From assembly GCF_000170755.1 (NCBI RefSeq), contig NZ_ABCK01000032.1, positions 1-55,288 on the forward strand: 55,288 nucleotides of DNA. Direction: 5' to 3'. Shown here piece by piece: positions 1 through 55,288 of the stretch; position 1 is the first letter of the stretch, and the number at the start of each line of letters is the position of its first letter. The notes beneath the pieces were generated by a model. It did not search any database. It had not been told where the DNA came from and saw only the letters and a program-made list of their open reading frames with translations. The DNA comes from Lentisphaera araneosa HTCC2155 (lineage in GTDB: Bacteria; Verrucomicrobiota; Lentisphaeria; Lentisphaerales; Lentisphaeraceae). The position numbers and the translations under genes are program-made.

Positions 1-825
1 TCGCAAGACTCAGTAAAACTCAGCCCACTTAAAATAGCTAAAGCACAAAGAAAAGCTTTGCAACAAAAAGATGTAGCTGAAGCTGGAGATGCTGAGAAAA
101 TTGCAGCTTTAGACAAACAAATCTCTGATTTCGAAAGTAACCCGAAGTTTAATAACCTAAGTTACTTCAGTAAAAACCAAGATCTATTTAGTAAAGATGG
201 CGAAGCTATTTTAAGCCCAAAGGTCTTGACAGTTCCAATTAATACTCCCATTAGATTAGTCGTTACTTCAAAAGATGTTCTCCACTCATTTGCGATTCCC
301 GCTATGCGTGTAAAACGCGATGCTGTTCCTGGTCAAAAACGCGAATTTATGTTTACTCCAATTAAAGAAGGCGTCTACTACTACACATGTAATGAAATGT
401 GCGGTACTGACCACGCATTCATGGTCGGTTGGCTGAACGTTGTTTCTCAAGATGAATACGCAAAATTCAAAGAGTCAATCAAACCAAAAGAAGGTGGTAC
501 TCCTGCTGAAATTGGTGAACGCCTCTGGGAAAGGAACTGTAAATCTTGTCACGCCATTGATCCAAAAGCTCCAAAAGGCATTGGTCCTAACTGGTGGGGT
601 CTGTGGGGTAAAGAAAGAACCTTCACTGATGGCACTAAAGCTATTGCTGATCATCAATATCTTACTGACTCTATTAATGATCCAGCTAAACAAATTGTAC
701 CTGGCTATGCTGTTCCAATGCCGGCTCAGGGTTTAAATGAAGTTCAAGTCAAAAACCTCATCGAATTTATTAAAACATTATCAGACAAGCCTTCAGAAGA
801 GAAATCTGAAGACACTGTGAAATAG
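1..825 (+). CDS. coxB: Cytochrome c oxidase subunit II with fused cytochrome c domain (5' end missing)
   Basis: Subunit II takes electrons from a carrier and passes them through the CuA centre to subunit I. The frame is open to base 1, so the start and the N-terminal membrane hairpin lie outside the window. The CuA ligands are visible: a His in the L-H-S-F-A-I-P segment, then C-x3-C-x3-H-x3-M at bases 388-423. A C-terminal cytochrome c domain follows, with the haem motif C-K-S-C-H at 538-552 and a Met ligand near 718. This arrangement is typical of caa3-type oxidases. It ends 9 bases before coxA and is the first visible gene of the cox operon. Identification is firm; only the missing 5' part is uncertain. 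Confidence 0.95.
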   Translation, partial: SQDSVKLSPLKIAKAQRKALQQKDVAEAGDAEKIAALDKQISDFESNPKFNNLSYFSKNQDLFSKDGEAILSPKVLTVPINTPIRLVVTSKDVLHSFAIPAMRVKRDAVPGQKREFMFTPIKEGVYYYTCNEMCGTDHAFMVGWLNVVSQDEYAKFKESIKPKEGGTPAEIGERLWERNCKSCHAIDPKAPKGIGPNWWGLWGKERTFTDGTKAIADHQYLTDSINDPAKQIVPGYAVPMPAQGLNEVQVKNLIEFIKTLSDKPSEEKSEDTVK

Positions 826-834
826 GAGTCTATA

Positions 835-2454
835 ATGAGTACAACTACACAAAACGAAGTCAATTTTTACCAGGCCAAAAAAGGCATCATGTCTTGGGTC
901 TACACTATCGACCACAAACGCATTGGTATCATGTACCTTATTGCATCTTCACTCGCTCTCTTTGCTGGTGGTGCTTTTGCCCTCATGATCCGTGCTCAAC
1001 TTGCAACTCCAGGCGGCATGCTCCCCATGACTCCAGAGTACAAGGATACATACAACATGTGGTTCACACTTCACGGTGTGATCATGGTTTTCCTCTTCAT
1101 TATCCCTGCGATCCCCGCAGCCTTAGGCAACTTTATACTCCCGCTCATGGTTGGGGCTAAAGATGTTGCCTTCCCGAAGATGAACTTGGCCAGTTTCTAT
1201 ATTTATGTCATTGGTGCTTGCGTTGCCCTCTACGGTATTGTCGGTGGTGAAAGCCCACTCACAACTGGTTGGACCTTCTACTTACCTTATTCAAAAGAAA
1301 CCGCTGGTGCCGTCATAACCATGACCCTGGCAGCCTTTATATTAGGTTTCTCGTCGATCTTCACAGGTATTAACTTCATTGTAACAATTCACAAATTGCG
1401 TGCTCCGGGTATGAGCTGGTACAAGATGCCACTTTTCCTATGGGCTCTTTATGCAACTTCAATTCTCCAGGTTCTAGCTACTCCAGTTCTTGGTATCACA
1501 CTTCTTCTTCTCATTGCAGAAAGAACTCTTCAAGTTGGTATTTTTGACCCCGCACTTGGTGGTGATCCAGTACTTTTCCAGCATTTCTTCTGGTTCTACT
1601 CTCACCCAGCTGTATACATCATGATTCTCCCTGGTATGGGTGTTATCTCTGAGGTTATCTCTTGCTTCTCACGTAAAGTTATCTTTGGTTACAAAGCTAT
1701 TGCTAACTCTTCTATCGCGATTGCGGTTATCTCCTTCCTCGTATGGGGTCACCACATGTTCCTTTCAGGTCAATCAGTCTACGCTGGCTTAGTCTTCTCT
1801 TTCTTGACTTTCCTCGTTGCAATTCCTTCTGCGATTAAAGTATTCAACTGGGTAGCTACACTCCACAGAGGTTCAATCACTTTTGAAACTCCCATGTGCT
1901 ATGCCCTTTCTTTCCTTTTCCTTTTCACCATCGGTGGTTTAACTGGTTTACCGCTTGCTACGCTCTCAACTGATATTGTTCTTCACGATACATACTATGT
2001 TGTAGCTCACTTCCACTACGTAATGTTTGGTGGTACCGTTATCGCTTTCTTCTCTGGCCTTCACTTCTACTGGCCAAAAATGGTTGGTAAAATGTATAAT
2101 GAGACAGTCGGTAAAGTTGCCTGTATTATCGTTTTTATCGGCTTCAACGTGACTTTCTTCTCTCAGTTCTTCCTCGGTTACACAGGTATGCCCCGCCGTT
2201 ACTTCACATATGATTCAAGCAACGAACTTTGGAGCCAAATGCACGGCTTCAGTTCTATCGGTGCTTTCATCCTCGGTTTCGGTGTACTTATCCTTTTTGC
2301 TAACCTTATTGCTTCACTCTTTAGTGACCGTAAGGCTCCCAACAATCCTTGGGGTGCAACGACTATGGACTGGGAAACTCAGTCACCTCCTGTCCTCGAA
2401 AACTTCTCTGAGGATGTTCCCGTAATGAAAAAAGCTCCCTACGAGTACGAATAA
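835..2454 (+). CDS. coxA: Cytochrome c oxidase subunit I, A2-type
   Basis: Catalytic membrane subunit that carries haems and CuB and reduces O2 while pumping protons. The ATG follows a TAGGAG ribosome site. Length (539 residues) is normal. The helix VI motif reads Y255-S-H-P-A-V-Y, so the D-channel glutamate of A1 oxidases (H-P-E-V-Y) is absent and the Y-S pair of A2 oxidases takes its place. Also visible are W-G-H-H-M for Cu[13 protein letters not shown] for the haem ligands, and the K-channel lysine in I-P-S-A-I-K. It lies between coxB and coxC, with a 15-base gap to coxC. The A2 assignment is read directly from the motif. Confidence 0.97.
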
Positions 2455-2469
2455 TAAAGGACTATTAAG

Positions 2470-3129
2470 ATGAGCTCTAAGGTAGATACAAGTAAATTTA
2501 TCCCTCGTTTCGTTTCGCATCACTTTTCGAATGCGGATCAGGAATTCGAATCATGCAAACTTGGCATGTGGTTATTTCTCCTCACGGAATTCATGCTCTT
2601 TGGCGGCATTTTTGTTGCCTATGTAGTTTTCCGCACTTGGTACCCAGAAACATTTGAAAGTGGCGCTGATAAGCTCGACTGGAAAATGGGTGCTGTGAAC
2701 ACTGTTATCCTTATTACTTCCTCGGTGACAATGGCCGTTGCCATCCGCGAAGTTCAACTCAACCGCAAAGGTAGAGCACTAGCATTATTGCTCTTCACAG
2801 TTCTCTGCGGCATGGGCTTCCTCGTTGTTAAGTACTTTGAATATAGTCACAAATTTGAACTCGGTATTTTCCCTGGCGATTTCTTTTCGTTCATGGGCGA
2901 TCACATGAGTAATGAACATCTCTATTTTAGTATTTACTTCATGGCGACTGCGACACACGTACTTCACGTTATTCTCGGTCTCATCGCGATTCTCTGGGTT
3001 TCTTGGAGAACGGCTAAGGGTGAATTCTACGAAGCTTACTACACTCCAGTTGAAATGGTCGGCCTTTACTGGCACTTAGTTGACCTTATCTGGATTTTCC
3101 TCTTCCCACTACTTTATCTTACTAAATAA
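2470..3129 (+). CDS. coxC: Cytochrome c oxidase subunit III
   Basis: Integral membrane subunit that stabilises the oxidase core and supports proton uptake. The 219-residue protein is the short bacterial form, with about five hydrophobic helices; the ends G-M-W-L-F-L-L-T-E near the N-terminus and Y-W-H-L-V-D-L-I-W near the C-terminus are hallmark subunit III segments. The ATG has an AAAGGA-type ribosome site. It sits 15 bases after coxA and 11 bases before coxD, so it is certainly co-transcribed. Confidence 0.95.
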   Translation: MSSKVDTSKFIPRFVSHHFSNADQEFESCKLGMWLFLLTEFMLFGGIFVAYVVFRTWYPETFESGADKLDWKMGAVNTVILITSSVTMAVAIREVQLNRKGRALALLLFTVLCGMGFLVVKYFEYSHKFELGIFPGDFFSFMGDHMSNEHLYFSIYFMATATHVLHVILGLIAILWVSWRTAKGEFYEAYYTPVEMVGLYWHLVDLIWIFLFPLLYLTK

Positions 3130-3140
3130 GGATACGAATT

Positions 3141-3674
3141 ATGAGCGACCATCACGGACCCGAAAGTGACCATCACCCGCACGTACTTCCTATGACGATG
3201 TACATTGCAGTCGGCACAGCCCTTTTTGTCCTTACTGCACTCACTGTATGGACAGCTAAGTTCATGCCAGAAATGATTTTTCATTTCACAAAGATGCAAA
3301 TCACACCAACTATTGCGATCATCATTGCTTTGATCATTGCTTTCACTAAAGCAGCTTTAGTTTGTGGCTTCTTCATGCACTTGCACTACGACAAGCCTCT
3401 TAATAGAGCGACTTTCCTCTCAGGAATATTCTTCTTGTCACTCTTCTTCCTTTTCACTTTAGCTGATACTTTAACTCGTGATGATAAAGTTCATCTTCGT
3501 GAAGGCATGCCTGAGAGTTTTCAGACACTTACTGAAATCCCTCACAAGCCTTACATGGTAAAAGCTACTGCAGGCTACACTCCACTCGGCTACAAAATTG
3601 ATAAAGCTGAGCAAGTAATAAAAGCTGAACCACCTAAAGAAGAAAAGTCAGTAGAGACTCCCGTAGCCGAATAA
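3141..3674 (+). CDS. coxD: Cytochrome c oxidase subunit IV, prokaryotic type
   Basis: Small accessory membrane subunit. The protein starts with a His-rich segment (S-D-H-H-G-P) and then has three hydrophobic helices. The second contains the family-typical pattern K-A-A-L-V-C-G-F-F-M-H-L. At 177 residues it is longer than most family members because of a polar, Lys/Glu-rich C-terminal tail of about 60 residues. Spacing to coxC is 11 bases. Family membership rests on position plus the K-A...F-F-M-H-L motif. Confidence 0.85.
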   Translation: MSDHHGPESDHHPHVLPMTMYIAVGTALFVLTALTVWTAKFMPEMIFHFTKMQITPTIAIIIALIIAFTKAALVCGFFMHLHYDKPLNRATFLSGIFFLSLFFLFTLADTLTRDDKVHLREGMPESFQTLTEIPHKPYMVKATAGYTPLGYKIDKAEQVIKAEPPKEEKSVETPVAE

Positions 3675-3680
3675 TATCTA

Positions 3681-4322
3681 GTGACAGATAATCTTACAGA
3701 TCAAGCAGGGGAGCAATCGCTCCCCTCTTCTGCTTACAAGCGTGGTTCAGGCTTAAAGCTAATCTTTGCGCTTATCGCAATTTCGGCATTAACACCGATT
3801 ATTACGATCTATATTAATCGTGTTAACCCTGCAAAGTTCTCGACTACCCAAGCTCCAACACCTGATCAAACTTTGGTCCAAGTAACTTGGATGGATTCCC
3901 CACGAGTAGATTTACAACACGTATTAATCTTCCCCTTTGCTCCTCCTGCAGATGAAATTAATATCACTACGGGTCATGACGTTGCCTCACCTTCAGGTTT
4001 TCTCGGTTTCTTTATTCGTCCTCGCGTTATTTATTATAACAATGTGGAACTCACCCACCATCAGCGAAAAGGTAAGAAACACAAGAAGCTCATGCGCTTT
4101 TGGTTTTTACTTACACTTAGTGATGAACGTGGTCAGTATGGTAAAGCCTACCCAGTCATTCCACCGCAAGAATTCTATGATCAATGGAAAAGTAAAGATA
4201 AACTTGCCGATACTGAGTTATGGAAATCTTACCTACAGCCAGAATTAATCAAATTTAGAGAGCGTGTTAGTAAGGGACATATCGATAAAGCGCGTCCCGT
4301 AAACACTTCTAAAATGTACTAA
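3681..4322 (+). CDS. Unknown single-pass membrane protein at the end of the cox operon
   Basis: I do not recognise this 213-residue protein. It probably starts at a GTG, because an in-frame stop lies at 3672-3674 and no ATG occurs before the hydrophobic segment. Residues about 25-46 form one membrane helix; the rest looks like a soluble domain outside the membrane with many aromatic residues and a basic stretch H-H-Q-R-K-G-K-K-H-K-K. Only 6 bases separate it from coxD, so it is likely co-transcribed and could serve oxidase assembly, but no copper-binding C-x3-C or SCO-like motif is visible. One copy of the TTGCG-N5-CGCAA palindrome lies in the membrane-helix codons. Confidence 0.75.
   Translation: MTDNLTDQAGEQSLPSSAYKRGSGLKLIFALIAISALTPIITIYINRVNPAKFSTTQAPTPDQTLVQVTWMDSPRVDLQHVLIFPFAPPADEINITTGHDVASPSGFLGFFIRPRVIYYNNVELTHHQRKGKKHKKLMRFWFLLTLSDERGQYGKAYPVIPPQEFYDQWKSKDKLADTELWKSYLQPELIKFRERVSKGHIDKARPVNTSKMY
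3766..3780. repeat. TTGCG-N5-CGCAA palindrome, copy 1
   Basis: Exact copy with spacer CTTAT, inside the unknown gene after coxD. Codons read Phe-Ala-Leu-Ile-Ala. Confidence 0.85.
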
Positions 4323-4375
4323 GTCCCTACTTAGTCACACTCCCATCACCCTTTAGAATTTGCATCTGACGATTA

Positions 4376-4392
4376 ATTGAGTTAGACTCAAT
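4376..4392. promoter_or_regulatory. Perfect 7-bp inverted repeat upstream of the pseudopilin gene
   Basis: ATTGAGT and ACTCAAT flank a 3-base centre (TAG), ending 21 bases before the ATG at 4414. There is no T-run, so it is not a simple terminator. It could be an operator or an mRNA hairpin near the start site. Function is a guess. Confidence 0.4.
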
Positions 4393-4413
4393 AGATTAAT
4401 AAACGGAGTTTTT

Positions 4414-5001
4414 ATGAAAAAGCACTTTCTCTCACTCACCGAGATGCTTGTCGTCGTCGGCATTATTATACTTTTATTTTCTATTGGTGTCCCTGCCGTC
4501 ATCAAAGGTATGCAGAAGGGTGAACTCACCGAATGCAAAGGCAACCTTAGCCAACTTGCAAAAGCCACTGCGGTTTACCTAAAAGATAATAAAAATTACT
4601 TCCCCCCAGAAGAAGGAAGTGCTTGGGCTTCTAATGCAAGTGACCCTATATCTCTCTATCTTGGTAGTAGTTATGACAAGGTAAATGTATGTCCAAGCAA
4701 CCCTAGTGAAGATGCATCATATTATGCTTCTGCTAATAGCACAATTTCAAGCGATTTAAACGCAAGCGGAGGGACTAAGGGCTTAAAATCCTCGAAAGTT
4801 AAACGTCCTGAAACAATGAGCTTATTTGTCTCCTACGATGTTTATAATAACCTCGGCGGCAGCGTCAATGAACAATGGCATGGTAGCGACAACACCTATC
4901 CTTTTGTTAATGTTGGCGGTTCAGTTACTTCACTTAAAATAAATAGCAGTGACTTGAGTAACGCTAACAAAAATGATAGAATCGATTTTAAAAACGATTA
5001 A
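4414..5001 (+). CDS. Type II pseudopilin-like secreted protein
   Basis: The 195-residue protein begins with a short basic leader and a class III prepilin-like segment, L-S-L-T-E-M-L-V-V-V-G-I-I-I-L-L, with the conserved Glu at position 5 of the expected mature form. The residue before the expected cleavage site is Phe, not the usual Gly. Proteins with this one motif and a beta-rich C-terminal domain are highly multiplied in Lentisphaerae and Verrucomicrobia, where their role is mostly unknown. The remainder holds two Cys and a W-H-G-S-D-N segment like that of DUF1559/H-x9-DG-type pseudopilins. The ATG has a good GGAG site. It stands alone, with a terminator behind it. Confidence 0.8.
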   Translation: MKKHFLSLTEMLVVVGIIILLFSIGVPAVIKGMQKGELTECKGNLSQLAKATAVYLKDNKNYFPPEEGSAWASNASDPISLYLGSSYDKVNVCPSNPSEDASYYASANSTISSDLNASGGTKGLKSSKVKRPETMSLFVSYDVYNNLGGSVNEQWHGSDNTYPFVNVGGSVTSLKINSSDLSNANKNDRIDFKND

Positions 5002-5021
5002 AATTCATATAATTCTTTTCC

Positions 5022-5053
5022 AAAGGCTTCATATTACATGTAGCCTTTTTTTG
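5022..5053 (+). terminator. Rho-independent terminator after the pseudopilin gene
   Basis: AAAGGCT (5022-5028) pairs with AGCCTTT (5042-5048) and runs straight into a T-run. It sits 21 bases after the stop codon. Confidence 0.8.
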
Positions 5054-5090
5054 TTATAAGTACTTTTTTTCTATCAAAACTGTCATTTCT

Positions 5091-5099
5091 TGCTAATAC
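5091..5099 (+). promoter_or_regulatory. Putative extended -10 promoter for the sulfatase gene
   Basis: TGCTAATAC fits an extended -10 element (TG-N-TAATAC), 39 bases before the ATG at 5139 and after the terminator. No good -35 box is visible. The same TGCTAATA string lies the same distance before the FHA gene. Confidence 0.35.
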
Positions 5100-5138
5100 C
5101 CTCCGTATGACTTATTAAATCATAACTGGAGTCTATTA

Positions 5139-6677
5139 ATGAAATACCTTTTCTCTTTATTTTTCTTATTCAATTTTGCGACCTTCGCAGACAAGCAACC
5201 CAATATTATCCTCATTTTTGCCGATGACATGGGCTATGATGACGTGGGCTATCACGGCAACAAACGTATTATCACCCCAAATATCGACTCTATTGCTGAG
5301 CAAGGTGTACAATTTAGCCAAGGCTATGTAAGCGCATCGGTCTGTGGCCCGTCTCGAGCGGGCTTACTCACAGGTGTTTACCAACAACGCTTTGGCTGTG
5401 GCGAAAACCCCAATGGTTCAGGCTACCCCAATCAAATGAAGTACCCCATGGCTGGTCTCCCTCAAAGTCAATCGATGATTTCAGAAGAACTCAAAACCTT
5501 AGGTTATACTAATGGTATGATTGGCAAGTGGCACATGGGTTTTGACATGAGTCTTCGTCCTAACCAACGCGGTTATGATTTTTTCTACGGTTTTATCAAT
5601 GGTTCACACGATTATACCGAGTGGACTCAAGAGTTTGCTAAAGGCAAATCTCGCTGGCCTATCTTTAGAAACGAAGAAATGGAACCTGCCAACAAAGCGC
5701 AGTACATCGATGTATTTAAAGAAAAAGGTGTCAAAGTTGTCGATGAAAATTACCTGACAGACCTATTTACAGATGAGGCAGTCAATTTTATTGATCGCAA
5801 CGCCGATAAACCATTTTTCCTTTATCTCGCTTATAACGCCGTGCATCATCCCTGGCAAACAACGCAACATGCGCTTGATAAAACGGCACACCTTAAAGAC
5901 GACAAAAACTATCACGTTTTTGCCTCAATGGTTTATGCCATGGATGAAGGCATCGGCAAAGTGATGAAGAAACTCAAAGAGAAAAACATTGACGATAACA
6001 CCATCATAATTTTCCTGAGCGACAATGGCTCTCCTCAAGGTCAAGGCATCGAACATAGTCCAAAAGACCCCAATCGCCATCGTGGAGGTTTTACCATGTC
6101 TTCGACAGGAATCTTCCGTGGATATAAGGGCGACACTTATGAAGGCGGAATTCGAGTGCCTTTTTGCATCAAGTGGCCTCAACAAATACAAAAAGGCACG
6201 AAATATGACATGCCGATCTCTGCTCTTGACTTGCAACCCACGTTAGTTAAAGCTGCTGGCGGCAATGATAAGAAACCGCAAAAAGGATTTGCGTACGACG
6301 GCGTAGACATCCTCCCCTATTTGAAGGAAGATAAAGAAATAAAACGCAGCTTGTTCTGGAGACGTGACACGGACTACGCCATTCGCAAAGGCGACTGGAA
6401 GCTGCAATGGAACGACGCCCATGGCCCGCTAACCATTACTTTATTTAATATTAAAGAAGATCCCGAAGAGAGAAGTAACCTCATCAAACAACATCCTGAA
6501 TTGGCACAACAACTACAAAATGAATTTGACACTTGGGATAACAGTATGCCCGATAACGAATGGTGGGGCGGACCGTGGAATCGCCTGAGACATATGAACA
6601 CAGCAGAAATCAATGTCGCCCAATTTAATCAAAACCCACCTAAAGCCCATAATGCACGTAAAAAAATTCGTAAATAA
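5139..6677 (+). CDS. Secreted sulfatase (family S1)
   Basis: Predicted to hydrolyse sulfate esters, most likely on marine polysaccharides, outside the cytoplasm. Residues 1-17 form a signal peptide. The catalytic motif is C69-G-P-S-R73, whose Cys must be converted to formylglycine by an anaerobic or aerobic maturase not in this window. Metal ligands D29-D30 lie in F-A-D-D-M-G and an F-L-S-D-N-G segment supplies the second pair. G-K-W-H-M-G is the second signature. Length (512 residues) is normal. The ATG follows CTGGAG. It is a single-gene unit between a terminator and the DUF3392 gene. The exact sugar substrate cannot be read from the sequence. Confidence 0.93.
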   Translation: MKYLFSLFFLFNFATFADKQPNIILIFADDMGYDDVGYHGNKRIITPNIDSIAEQGVQFSQGYVSASVCGPSRAGLLTGVYQQRFGCGENPNGSGYPNQMKYPMAGLPQSQSMISEELKTLGYTNGMIGKWHMGFDMSLRPNQRGYDFFYGFINGSHDYTEWTQEFAKGKSRWPIFRNEEMEPANKAQYIDVFKEKGVKVVDENYLTDLFTDEAVNFIDRNADKPFFLYLAYNAVHHPWQTTQHALDKTAHLKDDKNYHVFASMVYAMDEGIGKVMKKLKEKNIDDNTIIIFLSDNGSPQGQGIEHSPKDPNRHRGGFTMSSTGIFRGYKGDTYEGGIRVPFCIKWPQQIQKGTKYDMPISALDLQPTLVKAAGGNDKKPQKGFAYDGVDILPYLKEDKEIKRSLFWRRDTDYAIRKGDWKLQWNDAHGPLTITLFNIKEDPEERSNLIKQHPELAQQLQNEFDTWDNSMPDNEWWGGPWNRLRHMNTAEINVAQFNQNPPKAHNARKKIRK

Positions 6678-6744
6678 GTACTGAATCAACTTTGTTGTTC
6701 TCCTTTCAAAATTATCTTTGATCAATAATAAATTATCGGATAAT

Positions 6745-7068
6745 ATGCACGAATTTTGGAACAACATAAATGGATGGTTACGAGACCACATTCTCACGAT
6801 CACTATTGCTCAAATAACAGGACTCCTTGTGGTCTATGGAGATCTCCTTTCACAGAAAATGAGTCGCCTCCTTAGCAAGCAGTCCTTCTTTCTTCGCCTC
6901 AGTGGATTCATAGGCATCAACGCATTCCTCATAGGCTTTCTCACCATCTTTATTGCGAAGTTGATTTCTTTATTTTATTTGCGAATCCCGCAAAATTATT
7001 TACTACTCACTCTTTTATCAGGCTTTGTACTTGTGGGAGTTATTGCCGAACGCCACAAACACATCTAA
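6745..7068 (+). CDS. DUF3392-like small membrane protein
   Basis: The 107-residue protein has three or four hydrophobic segments and a layout resembling DUF3392: a V-V-Y-G-D segment in the first helix and the ending G-V-I-A-E-R. I start it at the ATG at 6745, with CGGA upstream, rather than at an in-frame TTG 27 bases earlier. Function is unknown. A copy of the TTGCG-N5-CGCAA palindrome lies in its 3' third. Family assignment is from memory of the alignment pattern and is moderate. Confidence 0.7.
   Translation: MHEFWNNINGWLRDHILTITIAQITGLLVVYGDLLSQKMSRLLSKQSFFLRLSGFIGINAFLIGFLTIFIAKLISLFYLRIPQNYLLLTLLSGFVLVGVIAERHKHI
6979..6993. repeat. TTGCG-N5-CGCAA palindrome, copy 2
   Basis: Exact copy with spacer AATCC inside the DUF3392-like gene. 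Codons read Leu-Arg-Ile-Pro-Gln. Confidence 0.9.
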
Positions 7069-7142
7069 AGATAAACTTTTGAAGTTGAATTACACTGACG
7101 AACTTATAAGTGTATTTCATTAAATTGAACAAAGGATGAACT

Positions 7143-7838
7143 TTGAGCTCATTATTCTCTGATTTTGATACCATCTGGAATATGGATATTCCTGCCGTTG
7201 AAGAACCCAATAAGCGTCGCGGTGGCTGGAGTGGCGTCTACATTTATGACCATACAAACAGTGATGGAACTCTCGAACGTTTTTTCATCAAAAGACAAGA
7301 GAATCACTATAAAAAAACATTACTCAACCCCATAAAGGGACGCTTAACTTTTGATCTTGAATTTATCAATATAAAAAAATTTCAAGAGCGCAACGTACCC
7401 GTAGTCGAAGCTGTTTTTTTTGAGCAGCGCAAGTTTAAAGGTAAAGATCAGGCCATCCTCATCACCAAAGACCTCAAGGGTTACACGCCCCTTAGGGATC
7501 TGTTAAAAACTTTTCCTAAGAGTGAATATGAGGCTCTGCTCACTATAAGTGGTAAACTTATTCGCCAAATGCATGACGCCAATTTAGTTCATCGCTGTTT
7601 GCACCCTAAACACCTCTTCCTCAAGAAAGCTAATGATAGTTACGAAGGTTCTTTTATTGACCTCGAAAAAGTGCGCGAGGCCTCTTTCAATTCAAGATCA
7701 AAACGCGACGATTTAAGACGCCTTTTAAAGATGAAAAAAATAGACCGCACTGCTTTAATCACGCCTTTAGTTAAAGGTTACCTTAAAGATACGGAAGATC
7801 ATAAAAGTTTAGAGAATTATTTAATTCATAATCCCTAA
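7143..7838 (+). CDS. Lipopolysaccharide kinase InaA-like protein
   Basis: A member of the Kdo/WaaP/InaA kinase-fold family, which phosphorylates LPS core sugars at the inner membrane. The N-terminal P-N-K-R-R-G-G-W-S-G-V is the InaA signature, and the catalytic region reads H-R-C-L-H-P-K-H-L-F-L followed by I-D-L-E-K for Mg2+. The start is a TTG with AAAGGA 7 bases upstream; the nearby ATG at 7136 is out of frame and stops at once. Length (231 residues) matches InaA. It is convergent with cmoA, with one base between the stop codons. Confidence 0.85.
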   Translation: MSSLFSDFDTIWNMDIPAVEEPNKRRGGWSGVYIYDHTNSDGTLERFFIKRQENHYKKTLLNPIKGRLTFDLEFINIKKFQERNVPVVEAVFFEQRKFKGKDQAILITKDLKGYTPLRDLLKTFPKSEYEALLTISGKLIRQMHDANLVHRCLHPKHLFLKKANDSYEGSFIDLEKVREASFNSRSKRDDLRRLLKMKKIDRTALITPLVKGYLKDTEDHKSLENYLIHNP

Positions 7839-7839
7839 G

Positions 7840-8553
7840 TTATTTCCAGGCCATCAGACAGGAGAAATTCAACCAATTAGCGATGATTGCGGAACCCGCA
7901 AAGCCGGCTTCGCCTAAAGCTTTTTTATGCCAGGTGTGTGAGTCGGGGATCAACACATTTTCAAGAGCTTTTCGCTTATTGGCGATTTCGCTATCTGCAT
8001 AACCATTAAATTGTTTGTACTCATCGTACAAAGTTGTTACCAAATTGTCGAGATCATCTGGGAGGTCGGTAGCAATTTTTTCTGAAAAAACAAAGAGACC
8101 ACCTTTGGGTAAAGAACTTGCGATCTTCTTTAGAATTGCGGGTCTTTCATCTCTAGGAATAAATTGTAAGGTGAAATTCATAATCACCACTGAAGCATTT
8201 TCCAACAAGGCTTCTTGAGCATTTTCATGTTGAAAAGTGAAGTTTTCTAAACCTGAAGTTTTTACTTTTGCTTTTTCTAACATATCTAAGGACGGGTCAC
8301 AACCAACGAGCTCCACTTCTTTATCACCAAGGTATTTATTAACTTCTAATAAAGTACTCGCAGTCGAACACCCTAAGTCATAGACCCGACTCCCTTCTTG
8401 TGCTGCTTGCGCCGCAAAGCGTGCACATATCCTAGTGATTTCTGGATACATAGGCACGGAACGCGTCACCATGTCATCAAAAACATCGGCAACTTCTTTA
8501 TTAAATCGAAAGCCCCCCTTAGCCGTGGGCTTTAAAAAGACTTCATCCTGCAT
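7840..8553 (-). CDS. cmoA: Carboxy-S-adenosyl-L-methionine synthase CmoA
   Basis: Makes carboxy-SAM from SAM and prephenate, used by CmoB to modify the wobble uridine of some tRNAs. Seen: R-S-V-P-M-Y-P-E, the SAM-binding V-Y-D-L-G-C-S, M-N-F-T-L-Q-F-I-P and the helical stretch G-Y-A-D-S-E-I-A-N-K-R, all typical of CmoA. At 237 residues it is close to the 247 of E. coli. I place the start at the ATG at 8553, which overlaps the dapF stop by one base (TGATG), rather than at the upstream TTG; this suggests translational coupling. No cmoB is in the window. Confidence 0.93.
   Translation of the reverse strand: MQDEVFLKPTAKGGFRFNKEVADVFDDMVTRSVPMYPEITRICARFAAQAAQEGSRVYDLGCSTASTLLEVNKYLGDKEVELVGCDPSLDMLEKAKVKTSGLENFTFQHENAQEALLENASVVIMNFTLQFIPRDERPAILKKIASSLPKGGLFVFSEKIATDLPDDLDNLVTTLYDEYKQFNGYADSEIANKRKALENVLIPDSHTWHKKALGEAGFAGSAIIANWLNFSCLMAWK
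7887..7901. repeat. TTGCG-N5-CGCAA palindrome, copy 3
   Basis: Exact copy with spacer GAACC, in the 3' end of cmoA. The spacer ends pair, giving TTGCGG-AAC-CCGCAA. A second, shorter variant (TTGCG-C-CGCAA) lies at 8407-8417. Confidence 0.9.
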
Positions 8554-9392
8554 CAATAGGACCAAGTTGCGTCAAAAACAAAGCTTGCGGAACCCGACAT
8601 GTAAACTGGCTTTCCTCGCCCTTCCCATTCGATTTCTAGATCACCCCCTTTGAGGGAAACTTTCATCGGTGATTTTGCAACGCCATGCAAAACACTAGCT
8701 ACAGCCACTGCGCAAGCACCCGAGCCACAAGCTAAAGTCTCTCCAGAACCTCTTTCCCAAACGCGCATTTCCACGTGGTGATCATCAATAACCTTTACAA
8801 ATTCAATATTAGCTCGATTCTTAAAGACCTCATGATGCTCAAATAATGGCCCAATTTTCTCTAAATTGAGTAAGTCAATTTCATCTACGTAGGTAACTGC
8901 ATGGGGATTGCCCACAGACACAGCGGTCATTGGAAAAGTATACTGTTCAGCGGACAGAGGCGTGCCAAATAATGGGTGCTCACTATCCAAGCCGACATCT
9001 ACAATTGTAGTGGAGGGAACGGCGACAGCTATCCTCACATTCCCATCTTCTAAAATTGTCGCAAATGAAATTCCTGTCATTGTTTCGATTTTAAGTTCAT
9101 CTGACTGGATCAAACCTTCTCGTTTAGCATAGACCGCTGCACAACGCAAAGCGTTACCGCACATTTCCACTTTAGAACCATCCGCATTGAGAATATCCAT
9201 ACGGAAATTAGCGTCTGCAGACTCAGCAGACCCCAAAATAATGAATTGATCCGCTCCAACGGCAAAGCGACGTTGGCACATATCTTGCGCCAAAGCCGAC
9301 AAATCTTCAGGCACTGTTTCCCGAAAGGTATTTACGACAATGAAGTCATTCCCACAACCGTGCATTTTTGTAAAAGAAAATGAATTCATCAT
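8553..9392 (-). CDS. dapF: Diaminopimelate epimerase
   Basis: Converts LL- to meso-diaminopimelate for lysine and peptidoglycan synthesis. The two catalytic cysteines are present: C78 in E-M-C-G-N-A-L-R and C222 in E-T-L-A-C-G-S-G-A-C. The N-terminal K-M-H-G-C-G-N-D-F is also canonical. Length is 279 residues, normal for the family. Two ATG codons stand in tandem at 9392 and 9389; AGGA upstream favours the first. It is the first gene of the dapF-cmoA unit and is divergent from exbB. Confidence 0.96.
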   Translation of the reverse strand: MMNSFSFTKMHGCGNDFIVVNTFRETVPEDLSALAQDMCQRRFAVGADQFIILGSAESADANFRMDILNADGSKVEMCGNALRCAAVYAKREGLIQSDELKIETMTGISFATILEDGNVRIAVAVPSTTIVDVGLDSEHPLFGTPLSAEQYTFPMTAVSVGNPHAVTYVDEIDLLNLEKIGPLFEHHEVFKNRANIEFVKVIDDHHVEMRVWERGSGETLACGSGACAVAVASVLHGVAKSPMKVSLKGGDLEIEWEGRGKPVYMSGSASFVFDATWSY

Positions 9393-9506
9393 TATTTTCC
9401 TGTTAAAATTTTTCTTATTCGTCTCTAAACTTAAGCCCTATAGAGATATTTTCAAAAGCTGGAATATACTAAGGAAATTTTGCAAAAATCACCGACGGAG
9501 TCCACT

Positions 9507-10181
9507 ATGCTTTTTACCTCTCTTATCAGCGCTGCTGAAAGCGCCCAAAGTTCATCTTCATTCAAAGAAATCCTATCCCAGGGTGGCTTGGTACTTCTCG
9601 TGCTCGTCGCCCTCTCCCTCTTTCTGATTGCACTTGTCGCTCTCTTGTTCATGACTTTGCGGGAACAAGTTCTAATCCCGAATAATTTCATCAATGAAGC
9701 TGCATCTCTAAGTGAAAAAGGTGACATGGAGGCCTTAGCCCAACTCTGTAAAAGCTCACAAAGCCCTGCAGGCGCTATCATTGGTGCTGCAGCTGATCAA
9801 ATGCATTCAGACTCCGACTCAAGCTATGACATGGTTAAAGACGCTGCAGAAAGCGAAGGCTCTCACCAAATCGGCATCATTCATCATAAACTCTCATATG
9901 TAAGTGACATTGCTAAAATAGCCCCAATGATCGGACTCCTCGGTACAGTACTTGGTATGATGCAAGCCTTCTCAGGTCTCAAGCAAGATTTTGGCGCTGT
10001 AAAACCTATTGCTCTTGCTGATGGCATTGCTCAAGCCATGGTTACAACCGCAGCCGGTCTTATTGTCGGTCTCATCGCCATGTTCTGCCACTCCCTATTA
10101 CGCCAACGCGCTGGCCACTTAACTGATATCCTAGAACAAAAGAGTGCCCGAGTTTTACGCCGCTTCATGAAAAAGGCCTAA
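9507..10181 (+). CDS. exbB: MotA/TolQ/ExbB proton channel family protein
   Basis: Inner-membrane stator that uses the proton gradient together with ExbD. The 224-residue protein has a membrane helix near residues 28-52 and two more in the region of M-I-G-L-L-G-T-V-L-G-M-M and T-T-A-A-G-L-I-V-G-L-I-A, both family hallmarks. I start it at the ATG at 9507 because CGGAG lies 8 bases upstream; an in-frame TTG 27 bases earlier has none. Four bases separate it from exbD. No TonB or TolA gene follows. Confidence 0.9.
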   Translation: MLFTSLISAAESAQSSSSFKEILSQGGLVLLVLVALSLFLIALVALLFMTLREQVLIPNNFINEAASLSEKGDMEALAQLCKSSQSPAGAIIGAAADQMHSDSDSSYDMVKDAAESEGSHQIGIIHHKLSYVSDIAKIAPMIGLLGTVLGMMQAFSGLKQDFGAVKPIALADGIAQAMVTTAAGLIVGLIAMFCHSLLRQRAGHLTDILEQKSARVLRRFMKKA

Positions 10182-10184
10182 GCA

Positions 10185-10601
10185 ATGAAATTCAAAAGAC
10201 CCACTGCAAGTGACAATGAAGGGCCGCAACTTGCACCCATGATTGACATTTTCTTCTTAACCCTGATTTTTTTCATGGTTGCTTCAGTCTATTCTCAGTT
10301 TGAACGCAATATTTCTATAGTTGTTCCAAAGGCTGCTTCTGGAGAAGACAACGCTCGTTACCCTGGCGAAGTGATTATCAATGTCGACAAAGAAGGTAAA
10401 TTTAGCATTAACAACAGTGACAAAAGCTTAGATGAAATTGATGTCATTTTAGCAGACATTGCATCCTACTACACTGGCCAACCGGTGATTATTCGTTGCG
10501 ATGGCAAAGCAGCTTTCTCTAACTATGTCAAAGTTTTTGACCTCTGCAAAAGCCACGCCATTGAAAATGTTCGTATTGCCACCCTCGGAGAGGATCAATG
10601 A
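10185..10601 (+). CDS. exbD: ExbD/TolR-type biopolymer transport protein
   Basis: Single-pass partner of ExbB. The helix starts with the conserved channel aspartate in A-P-M-I-D-I-F-F-L-T-L-I-F-F-M, followed by a periplasmic domain; 138 residues is normal. Its stop overlaps the start of the TPR gene (ATGA at 10598-10601), so the three genes form one translationally coupled unit. Confidence 0.9.
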   Translation: MKFKRPTASDNEGPQLAPMIDIFFLTLIFFMVASVYSQFERNISIVVPKAASGEDNARYPGEVIINVDKEGKFSINNSDKSLDEIDVILADIASYYTGQPVIIRCDGKAAFSNYVKVFDLCKSHAIENVRIATLGEDQ

Positions 10602-12883
10602 AAAGACTCTTTGCAGGCTTACTTTTTGTTAGTCTCAGTGCTTTTTCACAAAATGATCTTAAGCAACAGTGGAGTTTTGCCGAAGGTCTTTTTAAAAGAG
10701 GCTTTTACGAAGATGCCCTTCAAGAGTACAAAGGGCTATTGATTGACTCCGGTAGCCAAGTCGAAAAAAACGCCCTACTCAGAATCATCGAATGTTGCGA
10801 ACAGAGCAAAAAAGACCCTGAAGAATACATTGATCGCTATATTAAGCTTGAGACAGACCCTAACTTACGCATTGTCGTCCAACTCAAAAAAGCAGCCCTG
10901 CTGATCACAAAAAAAGAGTTCGACAAAGCCGAAGAACTCTATAAAAAAATTACTAGCGCAGAAACTAACTATCAAGAGCATGCTCTTTACGAATATGGTC
11001 GCCTACTTTTAGAACAAGGCAAAAACAATGAAGCCGTAACTACCTTCTTAGACCTCAGCAGTAAAGGCAAAGCTGAAGATAAAGAAGTACGTATTTATGC
11101 CCACTATGCTCTCTCCTCTCTTTATTTAGGCCAAGAAAACTATTCTAGCGCTGAAAAGCACCTTAATACGCTGACGAATATTACAAAAGATCACTCTCTG
11201 AAAACTCAAGCTTTCATCTTACTCATTCAGCTTTTGGCCACACAAGAGCGTGACGCTGAACTGATTACTACTCACAAAACACTGGCGACTCTCAATCCAC
11301 ATAAGGAGAACCTTAACCAACTGACTATCCAATATGTACTTGCACTTATAAGGTCGAAAAAATATGATCAAGCACGTGGTGCACTCGCATCAATTAAAAA
11401 CCCAAATGCCGAAGAAGAGGCATGGGCTAACTACGCCTTAGGCATTTGCTATTACCAGTTAGGCTTATACAAACAAGCACTCATCTCATTTGAGAAAAGC
11501 TTACTAAATCAAAACTTCACGGAATCACCAAAAGCCTTGGCTTACCTCATTTATTGTCACTTACAAGTCAAGGATATGCCTAAAGCCCTAGAGCTAAGCA
11601 AAGTTTTTGATAGCAAACACCCCACTTCTTCCCTACGTGCTGAAATTCATTACAAAAATAGCCTTTTAGCTCTGGAACAAAACAATTCTACACTAGCTGT
11701 AAAAGAGTTACAAACCGCTATTAACGTCTATTTACCCACATGGGAAAATATTGAAATCGCACACAAAACCCTAGCTCAAACCTTTGCTCAAAACAAGCAA
11801 TATACAGAAAGTGCTGAAATCTGGTATAAACTCTCTGGTCTATTAAACAATGATAAAAAAAGCACTGCTTCATTTAAGGCGGTAGAAAATTACTTACTCG
11901 CTAAAGATTACACACAAGCAGAAGAAGTCTTAGTTAGAACTCAAGTCAAACCTGAACTAGAATTCAAAAAATCGTCTCTAAAAATAGAAATATGCCTTAG
12001 TAATAAACAATGGGACAAAGCACACAAACTCATCCTCCTCGGTCTCGAGAAGCACCCCCAAAAAGAAAAAACTGGTCTCCTCTATATGCTGCAAGGTAGA
12101 TGTTTTTATTTACAAAACCGCCTAAACGATGCGAGTCAATCTTTAGAGCAAGCCTCAAAACTCATAAAACAACCCTCACTCTTAGCTCAAAATCTAAACT
12201 TATTAGCAAGTATCTACTACTCTCAAGGCAAAAAGCCTCAATCTGCTGAAGTCTATGCAAAAATCTTTAGAGATAATTTACAAAAAGAACTCAACTGGAA
12301 CCAAAAACAAACACAAGACATCAGCCGTCTTCTTGAGCTAGAAGCCTACTTAGAAAGCAGTTTGATCGCCTGTGAACTTACTAATCAGAATAATACTTTT
12401 TTTTTCCTCCAGCGCGCGAGGATTTTTGCTCGACTTGAAAAGTACCTACAAAGCCAGGAGAACTTAAACAGCCTAGAACTCAATAAACTAAGCGACCAAC
12501 AATTCTGCGCATACTCAGCAATCGAAGCACTCATCCTTCTCAATGACCAGAAAATTGATAAGGCGAGCCTAACTCTAGGGACGATCAAAAAAATTGATCA
12601 ATGGCTACCCGGCGACTTCCCTCTCTACCTCTACACCAAAGCAAAACTACACTTCATTAATAAGGATTACGACAAGGCATTAAAAAATGCCAACAGGACT
12701 TACATCCTCTTTAACGACAAGCAATTTTCAGCAAAGAGCTTATTCCTAGCAGTGCAATCCGCCTATCAACTCAAGCGACAAAACGACGCTGAAAAACTCC
12801 TTAAAGAACTCAAAAAACGCTTCCCGACATATGCAAAACGGCCAAATGTGGCAAATTTTATCTCAAAAAACCTCGCGAAGTAG
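10598..12883 (+). CDS. Secreted tetratricopeptide-repeat protein
   Basis: The 761-residue protein has a signal peptide (residues 1-17, ending A-F-S-Q) and then mostly helical TPR-like repeats, recognisable as regularly spaced A-x-x-x-Y/L and Y-x-x-A/G positions. No enzymatic domain is visible. Its start overlaps the exbD stop, which suggests a periplasmic partner of the ExbB-ExbD motor in place of TonB. TPR proteins coupled to exbBD are common in the PVC group and in Bacteroidetes-like operons, but the function here is unproven. Confidence 0.85.
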   Translation: MKRLFAGLLFVSLSAFSQNDLKQQWSFAEGLFKRGFYEDALQEYKGLLIDSGSQVEKNALLRIIECCEQSKKDPEEYIDRYIKLETDPNLRIVVQLKKAALLITKKEFDKAEELYKKITSAETNYQEHALYEYGRLLLEQGKNNEAVTTFLDLSSKGKAEDKEVRIYAHYALSSLYLGQENYSSAEKHLNTLTNITKDHSLKTQAFILLIQLLATQERDAELITTHKTLATLNPHKENLNQLTIQYVLALIRSKKYDQARGALASIKNPNAEEEAWANYALGICYYQLGLYKQALISFEKSLLNQNFTESPKALAYLIYCHLQVKDMPKALELSKVFDSKHPTSSLRAEIHYKNSLLALEQNNSTLAVKELQTAINVYLPTWENIEIAHKTLAQTFAQNKQYTESAEIWYKLSGLLNNDKKSTASFKAVENYLLAKDYTQAEEVLVRTQVKPELEFKKSSLKIEICLSNKQWDKAHKLILLGLEKHPQKEKTGLLYMLQGRCFYLQNRLNDASQSLEQASKLIKQPSLLAQNLNLLASIYYSQGKKPQSAEVYAKIFRDNLQKELNWNQKQTQDISRLLELEAYLESSLIACELTNQNNTFFFLQRARIFARLEKYLQSQENLNSLELNKLSDQQFCAYSAIEALILLNDQKIDKASLTLGTIKKIDQWLPGDFPLYLYTKAKLHFINKDYDKALKNANRTYILFNDKQFSAKSLFLAVQSAYQLKRQNDAEKLLKELKKRFPTYAKRPNVANFISKNLAK

Positions 12884-12930
12884 TTGCTTTTAGTATTTTT
12901 TATTGAAGAACATACAAAACGATCTATATT

Positions 12931-12939
12931 TGCTAATAT
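12931..12939 (+). promoter_or_regulatory. Putative extended -10 promoter for the FHA-ftsH unit
   Basis: TGCTAATAT (TG-N-TAATAT) ends 37 bases before the FHA start at 12977. No clear -35 box. The matching string upstream of the sulfatase at 5091 has nearly the same spacing. Confidence 0.35.
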
Positions 12940-12976
12940 ATCAATATTAATAATTTCATTTGACTAAAAGGTTATT

Positions 12977-13483
12977 ATGGCAACACCTAAAATTATTGTC
13001 CTATCAGAAATAATGCGCGGCAAAAATTTCGAACTTACTGGAAATCTTTATACAATTGGCCGTACTGATGAAAGAGAGATTTGCATCCCTGACGGAACAA
13101 TCAGTTCTTACCATGCAGAAATCGAGCGTAATGGCGAAATCTATACAGCTCGTGACAAAGGCAGTACGAACGGCACACGTATCAACGGCATCAGAATCAC
13201 TGAACAAATACTCAACAACAGTGACATCCTCCAAGTAGGTGGCATTGAGCTTTTATTTGACTGTGAAGAAAAAGGCAATACGACTGCCATCACGACTCAA
13301 ACTGCTATTAGCCTAGATGATATTGGCGGTGCATTTGATCCTAGCGAACTAAAAAATATTTCTGGCGGAATGGACGCGTCATCCTCAAGCAAAGGCACAA
13401 GCAAAGTGATTATTGGTATCATTGCTGCTCTCGTTGTTGTTCTTGGCGTTGTCATCTTTTTCTTAGTCAAAAAGCTAGCCTAA
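12977..13483 (+). CDS. FHA-domain protein with C-terminal membrane anchor
   Basis: The forkhead-associated domain binds phosphothreonine. Its signatures are G28-R29, S43-S44-Y-H46 and S-T-N-G-T at 63-67, so the phosphopeptide site looks intact. After a Ser-rich linker, the last 25 residues form a single membrane helix (V-I-I-G-I-I-A-A-L...) with a K-K-L-A end, so the FHA domain should face the cytoplasm as a tail-anchored protein. Only 9 bases separate it from ftsH. No Ser/Thr kinase is in the window to supply the phosphorylated partner. Confidence 0.88.
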   Translation: MATPKIIVLSEIMRGKNFELTGNLYTIGRTDEREICIPDGTISSYHAEIERNGEIYTARDKGSTNGTRINGIRITEQILNNSDILQVGGIELLFDCEEKGNTTAITTQTAISLDDIGGAFDPSELKNISGGMDASSSSKGTSKVIIGIIAALVVVLGVVIFFLVKKLA

Positions 13484-13492
13484 GGAACAGAG

Positions 13493-15574
13493 ATGCCCGA
13501 CAAGAATCAAGAGGGCCCGAAACGCCCTCTAAATAACGGTGAAAATGAACCGAAAAAAGGTATGGCTGGATGGCTTTGGATTCTCATATTAGTTTCCATC
13601 CCCCTACTACTCATTTATCAAAACGACCAAAAGGAAGTTGGGAAATCAATTCAAGAGTCAAAATTCTATCAACTCTTAGAGACCAACAAAATCAAAGAAG
13701 TTGTTATTCGTTACGACAAAGGCCTTAATAGCGCTGTTGACTTCCATCTTACACTTGTAGAAGACGGCAAAACTGTCACTGAAGAAAATAACACTCGCAC
13801 TGTAAATATTCTTCTACCAGAACCTGCAATTGAAGCTCTCAAAACATTTAAAGTGCCCTATGGCAGCAAACAAAAAAGCGCTGTATTCGGTGAGATCGTT
13901 AGCTTTATTCTTCCTCTCATCATCATTGTTGCACTCTTTTACTTCTTATTTGCACGTCAACTGAAAAATGCTGGCCGTGGCGCCATGCAGTTTGGCAAGA
14001 GTAAGGCTAAAATGTTTGCACCAAATGCTGAACAAGTCACATTCTCAGATGTTGCTGGAGTTTCAGAAGCTCGTGAAGAAGTTGAAGAAATTGTCGATTT
14101 TCTTAAAGATCCGGCTAAATACCGCAACTTAGGCGGACGCCTACCCAAAGGTTGCTTAATGGTGGGCCCTCCAGGTACAGGTAAAACTCTACTCGCTCGT
14201 GCTATTGCAGGCGAAGCAGGAGTCCCTTTCTTCTCTATGAGTGGTTCTGACTTTGTTGAAATGTTTGTTGGCGTCGGCGCCAGCCGTGTTCGCGACCTCT
14301 TTGAACAAGCTAAAAAGCACCAACCTTGTATTTTATTCATCGATGAAATTGATGCTGTCGGCCGAGCTCGTAACTCTGGTGGAACTGGCGGAGGTCACGA
14401 TGAGCGTGAACAGACACTCAATGCTTTACTTGTTGAAATGGATGGCTTTGAAAACCAAAATGGTGTTATCTTAATTGCAGCCACTAACCGTGCTGATGTA
14501 TTGGATAAAGCCCTCTTACGCCCAGGTCGATTTGACCGACGCATTAATGTTGACCTTCCTGACCTTGGTGGTCGCTTAGAAATCTTAAAAGTTCATGCCA
14601 AAAAAGTTAAACTCGGAAAAAATGTTGACCTCAAGCTCATTGCTCGTGGCACACCTGGTTTCTCTGGTGCGGACTTAGCAAACGTCATCAATGAAGGTGC
14701 CCTTATCGCTGCACGCCTTGGCAAAAAATCTATTGAGCACGCCGACATGGAAGAAGCGCGCGACAAAGTTCGCTGGGGTAAAGAAAGAAAATCTATGAAG
14801 ATGTCTGAGCGCGAACTTCGCCTCACGGCTTATCACGAAGCGGGTCACACACTCGTCAGTCTTTACGCTGGCAGCATGAATAAGCTACACAAAGTAACTA
14901 TCATGCCACGAGGCAACGCTTACCTTGGTGCAACAATGTACTTCCCTGAAGACAACCGTTACACAACCACGCGAACTGAACTCCTTGCTGAAATCGCAAC
15001 GACAATGGGTGGTCAAATCGCTGAGAAACTTACTTTTGGCGACATCACCAATGGCGCATCAGGCGACATTCGTCAAGCGACTAGTATTGCTCGTCGTATG
15101 GTTCGTGACTGGGGCATGGGTGAAATGGGTTTTGTTTACTACAGCAGTGGCGACGGCGAATACTCAATGAAAAATGATTACTCTGAAGAAGTCGGCACAA
15201 AGCTCGATTTGGAAGTGAGAAAACTCATTGATGAGCAATATCAAGTGGCCACTGACATCTTAGTCAAATATCAAGATCAACTTAAACTCTTATCAGAAAC
15301 TCTCCTTGAACGCGAAACTATGAGCGCCAACGAAGTTTACGAACTGCTCGACTTACAGTACATGATGGAAGCCGATGAAGAAGAGTTTGATAAAAAGCTT
15401 GAGCAATCATTAGCCAAGGTGGATAGCTCTAAAGTTCTTGATGAAGATGAAAGCAAAGAAGACAAGGATTCTGAATCAAAAGATAGCTCAGCTGACGAAG
15501 AAACTTCGGAGTCTGATAAAACGGAAAGTTCAGAAGACAAGAACGATAGCTTAGACCCTGAAAGCAAAGCTTAA
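13493..15574 (+). CDS. ftsH: ATP-dependent zinc metalloprotease FtsH
   Basis: Membrane-bound AAA+ protease that degrades misfolded membrane proteins and regulators; in Gram-negatives it controls LpxC and so LPS amount. Order of parts: short N-terminal tail, membrane helix 1 (about residues 27-43), periplasmic domain, membrane helix 2 (about 134-153), Walker A G-P-P-G-T-G-K-T (225-232), Walker B I-L-F-I-D-E-I-D, the second-region R-P-G-R-F-D-R, and the zinc site H-E-A-G-H. At 693 residues it is longer than E. coli FtsH (644) because of a Ser/Glu/Asp/Lys-rich tail of about 50 residues. Start ATG follows AGGAACAGAG. It is co-transcribed with the FHA gene and ends at a terminator. Confidence 0.97.
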
Positions 15575-15598
15575 CAAGCACTAACAGAGGCTTTATAT

Positions 15599-15636
15599 AG
15601 CAAGAATTAAATTTCTGTAAAGTTCTTGCTTTTTTA
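15599..15636 (+). terminator. Rho-independent terminator after ftsH
   Basis: AGCAAGAA (15599-15606) pairs with TTCTTGCT (15623-15630), followed by a T-run. It lies 24 bases after the ftsH stop. Confidence 0.85.
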
Positions 15637-15648
15637 TTCAACTTAGTA

Positions 15649-15676
15649 TTGACTATATAAAGTCTCGCTTAATATT
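15649..15676 (+). promoter_or_regulatory. Putative promoter for the HPr operon
   Basis: TTGACT at 15649-15654 is a good -35 box. The best -10 candidates are AATATT or TAATAT at 15670-15676, with a 15-16 base spacer that is slightly short. It sits between the ftsH terminator and the HPr gene. Confidence 0.4.
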
Positions 15677-15705
15677 GCAACGCCAATTTTAACTGAGGTA
15701 AAACC

Positions 15706-15972
15706 TTGAATCGACAAATAAAAGTGACTGTATCAAACGAGTATGGACTGCACGCACGCCCTGCAGCCATGATTGTGCGTGCCCTTGGAGACTTTGAAAG
15801 CGAGGTTTTACTTAAAACTGACTCAGAAGAGGCCAACTGTCGCAACATCCTTGATTTGATGTCTCTAGCGGCCGCCTGCGGCCAAGAATTAGACATCCAT
15901 GCCAACGGACCAGATTCAGAAGACGCCATTAACAAATTAAAAGATTTGTTCGAATCTAAATTTGGTGAATGA
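15706..15972 (+). CDS. ptsH: HPr-type phosphocarrier protein, Ser46 site replaced by Asn
   Basis: HPr relays phosphate from enzyme I to sugar transporters or regulators in the PTS. The phosphorylated His is H16 in G-L-H-A-R-P-A-A. The region that normally carries regulatory Ser46 reads C-R-N-I-L-D-L-M-S-L, so N47 (aligned to Ser46) cannot be phosphorylated by HPr kinase. Length is 88 residues, normal. The start is a TTG with CTGAGG upstream. Its stop overlaps the start of the AsmA-like gene (ATGA). No enzyme I or HPr kinase is present here, so whether it serves transport or nitrogen-type regulation is open. Confidence 0.85.
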   Translation: MNRQIKVTVSNEYGLHARPAAMIVRALGDFESEVLLKTDSEEANCRNILDLMSLAAACGQELDIHANGPDSEDAINKLKDLFESKFGE

Positions 15973-18900
15973 AGCCTAAACTAAAAAAGTTTCTCATTAT
16001 AACTCCCCTAAGTCTAATTATTCTTTTGGGGATTTTTTTTCTCTATTTAAGTTCCGAGAGTTTTGTACGCTCACACGTGCTCCCCGTTCTTGAAGAAAAA
16101 ACTCAGTTCACAATAGAAGTCGATTCAATCAATGTATCACTCATAAGCGGTAGCGTTGAACTCACACAGCTCAACGCACACTCTGGCCCTAATAATATCA
16201 AAGCTGAGAAACTTGAACTCAAAGTACAAACACTTGCCTGTCTTCAGGGCGACCTTCAAATTGATAAAGCCACCCTAAACGGTGCTTCTATTAATTTATC
16301 CTATGATTCCACAGGTAAACTCAAAGCCGACCCCAATAAAGCAAAAACCATCTCTTTAAAGAAAGAAGTAAAAAGAACTAAACCAAAAAAGCAGCCAGTA
16401 GAAAAAGCTAATTTATTTGATCAACTCTACGCTTTACCTAAACAACTTAGCAAAGAACTAAAACCCATCGAACTCCCCAACTTTCTTCTTCACAACTTGA
16501 GTGTAAGCGACACAAATATAAAGATTGCGAAAGATGATCGCTATGGCAAAGCTGATGAGCACCTGATTACTTTGAATTCTCTTCAAATACAAAAACTTGG
16601 CCCAAATCAAGACTTTGACATCATCTACAATGGCAGTTACGCACGCAAGAAGCCAAACCAACAGCACTTCACAGCAAAAAGCATCCACTTAAAAAGCTCT
16701 GGAACTTTCAATGAATCTGTGACTAACGCTCATGTATCAAGTTCGCTCAAAATAAGCGAATTTGAAAGCAGCCAAATGAAAGATATGAACCACTTAAGCT
16801 TAAACACATCTTTTGATATAAGCCTAATTGATAAAACCATCAAAATTGCCAAGGGTGAAGTATCTTGTACAGAAAGAGAGATCGTACACTCAAAAGCTAA
16901 AATCAACGCGCTTATCAATGAAGAACGCATAGAAGCTGAAGTAAAAGTCCCACAGCTCAACGCCTCTCTCTTAAACATTGCCTTAAACTTTGCACCAAAA
17001 TCACGTAGCTTAGAACGCTGGTTCAGTAAGACTAAAAAAGTTGGCCATAAAACAGGATTTGCAGATTCACAAATTAAAGGAGATTCAACTTTCCTTCTCA
17101 CCCACGACAAACTGATCAGCAAGGGCGAATTTCAGCTCAACAAACTACCTATGAGCATTGAGATTGATGAGAAACTAAAAAAAGATTTCATTGATGCTGA
17201 CTTTAGTTTCAAAGTTTCAACACTTAAAAACAGTCTAGATAATTTAGAGCTCAAGATTATAAGTTCAGATTCACAAGGAAACAAAGTACTCAACATTGAC
17301 TCTTCTATGGTACAGGAGACGATTAGTGCTGACATCAAGACTTCAAACCTCGACCTAAGCCTCGTGAACAACTTCTCAAAAGAAGATGAAAAACTTGCCG
17401 GTAAACTCTATTCTCGAATAAAATTTAAAAGAACACCTGAATCCACAAAAGGCTCCTTAAAAATCGACCTTAATCAACTGCAGTTCGCTCAAGTTGAAGG
17501 CAAATCACTCACAAGTTCCCTAAGCTTCGACTTCATTCAAGAAAAGCTCCAAACATCACTTGAAAATTTAACACTCTCGCTCCAAGAAAAAACCTCCGGC
17601 CAAGTACAAATTCAATCCGAACACATCTCTATAATTAGCACTCCAGACTTTGCTAAAAACACTGTAAACTCTAAGAATTTACAAGTTAGTGCAAACATCC
17701 TCGAGAGCCCCACGATCCCCAAGCAAAGCATCTCCGTAAACTTACAGGATTTAGAACTTGTTCAGACTCAAGAGAACATCCAATCCAAATCCGACTTCAC
17801 GCTCAATGGTGCTAAACTAAAAACATTCAATAACATTAGTACCTCAGGCTCATTGGAGCTCAACGCCAACTTAATCAATCAAAATCAAGTCCTTACTCTA
17901 CAGGACTTAGGTCTCAAAAACACTGGAAAGGATTTGCTCAAAATCCAATCTCTCTACCTTAACCGTCAGCAGGCGACCAGCCACAAAAAAGTCTCTCTCC
18001 ATATCCCAAAACTCAACATTCTTGATATTCAGGAAGTCACTAGACTAATGAATAACACGGAGCCCAGCTTCAAACCACAAAGCCTATCTTCCGAGATAAA
18101 ACTAGACTTAGAGCTCGAGCCCACTCAATTAAGCGCGAAAATCGAACTCCCCTCTATACACGTTATGAACGCAAGTCCGTTTAATTTAGCTGCTAACTTC
18201 ATTAAGAAAAAAGAAGCTCTTGAAGTAAAGAACTTAAGCTTAGTTCATGGCCCACATGTTTTAAACCTCAACGCTTCAATGGATAAAAACAAGTATAGAA
18301 TAGACAACTTCAACGGTCGATTCGACCTCAGCCTTGTCCATGCTATTATTAAGCAACTGAATCCAAACTTCGAAAATAATTTTTCTGGCATGGCGGACTT
18401 TAAAGAAACCAAGTTTGCCTCCCAAGGCACTAGTCCCGAAGAAATCTTCGCCCAACTCCAAAAAGGAAAAATTGATTGGAAAATCACTGATCTTAAAATC
18501 AACTTAGAACAGGAAGAAAAAACTTTTATCAGCAAAAACCTAGGCTTTAAACCCAGCGATCTACATTTCGAGGAGGGCCAAGTAAATCTAGACTTCAACA
18601 AAGACCTTGTTAAACTCAATAAATTTAAGCTAATGGGACAAAAGGGTGGCTTTGACTTCAGCGGCAAAGTCTATAAAGAAGACCAAAAACTTAAATCACA
18701 ATTTTTCACTTGGTCAGCCTTTGTAGGATCCGAGTACCTCCACCTCATCTCTCCTCAAACTATACTTGATAATATTAATGAACTTGATGATTTTCTTGAT
18801 TTCAACAAAGAAAATCAATGGTATGAATTCGATGAATCGATCGAACTCCTTAGTCAAGCTGAGGATGGGCAATTCAGTACCCTTCTAAGCCAAATTCAAT

Positions 18901-19118
18901 TTAATGCTGAGAGTAAGTTCGGCCCTTATATAAAATACTTGGATTCGGCCAAAAACTTAAGTGAAGGTAAGCTGAATAAGCAATCGGCTAATAGCATTCT
19001 CGATATCTTTAAGCAGCGTGAAGAAGAACGTCAAAAAGAACGTGAAGAAAAAGGAAAAAAGAAAAAGGAGTCCAAGACTAAACGCGCTCTTGACATCCTC
19101 GATGGACTACTTAACTAG
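15969..19118 (+). CDS. Large AsmA/TamB-like envelope protein
   Basis: The 1049-residue protein starts with a single membrane helix (about residues 8-28) and continues as a very long periplasmic part rich in short beta-strands alternating with charged residues. The region after the helix (L-P-V-L-E-E-K-T-Q-F...L-I-S-G-S-V-E-L) resembles the start of AsmA-domain proteins, which form hydrophobic-groove bridges that move phospholipid to the outer membrane. The last 40 residues are highly charged (E/K/R) and likely form a helix. It overlaps the HPr gene by 4 bases and the convergent methyltransferase by 12 bases. The family call is moderate because such repeats diverge quickly. Confidence 0.7.
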   Translation: MKPKLKKFLIITPLSLIILLGIFFLYLSSESFVRSHVLPVLEEKTQFTIEVDSINVSLISGSVELTQLNAHSGPNNIKAEKLELKVQTLACLQGDLQIDKATLNGASINLSYDSTGKLKADPNKAKTISLKKEVKRTKPKKQPVEKANLFDQLYALPKQLSKELKPIELPNFLLHNLSVSDTNIKIAKDDRYGKADEHLITLNSLQIQKLGPNQDFDIIYNGSYARKKPNQQHFTAKSIHLKSSGTFNESVTNAHVSSSLKISEFESSQMKDMNHLSLNTSFDISLIDKTIKIAKGEVSCTEREIVHSKAKINALINEERIEAEVKVPQLNASLLNIALNFAPKSRSLERWFSKTKKVGHKTGFADSQIKGDSTFLLTHDKLISKGEFQLNKLPMSIEIDEKLKKDFIDADFSFKVSTLKNSLDNLELKIISSDSQGNKVLNIDSSMVQETISADIKTSNLDLSLVNNFSKEDEKLAGKLYSRIKFKRTPESTKGSLKIDLNQLQFAQVEGKSLTSSLSFDFIQEKLQTSLENLTLSLQEKTSGQVQIQSEHISIISTPDFAKNTVNSKNLQVSANILESPTIPKQSISVNLQDLELVQTQENIQSKSDFTLNGAKLKTFNNISTSGSLELNANLINQNQVLTLQDLGLKNTGKDLLKIQSLYLNRQQATSHKKVSLHIPKLNILDIQEVTRLMNNTEPSFKPQSLSSEIKLDLELEPTQLSAKIELPSIHVMNASPFNLAANFIKKKEALEVKNLSLVHGPHVLNLNASMDKNKYRIDNFNGRFDLSLVHAIIKQLNPNFENNFSGMADFKETKFASQGTSPEEIFAQLQKGKIDWKITDLKINLEQEEKTFISKNLGFKPSDLHFEEGQVNLDFNKDLVKLNKFKLMGQKGGFDFSGKVYKEDQKLKSQFFTWSAFVGSEYLHLISPQTILDNINELDDFLDFNKENQWYEFDESIELLSQAEDGQFSTLLSQIQFNAESKFGPYIKYLDSAKNLSEGKLNKQSANSILDIFKQREEERQKEREEKGKKKKESKTKRALDILDGLLN

Positions 19119-20258
19119 ACTCTCCAAATAATGCTCTTTTAAGCCCCATATCTCCTTTAGCGCATCAATTCGCGCCCATATATCATCAGACACCTTTTGA
19201 GAGTTTTTTTCAGCAATTATCAAAAGGTTTTTAGGTGTGTGCTCAGTCGAAATAAACTCCATGACTTTCGTCTTGTAACCGCAGGCCTCTAAATAAAGCG
19301 AGCGCAAACTATCTGTTAAGATTTCAGCTTCTCGTTCCATCAAGATACCATGGCGTGTAATTTCCTTTAAAGCGCCAGAGGTCTGCATAGACTTCCTCAC
19401 CTGCCTATGACAACACGGCGCACAGACTATGACTTTGGCCCCAGATTTAATTCCTTGATAAATCGCATCATCAGTGGCCGTATCACAGGCATGTAAAGCA
19501 ATCAAAACATCAAGTTTATCCACTTCCCATTTCCCGATATATCCAGCTTCAAAACTAAGCCCATTAAAATTTGCCTTTTGAGCAATCTGATTGCAAAACT
19601 CAACTAATTTAGGGCGCAACTCCACACCAATCACTTTCGGGTTTAATGAAAGTGAGTTCAGGTAATCATACAAAGCAAAAGTTAAATAACCCTTGCCACA
19701 ACCCATGTCGGCAATGACTGGCTCATGATATTTATCACCTAAAACGTGCCCCATAATTTCAACAAACTTATTAATTTGACGAAATTTATCCTCGCGATTG
19801 CGCTTTACTTTACCGTCAACCACGATATCGAGCTCTTTTAGATAAAGATTACCCTCTAATTGAATCAAGCGTTTTTTGGTTTTATCATGCTGGACTGATG
19901 ACTTATGCTCATCCTTTAATTGACTATTTTTACGTTTAATCTTTCCATTACCGGCTTTATCTATCGTTAAAAAAACATCTTTATCTGAACTCATCAAATC
20001 CGCTTTAAGGAACTTGGTTTTCAATTCATCTTCAAGCTGTGCAAGACCAACTTCATAAGAAAAATTCTTTGTCACATCATTTGTGGGGAAGCGATAAACA
20101 AAGGATAACTTTTGCTCCCCTCGCAATGAGATCGGCTTAATAAAAATTGATTTAAGCTCGGCTTTTTTATCTCGCTTCATGCTCAAAGTCAGCTTATTAA
20201 AAACTTTCGCTTCGAGCAGACTTTTCACTTCCTGTAAAAACTCATTGATTTTATCCAT
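19107..20258 (-). CDS. Class I SAM-dependent methyltransferase
   Basis: The 383-residue protein has a poorly conserved N-terminal half (about residues 1-150) with many Lys, then a Rossmann methyltransferase domain: motif I D-M-G-C-G-K-G-Y-L-T-F, motif II V-I-G-V-E-L, and the distinctive A-L-H-A-C-D-T-A-T-D followed by C-A-P-C-C-H. The last two match a family that includes eukaryotic GSTCD and METTL25-like proteins (Methyltransf_32). The substrate is unknown; RNA is plausible because of the basic N-terminal part. It is the last gene of the mrp operon; its ATG overlaps the kinase stop by one base (TAATG). Confidence 0.82.
   Translation of the reverse strand: MDKINEFLQEVKSLLEAKVFNKLTLSMKRDKKAELKSIFIKPISLRGEQKLSFVYRFPTNDVTKNFSYEVGLAQLEDELKTKFLKADLMSSDKDVFLTIDKAGNGKIKRKNSQLKDEHKSSVQHDKTKKRLIQLEGNLYLKELDIVVDGKVKRNREDKFRQINKFVEIMGHVLGDKYHEPVIADMGCGKGYLTFALYDYLNSLSLNPKVIGVELRPKLVEFCNQIAQKANFNGLSFEAGYIGKWEVDKLDVLIALHACDTATDDAIYQGIKSGAKVIVCAPCCHRQVRKSMQTSGALKEITRHGILMEREAEILTDSLRSLYLEACGYKTKVMEFISTEHTPKNLLIIAEKNSQKVSDDIWARIDALKEIWGLKEHYLESLVK
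19193..19232 (+). terminator. Possible terminator for the HPr-AsmA unit, inside the opposite gene
   Basis: CCTTTTGA (19193-19200) pairs with TCAAAAGG (19220-19227) across a 19-base loop and is followed by TTTTT. It lies 75 bases past the AsmA-like stop, within the methyltransferase coding region. The stem is A/T-rich, so confidence is limited. Confidence 0.4.
20112..20126. repeat. One-mismatch copy of the TTGCG-N5-CGCAA palindrome
   Basis: TTGCT-CCCCT-CGCAA, one base off, in the methyltransferase gene. It is listed as an example of the near-match class; the others are given in the findings. Confidence 0.4.
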
Positions 20259-21604
20259 TAAAACACCAAGTTTTCGCTAAAAAATTTCTTTATATCTTCC
20301 GGCCAATTCTTTAAAAATCGCGCCTTATCTTTTTTATAAGCTTTCTCAAAACTCGTTCCGCACTTATGAAAAATACTTGAGTCTAAATCGATCACTTGAA
20401 GTTCACCACTAGGACTCACAATAAAATTCGTCGCTTTGCAGTCACCGTGGGAAAAACGACCCTGTTTCATCGCATCAAAGAAAGCTTGAACAGTTGGTAA
20501 AACTCTTTGAGCCGCCTCTAAATCATTTACGTAATCCGAGAGCAAATCGCCCTCTGCCATTCGAGTCACCAGCCAATCCCATCTTTTTACACCTTCTTTT
20601 CGAACAAGTAGGCCTACCGATTCAGGTGTACTCAAAAAATTATCGCGCATGGCAAAACTATGTGACCAACAGGTCTTCGAACGCCCTGCCCGCAAAACAT
20701 CCATCTTGCCCTTAAGACCCTTACGGGGATTATAGCGTTTAACAACGAGGTCTTCATCATTGAACTTCACTTGGTATACTGTACAGGTATTGCCCTCTTT
20801 CAACATCTTGGCAGTCCCCTCATCAACCGCTTGGTTGGGGTCCTTAAAGAACTCTTGTAGTGCTGAACTATCCCATTTCTTATTGACGTAAAAGGTATCC
20901 ATTTTTTTACTGCGCACATTCACTGCCGTACAATTTCTTTGCACTTTCGCAATTAACTTTTCTATTCGCCAATTCTTCATCTCATGAAAAGTCTTTGAAA
21001 AGCGCTCTTCTGAAATCGGCTTTCCGTAAGCCTCAATAATTTCTTTGTTCGTTAACGGGCAATAAAAACCTGTTTGCGCACACATTAAGGCTAAATTTTC
21101 GAGCTGCTTTTGATCAGATTTAGATTTGCGGACTCCATCTCCATCCAAACAGGCAATTTTATCTTCATGAACCATGAAGTTCCCGAAGTGTGTATCCCCC
21201 TGGAGAATCCCCGCTTGGTGATACTCACTCAACTGAGCAACTAATTGCTTTAACAAAGCATTTTTCTCTGAACCCGATTGCCATAATTCGAGTAAGCTTT
21301 GCCCTGGAACTTTTTCCGTTATGAGGTAGCTCGCATTAGTACTTACCTTCCAATCTAGAGGAAGGCTACTACCTTCAATAGTGCCGCTTTCAATTAAAAC
21401 AGGACCCAAGAAATTATTGTTTGCTAAGAGCTCAAGCCCAGTTTTTTCGCGATTGAAATAACGCTCTGAACCTTTGCCATAAAAAAACTTCACATAAACT
21501 TCTTGCCCTGATTTCTGTGCACTACATACGTAGCGCTTACCTGGAAGCACGCGTACTTCCTCCAGGAGTTCTAGAGCAAGAGATTCAATGAAGTATTTTT
21601 CCAT
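20258..21604 (-). CDS. Tandem lipopolysaccharide-kinase-fold protein
   Basis: A single 448-residue chain holds two protein-kinase-like domains of the Kdo/WaaP type. N-terminal domain: nucleotide Lys K39, catalytic loop G136-D137-T-H-F-G-N142, Mg site D154-G-D156. C-terminal domain: K289, catalytic loop H386-G-D388-C-K-A-T-N393, Mg site D406-L-D408. Both catalytic sets look intact. Such kinases normally act alone on LPS core sugars or on lipid substrates. It lies between ispG and a methyltransferase with one-base overlaps on both sides (TAATG), so all are translationally coupled. The two domains may modify two sites, or one may regulate the other; the sequence does not tell. Confidence 0.8.
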   Translation of the reverse strand: MEKYFIESLALELLEEVRVLPGKRYVCSAQKSGQEVYVKFFYGKGSERYFNREKTGLELLANNNFLGPVLIESGTIEGSSLPLDWKVSTNASYLITEKVPGQSLLELWQSGSEKNALLKQLVAQLSEYHQAGILQGDTHFGNFMVHEDKIACLDGDGVRKSKSDQKQLENLALMCAQTGFYCPLTNKEIIEAYGKPISEERFSKTFHEMKNWRIEKLIAKVQRNCTAVNVRSKKMDTFYVNKKWDSSALQEFFKDPNQAVDEGTAKMLKEGNTCTVYQVKFNDEDLVVKRYNPRKGLKGKMDVLRAGRSKTCWSHSFAMRDNFLSTPESVGLLVRKEGVKRWDWLVTRMAEGDLLSDYVNDLEAAQRVLPTVQAFFDAMKQGRFSHGDCKATNFIVSPSGELQVIDLDSSIFHKCGTSFEKAYKKDKARFLKNWPEDIKKFFSENLVF

Positions 21605-22713
21605 TACTTTGCTAAGAAGCAGTCAATTTCTTCTTTAAGTTTTGGAATGATCTCATCATATGTGAACGCGCCTACTTCTTCACCACCGCGCTTCATATTG
21701 ACGTGTCTAGGACCACACCATAGACCTACATCGGCGTCGTCCGTTTCCCCGGGACCATTTACACGGCAGCCCATTACGGCAATAGTCATTGGCTTATCTT
21801 TCGGGAGTGCATCTGTGAATTCCTGAACTTTCTCTGCGAGGTTAATAAACTTTTCGTTTTCAACTCGTGAGCAGCTGGGGCAAGAAATGATATTGAAGCC
21901 ATCTTGTACATATTCTTGGTTCCAGAAATGACCCGCTAAAACATCTTCCACAATTTTGTGTCCAACGCGAATCTCTTCATCTTTCTTCGCAAAGGGAAGA
22001 GTTAAACTTACGCGTAGAGTGGAACCTATACCATCTTTCAATAAAGGCTCAAAAGCTTCACGACTCTTAACCACGCCGGCTGGCGGCATTCCCGCTTCCG
22101 TCACGCCCAAATGAAGGGGAACTTCCGGCTTCTCTGCATAAAATTTGCGATTGACGCGAAGCACAGTTTTGGGGTCTGAATCCTTCAAGGAAACAACGTA
22201 GCGAGTAAAGCCTAAGCCATCGAGCAAGTTGGCGTGATAAAGAGCACTCTGAACGATAGCCTCTTCTTTATCATCATATTTCTCTAAAAAGTCGGGGGCA
22301 ACTGAACCGCAGTTCACACCAATGCGAATAGCGCAATCATGCTCTTTCGCTACATTGACTAACCACTCAACTTTTTCTTCAATCGTTTTCGAGGGTTGTA
22401 AATGATGTAAGTGCCCTGGGTTGTAGCGAAATTTCGCCACATAGGGAGCTACATCCGCTGCTAGTAAATAGTTCTCTTGCAAATCCACCGAAAGCTCAAC
22501 TTTACTGCGTTCGCGGATCCATTTTAAAGCTTCAACATCCTTTTTATTATCAACTGCCACGCGCACGATGCCTGCACCAGCTTTTTCCAATAGTAAAACT
22601 TGCTCTAAAGTTGCTTCTAAATCTTGTGTACGAGTTGCTGCCATTGATTGAATCAAGACGGGGTGCCCTTCACCAATTGTATGACTACCCATTTTTACTT
22701 CGCGTATTGCCAT
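21604..22713 (-). CDS. ispG: 4-hydroxy-3-methylbut-2-en-1-yl diphosphate synthase
   Basis: Iron-sulfur enzyme of the non-mevalonate isoprenoid pathway that forms HMBPP. The cluster ligands are in C-P-S-C-S-R-V-E and G-C-R-V-N-G-P-G-E, both canonical. R-Y-N-P-G-H and I-R-I-G-V-N-C-G-S are other signatures. I start it at the ATG at 22713 behind AGGAGA; an in-frame GTG 21 bases earlier is less likely. That gives 369 residues, close to the usual 370. It is third in the mrp operon, which makes sense because Mrp delivers iron-sulfur clusters. Confidence 0.96.
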   Translation of the reverse strand: MAIREVKMGSHTIGEGHPVLIQSMAATRTQDLEATLEQVLLLEKAGAGIVRVAVDNKKDVEALKWIRERSKVELSVDLQENYLLAADVAPYVAKFRYNPGHLHHLQPSKTIEEKVEWLVNVAKEHDCAIRIGVNCGSVAPDFLEKYDDKEEAIVQSALYHANLLDGLGFTRYVVSLKDSDPKTVLRVNRKFYAEKPEVPLHLGVTEAGMPPAGVVKSREAFEPLLKDGIGSTLRVSLTLPFAKKDEEIRVGHKIVEDVLAGHFWNQEYVQDGFNIISCPSCSRVENEKFINLAEKVQEFTDALPKDKPMTIAVMGCRVNGPGETDDADVGLWCGPRHVNMKRGGEEVGAFTYDEIIPKLKEEIDCFLAK

Positions 22714-22727
22714 TTTATTCTCCTGAT

Positions 22728-23405
22728 TTAACACTCACGCAACAGGGCGTAAAAGCGATCTTCAAATTCGTGAAATCTTCCGAAATTCTGTAGTTCTCTA
22801 CCGAGATCATTAATTTTTGTTTTGTTCCCTCTCGCTTCGTAGAAGCGATCTTCAATATACTTATCTTGCTCACGATCAATCTGAGCTTTTGCATTGACTT
22901 GATGGGCCTGAAAAGTTTGAAAATTAACCGGTGCCGAACGCTGCATATAGGATTGCATGAATTTGAGCAGGGAAACTTCCCACATCTCATCAACACCCTG
23001 GATCACAACATTCACCATTTTATCTTTTTCCGCAACTTCAACAACTTTGCTGATCGTTGTATCAATACCTTCGTGAACTTCACTTTCAGAAATCTCTTCC
23101 TTGCGAATCTGCAAGCCATATTGAATGACATTTAGTAATTCACCATGACCCTTGAGCCAGTCGGCATATTCACTCGCTTTCTCACCAAAACCCTCAAGCA
23201 TTTTTTGAGCGAATTGAGACGCACTCATAATCAGCGGCTTCTCAGTCAAAACAATACCTTCGCGTATTTTACATACATTATCTTCGCTAGGGCACACAAT
23301 GCGGTACTTAATTTTTGTTTGACCAAAGGTCTCTAAAACTTTTTCGGGCTCAAGTACCACACGCGTTTGATTAACGGCGTACCAAATATTGTCGTCAAAC
23401 TTCAT
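22728..23405 (-). CDS. Unknown protein between mrp and ispG
   Basis: I do not recognise this 225-residue soluble protein. It has no signal peptide or membrane helix. Residues 15-60 look like a small beta-rich domain with two Cys (I-V-C-P-S-E-D-N-V-C); the middle and C-terminal parts are strongly helical and charged, and the last residue is Cys. Its start overlaps the mrp end by 11 bases, and 14 bases separate it from ispG. Position between an iron-sulfur carrier and an iron-sulfur enzyme suggests, but does not prove, a role in cluster handling. Confidence 0.75.
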   Translation of the reverse strand: MKFDDNIWYAVNQTRVVLEPEKVLETFGQTKIKYRIVCPSEDNVCKIREGIVLTEKPLIMSASQFAQKMLEGFGEKASEYADWLKGHGELLNVIQYGLQIRKEEISESEVHEGIDTTISKVVEVAEKDKMVNVVIQGVDEMWEVSLLKFMQSYMQRSAPVNFQTFQAHQVNAKAQIDREQDKYIEDRFYEARGNKTKINDLGRELQNFGRFHEFEDRFYALLREC

Positions 23406-24735
23406 CTTTCATCTCAAACAATTTATCGTAAGCATAAACCGAGCTACTATGGCCATCGGACCAAATCACTGAAACGGCATAATTGCCCATGGGGCGAATA
23501 CTTTCTGGTTTCACGTTTGCTGGAACAGATTTTTCGTCGAGAATTTTCTCACCAGTAAATTCATGACGACAAGCGGCGCAGTGACAAGATAAACGCAATT
23601 CACGCGGCTCAAAGACCAACTCTTTCTCGCCTTGGGTGAGCACCACTCCGCGCTCTTCAATAAATTCTACTGTTGGCTTATCTTTCGCCATAAATTTGAT
23701 GCGGCTAATCTCACGTGCAACCGAAGCTGCAATATCACTGTAATATCGAGCCAACTGACCATTTGGTTCTGCTAAAACGGGAGGGATGCCAGTGTCACCT
23801 GCATTACTCAGCTCCACATCAATTGGCAACTCAAAGGCATGACGAAAACCATACATATCCACTAACTTTTTAAGTGCACCTTGCCCGTAGGGTCGGTGTT
23901 TTTCGTCGCAGTTTCCGCAAGTGAAGTAAGACATATTTTCAACCACCGCCACACTTGGCACCTGAAGTTGATCAAACATCTTAATACCTTTGATCACGTC
24001 AATAAAACTCAAGTTCTGTGGAGTCGTCACAATAACGGCTGCGGTGAAAGGCAAAGATTGCAAGAGCGTCAGTTGGATATCGCCAGTGCCTGGAGGGAAA
24101 TCAACAATTAAATAATCGAGTTCTTCCCAGTCACATCCGCCACCGATTTGGCCAATCACTTGGCTCACCATCGGACCACGCATAATCGCCGCTTCTTGAT
24201 CAGTATTAAGGAAACCAAAGGACATCAATTTAACGCCTTCATACTCCAATGGCAGTAACATACCTCCACCTTGGTAGATATCAGTATCTTGTGGCGAAAC
24301 CATTACAGGGAGGCTTGGACCATAAATATCCGCATCGAGGATACCGACTTTCGCGCCTGTGCGCTTAAGTGAATAAGCTAAGTTCACTGCAGTTGTGGAT
24401 TTACCCACACCACCCTTGCAGCTAGTCACGGCAATAATGTTTTGAACTTTTGCTACGCCTTTTGCGCGATTCGCATTAATCTCTTTCTGTGGCTGGGCAG
24501 TCATAGTGATATTCACTTCAGTAACCCAAGAAAGGCTCTCAACTAAAGCTGTTGCACGACTGCGAAACTCTTCTTTAACTGGGCAGGCTGGCGTCGTTAA
24601 CTCAATAGAGAAATCGACTTCGCCAGAGTCGGAAATTTTTAAATCCTTAATAAAGCCTAAACTCACAATATCTTTGCCCAAATCAGGATCGATAATCACG
24701 GACAAAACTTCTAAAACGGCTTCTTCTTTATTCAT
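23395..24735 (-). CDS. mrp: Mrp/NBP35-type iron-sulfur carrier ATPase with N- and C-terminal extra domains
   Basis: P-loop ATPase that binds and transfers Fe-S clusters. Order: an N-terminal MIP18/DUF59 domain (about residues 1-90; L-T-T-P-A-C-P), the ATPase domain with deviant Walker A C-K-G-G-V-G-K-S-T-T and D-F-P-P-G-T-G-D, the C-G-N-C cluster-binding pair, and a C-terminal DUF971 domain (L-R-L-S-C-H-C-A-A-C-R...W-S-D-G-H). All three are intact. I start at the ATG at 24735; an upstream in-frame TTG lacks a ribosome site. It leads the operon mrp - unknown - ispG - kinase - methyltransferase. Confidence 0.95.
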   Translation of the reverse strand: MNKEEAVLEVLSVIIDPDLGKDIVSLGFIKDLKISDSGEVDFSIELTTPACPVKEEFRSRATALVESLSWVTEVNITMTAQPQKEINANRAKGVAKVQNIIAVTSCKGGVGKSTTAVNLAYSLKRTGAKVGILDADIYGPSLPVMVSPQDTDIYQGGGMLLPLEYEGVKLMSFGFLNTDQEAAIMRGPMVSQVIGQIGGGCDWEELDYLIVDFPPGTGDIQLTLLQSLPFTAAVIVTTPQNLSFIDVIKGIKMFDQLQVPSVAVVENMSYFTCGNCDEKHRPYGQGALKKLVDMYGFRHAFELPIDVELSNAGDTGIPPVLAEPNGQLARYYSDIAASVAREISRIKFMAKDKPTVEFIEERGVVLTQGEKELVFEPRELRLSCHCAACRHEFTGEKILDEKSVPANVKPESIRPMGNYAVSVIWSDGHSSSVYAYDKLFEMKDEV

Positions 24736-24866
24736 CTTATTTTTTGAACTCAACTTTATAAATTTAATAAGCCCAAAGATAGGTTAAAGTCCCTTCATGT
24801 CAACATGTTTTCACCTGTCGAAAACTTGTCAACAAGAAGCTCTGCTACTTGAAAAAATCGACGAGC

Positions 24867-25337
24867 TTAGTTCAAATCAATTTCGACTTCCGATTGCTCA
24901 GGTAAATCTTTAATTTTTTCGTGAATCTCGCCCATCAACCGCAAGTAATCTTCAATAGAGTAAATCTTTAAATTATGTGGCTTTTCGTCACCACCAAAAA
25001 CTAAAGGCTGCTTATATCCGTAACATTTACCTGGATTTAAACGCTTGCCAATTTTACGAAACTTCGCAACGGCTTCAGTATAAAACTTTTCAGTCAAAAA
25101 TTCAGCATCAGTCAACAAAGCCTGAAATTCTTCACCATTTTTCGCAACAGCGCTCAATTCGCCGGCTGTCACATCCAATAGGGATACAGTCGCATCTTCT
25201 GCTTGGACAAAAACATCACCCATCGCTGTAAACAACACGGGCAAGTCACTCGTCAACCATGACCAGGCCTTTAATATCTCTTCTCTTTCGACTTCTCCCT
25301 GAGGCGTACATAACAACTCGTTTAAACTTAATTCCAT
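24867..25337 (-). CDS. DUF1851 / Tdi1-C-domain protein
   Basis: The 156-residue soluble protein ends with the pattern P-G-K-C-Y-G-Y-K-Q-P-L-V-F-G-G-D and I-Y-S-I-E-D-Y-L-R-L-M-G-E-I-H, which matches DUF1851, a domain found in type VI secretion immunity protein Tdi1 and in many stand-alone proteins. No toxin or secretion gene is nearby. It is two bases behind the sensor kinase and last in that operon, so a signalling or structural role is as likely as immunity. Confidence 0.7.
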   Translation of the reverse strand: MELSLNELLCTPQGEVEREEILKAWSWLTSDLPVLFTAMGDVFVQAEDATVSLLDVTAGELSAVAKNGEEFQALLTDAEFLTEKFYTEAVAKFRKIGKRLNPGKCYGYKQPLVFGGDEKPHNLKIYSIEDYLRLMGEIHEKIKDLPEQSEVEIDLN

Positions 25338-25339
25338 AA

Positions 25340-26743
25340 CTATACCTTTTGATTGTTGAGTGGAAGCTGCACTCTAAATACACTTCCTTTACCTTTTTCA
25401 CTGACTACTGTAATATCACCACCATGCAGACGCGCTATTTGCCTAGAAAGATGCAAACCTAAACCAGCGCCCTTCTCTTTTTGATACGTATCACCTTGAT
25501 GAAATTCCATAAAAATATTGCGTTGATCTGCTGGAGAAATCCCAATGCCATCATCTTCAACTTCAATGAACGCCAAGCCGCCTTTGCGCTGCACGCGTAA
25601 CTCGAGCTTTCCGCCCTGCTTGCTAAACTTAATCGCATTGCTAATTAAATTCACAATTACCTGACGCAGACGAACTTCGTGAATATCGCACACTAAATCC
25701 TCTTCACTGGCATGATAAATAACTTTGAGCCCGCTTTTTTCTGCTTCAATCTTCACACTCTCAAGAACCTCTTCACAAAAAGCCTTTAAATCCTTGGCCT
25801 CCAACTTCAACTCCAAAGAACCCGCTTCAGCTTTGGCCTGATCCACTAAATCATTGACCAAGTCGAGCAAATTCTGCGCATTCGCCATAATGCGCTGAAG
25901 ACTCGCCTCCTGCTTCACAGTGATGTCGCCGTGCATACCCTCGAGCATCAATTCCGAAAAACTACTAATCGCGGCGAGAGGCGAACGCAATTCGTGACCT
26001 AAATGACGAATAAAACGCGTTTTTGAGACAACGGATTCCTTCAATTGCTTGGCGTCGTGCTCCAACTGCTCACGACTCTCCTCCGTGCGACGATGCAAAA
26101 TTTCCAACTTGCGAATCATGATATTAAAATCGCGCTTCAATTGAGTCAATTCATCACTGCGCTCTTCGTCTATGGGCAGGCTATAAGAAAAGTTTTCTTT
26201 GCGAACTTCGCGCATGGCCTCGGCCATCTCATCCAAGGGTTTTCGCACTGATCGGATCAAGAAAACTAAAAAAGCTCCAAAAACGAGAAAAAAGACCACA
26301 AAAGCGAGAAAACTTTTTCGCGCAGCTTGATCGATAGCGCTTAAACTTTTTTCATCTGCTTCGACTCGAGACTCTATATAAAATAGCATTTTTTCTCGCG
26401 TCAAACTCAATATTGCCACACGCATATCGGCAAGTTCTTCCCGAATCAAACTTACTTCTTCAGAAGAAGCATCATACTCTTGCTGCTCCTCTAAAACTGA
26501 TAACAAGAACTCGAATTCACGCACTTCCTCACTTACTGAGCTTGGAACCCCTTCTAAGGAACCTTCCTCAAGCTCAATCCACTTCTTTTCAAAATTCTTT
26601 AGATCGTAATACTGCTTTAAAAAGTCATTATCTTCAACACCTAATGAAAGGACTTCTACTTCTTTGTATTGAACATACAGAAAGACTCCACCTAAGAAGA
26701 GGTAAACTGCTAAAACCAAATTCTTAAGTAATTTAAAACTCAT
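25340..26743 (-). CDS. Membrane sensor histidine kinase
   Basis: Order in the 467 residues: membrane helix (about 8-26), a short helical periplasmic sensor (about 110 residues, very Glu-rich), a second membrane helix (about 145-165), HAMP linker, the phosphorylation site H-L-G-H-E-L-R-S-P-L, then the ATPase domain with N box L-I-S-N-A-I-K-F, D-D-G-I-G-I and G-A-G-L-G-L-H-L-S. All catalytic elements are present. No response regulator gene is next to it. Its ATG overlaps the stop of the upstream secreted-protein gene (ATGA). Confidence 0.93.
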   Translation of the reverse strand: MSFKLLKNLVLAVYLFLGGVFLYVQYKEVEVLSLGVEDNDFLKQYYDLKNFEKKWIELEEGSLEGVPSSVSEEVREFEFLLSVLEEQQEYDASSEEVSLIREELADMRVAILSLTREKMLFYIESRVEADEKSLSAIDQAARKSFLAFVVFFLVFGAFLVFLIRSVRKPLDEMAEAMREVRKENFSYSLPIDEERSDELTQLKRDFNIMIRKLEILHRRTEESREQLEHDAKQLKESVVSKTRFIRHLGHELRSPLAAISSFSELMLEGMHGDITVKQEASLQRIMANAQNLLDLVNDLVDQAKAEAGSLELKLEAKDLKAFCEEVLESVKIEAEKSGLKVIYHASEEDLVCDIHEVRLRQVIVNLISNAIKFSKQGGKLELRVQRKGGLAFIEVEDDGIGISPADQRNIFMEFHQGDTYQKEKGAGLGLHLSRQIARLHGGDITVVSEKGKGSVFRVQLPLNNQKV

Positions 26744-27432
26744 TCAGCAGCCTCATTAAAACTCACTTTAATAAGCTTGGATGACTGGCTCTTTTGATCT
26801 TTTGACAAACTTAAGCTGAAATTTTTAGTCAAAACTAGATCATCTTCATACTTACTTTTCAGAGCACGAACAAAAACCAACTCCCATTCGCCCGCAAGGT
26901 ATTTGGCTTTAACTTTTACATCAGAACGACTCGCCGATGGTTTCGCTTGTAAATAACGGTTGCGGTTGCGATGCAATGACTCTAGGCTCAAATTGAGTTT
27001 CCAGGGCCCTTTACCCGCATCTGGAGAATACTTGCCATCCTTAAAAAAACCGTCATCAGCAAAGCCCCATTGAGTGCGATTTGCTCCCCAAAACCAAAGA
27101 TCCTGAATCTCTTTACCCTCTTGCGAAAAGCGCAAAGCTAAGCTGTCTTCGAGCTGCTTTCCCACCACAAATTCTTCATCTTTTAAAACCCAAGGGCGAT
27201 GTTTCAAATTCTCTTCTTTTTGCGGAATTCGCACACGAAGGAATAAACGCTGCTCATTAATCCCAAGCTGGACTTTCAGCTCTTCCTCATAAGCAGGAAC
27301 TTTTACGCGAGCCTGAGGAACTCCGCTCCAATTTTTGCCATCAAAATTACCGATTCGCAATTCTGTAGCGGACAAAGTAAACACCCACATCATAAGTAAA
27401 AAAACTGAGACCTGAAACCTGAAAGCTATCAC
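26740..27432 (-). CDS. Secreted EB_dh/CBM9-like protein
   Basis: The 230-residue protein has a signal peptide (about residues 1-23, ending L-S-A-T-E). It then reads as the beta-sandwich domain of ethylbenzene dehydrogenase gamma subunit and cytochrome c-552-like proteins: an early F-D-G-K-N-W segment, L-F-L-R-V-R-I-P and H-R-P-W-V. In that family Met and Lys/His residues bind haem b, but I cannot assign ligands here. The start is GTG, overlapping the folK stop (GTGA). It could act as the input for the sensor kinase behind it; this is inference from gene order. Confidence 0.65.
   Translation of the reverse strand: MIAFRFQVSVFLLMMWVFTLSATELRIGNFDGKNWSGVPQARVKVPAYEEELKVQLGINEQRLFLRVRIPQKEENLKHRPWVLKDEEFVVGKQLEDSLALRFSQEGKEIQDLWFWGANRTQWGFADDGFFKDGKYSPDAGKGPWKLNLSLESLHRNRNRYLQAKPSASRSDVKVKAKYLAGEWELVFVRALKSKYEDDLVLTKNFSLSLSKDQKSQSSKLIKVSFNEAAE
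27121..27135. repeat. TTGCG-N5-CGCAA palindrome, copy 4
   Basis: Exact copy with spacer AAAAG, inside the EB_dh-like gene. Minus-strand codons read Leu-Arg-Phe-Ser-Gln. Confidence 0.9.
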
Positions 27433-27896
27433 CTTTCTAAGCCCTCCAAAACTTCACTCACCTTTTTATCGCTCCCTGGAATTATCCAGTCGGGTTCTAA
27501 TTCAGCTAATGGACCTAAAACAAAGTCACGCTCACACATGCGGGGATGCGGGACAATAAGTTCGGACATATCATAATTTTCATCTTCTATAAGCAAAACA
27601 TCGAGATCCAAGAAACGTGATTCATTAACTAGGCCTGAGCGCTCTCGTCCTGCTTCTTTTTCGATCTTCAAACAAAGCCGGAGGAGATCTAAAGCTTCTC
27701 CACTCCAACAGGCCACTGCTACCGAATTCAAATAAACATCTGAATTTTCGGGGCAGTCCACGGGCTCGCTTTCGAGGATTTGCGCCATTCGCAAATCTTC
27801 TAAGCCCTCCTCAGCTAAGCGCTTGAGAGCAAAGTCAAAGTAGCCTTTGCGATCGCCCAAATTTGAGCCCAAAGCTATGGCGACTTTTTTCTTCAT
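27429..27896 (-). CDS. folK: HPPK, 2-amino-4-hydroxy-6-hydroxymethyldihydropteridine diphosphokinase
   Basis: Transfers pyrophosphate from ATP to the pterin in folate synthesis. Seen: A-L-G-S-N-L-G-D-R near the N-terminus, G-R-E-R-S-G and S-R-F-L-D-L-D-V-L-L for substrate and Mg2+ binding, and V-P-H-P-R-M. I start at the ATG at 27896 (M-K-K-K-V-A-I-A-L-G-S-N), with AGG about 10 bases upstream, giving 155 residues; the frame is open for 41 codons further upstream but that part lacks family similarity. It is the first gene of a four-gene unit. Confidence 0.9.
   Translation of the reverse strand: MKKKVAIALGSNLGDRKGYFDFALKRLAEEGLEDLRMAQILESEPVDCPENSDVYLNSVAVACWSGEALDLLRLCLKIEKEAGRERSGLVNESRFLDLDVLLIEDENYDMSELIVPHPRMCERDFVLGPLAELEPDWIIPGSDKKVSEVLEGLER
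27780..27794. repeat. TTGCG-N5-CGCAA palindrome, copy 5
   Basis: Exact copy with spacer CCATT in folK; with flanking bases TTTGCG-N5-CGCAAA. Minus-strand codons read Leu-Arg-Met-Ala-Gln. Confidence 0.9.
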
Positions 27897-28061
27897 TGTG
27901 AAAAACCTAAAATAATCATCTTCAAGTATAAACTCAGCTGTTCTTTTAAGCAACTTAATCACCGCCATATCACTTAAATCAATATAGGCCGTCACTATAA
28001 TTACATAGATCCATAACAATATCGGCTGTACAATAGCTCAATTCTTCAACAAAAGGTTTCT

Positions 28062-28931
28062 ATGATCTCACTCATCCGCTTACGCAGCATTCGTCTCTTC
28101 TTGCTCTTCATATTCATCATTAACATGCAGGGACTTGCCGCTGTACCCACGCTCGGAGGCGTCCAGTTCTGGAATGACATCTCTGTTGCAGGAGACTACA
28201 AAATTCAAAAAAATGTCATCACGGGACACTGTAGAATTCTAGAAGACAACTACCTGCGACTCCATTGGGGAAGCGAAAAGTTTTGTCGTAAGAAGCTCTC
28301 ACTTTTAAAACCTCTAAGCAAGCAGAAACAAATCTTCCTCATCCATGGCCTCGGCCGCAGTCATCATTCCATGGCAAAACTCGAAGATAAACTTGTCGCC
28401 CAAGGCCACCAAGTCCACAACCTCGAATATTCCAGCATGCTCAACAAGACCGAGACCCTCGCCCTGCGAATAGAAAAGCTTATCAAAGAACACCCAGACA
28501 GCCTAAATATCGTCATCACTCATAGCTTTGGAGGCATCTTGTTTCGTCAATTTGAGCCTCAAACCCCCATCCACAAAGCCGCTCTTCTGGCTGCTCCTAA
28601 TCGTGGTTCGACCATTTGCGACAAGCTCAAAAGTGTTCATCTCAACTTTTTACTTGGACCCGCAGGCTCGCAACTTTACTCCTCGAGCCCATTGATAAAA
28701 ACTTTACCTGAACCTCATTGTGAATTCATTACAATTGCCGGTGATCGCCCCGCCAAACTCAGTAATTGGCCCCTAGGTGTTTTCTTTGATGAAAATAGCG
28801 ATGGCATTGTTTGCGAAAGTCGCACAAAACTCAAAAATGCTCAATCACATCACAAAGTTGACGCTAGCCACACCTTTATCATGAATCATAATCAGTCTAT
28901 CCATATTATCAACAGCTTCATCAAGCCTTAG
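28062..28931 (+). CDS. Secreted alpha/beta hydrolase (lipase-like)
   Basis: The 289-residue protein has a signal peptide (about residues 1-27). The hydrolase signatures are I-H-G-L-G-R-S (oxyanion region) and T-H-S-F-G-G-I, with the nucleophile Ser in the elbow. Asp in D-E-N-S-D-G and the His in D-A-S-H-T-F are likely triad members. The G-H-S-x-G elbow has Thr in place of Gly. This resembles small PGAP1-like lipases or esterases, but the substrate is unknown. It stands alone with its own upstream region. Confidence 0.82.
   Translation: MISLIRLRSIRLFLLFIFIINMQGLAAVPTLGGVQFWNDISVAGDYKIQKNVITGHCRILEDNYLRLHWGSEKFCRKKLSLLKPLSKQKQIFLIHGLGRSHHSMAKLEDKLVAQGHQVHNLEYSSMLNKTETLALRIEKLIKEHPDSLNIVITHSFGGILFRQFEPQTPIHKAALLAAPNRGSTICDKLKSVHLNFLLGPAGSQLYSSSPLIKTLPEPHCEFITIAGDRPAKLSNWPLGVFFDENSDGIVCESRTKLKNAQSHHKVDASHTFIMNHNQSIHIINSFIKP
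28811..28825. repeat. One-mismatch copy of the TTGCG-N5-CGCAA palindrome
   Basis: TTGCG-AAAGT-CGCAC, one base off, in the hydrolase gene. Confidence 0.4.
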
Positions 28932-28935
28932 GCAA

Positions 28936-28959
28936 ATAGTTCCTGAGGAGCTGAACTAT
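28936..28959. other. Inverted repeat behind the hydrolase gene
   Basis: ATAGTTC (28936-28942) pairs with GAACTAT (28953-28959), five bases after the stop. There is no T-run, so it is at best a weak terminator or an mRNA end structure. Confidence 0.35.
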
Positions 28960-29062
28960 GTCATAAATTTAGTGAGGAATGAAGCTTTCCAAACTTGTAT
29001 TCTAAGTACTCTGTTTAATCTTAGGCGAAATCATTTCTCCACTAAAATTAAGGAATAAAAAC

Positions 29063-29548
29063 ATGTACGAAAAATCACTTATCATCATCAAACCTGACGG
29101 CGTCCAACGCGGTCTCGTAGGCAACATCATCACTCGTTTCGAGAATGCTGGTCTTAAAATCCACGGAATGAAATTTGTTCAGCCTACGCAAGAAATGGCT
29201 CGTGCTCACTACTCAGAACACGTTGATAAAGGTTTTTACCCAACTGTTGAAGAATATATCCTCTCGGGCCCTGTTCTCGTTTTCGCTCTTGGCGGTATTA
29301 ACTCAGTGAAAAAAATTCGTCTTATGGTTGGCGCAACTGAGCCTGCATCTTCTGCTCCAGGCACAATTCGTGGCGACTTTGCTCACCAATCTTACCCAGC
29401 TCCAGGGGAGCCTGATGACAAACCAATCCGCAACCTCATCCACGCTTCTGGCTCTTCTGAAGAAGCTGTTACAGAAGTAAAACTCTGGTTCAATGATGAC
29501 GAAATCATTGAATATGGAAAAATCACGGACGAACTCCTCGCTTTTTAA
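29063..29548 (+). CDS. ndk: Nucleoside diphosphate kinase
   Basis: Transfers phosphate between nucleoside di- and triphosphates. N-terminal K-S-L-I-I-I-K-P-D-G-V-Q-R-G is canonical, and the phospho-His is in N-L-I-H-A-S-G-S. At 161 residues it is about 15-20 longer than E. coli Ndk, owing to an insert before the His (around P-A-P-G-E-P-D-D). The ATG has AAGGAA about 10 bases upstream. It is followed by a GNRA hairpin and lpxK. Confidence 0.96.
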   Translation: MYEKSLIIIKPDGVQRGLVGNIITRFENAGLKIHGMKFVQPTQEMARAHYSEHVDKGFYPTVEEYILSGPVLVFALGGINSVKKIRLMVGATEPASSAPGTIRGDFAHQSYPAPGEPDDKPIRNLIHASGSSEEAVTEVKLWFNDDEIIEYGKITDELLAF

Positions 29549-29555
29549 GTGATTA

Positions 29556-29573
29556 AGGACTCGCGAGAGTCCT
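29556..29573. promoter_or_regulatory. Stable GCGA-loop hairpin between ndk and lpxK
   Basis: AGGACTC (29556-29562) and GAGTCCT (29567-29573) close on a GCGA (GNRA) tetraloop. It ends 6 bases before the lpxK ATG and covers the place of its ribosome site. No T-run follows. It may end the ndk message or restrain lpxK translation. Confidence 0.5.
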
Positions 29574-29579
29574 AAATAT

Positions 29580-30745
29580 ATGAGTTTAAGAGATTTTACA
29601 GAGAAGGCCGAAAATTATTTACTTTCCATTATTAATGGAAACAAGCTAGGCTTTGGCCCTTCTCTGATAAAATCCAATCTTTTTGTCTTATCAAAAGTCT
29701 TTCGCTCCATTGTAAAGAGCCGCCACTTTCTCTACGATAAGCGCATATTTCGCGACCGTACTTTAGGTTGCTTAGTAGTCTCCATAGGCAACCTCACAAC
29801 AGGTGGTACAGGAAAAACTCCCGTCACCGAAATCTTTGCTCGCACACTTTGTGAAAAAGGTCGTCGCGTCGCCATCTTATCCCGTGGCTACCGCAGTAAG
29901 AGCAAACCACTCAAAACAAAAATTCTTGATAAATTTCGCGGCAAAAAAACTGTCAGCCCCCCCAGAATTGTCTCTGAAGGCAAAAATGAAGTTTTGCTCG
30001 GCCCGCACATGGCTGGCGATGAACCCTACATGCTCGCCTGCAATGTTCCCGAGGCGATTGTTCTCACTGACCCTGACCGCGTAAAAGTGGTCGCTTTGCC
30101 ATTCGCAACTACCAAGCCGACCGCTCTAATGGATGATGGCTTTCAGCAATACGTCTAAACCGCGTATCACATTTTACTAATCGATAGTACGAATCCCTTC
30201 TCTAATCACTTTCTTCTCCCCCGTGGCCTCTGCGTGAACCCATAAAAAATATGCGCCGAGCACATTTTATCTTTCTAACTAAGGCCAATGGTGGCAATCA
30301 CCTTCGCCATCTAAAAAAATTCATCCGTAAACATAATACCAAAGCTGAAATTATTGAGTGTACTCACCGCCCCAAATATCTCAAGAGTTTAATCAATCAG
30401 AATCAATCTTTGTTAAGTGTACTCAAAGGCAAAAAGATTGCTGCGATCTCCGCAATTGCCGTACCCCAAAGTTTTGAAGACTTCCTTATTGGTTTTGGTG
30501 CCGAAATCGTCTATAAAGAACGCTATGCGGATCACCACATGTATTACCAAGACGAAGTTGATACCTTTGTTAAAAACTCTGAGAGTGCAGGAGCCGAATT
30601 GATTGTTACCACAGAAAAAGACGCCGTTCGCTTTCCTGAAATTAAAAATTCCTCCATTGACATCACTTACCTACGAGTGGAAATCGATATCCTCAGTGGC
30701 GAAGAAAGCTTCAATGAGTGCATCAGTCGTATTTGCTTTTCTTAA
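29580..30745 (+). pseudogene. lpxK: Tetraacyldisaccharide 4'-kinase, disrupted
   Basis: LpxK phosphorylates the lipid A disaccharide. The N-terminal part (29580-30158) has the P-loop S-I-G-N-L-T-T-G-G-T-G-K-T-P and ends at L-M-D-D-G-F-Q-Q. An in-frame TAA stops it at 30156-30158. The same frame then resumes good family sequence (I-L-L-I-D-S-T-N-P-F-S-N...L-L-P-R-G) until about 30225, where one base appears to be lost, and the rest (R-E-P-I-K-N, F-L-T-K, T-T-E-K-D-A-V-R-F-P) continues in another frame to 30745. A one-base and a two-base loss near 30150-30165 plus a one-base loss near 30230 would explain the pattern. Either the gene is recently broken or the sequence has errors here; lpxK is normally essential in LPS-bearing cells. 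Confidence 0.85.
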
Positions 30746-30766
30746 TTCCACTCGCATCTTGCTCAC

Positions 30767-32071
30767 ATGAATAATCCAAAACTCATCCAAGCACGTGCGC
30801 GCAGTTACAGCGAAGCTATTGCTCAAATTTTTTATGAAGTCCGCGAGTCTCGCAATCCTTTAGATCAGGAACTTCGTCGATTTTTCCGCAACAATAAGAA
30901 GTACGGTTCTCGCGACCGACGCTTTATCGCCGAATCCCTTTACAGCCTTTTTCGTTGGTTTGGTTGGGTGCAAGATATCCTACCCATATCAGCACCAGAC
31001 GTTGCCTGCGAAAACAAAAAGTTTTGTTCAGGTTTAATCGCTGTGCTTTGCCTCGACAACCTTCACATAGACCCCGTAGCTGAACATTTTTCTCAATTAG
31101 CTGGCGTCAATATGCAAGGAGTACCTAAAACCGACCTCGATGAGAAACGTCAATGGATGGGCAAACACTTTGGTTTAAAACAACTCAAAAACACTGACTT
31201 AGTTCCCGACTGGTTTGTGGAAGAACTTCCCAAAGACTTCAATTTAGAAGAGCTAATCATCGATTTACAAAAGCGTCCCCCCATGTGGATACGTTTGCAG
31301 GGACCGCAAAATAAAAATAATACTTTGCGCGAACTTAAAGAACGAGACTTTGATATCTACCCTCATTCAATCATGAAAAAGGCCATCAAAATCGTTAACC
31401 CACGAGTGAACCTCTATGAACTCAAAAGTTTCCGAGATGGTCAATTCGAAGTGCAAGACCTCGCTAGTCAGAGCCTCGGCTTTGCTTGCCAAGCTGAAGG
31501 TGGCCAACGTTGGTGGGATGTCTGTGCTGGAGCAGGCGGAAAAACTCTTCTTCTCGCCGACCACATGGAAAGCAAGGGCGGCATAACTTCCACGGACATC
31601 CGCGAATGGAAACTCGATGACCTCAAGAAACGCGCCCGTCGCGCGCGCTTCTCAAATATCACGACGAAAAACCTCAAAAAAACACGTTCTGCATCAAAAA
31701 AACGCCCCTACGATGGGGTTCTTGTGGATGCGCCATGCTCCTGCACAGGAACATGGAGACGCAACCCCGATGCGCGCTGGAGCAGTACGGCAAAAGATTG
31801 TGAAGAACTTGCAACTATCCAAGCCGACATCTTAGAAAAATCAGCTCCCGGCGTTAAAGCGGATGGCGTTCTTGTTTATGCTACTTGTAGCTTCAGTGTA
31901 CGCGAAAATGAAGAAATTGTTGAGAACTTTCTCAAAACTCACCCCGACTTTTATTTAGAGGATTTTCCACATCCTTTGACTCTGAAGCCCACAGGTGGTA
32001 TCTTACGTATATCGCCTTCGCCAGAGGACTGCGACGCTATGTTTGCCGCACGTTTTAGGAGAAAAAATTAA
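30767..32071 (+). CDS. RsmB/NSUN-type RNA 5-methylcytosine methyltransferase (paralog 1)
   Basis: Methylates cytosine C5 in rRNA or tRNA with SAM. The N-terminal 130 residues look like a helical NusB-like RNA-binding region. The catalytic domain follows: motif I D-V-C-A-G-A-G-G-K-T, motif IV D-A-P-C-S-C-T-G-T with the release Cys, R-R-N-P-D-A-R-W, and motif VI A-T-C-S-F with the nucleophile Cys. All are intact. Length 434 is normal for RsmB. The window's last gene is a second member of the family. No clear ribosome site precedes the ATG. Confidence 0.9.
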   Translation: MNNPKLIQARARSYSEAIAQIFYEVRESRNPLDQELRRFFRNNKKYGSRDRRFIAESLYSLFRWFGWVQDILPISAPDVACENKKFCSGLIAVLCLDNLHIDPVAEHFSQLAGVNMQGVPKTDLDEKRQWMGKHFGLKQLKNTDLVPDWFVEELPKDFNLEELIIDLQKRPPMWIRLQGPQNKNNTLRELKERDFDIYPHSIMKKAIKIVNPRVNLYELKSFRDGQFEVQDLASQSLGFACQAEGGQRWWDVCAGAGGKTLLLADHMESKGGITSTDIREWKLDDLKKRARRARFSNITTKNLKKTRSASKKRPYDGVLVDAPCSCTGTWRRNPDARWSSTAKDCEELATIQADILEKSAPGVKADGVLVYATCSFSVRENEEIVENFLKTHPDFYLEDFPHPLTLKPTGGILRISPSPEDCDAMFAARFRRKN

Positions 32072-32083
32072 AGGACTTTAATT

Positions 32084-32575
32084 ATGAAAAAACTACTTAT
32101 TTTACTACTCACTAGCCTACTCTTCTTTTCATGTTCTGAACAAAAAACAAAAGCTTCGAGCCCGAAACTAAGTGATGCTCAAGCTACAACACTCAAGAAG
32201 AACTTAAGCTGGGTGAATTATCATAAATACTGTGGTGAACAGAACCTATATGCGGCTCAAAACTTCAAGAAACTCAAAGGAACTGTTGTGAGATGGAAGG
32301 GTGAATTTGCTATGACGACCAATCCCGTCAACAAAAGCAGCGCTGTTGCTCCAGAAATTAAAGTAAAACTCAAAGGTGGCAGTGGAGTTATTTCCGACTT
32401 AACTATGCGTAGCCGTAAAGAGCACATGAAAATCGCAGAAAAACTCGAACGAGGTGATGAAGTTTTGTTTCAAGGAAAAATTATGTATCGCGGTGAAGGG
32501 CTTGGAGATCATGTCCTACAACTCGATAAATTTAAGTATCTTCCACCTAAAGAACCCAAGAAGATTGTTCGTTAG
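32084..32575 (+). CDS. Small lipoprotein, possibly OB-fold
   Basis: The 163-residue protein has a lipoprotein signal: basic start, hydrophobic core and L-F-F-S-C with the Cys at about 17, so it should be lipid-anchored. The mature part has alternating strands (G-T-V-V-R-W-K-G-E-F, V-K-L-K-G, G-D-E-V-L-F-Q-G-K-I) that look like an OB-fold. I do not recognise the family. The ATG has AAAGGA upstream and is 12 bases after the methyltransferase gene. It overlaps the nuclease gene on the opposite strand by 4 bases. Confidence 0.75.
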   Translation: MKKLLILLLTSLLFFSCSEQKTKASSPKLSDAQATTLKKNLSWVNYHKYCGEQNLYAAQNFKKLKGTVVRWKGEFAMTTNPVNKSSAVAPEIKVKLKGGSGVISDLTMRSRKEHMKIAEKLERGDEVLFQGKIMYRGEGLGDHVLQLDKFKYLPPKEPKKIVR

Positions 32576-33048
32576 TTTTTCTTCTTACGACGAAAATCCC
32601 ACGGAGCCATAGGCTCAGAATCTTTCCATAAGCCCAGCTTTTCTTGCTGGGCTTTTTTCATTTCTGCCTCATAGAGTTCGGTCACTCCTTTATAGGTATA
32701 AGCCCATGCCCAGCCCTCTTGCACCATCTCCTTATTAATATTGCGCTCACCCACATAAACAGTTGCTAAGAAGCGCCCGTATTTATCCGTTTCATGAACG
32801 ACCACTTTAAACTGCGTCTTCGATATTTTGCTCACTAAACTCAATCTTGATTTATTAGAAAAAGCCTGTGTACGTTCTGGAGCATCAATCCCCTTGAGGC
32901 GAAGCGCTTTGCCATCGTATTTACCACCTTTCACAAAAACTGTATCCCCGTCGGGTATAAATCCTGCCTTAGCAAAAAAATTAATTTGCTTTTGATCCTC
33001 GGCAGAACAAATTGCGAGAAAGGCAAAAATGATCATTAAGTAAGGCAT
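32572..33048 (-). CDS. Secreted thermonuclease (staphylococcal nuclease family)
   Basis: Ca2+-dependent DNA/RNA-cleaving enzyme, exported by a short signal peptide (about residues 1-16). Seen: the D-G-D-T-V segment, L-R-L-K-G-I-D-A-P-E with the catalytic Arg and Glu region, D-K-Y-G-R-F-L-A-T-V, and G-W-A-W-A-Y. Length 158 is normal. ATG follows AAGGAAT. A plus-strand terminator is embedded in its 3' part. Confidence 0.9.
   Translation of the reverse strand: MPYLMIIFAFLAICSAEDQKQINFFAKAGFIPDGDTVFVKGGKYDGKALRLKGIDAPERTQAFSNKSRLSLVSKISKTQFKVVVHETDKYGRFLATVYVGERNINKEMVQEGWAWAYTYKGVTELYEAEMKKAQQEKLGLWKDSEPMAPWDFRRKKKN
32630..32658 (+). terminator. Terminator for the lipoprotein gene, buried in the nuclease coding region
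   Basis: AAGCCCAGC (32630-32638) and GCTGGGCTT (32646-32654) pair perfectly, with a T-run at 32653-32658. On the other strand no T-run follows, so it works only for plus-strand transcripts. It lies 55 bases after the lipoprotein stop and encodes Lys-Ala-Gln-Gln-Glu-Lys-Leu-Gly of the nuclease. Confidence 0.85.
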
Positions 33049-33126
33049 CTTATTCCTTTTTTCGTCCTTTTAATCTTTTAAACTGAACTTAGCTTATCAG
33101 ATGTCAATCTTTATGGGGAAATACAT

Positions 33127-34485
33127 ATGAAGTTATATCTATCACTCTGCTTCTTATTCATAGCACAACTATCAGCCAAACAAGCAGATATCAGAGTTTT
33201 ACACGAACTCCAAGGAACCGTCAGTTCCATTGCAGAAAAAAGCAGTAAAGGCTTCCTTTACATGGAAATCTCACACGTCAATAAAGGCAAAACTCAAGCG
33301 ATACCGATAACAGGCTTGTTAATGGATAAAAAAGGTCATATCGCCACTTTATATCTCGACCAAAAGCGCTTTGTCAGCTGCAGTGTTTGGATTGATGAGC
33401 AAGAATACAAAGCCTCCTACCTTTACTCCGATAAACTCAAAGGCTTCACTATCTTAAAACTCGATGCCGAAGCACCCATTGATAAACTGATCCCCGCTAG
33501 CTTTGGTGATCCCACTTTACTAAAAAATGGCGAATTCATCATCTCTGTAACACCGACAAACCCTGACTTTGGTCAAATCCCTTTCGTTAATTTATGTTCT
33601 GTTGCTGGAACACTTGAAAGTAATCGTGACCTCATTTACGTCAATGGCATTAGTAAACATCGTGCCGCTGGTACAGCTCCTGTTGGCATGCCTTTTTTGA
33701 ACCTCAAAGGAAAAGTTATCGGGCTTTATGTGGGCAATGGCGTCATTATGTCGGATAGCTTTGAAAAAGGTTGTCGCAAGCTTTTAGACAAAATAGAAAA
33801 AGGGGAAGACCTTAATGACCCCTCTGATGTCCCCTGGGATGGCTTTTCCTATAAAGTGATCAATCAAGATTTCTCTGAAGCCATGGGCGTCAGCCAAGAA
33901 AGTATTTTGGTCACTCGTGTTATCGATGATTCACCTGCATCAAAAGCCGGCTTAAAAGCAGGAGATATCATCACCGCTATCGACAACAAACCATTCACAC
34001 GTAAGGGGCGCCCTGTTCTTTCCCAAGCTCGAAAATTACTCGATGCCGAAATTGGTCGAGAATGCCCCATCACTTTTGAACGCGATGGCAAGAAATTAAC
34101 TGGCGTGATAAGCTTCATCAAAAAACCAAAATCAGATAGTATTTCAGTTGATGAACTCGGGCTTACTATCAATAACATCACGCCTATTGATTTCTACTCT
34201 TACCGCCTCCACAAAAAATCGGGTGTCTTGGTCTCCTCAATCGAAAAAGGTAGTCCAGCTGCCACGTCAACCTATTTTGGTCGACCACTTATTTCACCAG
34301 GAGATATCATCATGGAAATTGATCATCAAGAAATTAATAATATTCAAGATCTCAGAAAAATCATCAACGAGATCCGCCTCGCAAAGAAAAATGAAGTGCT
34401 TATAAAATTACTTGATGGTAGCGTTTCCAAATTTGTTTCACTCAATACGGCAATTGGCCAAAAAACAAAAAAGGCTGACAAATGA
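33127..34485 (+). CDS. HtrA-like pseudoprotease with two PDZ domains
   Basis: The 452-residue secreted protein (signal peptide 1-17) has the trypsin-like layout of HtrA, but the active site is gone. The usual T-N-x-H-V reads A-T-L-Y-L, the D-x-A-L-L-K-I strand reads G-F-T-I-L-K-L, and G-N-S-G-G-P-L reads P-V-G-M-P-F-L. Two PDZ domains follow (S-P-A-S-K-A-G-L-K-A-G-D and S-P-A-A-T-S...I-S-P-G-D-I). Its stop overlaps the start of the active HtrA (ATGA at 34482-34485), so it is translated with it. It may act as a scaffold or a regulator of that protease. Confidence 0.85.
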   Translation: MKLYLSLCFLFIAQLSAKQADIRVLHELQGTVSSIAEKSSKGFLYMEISHVNKGKTQAIPITGLLMDKKGHIATLYLDQKRFVSCSVWIDEQEYKASYLYSDKLKGFTILKLDAEAPIDKLIPASFGDPTLLKNGEFIISVTPTNPDFGQIPFVNLCSVAGTLESNRDLIYVNGISKHRAAGTAPVGMPFLNLKGKVIGLYVGNGVIMSDSFEKGCRKLLDKIEKGEDLNDPSDVPWDGFSYKVINQDFSEAMGVSQESILVTRVIDDSPASKAGLKAGDIITAIDNKPFTRKGRPVLSQARKLLDAEIGRECPITFERDGKKLTGVISFIKKPKSDSISVDELGLTINNITPIDFYSYRLHKKSGVLVSSIEKGSPAATSTYFGRPLISPGDIIMEIDHQEINNIQDLRKIINEIRLAKKNEVLIKLLDGSVSKFVSLNTAIGQKTKKADK

Positions 34486-36248
34486 AAAAATTACTCCTCT
34501 GCCTCTTATCCCTCACTCCAAGTCTTTTCGCCTTAAGCCAGGGCGAAGCCCTCTTCGACAAAGTTGATGCCTGTGTCGTCTCGATTCAGCATGAAAATGC
34601 GGGTGGAAGTGGCTTCATTATTTCCGAGGATGGTTACATCCTCACCAATGGTCATGTTATCTCTTTGATGGATCGCGAAAATCCAAAAGACGTAGCCAAA
34701 CGCATTACTGTGGTTCTTCACGATGAATCCAAATACCAAGCACAAGTCATCGGTTTTTCTTTAGATCCCGACATAGCACTCATTAAAATCAAGCCAAAGA
34801 CTAAGTTGAGCACTGCCATTCTCGCAGACTCAAACTCAGCTCGTACAGGCCAGGAATGTTACGCCTTTGGTGCTCCCTTAGGGTTAAAAAGAACATTAAC
34901 TAAAGGGATTATTTCTAATACTGCTCAAACAAGCATCGGCACTTTCACCAAAGTTATCCAAACTGACGCAGCTATCAATCCAGGTAATAGCGGTGGGCCA
35001 CTCTTTAATATCAATGGCGAAGTGATTGGCGTTAACACCTATGCAAAAAGTGGCTCAGGCCTTGGTTTCTCTATCCCCATTAACTTTGCTAAAACACTCG
35101 TTGAGCACTTCAAAGAGTATGGTTATTTTAGACGCGCAGAGACACCACTCATTTTCACAAAAGCCATGACCGAGGAACTAGCTCGTGTGCTCAATTCTCC
35201 CCGTGGCCTTTTTATTGACTTTGTAGCTCCCAACTCACCTGCCGAAAAAGCTGGCTTCAAGGCAGCGGATATTATTGTTGGTATGAATGGAGAAAAAGTT
35301 GATGGCTCTAGTGAAGAAGCTTTCTTTGATTTTAACTGGGAATTTGTCACTCAAAAAGTTGACTCTGATAGCAGCTTAACTATTCAGCGTCGTCAAGCTG
35401 ATGGATCTTATAAAGAAATCATCATCAGCTGTAAGTTAGTCGAAGATGATCCCATGCCTGCAAGCGGCTATCAAATCGGTGAACTCTTAGAAATCAATTA
35501 CCCTGAAGTTGGCATGGCCGTTCAGCGTGTGACGCAATATGTCCAGTATATCTATAATTTTCCACACATGAATGGTGTTCGTATTGCTGGCTTAACTAAA
35601 AATAAAACAGCTGCCAAAGCAGGGCTCTACCGCAATGACTTTATCACGGAACTCAATGGCCAAAAAGTTCGCGATGATCAACACTTCAAAACCCTCATGG
35701 ATAAAATCCTCATTGCCCAAACAAAGTTCTTGATCTTTAAGGTCAAACGCGGCAACGATGAGCTTAAGATCCCTTTACGCGTTCACTACCCCCTTAAAGA
35801 TCGTAAAATCCTTCTCGTTCATAACAAAGATGAGTACCACGAAGAACTCATTCGGCGTATTCAACTTTCGGGCGCTGAAATCACTTCTATCTCCATGATC
35901 GATAAGCAAGCTACCGAGACTGAATGGGATGGCATTATCATCTCTTCTCAACAAACCGATCAAATCCCTGGAATCACGGTTCTCTTAGCCAAAGCAGCTG
36001 AGAATAAAACTCTTCTGGGCCTCGTTGGCAATGCGCCTGTTCAGCTCATTCATGCCCCCGAGTTTTATAAATCAAAAAAATTCACTATGGACAAAGAGAA
36101 ATCGGCGATTGCACTCAAAGCCGACCTTTTTTACACGGGTAAAGATAATGAAATTGACGGCAAACTAATTAGTACCAATGCCTTCGATAATCAATCGATT
36201 CGACAGTTCATCGCCACCTTCCGTGCCATGGCTTCTCAGGCAAAATAA
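34482..36248 (+). CDS. HtrA/DegP-type serine protease with PDZ domains
   Basis: Periplasmic quality-control protease. The signal peptide covers about residues 1-19. The triad is intact: H58 in T-N-G-H-V, D97 in D-P-D-I-A-L, S170 in G-N-S-G-G-P-L. Two PDZ domains follow (N-S-P-A-E-K-A-G-F and A-A-K-A-G-L-Y). About 150 further residues at the C-terminus are unusual: they contain K-D-R-K-I-L-L-V-H-N and a Rossmann-like strand pattern that I do not recognise. At 588 residues it is about 100 longer than DegP. Coupled to the inactive paralog upstream. Confidence 0.93.
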   Translation: MKKLLLCLLSLTPSLFALSQGEALFDKVDACVVSIQHENAGGSGFIISEDGYILTNGHVISLMDRENPKDVAKRITVVLHDESKYQAQVIGFSLDPDIALIKIKPKTKLSTAILADSNSARTGQECYAFGAPLGLKRTLTKGIISNTAQTSIGTFTKVIQTDAAINPGNSGGPLFNINGEVIGVNTYAKSGSGLGFSIPINFAKTLVEHFKEYGYFRRAETPLIFTKAMTEELARVLNSPRGLFIDFVAPNSPAEKAGFKAADIIVGMNGEKVDGSSEEAFFDFNWEFVTQKVDSDSSLTIQRRQADGSYKEIIISCKLVEDDPMPASGYQIGELLEINYPEVGMAVQRVTQYVQYIYNFPHMNGVRIAGLTKNKTAAKAGLYRNDFITELNGQKVRDDQHFKTLMDKILIAQTKFLIFKVKRGNDELKIPLRVHYPLKDRKILLVHNKDEYHEELIRRIQLSGAEITSISMIDKQATETEWDGIIISSQQTDQIPGITVLLAKAAENKTLLGLVGNAPVQLIHAPEFYKSKKFTMDKEKSAIALKADLFYTGKDNEIDGKLISTNAFDNQSIRQFIATFRAMASQAK

Positions 36249-36295
36249 CTTATTGGCATCGCCAAGCTCCTGCTTGGCATAATCCGCACAAAAAA

Positions 36296-36685
36296 ATGAA
36301 AATTGTTAAAAACCCCATCCTTCGCAACTTGCTCAAAGTAGCCGGTTTCGTTTGTATAGGATTGGGCATTGCTGGTATCCCCTTACCAGGTTTACCCACC
36401 ACACCTTTTTTTATCTTAGCTGCTTTTTGCTTTTCTAAGAGTTGCGAAACTCGCTATAACAAAATCCTCAACCACCCCAAGTTTGGCCCCCCCATTAAAG
36501 ATTACTTGGAAGGGCGTGGTATACCTCGAAAAATCAAAATCATTGCCATCGTCTGCATGTGGACTTTCCTCACTTTTAGCTTTGCTAAACTCCCTCAAAT
36601 TTACCTCAGAATCATTCTCATCGCTTCCGGAGCCTATGGCTCTTGGTTCATCTTAAAAGAACCCGATGCCCCGAGTAAGAAATAA
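36296..36685 (+). CDS. DUF454 (YbaN-type) membrane protein
   Basis: The 129-residue protein has three hydrophobic helices and the family signature L-P-G-L-P-T-T-P-F-F-I-L-A-A-F-C-F-S-K-S, followed by L-N-H-P-K-F-G-P. Function in the family is unknown. The ribosome site is weak. Its stop directly abuts the stop of the sulfatase on the other strand, with no bases between. Confidence 0.88.
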   Translation: MKIVKNPILRNLLKVAGFVCIGLGIAGIPLPGLPTTPFFILAAFCFSKSCETRYNKILNHPKFGPPIKDYLEGRGIPRKIKIIAIVCMWTFLTFSFAKLPQIYLRIILIASGAYGSWFILKEPDAPSKK

Positions 36686-38098
36686 TTACTTCAGATCGTT
36701 TGTTTTCACTGCTTTCATTTTATTTGTAAATGCCGTTCTCATTTCTTTGACAACATGAAGGTATTCAGGGTTTTTTATGAGATTTGTGTACTGCTTGGGG
36801 TCTTTTTGTAAATCAAATAATTCTTCGTTAGGAGTTTTTCCCTTATACCTCGAATATGACCAGCGTTTACCTTGGAGAACCCAGCCTTTATTATTGGCAG
36901 ATAAAATATTCTCACGAACTTTTATTTGCGGATCCCGCAATAACTCAGAAATATCTTTTCCTTGGATTCTATCAGGAATTTCTAAGGTACACAATTTTGT
37001 TGTTGTTGGAAACAAGTCCAAGAGTTCAACTAAAGAATCACTTTGCAGAGCCTCTCCGCCTGGCATCGAGATAATGAGTGGCACTCGAATCGACTCGTCT
37101 TTTAAACTTACTTTCGCCCAAAAATCATGCTCCCCTAAATGATAGCCATGATCACTCGTAAAAATGACAATCGTCTTATCCGCTTGCCCCGAATCTTCTA
37201 AAGCATCCAAAACTTTGCCCACTTGAACATCCATGTAAGTGACTGATGCATAATACGCACTCACAGCTTTTTTCTGTTGTTCAAGCGACATTTTCATATT
37301 CTCACTCGTTTTATAATTGATGCCTTTCTTGGGAATATCATTCCAGTCACCTTCTAACTTCGAAGGAAGTTCCATCTCTTGCCAAGGATAATCTTTATAA
37401 TACTTTTTTGGCGCGACAAAAGGCACATGAGGACGTACAAATCCTACTCCCAAGAAAAAGGGTTTATCCATATCTTTATACTTGTTTAAAAGCTCTATAG
37501 CTTTCACTGCGGCTTTGCCATCAGAATGCACCAGGTCGTCACCTTCCGCCTCGACCCTCACAAAGGTGTTCCCCCCCACAACAGGACGTTTACCATCGGG
37601 ATTTCCTTCCAAAGTTTCACCCACACCTAGTGCTTTCCATTCTGGCCCCTGACAATTATACTTTTCCGACCATGAACGTGGATCATCTGAGCCATCTGAA
37701 CCTTCTTCGATACCTTTGGGTACCGGCATGTGGAATATTTTGCTCACTCGAGCTGTATGGTAGCCCTGATTTTTAAAATACTCTGCCCAAGTTTCTCGAT
37801 CTCCAATCGCTTTACGTCCACTTACGTAGCCGAAAACTCCCGTAGCATCAGGATAGTAGCCCGACATAAATGAGGCTCGAGAAGGCCCGCAGTAAGTCGC
37901 TTGACAATAGGCCTTGGTGAAAAGTGTTCCTCTTTCAGCCAAACGATCAATGTTAGGCGTTTTACAGACCTGATTCCCATAAGAACTTAAAGCTGTTGCC
38001 GAGAGGTCATCCGAAATAATAAAAAGAACATTGTACTTATCTTTTGCAGAAACACATACGGTAATACACATGCATAGAATAATTGATCTAAAAAACAT
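36686..38098 (-). CDS. Secreted sulfatase, iduronate-2-sulfatase-like
   Basis: Signal peptide about residues 1-18. The formylglycine motif is C70-G-P-S-R; metal residues D30-D31 lie in I-I-S-D-D-L, and S-D-H-G-Y-H-L-G-E-H plus W-A-K-V-S-L are typical of the iduronate-2-sulfatase group. Length 470 is normal. Unlike the first sulfatase it belongs to a different S1 subgroup. It follows the Bat operon by 78 A/T-rich bases and may have its own promoter there. It contains palindrome copy 6. Confidence 0.93.
   Translation of the reverse strand: MFFRSIILCMCITVCVSAKDKYNVLFIISDDLSATALSSYGNQVCKTPNIDRLAERGTLFTKAYCQATYCGPSRASFMSGYYPDATGVFGYVSGRKAIGDRETWAEYFKNQGYHTARVSKIFHMPVPKGIEEGSDGSDDPRSWSEKYNCQGPEWKALGVGETLEGNPDGKRPVVGGNTFVRVEAEGDDLVHSDGKAAVKAIELLNKYKDMDKPFFLGVGFVRPHVPFVAPKKYYKDYPWQEMELPSKLEGDWNDIPKKGINYKTSENMKMSLEQQKKAVSAYYASVTYMDVQVGKVLDALEDSGQADKTIVIFTSDHGYHLGEHDFWAKVSLKDESIRVPLIISMPGGEALQSDSLVELLDLFPTTTKLCTLEIPDRIQGKDISELLRDPQIKVRENILSANNKGWVLQGKRWSYSRYKGKTPNEELFDLQKDPKQYTNLIKNPEYLHVVKEMRTAFTNKMKAVKTNDLK
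36926..36940. repeat. TTGCG-N5-CGCAA palindrome, copy 6
   Basis: Exact copy with spacer GATCC in the sulfatase gene; the spacer ends pair, giving TTGCGG-ATC-CCGCAA. Minus-strand codons read Leu-Arg-Asp-Pro-Gln. Confidence 0.9.
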
Positions 38099-38176
38099 AA
38101 AAACACCATTAATTAAATATTATTTAAAAAATAATTAATAATAAAGTACAATTTATATAATTCAATCGACTTGCTC

Positions 38177-41100
38177 TTACAAACGTTTATACCACTTATC
38201 GACCAGCTCTTCTAGTTGGGGCTCAAGGTGGCTACTATTTTCTGAAAAATAGCTTTCTTCAATAAGCTTAATATCACTCTCTAAATCAGCTTCAGTGGCT
38301 AGTGCATGATCGGATTGTTTGATTTGATTGAGAAAAGCAATAACTGAAACAGCACTAAGTTTTTGAGGCTTCTCAAATTCAATTTTTTCTTCGACGAGCT
38401 CTTGTTTAGCTACAGCTTTTGTGAGCTTGATTAGTACAGCTATAACTATAAGCGATAAGAGTGTCGCCACTATGTAAAACACGGGAGATTGAGCCGCCTT
38501 AGCCTTTAAATATTCTTCCTTGTCTGCCGCTACAATGTCAGCATCTTGATACTTCTTGTAGGAGACTTCTATGTCATCCAGTTTTATTTCAGGGAAAACA
38601 AATTTACTCAGCTCTCCCTGCCATTCAACGGAAGCATCAAACGCCAATTCAGATGAAACCGTCACGCGTCCATCATTTTGCTCATACTTAGTCACCAAAG
38701 GCTCTACATTTTCGGCACTTAATTTCAATTTATAATCCTTAGGTATGATTAAGAGCTCTTTTATGTTTGGCAACAGACCTTCCCCAGACATCTGCAGCTC
38801 TATAGAAACTTTACCTTCATGAGCACCACGACTATCGAGAATGAGCTCTAAGTTCGCATTTTTATAGGGTCTCACTTGATAATCTGTCGATTTGCTTGAA
38901 AGGCGAAGGGTGTTTGACCGCACCGGAAGTACAACCTGCCCTTGCCCATCATTAAAATCCATCTCAATAATAATTTCGGGAAGTTTATCCACTGCAGGAT
39001 CTTTAGATCTCAAAGTTAAGTAGGCTAAAGGTGTTTCCTGCCAATGTTTACGTGCTAAGCCCATGGCCTTAGGTCGATCCAAAACCCAGGTAATACTACC
39101 TAACTCAAATTTATCCTTGAGAGCTTTATTAATCTGATCCGTTAATTTCTTACGATAGTTTGTTACCCCTCGACCACTGATATTTACCGCACCCAAGGCA
39201 TACTTATCGAAACCTCCCGATTCACGTCCCAACTCTTTACTATGATGCAGGCTCACAAACACACCAAACTCATTCACATGACCTACCGAACTTGAGCCAT
39301 CTAACTTTAAATTGAGCTTCACTTCAGTCAATAAATCTTCATAGAACTGTAGCTGCTTGGTAATTCCATCAAGAGAAGGATGGTCTCCCATAATAAATTT
39401 CGCGGCTGACATAAAAGGCAGCTTAACGTGAGGCTGTAATTGCGGCCACATGCCCGTTAACCACTCACCAAACATATTGATATGACGCTCACGCCATTGT
39501 TCATCCATTGAGAATAACTGCGCACGCAATTCTTTGAGTTGCATATCGGATACAGAAGAACTCATCTCTAAACCTTGTAGATTACTTGCTCCAAGAATGA
39601 TGCTAAACCATTGAGTGTAGGGTTGAATTGTGTATTCTGATTTCCTTGCTTCTAACAAAGATTCATACAAACGCGCACAGTCCCTAAAACGCGAGAAAGC
39701 ATCTTTCCGAAGTTCACTATATTCAGCGGCACTACAGAGTTTATTCTTATTTTTATACTCTGCAAAATCGTAGAGCACTGCTGCTAAACTGACTGTTAAT
39801 GCGATATTGTCACCTTTTGTTTTCAATCGCCCTGAGAGCAGATTAATAACAGCTTGGTAAGCACTCACAGCCTCTTTTTGTGCCTCTTGCTCACTGCGGT
39901 TCGTTTGATACTGCAACTGAATTTGTCGACGCGTTTTATCATCTACCCAATCTCGTTGTACGAGAGCCACTAATTGACGGCATAAGACGAGCAAAGTCTT
40001 ATCATCGAGTTGATCTAAATCACCAAAGACTAATCTAACATCATCTTCACTAATGATTTCGGCTTGGCTAAAACAAGCAACAAAAGCTTTGACTTGAGCT
40101 GCTGGGTCAACTTTTATGCCTGCCTCATACACTTTGCTAAACATTGCCTGACAATCTTCAAGATTCTTCTTTTGACGCAAACGCGTTAAAGGAATCCCCT
40201 TGGGTTCACTTCGAAATATCTGCCCTCGTGATTGCACTGTTCGTGCCATGTTATTTCGATTGGGATTCACTGTTCGCGCCCAATCATCAAAAACTTCGTT
40301 ACAGATACGCCCAATTGTTTGGGGGTAGTGATCCTTGAAGCTTAACAAACGATCAAAAGCAGGTTCGGAATAGATGCCTTGCTTTAATTGGGCGATCGCT
40401 TCCTGAAAAGAAAAAAGTTGCTGTTCTGCATAACTTAAGCCACTTAGAGTTTGACTTGAGGGAACATTTTTTACTAGGGTATTAAAGTTAACGTACTTAG
40501 GAGCTCGTTTTGCCTTACTACGGCTATTGCTTTGAACGCTCATCTCCTTTTTCTTCTCTACTAAGCTATGGGCATATTCCCACTGCCAGTGGCGTACAGC
40601 TGTGCGTGAAAGTCCCGCATTAACATTTACTGTGGACAGACGGTTAATCACTCTCATGCTGCTAGCAAGGTCAATCGCTCTTTGAGTGTAGTTTTTTGAT
40701 TTATGTATCGCTATTAGTTTTTCATCGAAGCGTTTTTTTAGGGCTTCCAGTAAATCTTCATTGGCAAAAATGGATCTAAACCATTTGTCCATAAAAGCAT
40801 CATCGGCTGAAGCGCAATAATCCGCGATATTTTTAACAAGTTCTATTTTATCATCTAAAGGCAGATCTTTTTCTTGAAGTGCGAAGCATAAGTCTAGGTA
40901 ACTTTTACTATTGATTGATTTGAGTAAAGCTAACCACGGCTTGGCTTTTTCTAAACTCGCCAGTTTTTTCAATTCATCCATTTGTGGCATCAGTTCCATG
41001 GCTTTTTCGCGTTGACCAAAACTCGAATAAAAACTCATGTAAAGAAAAGTCTTTCTCAAGTCTTTTTCTTTCGCTCGCTCTTCAATTTCTCGATATAAAG

Positions 41101-41848
41101 AATCCTCTGGTGAACCGGCACTCGCACTCTTCTTTACCAAAGCAATTAATTTAGACAATTTCTGCGCCTCGCCATAGAACATCAGTTCCACAAAACCTTT
41201 AAGATCTAAAGCCGTGAAGAGAACGGGATCTTTTTCTAAGAGTCCCACAAGTTTATTATAAGTATCTTCGTAGACTATTTTTCTCGTGAAGCCATCACCT
41301 TTGGCGAACTCACGCAGTTTCTTATTCATATCATCAATCACTTCACTCTGGCGATTGACCAAAGTGATTTCTGTCACGCCACCTTGCACAGGCAACAAGG
41401 CTCTAACTTTATCAATGAATTGATTGGCTGTAATATTCCGCTCAGCTCCTAAGCGACCTAAAATTGTTTTTCCATCAGGTTTAATCACAACGTAACTGGG
41501 GTAGCCCTTAATTTCAAAGCTCGTCTTGAGAACGGCATTTTGTTCGACAAATTTTGCGGGAACCAATTTTTTGTTTTGTGGGAAATCAATATAAGCCAAG
41601 CTCAGCTCTTTTTTTGCGAACTCCGCCCATTGAGGATCTGCAAATACGGCTTTATCCATCAGCTTACACCAACCACACCAATCACTACCGGTAAAATTGA
41701 TAAATAAAACCTTTTTATTATCCTGAGCATACTTTTTCGCAGCCTGATAATCCATCGTCCACTGGCCAGCTTTATGGCCCTCAGTCAAAACCTCCGCAAC
41801 GCAAAGATTCCAACAGCAAAATATGATTCCTAAAAATAACCTATACAT
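38177..41848 (-). CDS. Giant thioredoxin-fused membrane protein of the Bat operon
   Basis: The 1223-residue protein has a signal peptide (about 1-19), then a thioredoxin-like domain with the active site S-D-W-C58-G-W-C61-K and the cis-Pro segment G-Y-P-S-Y. The next 600 or so residues are helical and repeat-like. A beta-rich part follows (about 850-1120), which resembles the aerotolerance protein BatD in its strand pattern and its place before the helix. One membrane helix lies near 1137-1155, and the last 65 residues are cytoplasmic and acidic. The start has AAGGAG at -9. It is the last gene of the moxR-Bat unit. The fusion is seen directly; the BatD comparison is inference. Confidence 0.8.
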   Translation of the reverse strand: MYRLFLGIIFCCWNLCVAEVLTEGHKAGQWTMDYQAAKKYAQDNKKVLFINFTGSDWCGWCKLMDKAVFADPQWAEFAKKELSLAYIDFPQNKKLVPAKFVEQNAVLKTSFEIKGYPSYVVIKPDGKTILGRLGAERNITANQFIDKVRALLPVQGGVTEITLVNRQSEVIDDMNKKLREFAKGDGFTRKIVYEDTYNKLVGLLEKDPVLFTALDLKGFVELMFYGEAQKLSKLIALVKKSASAGSPEDSLYREIEERAKEKDLRKTFLYMSFYSSFGQREKAMELMPQMDELKKLASLEKAKPWLALLKSINSKSYLDLCFALQEKDLPLDDKIELVKNIADYCASADDAFMDKWFRSIFANEDLLEALKKRFDEKLIAIHKSKNYTQRAIDLASSMRVINRLSTVNVNAGLSRTAVRHWQWEYAHSLVEKKKEMSVQSNSRSKAKRAPKYVNFNTLVKNVPSSQTLSGLSYAEQQLFSFQEAIAQLKQGIYSEPAFDRLLSFKDHYPQTIGRICNEVFDDWARTVNPNRNNMARTVQSRGQIFRSEPKGIPLTRLRQKKNLEDCQAMFSKVYEAGIKVDPAAQVKAFVACFSQAEIISEDDVRLVFGDLDQLDDKTLLVLCRQLVALVQRDWVDDKTRRQIQLQYQTNRSEQEAQKEAVSAYQAVINLLSGRLKTKGDNIALTVSLAAVLYDFAEYKNKNKLCSAAEYSELRKDAFSRFRDCARLYESLLEARKSEYTIQPYTQWFSIILGASNLQGLEMSSSVSDMQLKELRAQLFSMDEQWRERHINMFGEWLTGMWPQLQPHVKLPFMSAAKFIMGDHPSLDGITKQLQFYEDLLTEVKLNLKLDGSSSVGHVNEFGVFVSLHHSKELGRESGGFDKYALGAVNISGRGVTNYRKKLTDQINKALKDKFELGSITWVLDRPKAMGLARKHWQETPLAYLTLRSKDPAVDKLPEIIIEMDFNDGQGQVVLPVRSNTLRLSSKSTDYQVRPYKNANLELILDSRGAHEGKVSIELQMSGEGLLPNIKELLIIPKDYKLKLSAENVEPLVTKYEQNDGRVTVSSELAFDASVEWQGELSKFVFPEIKLDDIEVSYKKYQDADIVAADKEEYLKAKAAQSPVFYIVATLLSLIVIAVLIKLTKAVAKQELVEEKIEFEKPQKLSAVSVIAFLNQIKQSDHALATEADLESDIKLIEESYFSENSSHLEPQLEELVDKWYKRL

Positions 41849-41864
41849 ATTGACTCCTTAATAA

Positions 41865-42608
41865 TTATGACCCTGTCCCTTCTGGTCTTTCACCTAGTCC
41901 CGAACCGCGAGCATCTTCTTGACCTTCGCCATCGCCTAAACCTTCACCTGAGCCCTCGCCTTCCTGTCCCGCCTGTTGACCCATGGCACCGCGCCCTGCA
42001 CCAACTCCCTGGGAACCTCTACCTGAATCATCTTCTGGCAAAGCGTTCAAACGCAAATTCTTTCGATCAATTTTTCCCAAGGCAATACTTGCTTGTAAAT
42101 TATACACCCTATCCTTGTTCAAAGCATTGTCTTCTGCCAAAAAACGTAAGTGCTGTCTCGCACTTTCCACTTCTTTTTTCCAATATTGTTTTGCCACGCC
42201 CTCGAGCCTCATATGCCAAGCCGTATAATATAAGCTATGTCCCAAAGTCGCTCTGACTTTATCTTGATCACTTTGACTCAATTCGATGTCTTTATCATAA
42301 ATCATTTCCATTAGCGACTCAACTTCTTCAGTCGCCTTCACAATTTGTTTATTGTTGAGGTACACTTTGGATTTGGCGAGACGAAGAGCCGCTTCCGCTC
42401 GATCTAAAGGATTCTTCTCTAATAAAGCCAGTGCCTCATCATAGATAACTAAACTCTCCTGCCATTGCCCTTCAGTATTCAAAAGATCCCCCTGAGCCTT
42501 TAGTTCGGCAACGCGGTCATGCAAGATATACTCTTGCCCTTTTCCAAAATGAAAATAGGCCCAAAAGACTGGAAGGATAAACCAAAAAAACAAAAGGTAC
42601 TTCTTCAT
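41865..42608 (-). CDS. Bat-operon TPR protein with Gly-rich tail (BatC/BatE-like)
   Basis: The 247-residue protein has an N-terminal hydrophobic anchor, a few TPR-like helix pairs (A-E-L-K-A-Q-G-D and A-A-L-R-L-A-K-S-K) and a C-terminal tail of about 55 residues made of Gly, Glu, Gln and Ser. Such tails are common in BatC-type TPR proteins. It overlaps the preceding VWA gene by 4 bases and ends 16 bases before the giant protein. Confidence 0.75.
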   Translation of the reverse strand: MKKYLLFFWFILPVFWAYFHFGKGQEYILHDRVAELKAQGDLLNTEGQWQESLVIYDEALALLEKNPLDRAEAALRLAKSKVYLNNKQIVKATEEVESLMEMIYDKDIELSQSDQDKVRATLGHSLYYTAWHMRLEGVAKQYWKKEVESARQHLRFLAEDNALNKDRVYNLQASIALGKIDRKNLRLNALPEDDSGRGSQGVGAGRGAMGQQAGQEGEGSGEGLGDGEGQEDARGSGLGERPEGTGS

Positions 42609-43603
42609 TTCACCGGGCTCCCAAAATCATGTAAGTCTCTAATTTTTGAACGCTGTTGTTTCTGATCAAGTGCAAAATTCAAGAGTAGATAAGGCAGCAA
42701 GGCCAAGAGTAAGCTAGAAAGGAAACACGTGAGCAAAGCCCATTCACGAAGAGTAAAACTTTTGGCTTCTTCTTCAGTATCACCTGCTAAGTCGCCTAAA
42801 ACTTGCGTAGACAAATGCTTTTGATTCACATCCTGATACTGCCCACGCAGCCGTTTGGCTAGACGTTTCAAACTCAAAGTATCTTGTCTCGATTGGTGGC
42901 CGTCAATAAACATCCCCTCTGAGCTCCCCACACCTGCCACCAAAAATTCTTTGATTGCACTGGGAGCTTCGGGCATGCCTATTTCTGATGTGGAATCACC
43001 GTCAGAAATCAATAGGCAAGTACAGGAATCAGGACGCCATTTCTTCGCGACCTCAAAAGCTTTCTGAATTCCCTTTAACAAATCCGTTTTCCCTGGAGTA
43101 AAAGCTTGATCCATTGGCAGATCAAGAATATTTGCGATCACCGCTTCGTCAGTGGAGTCAATAATCACTGGCAAGGCATCGGTAAAAGTTGCAACAATAC
43201 TGTATTTCACATGGGGATCTTTAATGCGCTCCATCATCGACTCGAGAACTTCACGAGCGCGTAATTTACGTTGCATATCACCCGAAAAACCCGCATCGTC
43301 CAGATACATACTTGGAGAAACGTCCAAGATAATTAAGACATGCTCAACTTTATCAGGAGGAATTTTTTCTCCTTCTAAATCATCACCTAAATTGACTTGC
43401 TTATAATTCATTAAAACTAAGAGCCCCCAGGCTAAACTTGCCATAGCTAATGATCGAATTAAAGGAACAAACATTGTCCACCTTCGCGCTCGACCTTCTG
43501 GCCCAAAACTTAAAGAAGCCAATTTCCCAATTCGTTTACTGTGAATCCACTCAGCTAAAAAACACAAAATAAAGACGCCCACTGCAATCATCAAAGCTAC
43601 CAT
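42605..43603 (-). CDS. Membrane VWA-domain protein, BatB-like
   Basis: The 332-residue protein has two or three N-terminal hydrophobic segments, a von Willebrand A domain with the metal site D-V-S-P-S-M and a later S-D-G-D-S-T, and a C-terminal membrane helix. Paired VWA proteins follow moxR and DUF58 in Bat operons and are thought to help envelope stress resistance. It overlaps the upstream VWA gene by 7 bases and the downstream TPR gene by 4. Confidence 0.88.
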   Translation of the reverse strand: MVALMIAVGVFILCFLAEWIHSKRIGKLASLSFGPEGRARRWTMFVPLIRSLAMASLAWGLLVLMNYKQVNLGDDLEGEKIPPDKVEHVLIILDVSPSMYLDDAGFSGDMQRKLRAREVLESMMERIKDPHVKYSIVATFTDALPVIIDSTDEAVIANILDLPMDQAFTPGKTDLLKGIQKAFEVAKKWRPDSCTCLLISDGDSTSEIGMPEAPSAIKEFLVAGVGSSEGMFIDGHQSRQDTLSLKRLAKRLRGQYQDVNQKHLSTQVLGDLAGDTEEEAKSFTLREWALLTCFLSSLLLALLPYLLLNFALDQKQQRSKIRDLHDFGSPVK

Positions 43604-44520
43604 GGGTTATACCTCAAACCATAAAGGCTCAGCAAATAAAGAGTCAAAAAACTTAGGCCGCCGATAGAGAAAGGCTTGTAATAATCTTCTTCTTTGGCTT
43701 CTTTTTTGATGAACTTTGCTTTCTCCATTTTATCGATAAAACGAAAGGTTTCATCTAAAGCTTTTGGGTTATTAACGCCAAAGACTTGGCCACCCGTTAT
43801 CGCCGCCAGGGCATTCATCTCTGGGCTGCCATTACCAGAACCAATATAAATGCAGTAGGCAACAATCTTGTTATTTCTAAGTTCCTGAGCCATATCCACT
43901 GTATCATTTGGGCTTCCACTCACGCCATCTGAAACGAGAATGATCATGCGATCGCCATCTTCTTGTTGTAAGAGTTGCTGTTGACTGCCTCTTAAGGCCT
44001 TAGCAATATTGGTTCCTCCAAACCACTTGCTCATTCGATCTGGTGCAAGGAATGGCGTCGCTAATGCAATCGCAGAAGTATCTTTAGTGACGGGAACCCA
44101 ATTGATGTATTCCGTACCAAACACCGTTAAGCCAAAGGCATCGCCTTCTCTGTATTCCGTAAATTCTTTCACGGCTTGCATAGCCACTTCATAGCGATTC
44201 TTTCCGCCAAAGTCCGCTCTCATGGACCCCGATGAATCTAAACAAATCTGAATATTGGAAATAATTTTTTCGTCTTCCGGCTTACCTTTAATTTTAGGCC
44301 CCGCTAAAATGAAAATTACAATAATTAAAAGTAGGCTTGGTAACATCCCCGCTAAATTGCATAAGACTCTGACAAATCTCTGATTCGAGGCCTCTCCGCC
44401 ATCCATCGGCAAGGTAATAGGCTGCCCTTTGCTGAGCCAAACCTGAAATATCAGCAGCAATGGGATCACTCCTAAGAGGAACCATTCACTTGAAGAAAAA
44501 GTCATCAAATCCAAGTTCAT
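43597..44520 (-). CDS. Membrane VWA-domain protein, BatA-like
   Basis: The 307-residue protein has N-terminal membrane helices, then a VWA domain with an intact metal site (L-D-S-S-G-S-M and V-S-D-G-V-S-G) and a last membrane helix near L-S-F-L-T-L-Y-L-L-S. It is the first of two VWA genes and overlaps the BatD-like gene by 4 bases (ATGA). Confidence 0.88.
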   Translation of the reverse strand: MNLDLMTFSSSEWFLLGVIPLLLIFQVWLSKGQPITLPMDGGEASNQRFVRVLCNLAGMLPSLLLIIVIFILAGPKIKGKPEDEKIISNIQICLDSSGSMRADFGGKNRYEVAMQAVKEFTEYREGDAFGLTVFGTEYINWVPVTKDTSAIALATPFLAPDRMSKWFGGTNIAKALRGSQQQLLQQEDGDRMIILVSDGVSGSPNDTVDMAQELRNNKIVAYCIYIGSGNGSPEMNALAAITGGQVFGVNNPKALDETFRFIDKMEKAKFIKKEAKEEDYYKPFSIGGLSFLTLYLLSLYGLRYNPW

Positions 44521-45272
44521 CTTCTTTCCTCAGTAAAGCGACGAATCTGATTCAACAAACTCTGCAGATTGAGTTTCTCTTTGGCATGCAGAGCTTTTTC
44601 TAAACTGCTTATGAGCTTCCCACTTTCATCATCTTCTTTTAGTCTTTCAAAAACCTCGGCTCCCGAGAGATCTTTAATTTGTAGATGTTCACGACAAAAC
44701 TGAATGCAACTGAGCTCAAGTTCTTGCCATAAATCCTTACTCGACTTCCCTTGGTTAAGCTGCTCTAGTCTCTCTAAGAGAAAGTCGGCTAAAGTCACCT
44801 CAGCTTGAACTTTAACTAGGACAATTTCTTTCTTTTTCCTCACAAAAATGATCAGTATTAAGCCTAAAAACCACACCGCAATTAAGACTCGAGTCAAAGA
44901 TTGATACCACGGTTTTAATTCAATTTGATTTTGATCATAAGCAATAAGTTCCCCATTAAAATCTTTGGGTAAACTTGAAGTAAACTCCAACCACAAGGGA
45001 GCTACTTTCTTAAGGTCTGAATTTTGCGGAGACCGCAAAAAATCCATGATATTAAAGCGACCCACTTCATTGGCTATAATCTCAAAATTGTAAATATAAG
45101 CCTCATTCACTTTTGCAATATTGATCAAGCGGAGTTCTAACCCCGCTTCCTCTGTTCCTAGCTCAATTTCCCAATCATCACTCGGCAAACTTATTTTTTG
45201 CTGATGGGCAACTCCCAACTCAAGTGAATACGCCGAAAAAGTAAAAAGCAGAAGGAGCAAGAAAGGTTTCAT
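44517..45272 (-). CDS. Single-pass Bat-operon protein (BatD/DUF4381-like)
   Basis: The 251-residue protein has a signal peptide (about 1-16), a beta-rich domain of about 100 residues outside the membrane, one membrane helix near 127-143 followed by R-K-K-K, and a cytoplasmic helical tail. This order matches short BatD or DUF4381 proteins found between DUF58 and VWA genes. No catalytic motif is visible. Both neighbours overlap by 4 bases. It carries palindrome copy 7. Confidence 0.65.
   Translation of the reverse strand: MKPFLLLLLFTFSAYSLELGVAHQQKISLPSDDWEIELGTEEAGLELRLINIAKVNEAYIYNFEIIANEVGRFNIMDFLRSPQNSDLKKVAPLWLEFTSSLPKDFNGELIAYDQNQIELKPWYQSLTRVLIAVWFLGLILIIFVRKKKEIVLVKVQAEVTLADFLLERLEQLNQGKSSKDLWQELELSCIQFCREHLQIKDLSGAEVFERLKEDDESGKLISSLEKALHAKEKLNLQSLLNQIRRFTEERR
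45024..45038. repeat. TTGCG-N5-CGCAA palindrome, copy 7
   Basis: Exact copy with spacer GAGAC; the match extends to TTTTGCGG-AGA-CCGCAAAA, the longest in the window. Minus-strand codons read Leu-Arg-Ser-Pro-Gln. Confidence 0.95.
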
Positions 45273-46135
45273 AAACGACTCTTGCCTAAGAGATCTCTAT
45301 GCTTTAAGAAATGACGCAACTTCGACATAACTGGTAAATCTGTTCTCAATAATAAATGATCTAAACCTGCTCGCTTTAATTTTTCGGTATAATTTTCTCC
45401 CGCTAAGCCCAGTTTCTTACCGTGACTGACAAAGGCTTTAGGAGACTCCGCTTCGTGTGCACGAAAAATCCCACCACCAAGCGACCCATCCTCTGCGGGG
45501 TCTCGCATGAGTAAAACTAAGCAATCGTGTTCTTGATGCGCGAGCTTCAATGCCGAAATCGCTTCGGGATCATGTAAATCTGAAATGATAACTAACAGAC
45601 TTTTACTTTTTAAAGAAGGTAATAAATGGCGTAAGGTCAGAGACAGCGAGGTACTCTCTTCAAGATTATAATGACGCAAACTATACGCCCATTGCATAAG
45701 CACATTTTTTGACAAACTCGGCTGAAAGTGCAAATCCCTTTCCCTACTACCACAGCCCATTAAACCTACGGGGCTCATACGATCTTGCGCAACAAGTGCC
45801 AGGCCAGTCGCAATTTGTACTGCTAAAGCATATTTGCTCAACTTAAGTGAGCTCACACACATCGAAGCTGAAGTATCAAGCAAAATATACATCGGCATTT
45901 GTTTGGGAGCTTCGTACTCTTTGACAAATACTTTTCCCGTTCTCGCTGTTACGCGCCAATCAATTGACTTCACCGAATCGCCCGGTATGTATTGACGCGA
46001 CTGTACAAAGTCGATCCCACCTCCTAAAAACGGCGATGAATCAGCGCCATAAGCCAAGCTATCCGCGAGACGTTTGACCGCTAGAGAAAACTGTTTCTCA
46101 TCGAGATGGTCATTAACTGGGGGAGTAGAGGCCAA
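45269..46135 (-). CDS. DUF58 protein of the MoxR/Bat operon
   Basis: The 288-residue protein has the DUF58 signature R-Q-Y-I-P-G-D-S-V-K-S-I-D-W-R-V-T-A-R-T-G, followed by a VWA-like stretch with L-D-T-S-A-S-M. The start is a TTG, with GGGGTGA about 7 bases upstream inside the end of moxR. DUF58 proteins accompany MoxR ATPases almost everywhere and are probably their targets or cofactors. It overlaps the next gene by 4 bases. Confidence 0.9.
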   Translation of the reverse strand: MASTPPVNDHLDEKQFSLAVKRLADSLAYGADSSPFLGGGIDFVQSRQYIPGDSVKSIDWRVTARTGKVFVKEYEAPKQMPMYILLDTSASMCVSSLKLSKYALAVQIATGLALVAQDRMSPVGLMGCGSRERDLHFQPSLSKNVLMQWAYSLRHYNLEESTSLSLTLRHLLPSLKSKSLLVIISDLHDPEAISALKLAHQEHDCLVLLMRDPAEDGSLGGGIFRAHEAESPKAFVSHGKKLGLAGENYTEKLKRAGLDHLLLRTDLPVMSKLRHFLKHRDLLGKSRL

Positions 46136-46138
46136 AAA

Positions 46139-47134
46139 TCACCCCAATTGATTGAGACTCTGATTTAAAACCTCACGTCCACTATGCCCTTCCGCCAAGG
46201 CTTCATAAGTTAAACGAATTCTGTGTAAAACCACATCCTCTGCCAAAGCAAATAAATCTTCGGGAACGACATAATCGCGTTCATGAATAAAAGCTCTCGC
46301 ACGGGCGGCTTGAACTAAGGCAAGGCCGGCACGTGGACTCGCCCCCATTTCGATGAGTGGGTTTTCACGAGTTTTTCTCACCAGCTGTAAACAATGTTGA
46401 GTAAAAACTTCACTCACATGTACAGTCTGAATCATTTCCATGACTTTAACCAAGTGCTCAATACCACCAATTGCTTTATCTTCGATCAAATCAAAGGCAC
46501 TTTGTGGAACGGCTCCACCTTTTTCACTTTTGTTTAAACCTAAGCCGAGTTGCTGAGTCAAAATACTGAATTCTTCCTCTTCTTTGGGGTAGCCTAGACG
46601 GTGCATCATCATAAAGCGGTCGAGCTGCGCTTCTGGCAACTCAAATGTCCCACTCTGCTCAACGGGATTTTGTGTGGCAATCACCAAAAAGGGTGAAGGT
46701 AACTGAAAACTTTCTTTACCAATGGTCACCTTGCGTTCCTGCATACATTCGAGCAAAGCACCCTGCACTTTTGGTGCCGCTCGGTTAATTTCATCGGCTA
46801 AAAGTAAATTAGTGAAAACGGGACCTTTATTCACATAAAAGCCGCCCTTTTGTTGGTCGAGCATTTCACTTCCCAGAATATCGGATGGCAACATATCGAT
46901 GGTAAACTGAACGCGACTAAACTCTAAATCAACAGCTTTTGCCACGGTGTTGACTAAGAGTGTTTTTGCTAAGCCCGGTAAACCCTCGAGCAATAAGTGT
47001 CCCCCAGTAAACAGAGCAATTAATACCCTTTCAACTACTTCATCCTGACCTATCACTACTTTGCCAACTTGGCTTCTTATTTTTTGTATAAATTCTATCG
47101 CTTCGGACTTATCACTCAAAACACTCTCCGTCAT
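46139..47134 (-). CDS. MoxR-family AAA+ ATPase
   Basis: Chaperone-like ATPase that matures or activates partner complexes, often through VWA proteins. Walker A reads G-L-P-G-L-A-K-T (the usual MoxR form), Walker B is L-L-L-A-D-E-I-N-R-A, and A-T-Q-N-P-V-E and E-A-Q-L-D-R-F follow. I prefer the ATG at 47134; TTG at 47206 and ATG at 47176 are in frame but have no ribosome site and would add a Cys-rich leader. From 47134 the protein has 331 residues, typical for MoxR. First gene of the seven-gene operon. Confidence 0.92.
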   Translation of the reverse strand: MTESVLSDKSEAIEFIQKIRSQVGKVVIGQDEVVERVLIALFTGGHLLLEGLPGLAKTLLVNTVAKAVDLEFSRVQFTIDMLPSDILGSEMLDQQKGGFYVNKGPVFTNLLLADEINRAAPKVQGALLECMQERKVTIGKESFQLPSPFLVIATQNPVEQSGTFELPEAQLDRFMMMHRLGYPKEEEEFSILTQQLGLGLNKSEKGGAVPQSAFDLIEDKAIGGIEHLVKVMEMIQTVHVSEVFTQHCLQLVRKTRENPLIEMGASPRAGLALVQAARARAFIHERDYVVPEDLFALAEDVVLHRIRLTYEALAEGHSGREVLNQSLNQLG

Positions 47135-47144
47135 TAAAATTGAT

Positions 47145-47160
47145 CCACAGTCATCTGTGG
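47145..47160. promoter_or_regulatory. Perfect 6-bp inverted repeat just upstream of moxR
   Basis: CCACAG and CTGTGG flank TCAT, 11 bases upstream of the preferred moxR start. It may be an operator or a leader hairpin. Confidence 0.35.
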
Positions 47161-47206
47161 TTGAAACCTTATGCATTAATAGGCACTTTCGGCATCTCTT
47201 TTTCAA

Positions 47207-47621
47207 GTTTGATTAAATGCTCCTCTTGAGCTTACTCAAACTTTATCAAAAAATTCCTCAAACTCAGTGCAAATAATGACTTTAATGAAAAATTATAGAC
47301 TTTTTACATACCATGAACTATTAGCTCCAAACCCTTAGAATTTATATAAAACCAATGATACCGATACTAAAATGCTCACCCCCTAACGATAGCAAGCAAA
47401 AGTTTAACTTGCTCTATGTCGATGAGCATGTCGACAAGTGCTTTCGCTATCAAAGCCATCTTTTTTAAAGCTCCGAGTACGAAAAAATCGAAATATTCGA
47501 TGTTAAGAATCGTATAAAAGAAACAAAAGACCTCAGTAAATTTCAGCCTGAAAAATCAAAATTTTTGACACCGGCTAACAATTAGATTACTTCAAAGTTT
47601 GGGAAGTAAAGACAGCCAATT
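47207..47621. other. Gene-poor stretch upstream of a plus-strand terminator
   Basis: This is the only stretch over 300 bases with no clear gene. Its second half is structured: AGCAAG (47391-47396) pairs with CTTGCT (47408-47413); GTCGA (47418-47422) pairs with TCGAC (47431-47435); and GATAGC (47388-47393) can instead pair with GCTATC (47446-47451), which excludes the first hairpin. A plus-strand terminator follows at 47622. No convincing promoter is visible. It may encode a small RNA or be the remnant of a gene. Confidence 0.45.
47355..47585 (+). pseudogene. Possible small gene remnant
   Basis: From an ATG at 47355 the frame runs 37 codons to a TAA at 47466-47468, and continues for another 38 codons to a TAG at 47583. 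The translation has balanced charge and a N-L-L-Y-V-D-E-H-V-D-K segment, but I recognise no family. There is no clear ribosome site. Supported mainly by the terminator behind it; chance is a real alternative. Confidence 0.25.
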
Positions 47622-47650
47622 GCCACTCGATTCTTTTGAGTGGCTTTTTT
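47622..47650 (+). terminator. Strong terminator with no recognised gene in front
   Basis: GCCACTC (47622-47628) pairs with GAGTGGC (47638-47644), followed by six T. It is oriented for plus-strand transcripts only, while all genes from 36686 to 47134 are on the minus strand. Confidence 0.85.
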
Positions 47651-47658
47651 ATTAAATA

Positions 47659-47686
47659 TTGCCATCTATTAGCATTGGTCTATATT
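47659..47686 (+). promoter_or_regulatory. Putative sigma70-type promoter for the SGNH esterase gene
   Basis: TTGCCA (47659-47664) and TATATT (47681-47686) are 16 bases apart, each one base off consensus. The ATG is at 47712. Confidence 0.5.
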
Positions 47687-47711
47687 CTGAAAAAATGAAT
47701 CACGGAATTAC

Positions 47712-48332
47712 ATGAAATACTTTTTCTTAATATTGACTTTCGCCCTCACTACAATTGCTGAAGAGCAGCGCATTGTTTGCCTAGGCGATAGTTTAACGGC
47801 TGGCTATGGCGTTTTAGAAAGCGAGGCTTGGCCAGCGCTTCTTCAAAATAAACTCGATGCAGAAAAGGCCTCTGCAAAAGTCATCAATGCGGGCTCGAGC
47901 GGCAGCACCTCAGCTGGTGGCATGAGCAAAGTGAAATGGCTCTTCAAAAAAGATGTCGACGTTCTTATCCTTGCTCTCGGAGCGAATGATGGCTTACGTG
48001 GTTTGAGCACGGAAATGTTGGAAAAAAATCTTCAGAGTATTATCGATTATTGCAAAGAAAAAAAGCCTAGTATTCGGATCATCATAGCGGGCATGAAAAC
48101 TCCCCCCAATATGGGACAAGATTATGCGACTAGCTTTGAAAAAGTTTACCCTAAGCTCGCTGAGAAAAATAAAATCGAACTCATCCCCTTTATGCTAGAG
48201 GAGGTTGCGGGTCACGCAAAAATGAATCTCCCCGATGGAATTCACCCCAATCCTGAGGGACACAAAATCATCTGCCAACTGGTATGGGATATCCTCAAAG
48301 CAAAGCCGAGTCAATCAAGCCCTTCAAAGTAA
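47712..48332 (+). CDS. Secreted SGNH/GDSL esterase (TesA-like)
   Basis: The 206-residue protein has a short signal peptide (about 1-15). All SGNH blocks are visible: G-D-S-L-T-A-G-Y-G with the nucleophile Ser, N-A-G-S-S-G for the oxyanion Gly, G-A-N-D for the Asn, and D-G-I-H-P-N for the Asp and His. This is the layout of arylesterase/lysophospholipase TesA. The ATG has CGGAA upstream. It ends two bases before the stop of the convergent protease gene. Contains palindrome copy 8. Confidence 0.92.
   Translation: MKYFFLILTFALTTIAEEQRIVCLGDSLTAGYGVLESEAWPALLQNKLDAEKASAKVINAGSSGSTSAGGMSKVKWLFKKDVDVLILALGANDGLRGLSTEMLEKNLQSIIDYCKEKKPSIRIIIAGMKTPPNMGQDYATSFEKVYPKLAEKNKIELIPFMLEEVAGHAKMNLPDGIHPNPEGHKIICQLVWDILKAKPSQSSPSK
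48205..48219. repeat. TTGCG-N5-CGCAA palindrome, copy 8
   Basis: Exact copy with spacer GGTCA in the esterase gene. Codons read Val-Ala-Gly-His-Ala. Confidence 0.9.
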
Positions 48333-48333
48333 T

Positions 48334-49251
48334 TTACTCCTCCGCTTGAGCCTTGATGGATCTCCTAAAAAACTCGGATTCTTCAGTAAAAGAATTTTCG
48401 TCGCAACATTTTGCGAGCCTCGCAAAGCGTTCACCCGAATTGATCTTAAGATTACCACAAAGCTTATAGAGGCAGGAAGGACAAAAATAAAGATTTCGAC
48501 TATCGGATTCCTCCCGGGAGTTACTGCCATTCATAACACACTTGTATGCGAGACAGTGTTTGATGCTAAATAGATGTCCCGCTTCGTGAATAGCTGTTTT
48601 TATCGTTCTCTTCAAACAAAGTTGATAGGCCTCCTGACTTTCATCTGGATTGCCATTGCGATAAATCGACCACAAACCCAAACCATCGCGTGGCCTCGCA
48701 ATACCAAAAACAAAATTCCAATTGGGGTCGGGGTATAAGTCAGTCGCTGTAAACCCAATGAGACACAAGGCGTCTTTTGGCTTTTGCTTTTTGAGAATAT
48801 CCTCCATCAAGTACTTGGTATAAAACTGCTTCATACCCCAGGAGGGATGAATGCGTTGACCTGAAGGTGAAATAGCTTTTTCAGGTAAGGCCTTGAGCTC
48901 TTTGACTTCGACCCCAAAACATAAACTCATATAAGTCTTGGTCTTATCTAAGATCTCGCTTTGTGTCTCGGTGAAGTTTCCAATTCTTTGTATATAAATA
49001 TATTTTTTGACTGAACTACGACGAACACGGCGGGTGCGGATGTATTCTTTGACACTCTGCCCCGATTCTTCATGCTGAGCCAACCAATCGCCTGCTTGTA
49101 TCTCGCCAAATTTTTCGTGAAGCGCTTTTAGCTTCTCATATTGAGTTGGGAGTCTTTCAGAGCGAAGCACCTTGGCTTTGCGCTCTATTTCTTCGTGTTG
49201 AGCTCCAACATTAAAGAGTACAAAAAAGCAAAGCCATTGATAAAACTTCAT
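48334..49251 (-). CDS. Secreted archaemetzincin-like metalloprotease
   Basis: The zinc motif reads H-E-A-G-H-L-F-S-I-K-H-C followed by C-V-M-N and, 17 residues later, C-P-S-C, which is the archaemetzincin/AMZ pattern. The Gly of H-E-x-x-H-x-x-G-x-x-H is Ser here. The protein has a signal peptide, unlike most archaemetzincins. I start it at the ATG at 49251 because GGAGG lies 8 bases upstream; an ATG 21 bases earlier is less likely. That gives 305 residues, longer than the usual 180-300. Substrate unknown. Confidence 0.85.
   Translation of the reverse strand: MKFYQWLCFFVLFNVGAQHEEIERKAKVLRSERLPTQYEKLKALHEKFGEIQAGDWLAQHEESGQSVKEYIRTRRVRRSSVKKYIYIQRIGNFTETQSEILDKTKTYMSLCFGVEVKELKALPEKAISPSGQRIHPSWGMKQFYTKYLMEDILKKQKPKDALCLIGFTATDLYPDPNWNFVFGIARPRDGLGLWSIYRNGNPDESQEAYQLCLKRTIKTAIHEAGHLFSIKHCLAYKCVMNGSNSREESDSRNLYFCPSCLYKLCGNLKINSGERFARLAKCCDENSFTEESEFFRRSIKAQAEE
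48411..48425. repeat. TTGCG-N5-CGCAA palindrome, copy 9
   Basis: Exact copy with spacer AGCCT; the spacer ends pair, giving TTGCGA-GCC-TCGCAA. Minus-strand codons read Phe-Ala-Arg-Leu-Ala. Lies near the 3' end of the protease gene. Confidence 0.9.
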
Positions 49252-49422
49252 AAAGCGACCTCCATCATTCATTTATACAATGAACGTCAAAGCATCGACT
49301 TTATGATTTTAAAAGTGAGTTTTTATCGAAAAAAGAACTAATGAGCATTTTTCGTTAACTTAATGTATAAAATATTAAAGACCCTAAAGATATATTGGCA
49401 TTGCTTAAAACTCGTCTTGAGT

Positions 49423-52200
49423 TTACTTGGCGACTTTATCTCCCTCCGGAATGGTAATCACTTGGAAGGTTTTTTCTTGCTTGAAACAACGCTTCATTAA
49501 GTCTTGAATTTGCTCAGCTGTGACCGCTGCATAATCTTCTTGCAAGGTTTTGTAGCGCAATAAAGTGTCGCCTTCAATATCTAGGGCTCCGAGTTTACTA
49601 ACCCAAAAGCTTGGCTTCACTAATTCTTGGTCCAAGATATTTTTCATCTGTTTGCGAACTTTATCCAATTCTTCATTAGTGACACCTTCATCCCTTAGTT
49701 TAAGAACGACTGCACGCGCTTCTTTGGATGCTTGATCAACTTTATCGATTTGAGCCGTGAAGTAAATATAAAATTTACTGCTCTGACGCAAGGGGCGTGA
49801 AGGAGCATAGGTACTGAAGATTGAGTAAGTTAAATTGCGCTTTTCGCGAATTTCTTTGAACAAGCGAGTGGCGGCGATTTTCCCTGCGAGGAAGAGTGCC
49901 AAACCTTCTTTATCATTGACTTCAGTTATATTCCAACCACTCAAAATGAGGCATTTTTGATCCTTAGTTTGCACCGGAACTTTCACCGCTACATCACCGC
50001 TTGGTTGACCAATCGTGAGCGGAATCTCTTTAAGGTCAAGGCGCTTAGCTAATGAACCTTGGAATTTGGCCACTAAAGCTTTGCTTTGCTCGAGATTAAT
50101 ATCTCCAACAATACTCATTTCAATGGGGTTATTATAGAGAATCTTTTGTATCCAGGCTTCCACTACGGAACGTTGAACTGAATTAAGAAATTCCTCTCCT
50201 AGAAATTGGTTCAAACGTTTTTCATGGCTCCACACACTCTCGTAGAGTCCTTTGCTCAACATCGCATTAGAATTCTTAGGGCGCTCTTTTAAAGACACCA
50301 GAGCTTGCTCACGAGTTTGCTCAAAAAGCTTATCATCAATTTTGTAATCGGTGAGGTACATGTGCAGCATCTCCAAGGCATAAGGGAGGTCTTTCTTGGT
50401 GGAAGTTAGAGAAAACTTAACACGAGTTGTTTCGACGCTCGCTTGCAAGCTAAACTTCTTCCCGATACGCCAATCGCGAATATCGCTAAAACTCATCAAA
50501 CTTGAACTCGCTTGATTTAAAACCATGCCCGCCATGCGAGTTAGGCCAAGTTCATTTTCCTTCTCTTCTAAAACACCGCCCGCAATATTAAGCTCTACGT
50601 AAACTTGATCCTTTTCATAATCCATGTGACGATGACGGCAGACACAACCATTTTCAAAATTGAACTCAGTGATTGCCAATTCTTCTTCTACTGTTTCTGT
50701 GACAGGATCTTTAGCCACAGGCTCTTTCTCAAGTAAATTGTCTTTTATCGCTGCAAACTCACCAGCTTCTGTCTTAATTTTCGCCATTTCATCCAAAAGT
50801 TCTTTCACTTTTGCCTCAGAGGGAACTTCAGCTGAGTTTGGCATCTGCACCATTGCTAAACGGTGCCCCTTAGTATAATTTTTTAAGAAGATTTCATGGA
50901 GTTGCACAAGATTAAGTTTATCTAAATACTTTTCGAGATAGATTTTTTCTTGCATGGGAGACATGGATAAGACACCTTCGGTCACATCGTTATTAATGCC
51001 TCTGACAATCTGGCCATTACTCATATTGCCATAACTTTGAATCGCTTTATCTAATGAAGACACCTGAGCTTTCTTGGCTTTGATTAATTCCGTTTTGTCA
51101 AAACCATGTTGCTCCAAACGCTTGAGTTCGGTCAAGACTTGCTTAACAGCTTCTTCCCAGCGTTCATTCTTCGCTGTAATTCCCACATGATTCATGGTCG
51201 CCGCATTCCATAAATCTCCACGTCCAATACTAGCCGATAGGAATGCCGCATCACCTGTTTGTTTTAATTTCGCTAAACGTTGGTTCACCATCCAAGAAAT
51301 CACCGAATCTTTAAGCGAACGTAAGTAATCATCCTCAGTCTTTAAAACTTCAACTTCAGGCTCAATTCCATAAAGCGTCAGTTCCGAAGTCGTCAATTCA
51401 GGATCCGTCAAAATCACCACGCGATCTTCTGTATAAGCCTTTACTTCCGGCTTTGCATGTTCGTCAACTTTACCTTGCCAAGCAGAAAAATGTTTCTCGA
51501 TCAATTCCTCAACCATTTCCATATCGGCATCACCAACAATGATCAAAGTCGTATTATCGGGCTTATACCACTTCTTATAAAAATCTACGAAAGCTTGACG
51601 AGGAGCAGTTTTGATGATTTCCATTTTACCGATGGGTAAACGTTCTGCAATGCGGGAATTAGGCAGAATTTCTGGTAGGGATTTCTTAAGCATGCGATAA
51701 CCCAAGCTATCACGCGCCACTTCTTCCTCTTGAATAACCCCACGCTCACGGTCAATTTCTGACTCAACTAAGCTAAGGCGATAGGCAAAATCTGACATGC
51801 AAAGCAAACCTTTATCTACAGTTGCTTTATCCGTTGAAGGAAGATCGAGAGAGTAAGTTGTTTGGTCAAAAGAAGTGAAAGCATTTTGGTGCATGCCAAA
51901 AGTTAAACCAATGGATTCAAAATATTTAATTAATTCACCTGGTGCAAAATTTTCCGAACCATTAAAAGCCATGTGTTCCAAAAAGTGGGCTAATCCCAAT
52001 TGATTCTCATCTTCGTCGAGAGAACCCGAGCTCACATGTAAATAGATCGATACTTTGCCTGGAGGCTTCTGATTGTGGCGCAAAATGTACTTCATGCCAT
52101 TTTTGAGTTCACCCAACTGTAAACTTTTATCAACAGGCAGCTTTTCTTTAGCTCCTAAACCCAAACTCACCAATAGTGATACTAATAAAACAAAACGCAT
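49423..52200 (-). CDS. Secreted M16-family zinc protease
   Basis: The 925-residue protein has a signal peptide (about 1-17) and two M16 halves. The inverted zinc motif H72-F-L-E-H76 lies in the first half and the third ligand is in E-R-G-V-I-Q-E-E-E. The second half lacks the motif, as usual (e.g. L-G-L-T-R-M-A-G). This matches PqqL-like bacterial M16 proteases. Its start overlaps the stop of the upstream ApbE fusion by one base (TAATG), so they are co-translated. Frame is intact throughout. Confidence 0.93.
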   Translation of the reverse strand: MRFVLLVSLLVSLGLGAKEKLPVDKSLQLGELKNGMKYILRHNQKPPGKVSIYLHVSSGSLDEDENQLGLAHFLEHMAFNGSENFAPGELIKYFESIGLTFGMHQNAFTSFDQTTYSLDLPSTDKATVDKGLLCMSDFAYRLSLVESEIDRERGVIQEEEVARDSLGYRMLKKSLPEILPNSRIAERLPIGKMEIIKTAPRQAFVDFYKKWYKPDNTTLIIVGDADMEMVEELIEKHFSAWQGKVDEHAKPEVKAYTEDRVVILTDPELTTSELTLYGIEPEVEVLKTEDDYLRSLKDSVISWMVNQRLAKLKQTGDAAFLSASIGRGDLWNAATMNHVGITAKNERWEEAVKQVLTELKRLEQHGFDKTELIKAKKAQVSSLDKAIQSYGNMSNGQIVRGINNDVTEGVLSMSPMQEKIYLEKYLDKLNLVQLHEIFLKNYTKGHRLAMVQMPNSAEVPSEAKVKELLDEMAKIKTEAGEFAAIKDNLLEKEPVAKDPVTETVEEELAITEFNFENGCVCRHRHMDYEKDQVYVELNIAGGVLEEKENELGLTRMAGMVLNQASSSLMSFSDIRDWRIGKKFSLQASVETTRVKFSLTSTKKDLPYALEMLHMYLTDYKIDDKLFEQTREQALVSLKERPKNSNAMLSKGLYESVWSHEKRLNQFLGEEFLNSVQRSVVEAWIQKILYNNPIEMSIVGDINLEQSKALVAKFQGSLAKRLDLKEIPLTIGQPSGDVAVKVPVQTKDQKCLILSGWNITEVNDKEGLALFLAGKIAATRLFKEIREKRNLTYSIFSTYAPSRPLRQSSKFYIYFTAQIDKVDQASKEARAVVLKLRDEGVTNEELDKVRKQMKNILDQELVKPSFWVSKLGALDIEGDTLLRYKTLQEDYAAVTAEQIQDLMKRCFKQEKTFQVITIPEGDKVAK

Positions 52201-53966
52201 TACTTTTCTCCTCTTAAACTTAACTGACAGCCTTCCACATGAGGGCCTCGTAAAATTGATTGTTCTAATTGTCCTTTATCATCAAAATCCAACATCATCA
52301 CCGACAATTCTTTAAATGTACCATCTAATCTATTCAACAATTGCTCTCCGCCAAGAAAAAACGCCGTAGAAAGTGCATCTGCATACACAGCTTCTGGACA
52401 AATAACGCTGACTGAGTCCACTCCCATCTGCGGACGGCCCGTCTTAGGGTTAATTATGTGAGGGTAACGAACACCCTTATAAGTGACGTAACGTTCATAA
52501 TTGCCACTCGTTGAAATCGCATTATTCAACATATCAACTCGGGTGATCTGATGCGCTTGATTGCGAGGATCGCGAATCCCCATGGGATAAAACTCTCGAT
52601 CGGGCGGTGACTCTTTTAAAACGCGAATATTTCCACCGAGATCAACTAAGCCACGTTCATAACCTCGTTTCTGTAACATCTCAATCACTTTATCTACAGC
52701 GTAACCCTTGGTAATCCCGCCAAAGTCTAAAACCATGCCTTCAACTTTGAAGAAAACCGTCTTCTGCTCAGGATCTAAAACTATTTTGTCAAAGCCAGTG
52801 ATTTTTAAGACCTCATCAATTTCTTGATCACTCGGAGCTTCACCTTGCTTTGAATAAAAACCCCACAAACGCATCAAAGGACCCACTGTAACATCAAAGT
52901 TCCCTTCCGTTAAATCGTACATACTTTTCGCCAAAATGACGTTCTCCCAAAGTAAGTCAGAACACTTAACCGGTTCTAAGTGTGCCGACTTATTAAGCAA
53001 GCTAATTTCGCTATCATCTTGATAGAGACTCAAGGAATCATTGATCTTGGCATAGATCTCTAACATCTCATTACGAACGTTCTGCGCCTTGCCCTCGTCT
53101 CCCCATACAATCAATTTGGCTTCAGTCCCCATAACGGGCATACCAGAAAAAACATGGCGTTTTTCAAAGTGAGCGGTAAACGCTAAAACTAGCATGGCTG
53201 GAATCATTTGAGCAAAAGCTAATTGGCGCTCTTTACCTCCAAGCAATATTTTTTCAGTCACAACCGCGCCAAAGAATGCTAAAACTGTCCCCACGAGATA
53301 CACCAGTACGATGGGTAAAAAGTCGGGAACCTGTTGATTAAAAAAGTCTGCACTCGAACTGAGTTGTCTCATAAATAAGACGGGTGACGAAATGATCAAA
53401 GATACCAACCAAGCTCTACGCGCATCCACCCTGAAAATGCAGAGGAAAACGAGAATTGCCGCAGCATAGGTGATACCGTTGAGACCTAAGAAGGGCAAGG
53501 CCAGCAAACTGGCGACTAAAGCCTTCTTACTCAGACTCAAGCCACTATGCTTTTCAATTTCTTTTGAAGCCTTTTGTGCCTGCCACAAGTTTGTGGGGAT
53601 TTGCATGGAATCTAAATGCTGGCGGAAGCCCATAAATAATAAAGCCGCGCCACCTAACCAGGCCCAGCCATGTCCCCTTGCTCCAAATACGGGAAACCAA
53701 TCCGTTCCAAAGAGAACTAGGATTACTGCGGGCAAAGAAAAAAGTCCAAAATTCGCCCATTGCTGCTTAGTGAATTCAGGTCGCTTCGACAAAATGAATA
53801 AATACATGAATAAAGCCTGGAAACCCGCAGCTCCTGCGAGCCAAGTCAATTGCACGTTCGCTTGCTTACCCAAAAAGACCCCTACACTCGCACCATCGTA
53901 TGGCACTGTATACATAAAAGTTCGCGCCACTAAGTCGAGCCCGAATTCAATAAATTGACTTTTCAC
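52200..53966 (-). CDS. ApbE-type FMN transferase fused to an N-terminal membrane region
   Basis: The C-terminal half (about residues 270-588) is ApbE: G-M-P-V-M-G-T, S-L-Y-Q-D-D-S-E-I-S-L-L-N, F-D-V-T-V-G-P-L, D-F-G-G-I-T-K-G-Y-A-V-D, I-S-T-S-G-N-Y and the Mg site A-D-A-L-S-T. ApbE attaches FMN to proteins such as Nqr or Rnf subunits. The N-terminal 260 residues hold six or seven membrane helices and resemble UppP/BacA in the segment S-L-S-K-K-A-L-V-A-S, but the catalytic P-G-x-S-R-S-G is replaced by L-N-G-I-T-Y-A. The fusion is continuous and long. The start is an ATG-like M at 53966, 52 bases from a divergent methyltransferase gene. Confidence 0.82.
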   Translation of the reverse strand: MKSQFIEFGLDLVARTFMYTVPYDGASVGVFLGKQANVQLTWLAGAAGFQALFMYLFILSKRPEFTKQQWANFGLFSLPAVILVLFGTDWFPVFGARGHGWAWLGGAALLFMGFRQHLDSMQIPTNLWQAQKASKEIEKHSGLSLSKKALVASLLALPFLGLNGITYAAAILVFLCIFRVDARRAWLVSLIISSPVLFMRQLSSSADFFNQQVPDFLPIVLVYLVGTVLAFFGAVVTEKILLGGKERQLAFAQMIPAMLVLAFTAHFEKRHVFSGMPVMGTEAKLIVWGDEGKAQNVRNEMLEIYAKINDSLSLYQDDSEISLLNKSAHLEPVKCSDLLWENVILAKSMYDLTEGNFDVTVGPLMRLWGFYSKQGEAPSDQEIDEVLKITGFDKIVLDPEQKTVFFKVEGMVLDFGGITKGYAVDKVIEMLQKRGYERGLVDLGGNIRVLKESPPDREFYPMGIRDPRNQAHQITRVDMLNNAISTSGNYERYVTYKGVRYPHIINPKTGRPQMGVDSVSVICPEAVYADALSTAFFLGGEQLLNRLDGTFKELSVMMLDFDDKGQLEQSILRGPHVEGCQLSLRGEK

Positions 53967-54018
53967 AAAACCCTATTCACTTGTTTAAAATAATAAGCCC
54001 AAACTTAAGCCCTTTTCT

Positions 54019-55242
54019 ATGAAAGACAATAAAACATTCAAAACTCTCAGCCTCGCGACACAAGTCCTGAAAAATTGGACGCAATCCCACAATTTTGACC
54101 TCGAATTGAACCGTCTGCGTCGCAGTGGTAATCACGAGAGTGACCTCAAGCGTGCGAGCCAACTTTGCCTTTGCGTCTTTCGCAAAAAAGAAAGCCTCGA
54201 AAAAATCGTCAAAAAACTCAGCCAAAAACGTCCGCGTGGTCGCGTTATGCACCTGCTTCTCCCCTCGATGGCCGCGATGCTCTATATGGATAAGATCACT
54301 CCTCAGGGTTTTGCGGACTCCGCAGTCGAGGCCGCAAAAAAGATTCTCTCCAAACATGAAGCTAATTTCCTCAACTCTTTTTTTCACAAGCTCGTGGATC
54401 AAAAGGAAAACCTTTTGCGAGAGGCGCAAAACGACCTTAATTTGGGGAGCGAACTCGAAAAAAACTGGAAGAAGAGTTTCTCTGCTGAACAAGTGCAAAG
54501 TTTTGCTTCCACTTTGAGCCTCGAAGCTGAACTGAACTGCCGCCTGATCAATTACGATAATCATGATCTCTTATCTCCCTTAGAAGATCTGGCATGGGAT
54601 TCACCCTTTCAGTTTTATAAAATCAATGATGCAGCAAAATTCATTTCTCAAACTCCACAAGAAAACTTCTATATTCAAGACCCCGCCACGAGCCTTTGCA
54701 TCTCTTTGCTGAAACCGCAAAAAGATGAAGTCATTGCCGATTTATGTTCGGCTCCCGGCGGTAAGACACTAATGATCTCGCACCTGCTTGAGGGAACTGG
54801 ACAAGTTTTTGCTTCGGACATTTCAGAAAAACGCCTAGAACGCCTGCGCGAAAACCTCGCTCATCAAAGCAATGTTACAGTTCAGTGCCTTGATGCCCGC
54901 AGCTCCGATTACTCAGAAAAATTCGATGCCATTTTGCTCGATGTTCCCTGCTCCAATACTGGCGTCCTACGTCGTAAACCCGATGCCCGCTGGTCCTTCT
55001 CTCAAAAGAAAGTCAATGAACTTGTTGAACTCCAAGCAGAAATCCTTGCGCAAGCCGCAAAAATGCTCAAAGCCGGCGGACGTATCTGCTACTCCACCTG
55101 CTCCATCGAAGCCGCCGAAAACATCCAACAAGTCGAAAACTTCATCAAGAGCCACCCCGACTTCGAACTCAGCGAATCTCGCCAGCTCTACCCCTGTCCT
55201 CAACACGACGGCGCCTTCGCAGCTACACTTCAACGTAAATAA
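54019..55242 (+). CDS. RsmB/NSUN-type RNA 5-methylcytosine methyltransferase (paralog 2)
   Basis: The 407-residue protein has an N-terminal NusB-like helical region (about 1-135) and a catalytic domain with motif I D-L-C-S-A-P-G-G-K-T, motif IV D-V-P-C-S-N-T-G-V, R-R-K-P-D-A-R-W and motif VI S-T-C-S-I. Both catalytic Cys are present. It is closer to classic RsmB (16S rRNA m5C967) than paralog 1. It contains three exact copies of the palindrome and two near copies, the highest density in the window. Confidence 0.93.
   Translation: MKDNKTFKTLSLATQVLKNWTQSHNFDLELNRLRRSGNHESDLKRASQLCLCVFRKKESLEKIVKKLSQKRPRGRVMHLLLPSMAAMLYMDKITPQGFADSAVEAAKKILSKHEANFLNSFFHKLVDQKENLLREAQNDLNLGSELEKNWKKSFSAEQVQSFASTLSLEAELNCRLINYDNHDLLSPLEDLAWDSPFQFYKINDAAKFISQTPQENFYIQDPATSLCISLLKPQKDEVIADLCSAPGGKTLMISHLLEGTGQVFASDISEKRLERLRENLAHQSNVTVQCLDARSSDYSEKFDAILLDVPCSNTGVLRRKPDARWSFSQKKVNELVELQAEILAQAAKMLKAGGRICYSTCSIEAAENIQQVENFIKSHPDFELSESRQLYPCPQHDGAFAATLQRK
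54171..54185. repeat. TTGCG-N5-CGCAA palindrome, copy 10
   Basis: Exact copy with spacer TCTTT in the RsmB-type gene. Codons are in the third frame, Cys-Val-Phe-Arg. Confidence 0.85.
54415..54429. repeat. TTGCG-N5-CGCAA palindrome, copy 11
   Basis: Exact copy with spacer AGAGG in the RsmB-type gene. Codons read Leu-Arg-Glu-Ala-Gln. Confidence 0.85.
55046..55060. repeat. TTGCG-N5-CGCAA palindrome, copy 12
   Basis: Exact copy with spacer CAAGC in the RsmB-type gene. Codons read Leu-Ala-Gln-Ala-Ala. Confidence 0.85.
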
Positions 55243-55288
55243 TACATCGAGCAAATAGCGATCTATATCACATGGGATAGAGAAATAA

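Follow-up and report, generated by a model that had tools for sequence, protein, structure and literature searches.

In their canonical form, operons of the Bat type comprise moxR, DUF58, BatA, BatB/TPR and BatD genes. MoxR AAA+ proteins are described as typically engaging client complexes together with VWA partners (PMC9976466, PMC13036017). That Bat proteins provide periplasmic reducing power, or a reduced periplasm, is an old proposal (PMC3557215, PMC5700661), and a supply of reducing power was suggested for them from work in Bacteroides (PMC3557215). Deletion of batABD in Leptospira biflexa produced no oxidative-stress phenotype (PMC3557215), and deletion of batA in Riemerella lowered oxidative resistance (PMC11834572). 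A further point of comparison is DsbH of Chlamydia, a reducing dithiol oxidoreductase suggested to be the keeper of the reduced chlamydial periplasm (PMC5193440). Searches of the open-licence literature found no publication in which MoxR, DUF58 and a thioredoxin were treated together.

Here, we analysed a stretch of 55,288 nucleotides from Lentisphaera araneosa HTCC2155 (contig NZ_ABCK01000032.1, positions 1 to 55,288; hereafter the window). It carries seven genes on the minus strand, separated by successive gaps of +3, -4, -4, -7, -4 and +16 bp. The first encodes a MoxR AAA+ ATPase (46139..47206; AAA_3, E 1.3e-61, with AAA_lid_2) and is followed by a DUF58 protein (45269..46135; PF01882, E 1.5e-27). 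The third product (44517..45272) is a signal-bearing TM protein with a cytoplasmic helical tail, recognised by syntenic homologues that are 22-26% identical; it was called BatD-like in the original prediction, which was not borne out, as it matches no Pfam model, nor any NCBIfam one. Two VWA membrane proteins come next, with MIDAS-type motifs read directly from the sequence. VWA1 (43597..44520; VWA over cut-off; motif DSSGS...T...D) is BatA-like, with a sub-threshold match to NCBIfam BatA_Lepto (E 3.5e-23), and the BatA N-terminal signature PF07584 is absent from its Pfam matches; VWA2 (42605..43603; VWA_2 over cut-off) has a complete motif (DVSPS...T...D). The sixth gene (41865..42608) encodes a TPR-like protein of 247 aa with an N-terminal hydrophobic segment and a Gly-rich C-terminus, assigned from a weak TPR_19 match under the cut-off (E 0.0028) and from a syntenic homologue in Akkermansiaceae. 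The end of this protein (window 41865-42050) is a tail rich in Gly and Glu (GRGSQGVGAGRGA...GEGSGEGLGDGEGQ), which Lentisphaera marina has conserved. The last gene (38177..41848) encodes a membrane protein of 1223 aa, hereafter designated as the giant. The reading of this locus as a known anti-phage defence system was rejected, as none of the seven products matched a PADLOC model.

Several features of the surrounding DNA were recorded alongside. A strong terminator-like stem-loop with a T-run lies on the plus strand (window 47622-47644), between the divergent moxR operon and a GDSL gene (47712), and no RNA elements were found within the window. An lpxK-like gene (window 29580-30745) is split over two frames, both matched by a single 390-aa homologue in a third Lentisphaera species (85% and 79%), and a frameshift in the genome or in the assembly is the likely cause. 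An adjacent pair of HtrA-type genes (window 33127-36248) encodes one protein with trypsin and PDZ domains and another with PDZ only and no Pfam protease match, perhaps an inactive partner. A 1049-aa ORF (window 15969-19118) has no Pfam match at E 0.001. In L. marina, the operon is followed, 272 bp downstream and on the same strand, by a gene that by eye is KatG-like (catalase-peroxidase; L009:12954-15281); this gene is flanked by the giant and a sulfatase gene, a place where it is absent in the window.

The window operon resembles a Bat operon in gene content and order. It contains contiguous moxR, DUF58, two VWA genes and a TPR gene (the last by a weak match), and, as in canonical Bat operons, MoxR, DUF58, VWA and TPR proteins succeed each other and a secreted TM protein, here the giant, occupies the BatD position. 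From about residue 838 on, the giant is modelled as Ig-like beta domains, one TM helix and a cytoplasmic helical tail, an arrangement that, with the signal peptide at the N-terminus, may or may not correspond to the BatD-type layout. The difference lies in the signatures, as neither BatD nor BatA is recognised by Pfam in the window operon. PF13584 (BatD) had no match at E 1 in the giant or in nine of its homologues, and hhalign comparison of the giant with BatD proteins of the same bacterial family gave probabilities of 0.4% and 0.1%, with shallow profiles on both sides; a BatD structure for comparison was not found in the PDB by sequence. The same genome encodes two other operons (C34 and C9) with MoxR, DUF58, VWA and a genuine PF13584 BatD, the C9 operon also bearing the PF07584 BatA signature. 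The identification of the giant as BatD was thus rejected at the level of Pfam signatures, and the expectation of a standard Bat operon with the giant as its BatD was not supported, since Pfam and profile comparison recovered no BatD here and the real ones reside in the two other operons. Because these two hold genuine BatD proteins and the giant lacks the signature, the window operon is a third, divergent MoxR/VWA operon of this genome, with the giant in the BatD position. The giant may nonetheless work like BatD.

The giant is read from an ATG start without internal stops and begins with a signal peptide (hydrophobic residues 4-22). The thioredoxin domain follows (residues 29-152; 41393..41764; Thioredoxin_7, Thioredoxin_2, PDB 2ju5), then a predicted alpha-solenoid (about residues 181-837; 39338..41308; AlphaFold, Foldseek/VIA), predicted Ig-like beta domains (about residues 838-1115; 38504..39337; AlphaFold, VIA, alignment), and a TM helix (about 1122-1140) with an acidic cytoplasmic tail to residue 1223 (38180..38485; hydropathy and model helices), the tail having 17 D/E against 9 K/R. 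In the whole-chain AlphaFold model, built with 29 homologues (mean pLDDT 73), the chain is helical between about 170 and 840 and forms strands between about 843 and 1115, after which come the TM helix and a short tail of helix. Residues 838-1223 were modelled better on their own (pLDDT 83). Confidence was low for the thioredoxin domain (pLDDT mostly below 50), since few of the aligned sequences contain it. Fold searches with the whole and C-terminal models returned generic matches and none that was specific: helical-repeat proteins for the middle (Foldseek/VIA) and, for the beta part, pilin, fibronectin and Ig folds in VIA, where Z reached 7.0 over 109 residues at 3.7 A. On the strength of these matches, the two regions are read as an alpha-solenoid plus Ig-like domains. 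The latter are among the best conserved regions of the giant in alignments across Akkermansiaceae. The same intact fusion occurs in L. marina (77% identity), which has the nearest homologue of the giant in a named species, and in a third congener (68%). An assembly chimera or error was ruled out by the agreement of the three genomes, and so was a chance ORF, synonymous sites being near saturation at a protein identity of 68-77%. The ORF, Pfam and AlphaFold evidence upholds the original description of the last of the seven packed genes as a thioredoxin-like CGWC domain joined to a helical and beta-rich chain, a TM helix and an acidic tail.

The thioredoxin domain carries a C58-G-W-C61 active site and a cis-Pro motif, G-Y-P, at 115-117, both invariant across nine aligned family members. 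It matches Pfam Thioredoxin_7 (residues 29-124, 37.1 bits) and Thioredoxin_2 (residues 41-133, 31.3 bits), each with a cut-off of 27, and its best PDB match is 2ju5 (E 2.3e-16; profile E 2.2e-24), which we take to be DsbH of Chlamydia pneumoniae. NCBIfam DsbH (NF043050) matches residues 29-152 with E 5e-26 and 91.7 bits; because this is below the curated equivalog cut-off of 190, the domain is designated DsbH-like rather than DsbH. It shares with chlamydial DsbH a secreted thioredoxin fold and the W-C-x-W-C motif; in contrast to DsbH, a free-standing protein of about 166 aa, it forms the tip of a membrane protein of 1223 aa. Free-standing thioredoxins with the same CGWCKLMD signature occur in Lentisphaerota, Kiritimatiellota and Verrucomicrobiota, with at most 55% identity to residues 20-155 or so of the giant, and differ from it in being mostly 150-330 aa long, often with a helical extension. 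A phylogenetic tree places these domains from the three fusions, with modest support, among sequences from Lentisphaerota and Kiritimatiellota. Between the three Lentisphaera species the domain is 70-80% identical, equal to the rest of the giant, and the linker that follows (153-180) is 45-64% identical, below the domain; constraint is weakest in the linker, the TM helix and the tail (48-69% for the tail).

The distribution of the giant was examined with profiles built from the chain beyond its thioredoxin domain, in 149 genomes of the class, 388 of the window's own GTDB phylum and 117 of a single family (f28), which we infer to be Akkermansiaceae. Matches were found in 3 of the 149 class genomes, all Lentisphaera, with none in the remaining genera of the family to which the window belongs, and in 10 of the 388 phylum genomes, namely the three Lentisphaera and seven of the Akkermansiaceae; a VWA2 profile matched exactly the same 10. 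Within the Akkermansiaceae set about a quarter of the genomes (30/117) encode a giant, including Akkermansiaceae bacterium UBA4145 and ANT-64. This patchy spread suggests horizontal transfer or multiple losses. All seven Akkermansiaceae genomes that were fully read have an identical order of moxR, DUF58, small TM protein, VWA1, VWA2, TPR and giant. Their giants are of similar length (about 1230-1320 aa) and 25-28% identical to those of Lentisphaera over the C-terminal 725 residues or so, from which they differ by a Pro-rich and helical N-terminus with neither CxxC nor thioredoxin match. Proteins of about 1230 aa with an alpha-solenoid, Ig-like domains and a TM helix apparently constitute an undescribed family, partner of a distinct type of MoxR/VWA operon.

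Fusion of the thioredoxin domain to the giant was found in all three Lentisphaera genomes, that of the window being 6.0 Mb in size. A CxxC or thioredoxin match was detected in none of 29 Akkermansiaceae giant loci, many of which have their first residues (up to about 125) outside the compared stretch, and the domain was also absent from the seven Akkermansiaceae giants read at full length. Free-standing members of the thioredoxin family are encoded elsewhere in 7 of 7 checked genomes with thioredoxin-free giants. Outside Lentisphaera, 71 re-examined relatives of the domain are separate proteins, none of them adjoined by the seven-gene operon, the sole case of some proximity being a moxR/DUF58 pair about 6.5 kb from a free-standing thioredoxin (locus L078). 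A general linkage of DsbH-like thioredoxins to Bat genes was ruled out by these loci. The original prediction would have been refuted by a thioredoxin lying apart from Bat genes in every relative: this holds outside Lentisphaera (71 loci) and fails inside the genus (3/3 fused), and the link is therefore a trait at the level of the genus, not a common component of Bat operons. What does stand is the covalent fusion, conserved across the genus, of a thioredoxin domain with a complete active site to the protein that ends a MoxR/DUF58/VWA/TPR operon. As giants elsewhere lack the thioredoxin and thioredoxins elsewhere are separate, two parts that are otherwise separate are one protein in Lentisphaera. 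Judged from sequence comparison, the fusion is confined to Lentisphaera among the relatives examined; the domain was probably joined to the giant in the Lentisphaera lineage, its loss in the Akkermansiaceae lineage being less likely.

As to function, the sequences make a role of the domain in thiol sensing or repair plausible, given the DsbH-like family, the intact CGWC/cis-Pro site and the occurrence of DsbD in the genome. This DsbD, in which DsbD_TM and a C-terminal thioredoxin domain share one frame of 725 aa, is alone in the genome in matching PF02683. We propose that the seven genes specify a MoxR/VWA machine of the inner membrane, in which MoxR and DUF58 would be cytosolic, whereas VWA1, VWA2 and the TPR protein would be anchored in the membrane. 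The giant would be its large periplasmic arm, made up of the solenoid and the Ig-like domains and fixed by a single TM helix, with the cytoplasmic tail presumably facing MoxR. In Lentisphaera, the arm would be tipped by a DsbH-type thioredoxin domain, probably reductive by homology, which would most likely draw its electrons from the single DsbD and reduce disulfides or oxidised cysteines of proteins held by the machine. A possible in-cis substrate is offered by the giant itself. Beyond the thioredoxin domain, the periplasmic part of Lentisphaera giants contains 7-8 cysteines, 7 of them invariant and located in the solenoid (Cys 321, 345, 516, 566, 592, 705 and 724; n=3 related species), as compared with a mean of 2.8 such cysteines in 26 thioredoxin-free giants, and with 0-6 poorly conserved ones in Akkermansiaceae giants. 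This contrast may reflect lineage, because the three species are related and cysteine makes up about 0.85% of their giants, close to the average of 0.97% for the window; the seven conserved cysteines fit an in-cis target, confounded by a single lineage. The reading as a whole, in which the giant serves a MoxR/VWA machine as its periplasmic arm and a DsbD-recharged DsbH-like domain keeps client or in-cis cysteines reduced, is one that we are about equally ready to believe and to doubt. The lack of an oxidative-stress phenotype in the Leptospira batABD deletion speaks against it, as does the departure of the window operon from the canonical Bat type. Its more specific form, a MoxR/VWA chaperone machine with a built-in periplasmic disulfide reductase, in which clients are presented on the solenoid arm to a DsbD-powered thioredoxin, is put forward only tentatively.

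Other roles of the domain were weighed against the same observations. Its position at the extreme N-terminal end of a long chain that crosses the membrane once and has a cytoplasmic tail would suit a redox sensor, in which oxidation of C58-C61 reshapes the giant, signals through the tail to MoxR and gates the machine without any client enzymology, and a periplasmic oxidative-stress signalling complex formed by Bat proteins was left open previously (PMC3557215). However, the domain has kept the full catalytic motif along with the general conservation of its family, the studied member of that family is an enzyme, and the tail that would transmit the signal is among the least conserved parts of the giant (48-69%), all of which make a pure sensor unlikely. 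The C58-C61 pair might instead form or isomerise disulfides in the giant or in clients. The title of PDB entry 2ju5, thioredoxin disulfide isomerase, and the seven conserved solenoid cysteines point in this direction, but DsbH was described as a reducing oxidoreductase (PMC5193440), and an essential disulfide is not evident, because Akkermansiaceae giants hold 0-6 poorly conserved cysteines; we regard such an activity as very improbable.

A different question is whether the domain has anything to do with the machine at all. It could be a general periplasmic reductase of the DsbH type, tethered near DsbD for convenience of location and independent of MoxR and the VWA proteins. Free-standing relatives are indeed widespread, and the window genome and L. 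marina each have a single other, more distant thioredoxin paralogue (about 35% identical in the window genome) and no equally close second copy, as if the fused copy were a relocated gene. This argument is weakened by the third congener (G006), which retains a closer free-standing member (119.8 bits) in addition to the fused one, and by the maintenance of the fusion to the same operon in 3/3 species under uniform constraint, which leaves mere tethering rather improbable. The preferred reading remains that of a periplasmic arm with a DsbD-recharged, DsbH-like reductive domain.

The function of Bat-type operons is contested, and here a probably reductive thioredoxin sits inside the operon's own protein. 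A distinct type of MoxR/VWA operon, with the giant as a partner, is common to Lentisphaera and Akkermansiaceae, and the thioredoxin-free homologues of the latter represent a natural control for the reducing-power idea. The genus includes a named and sequenced strain, L. marina IMCC 11369, and two cysteines turn the old and contested idea of Bat reducing power into a directly testable form. If true, the built-in reductase would be a direct molecular form of the reducing-power proposal made long ago for Bat operons.
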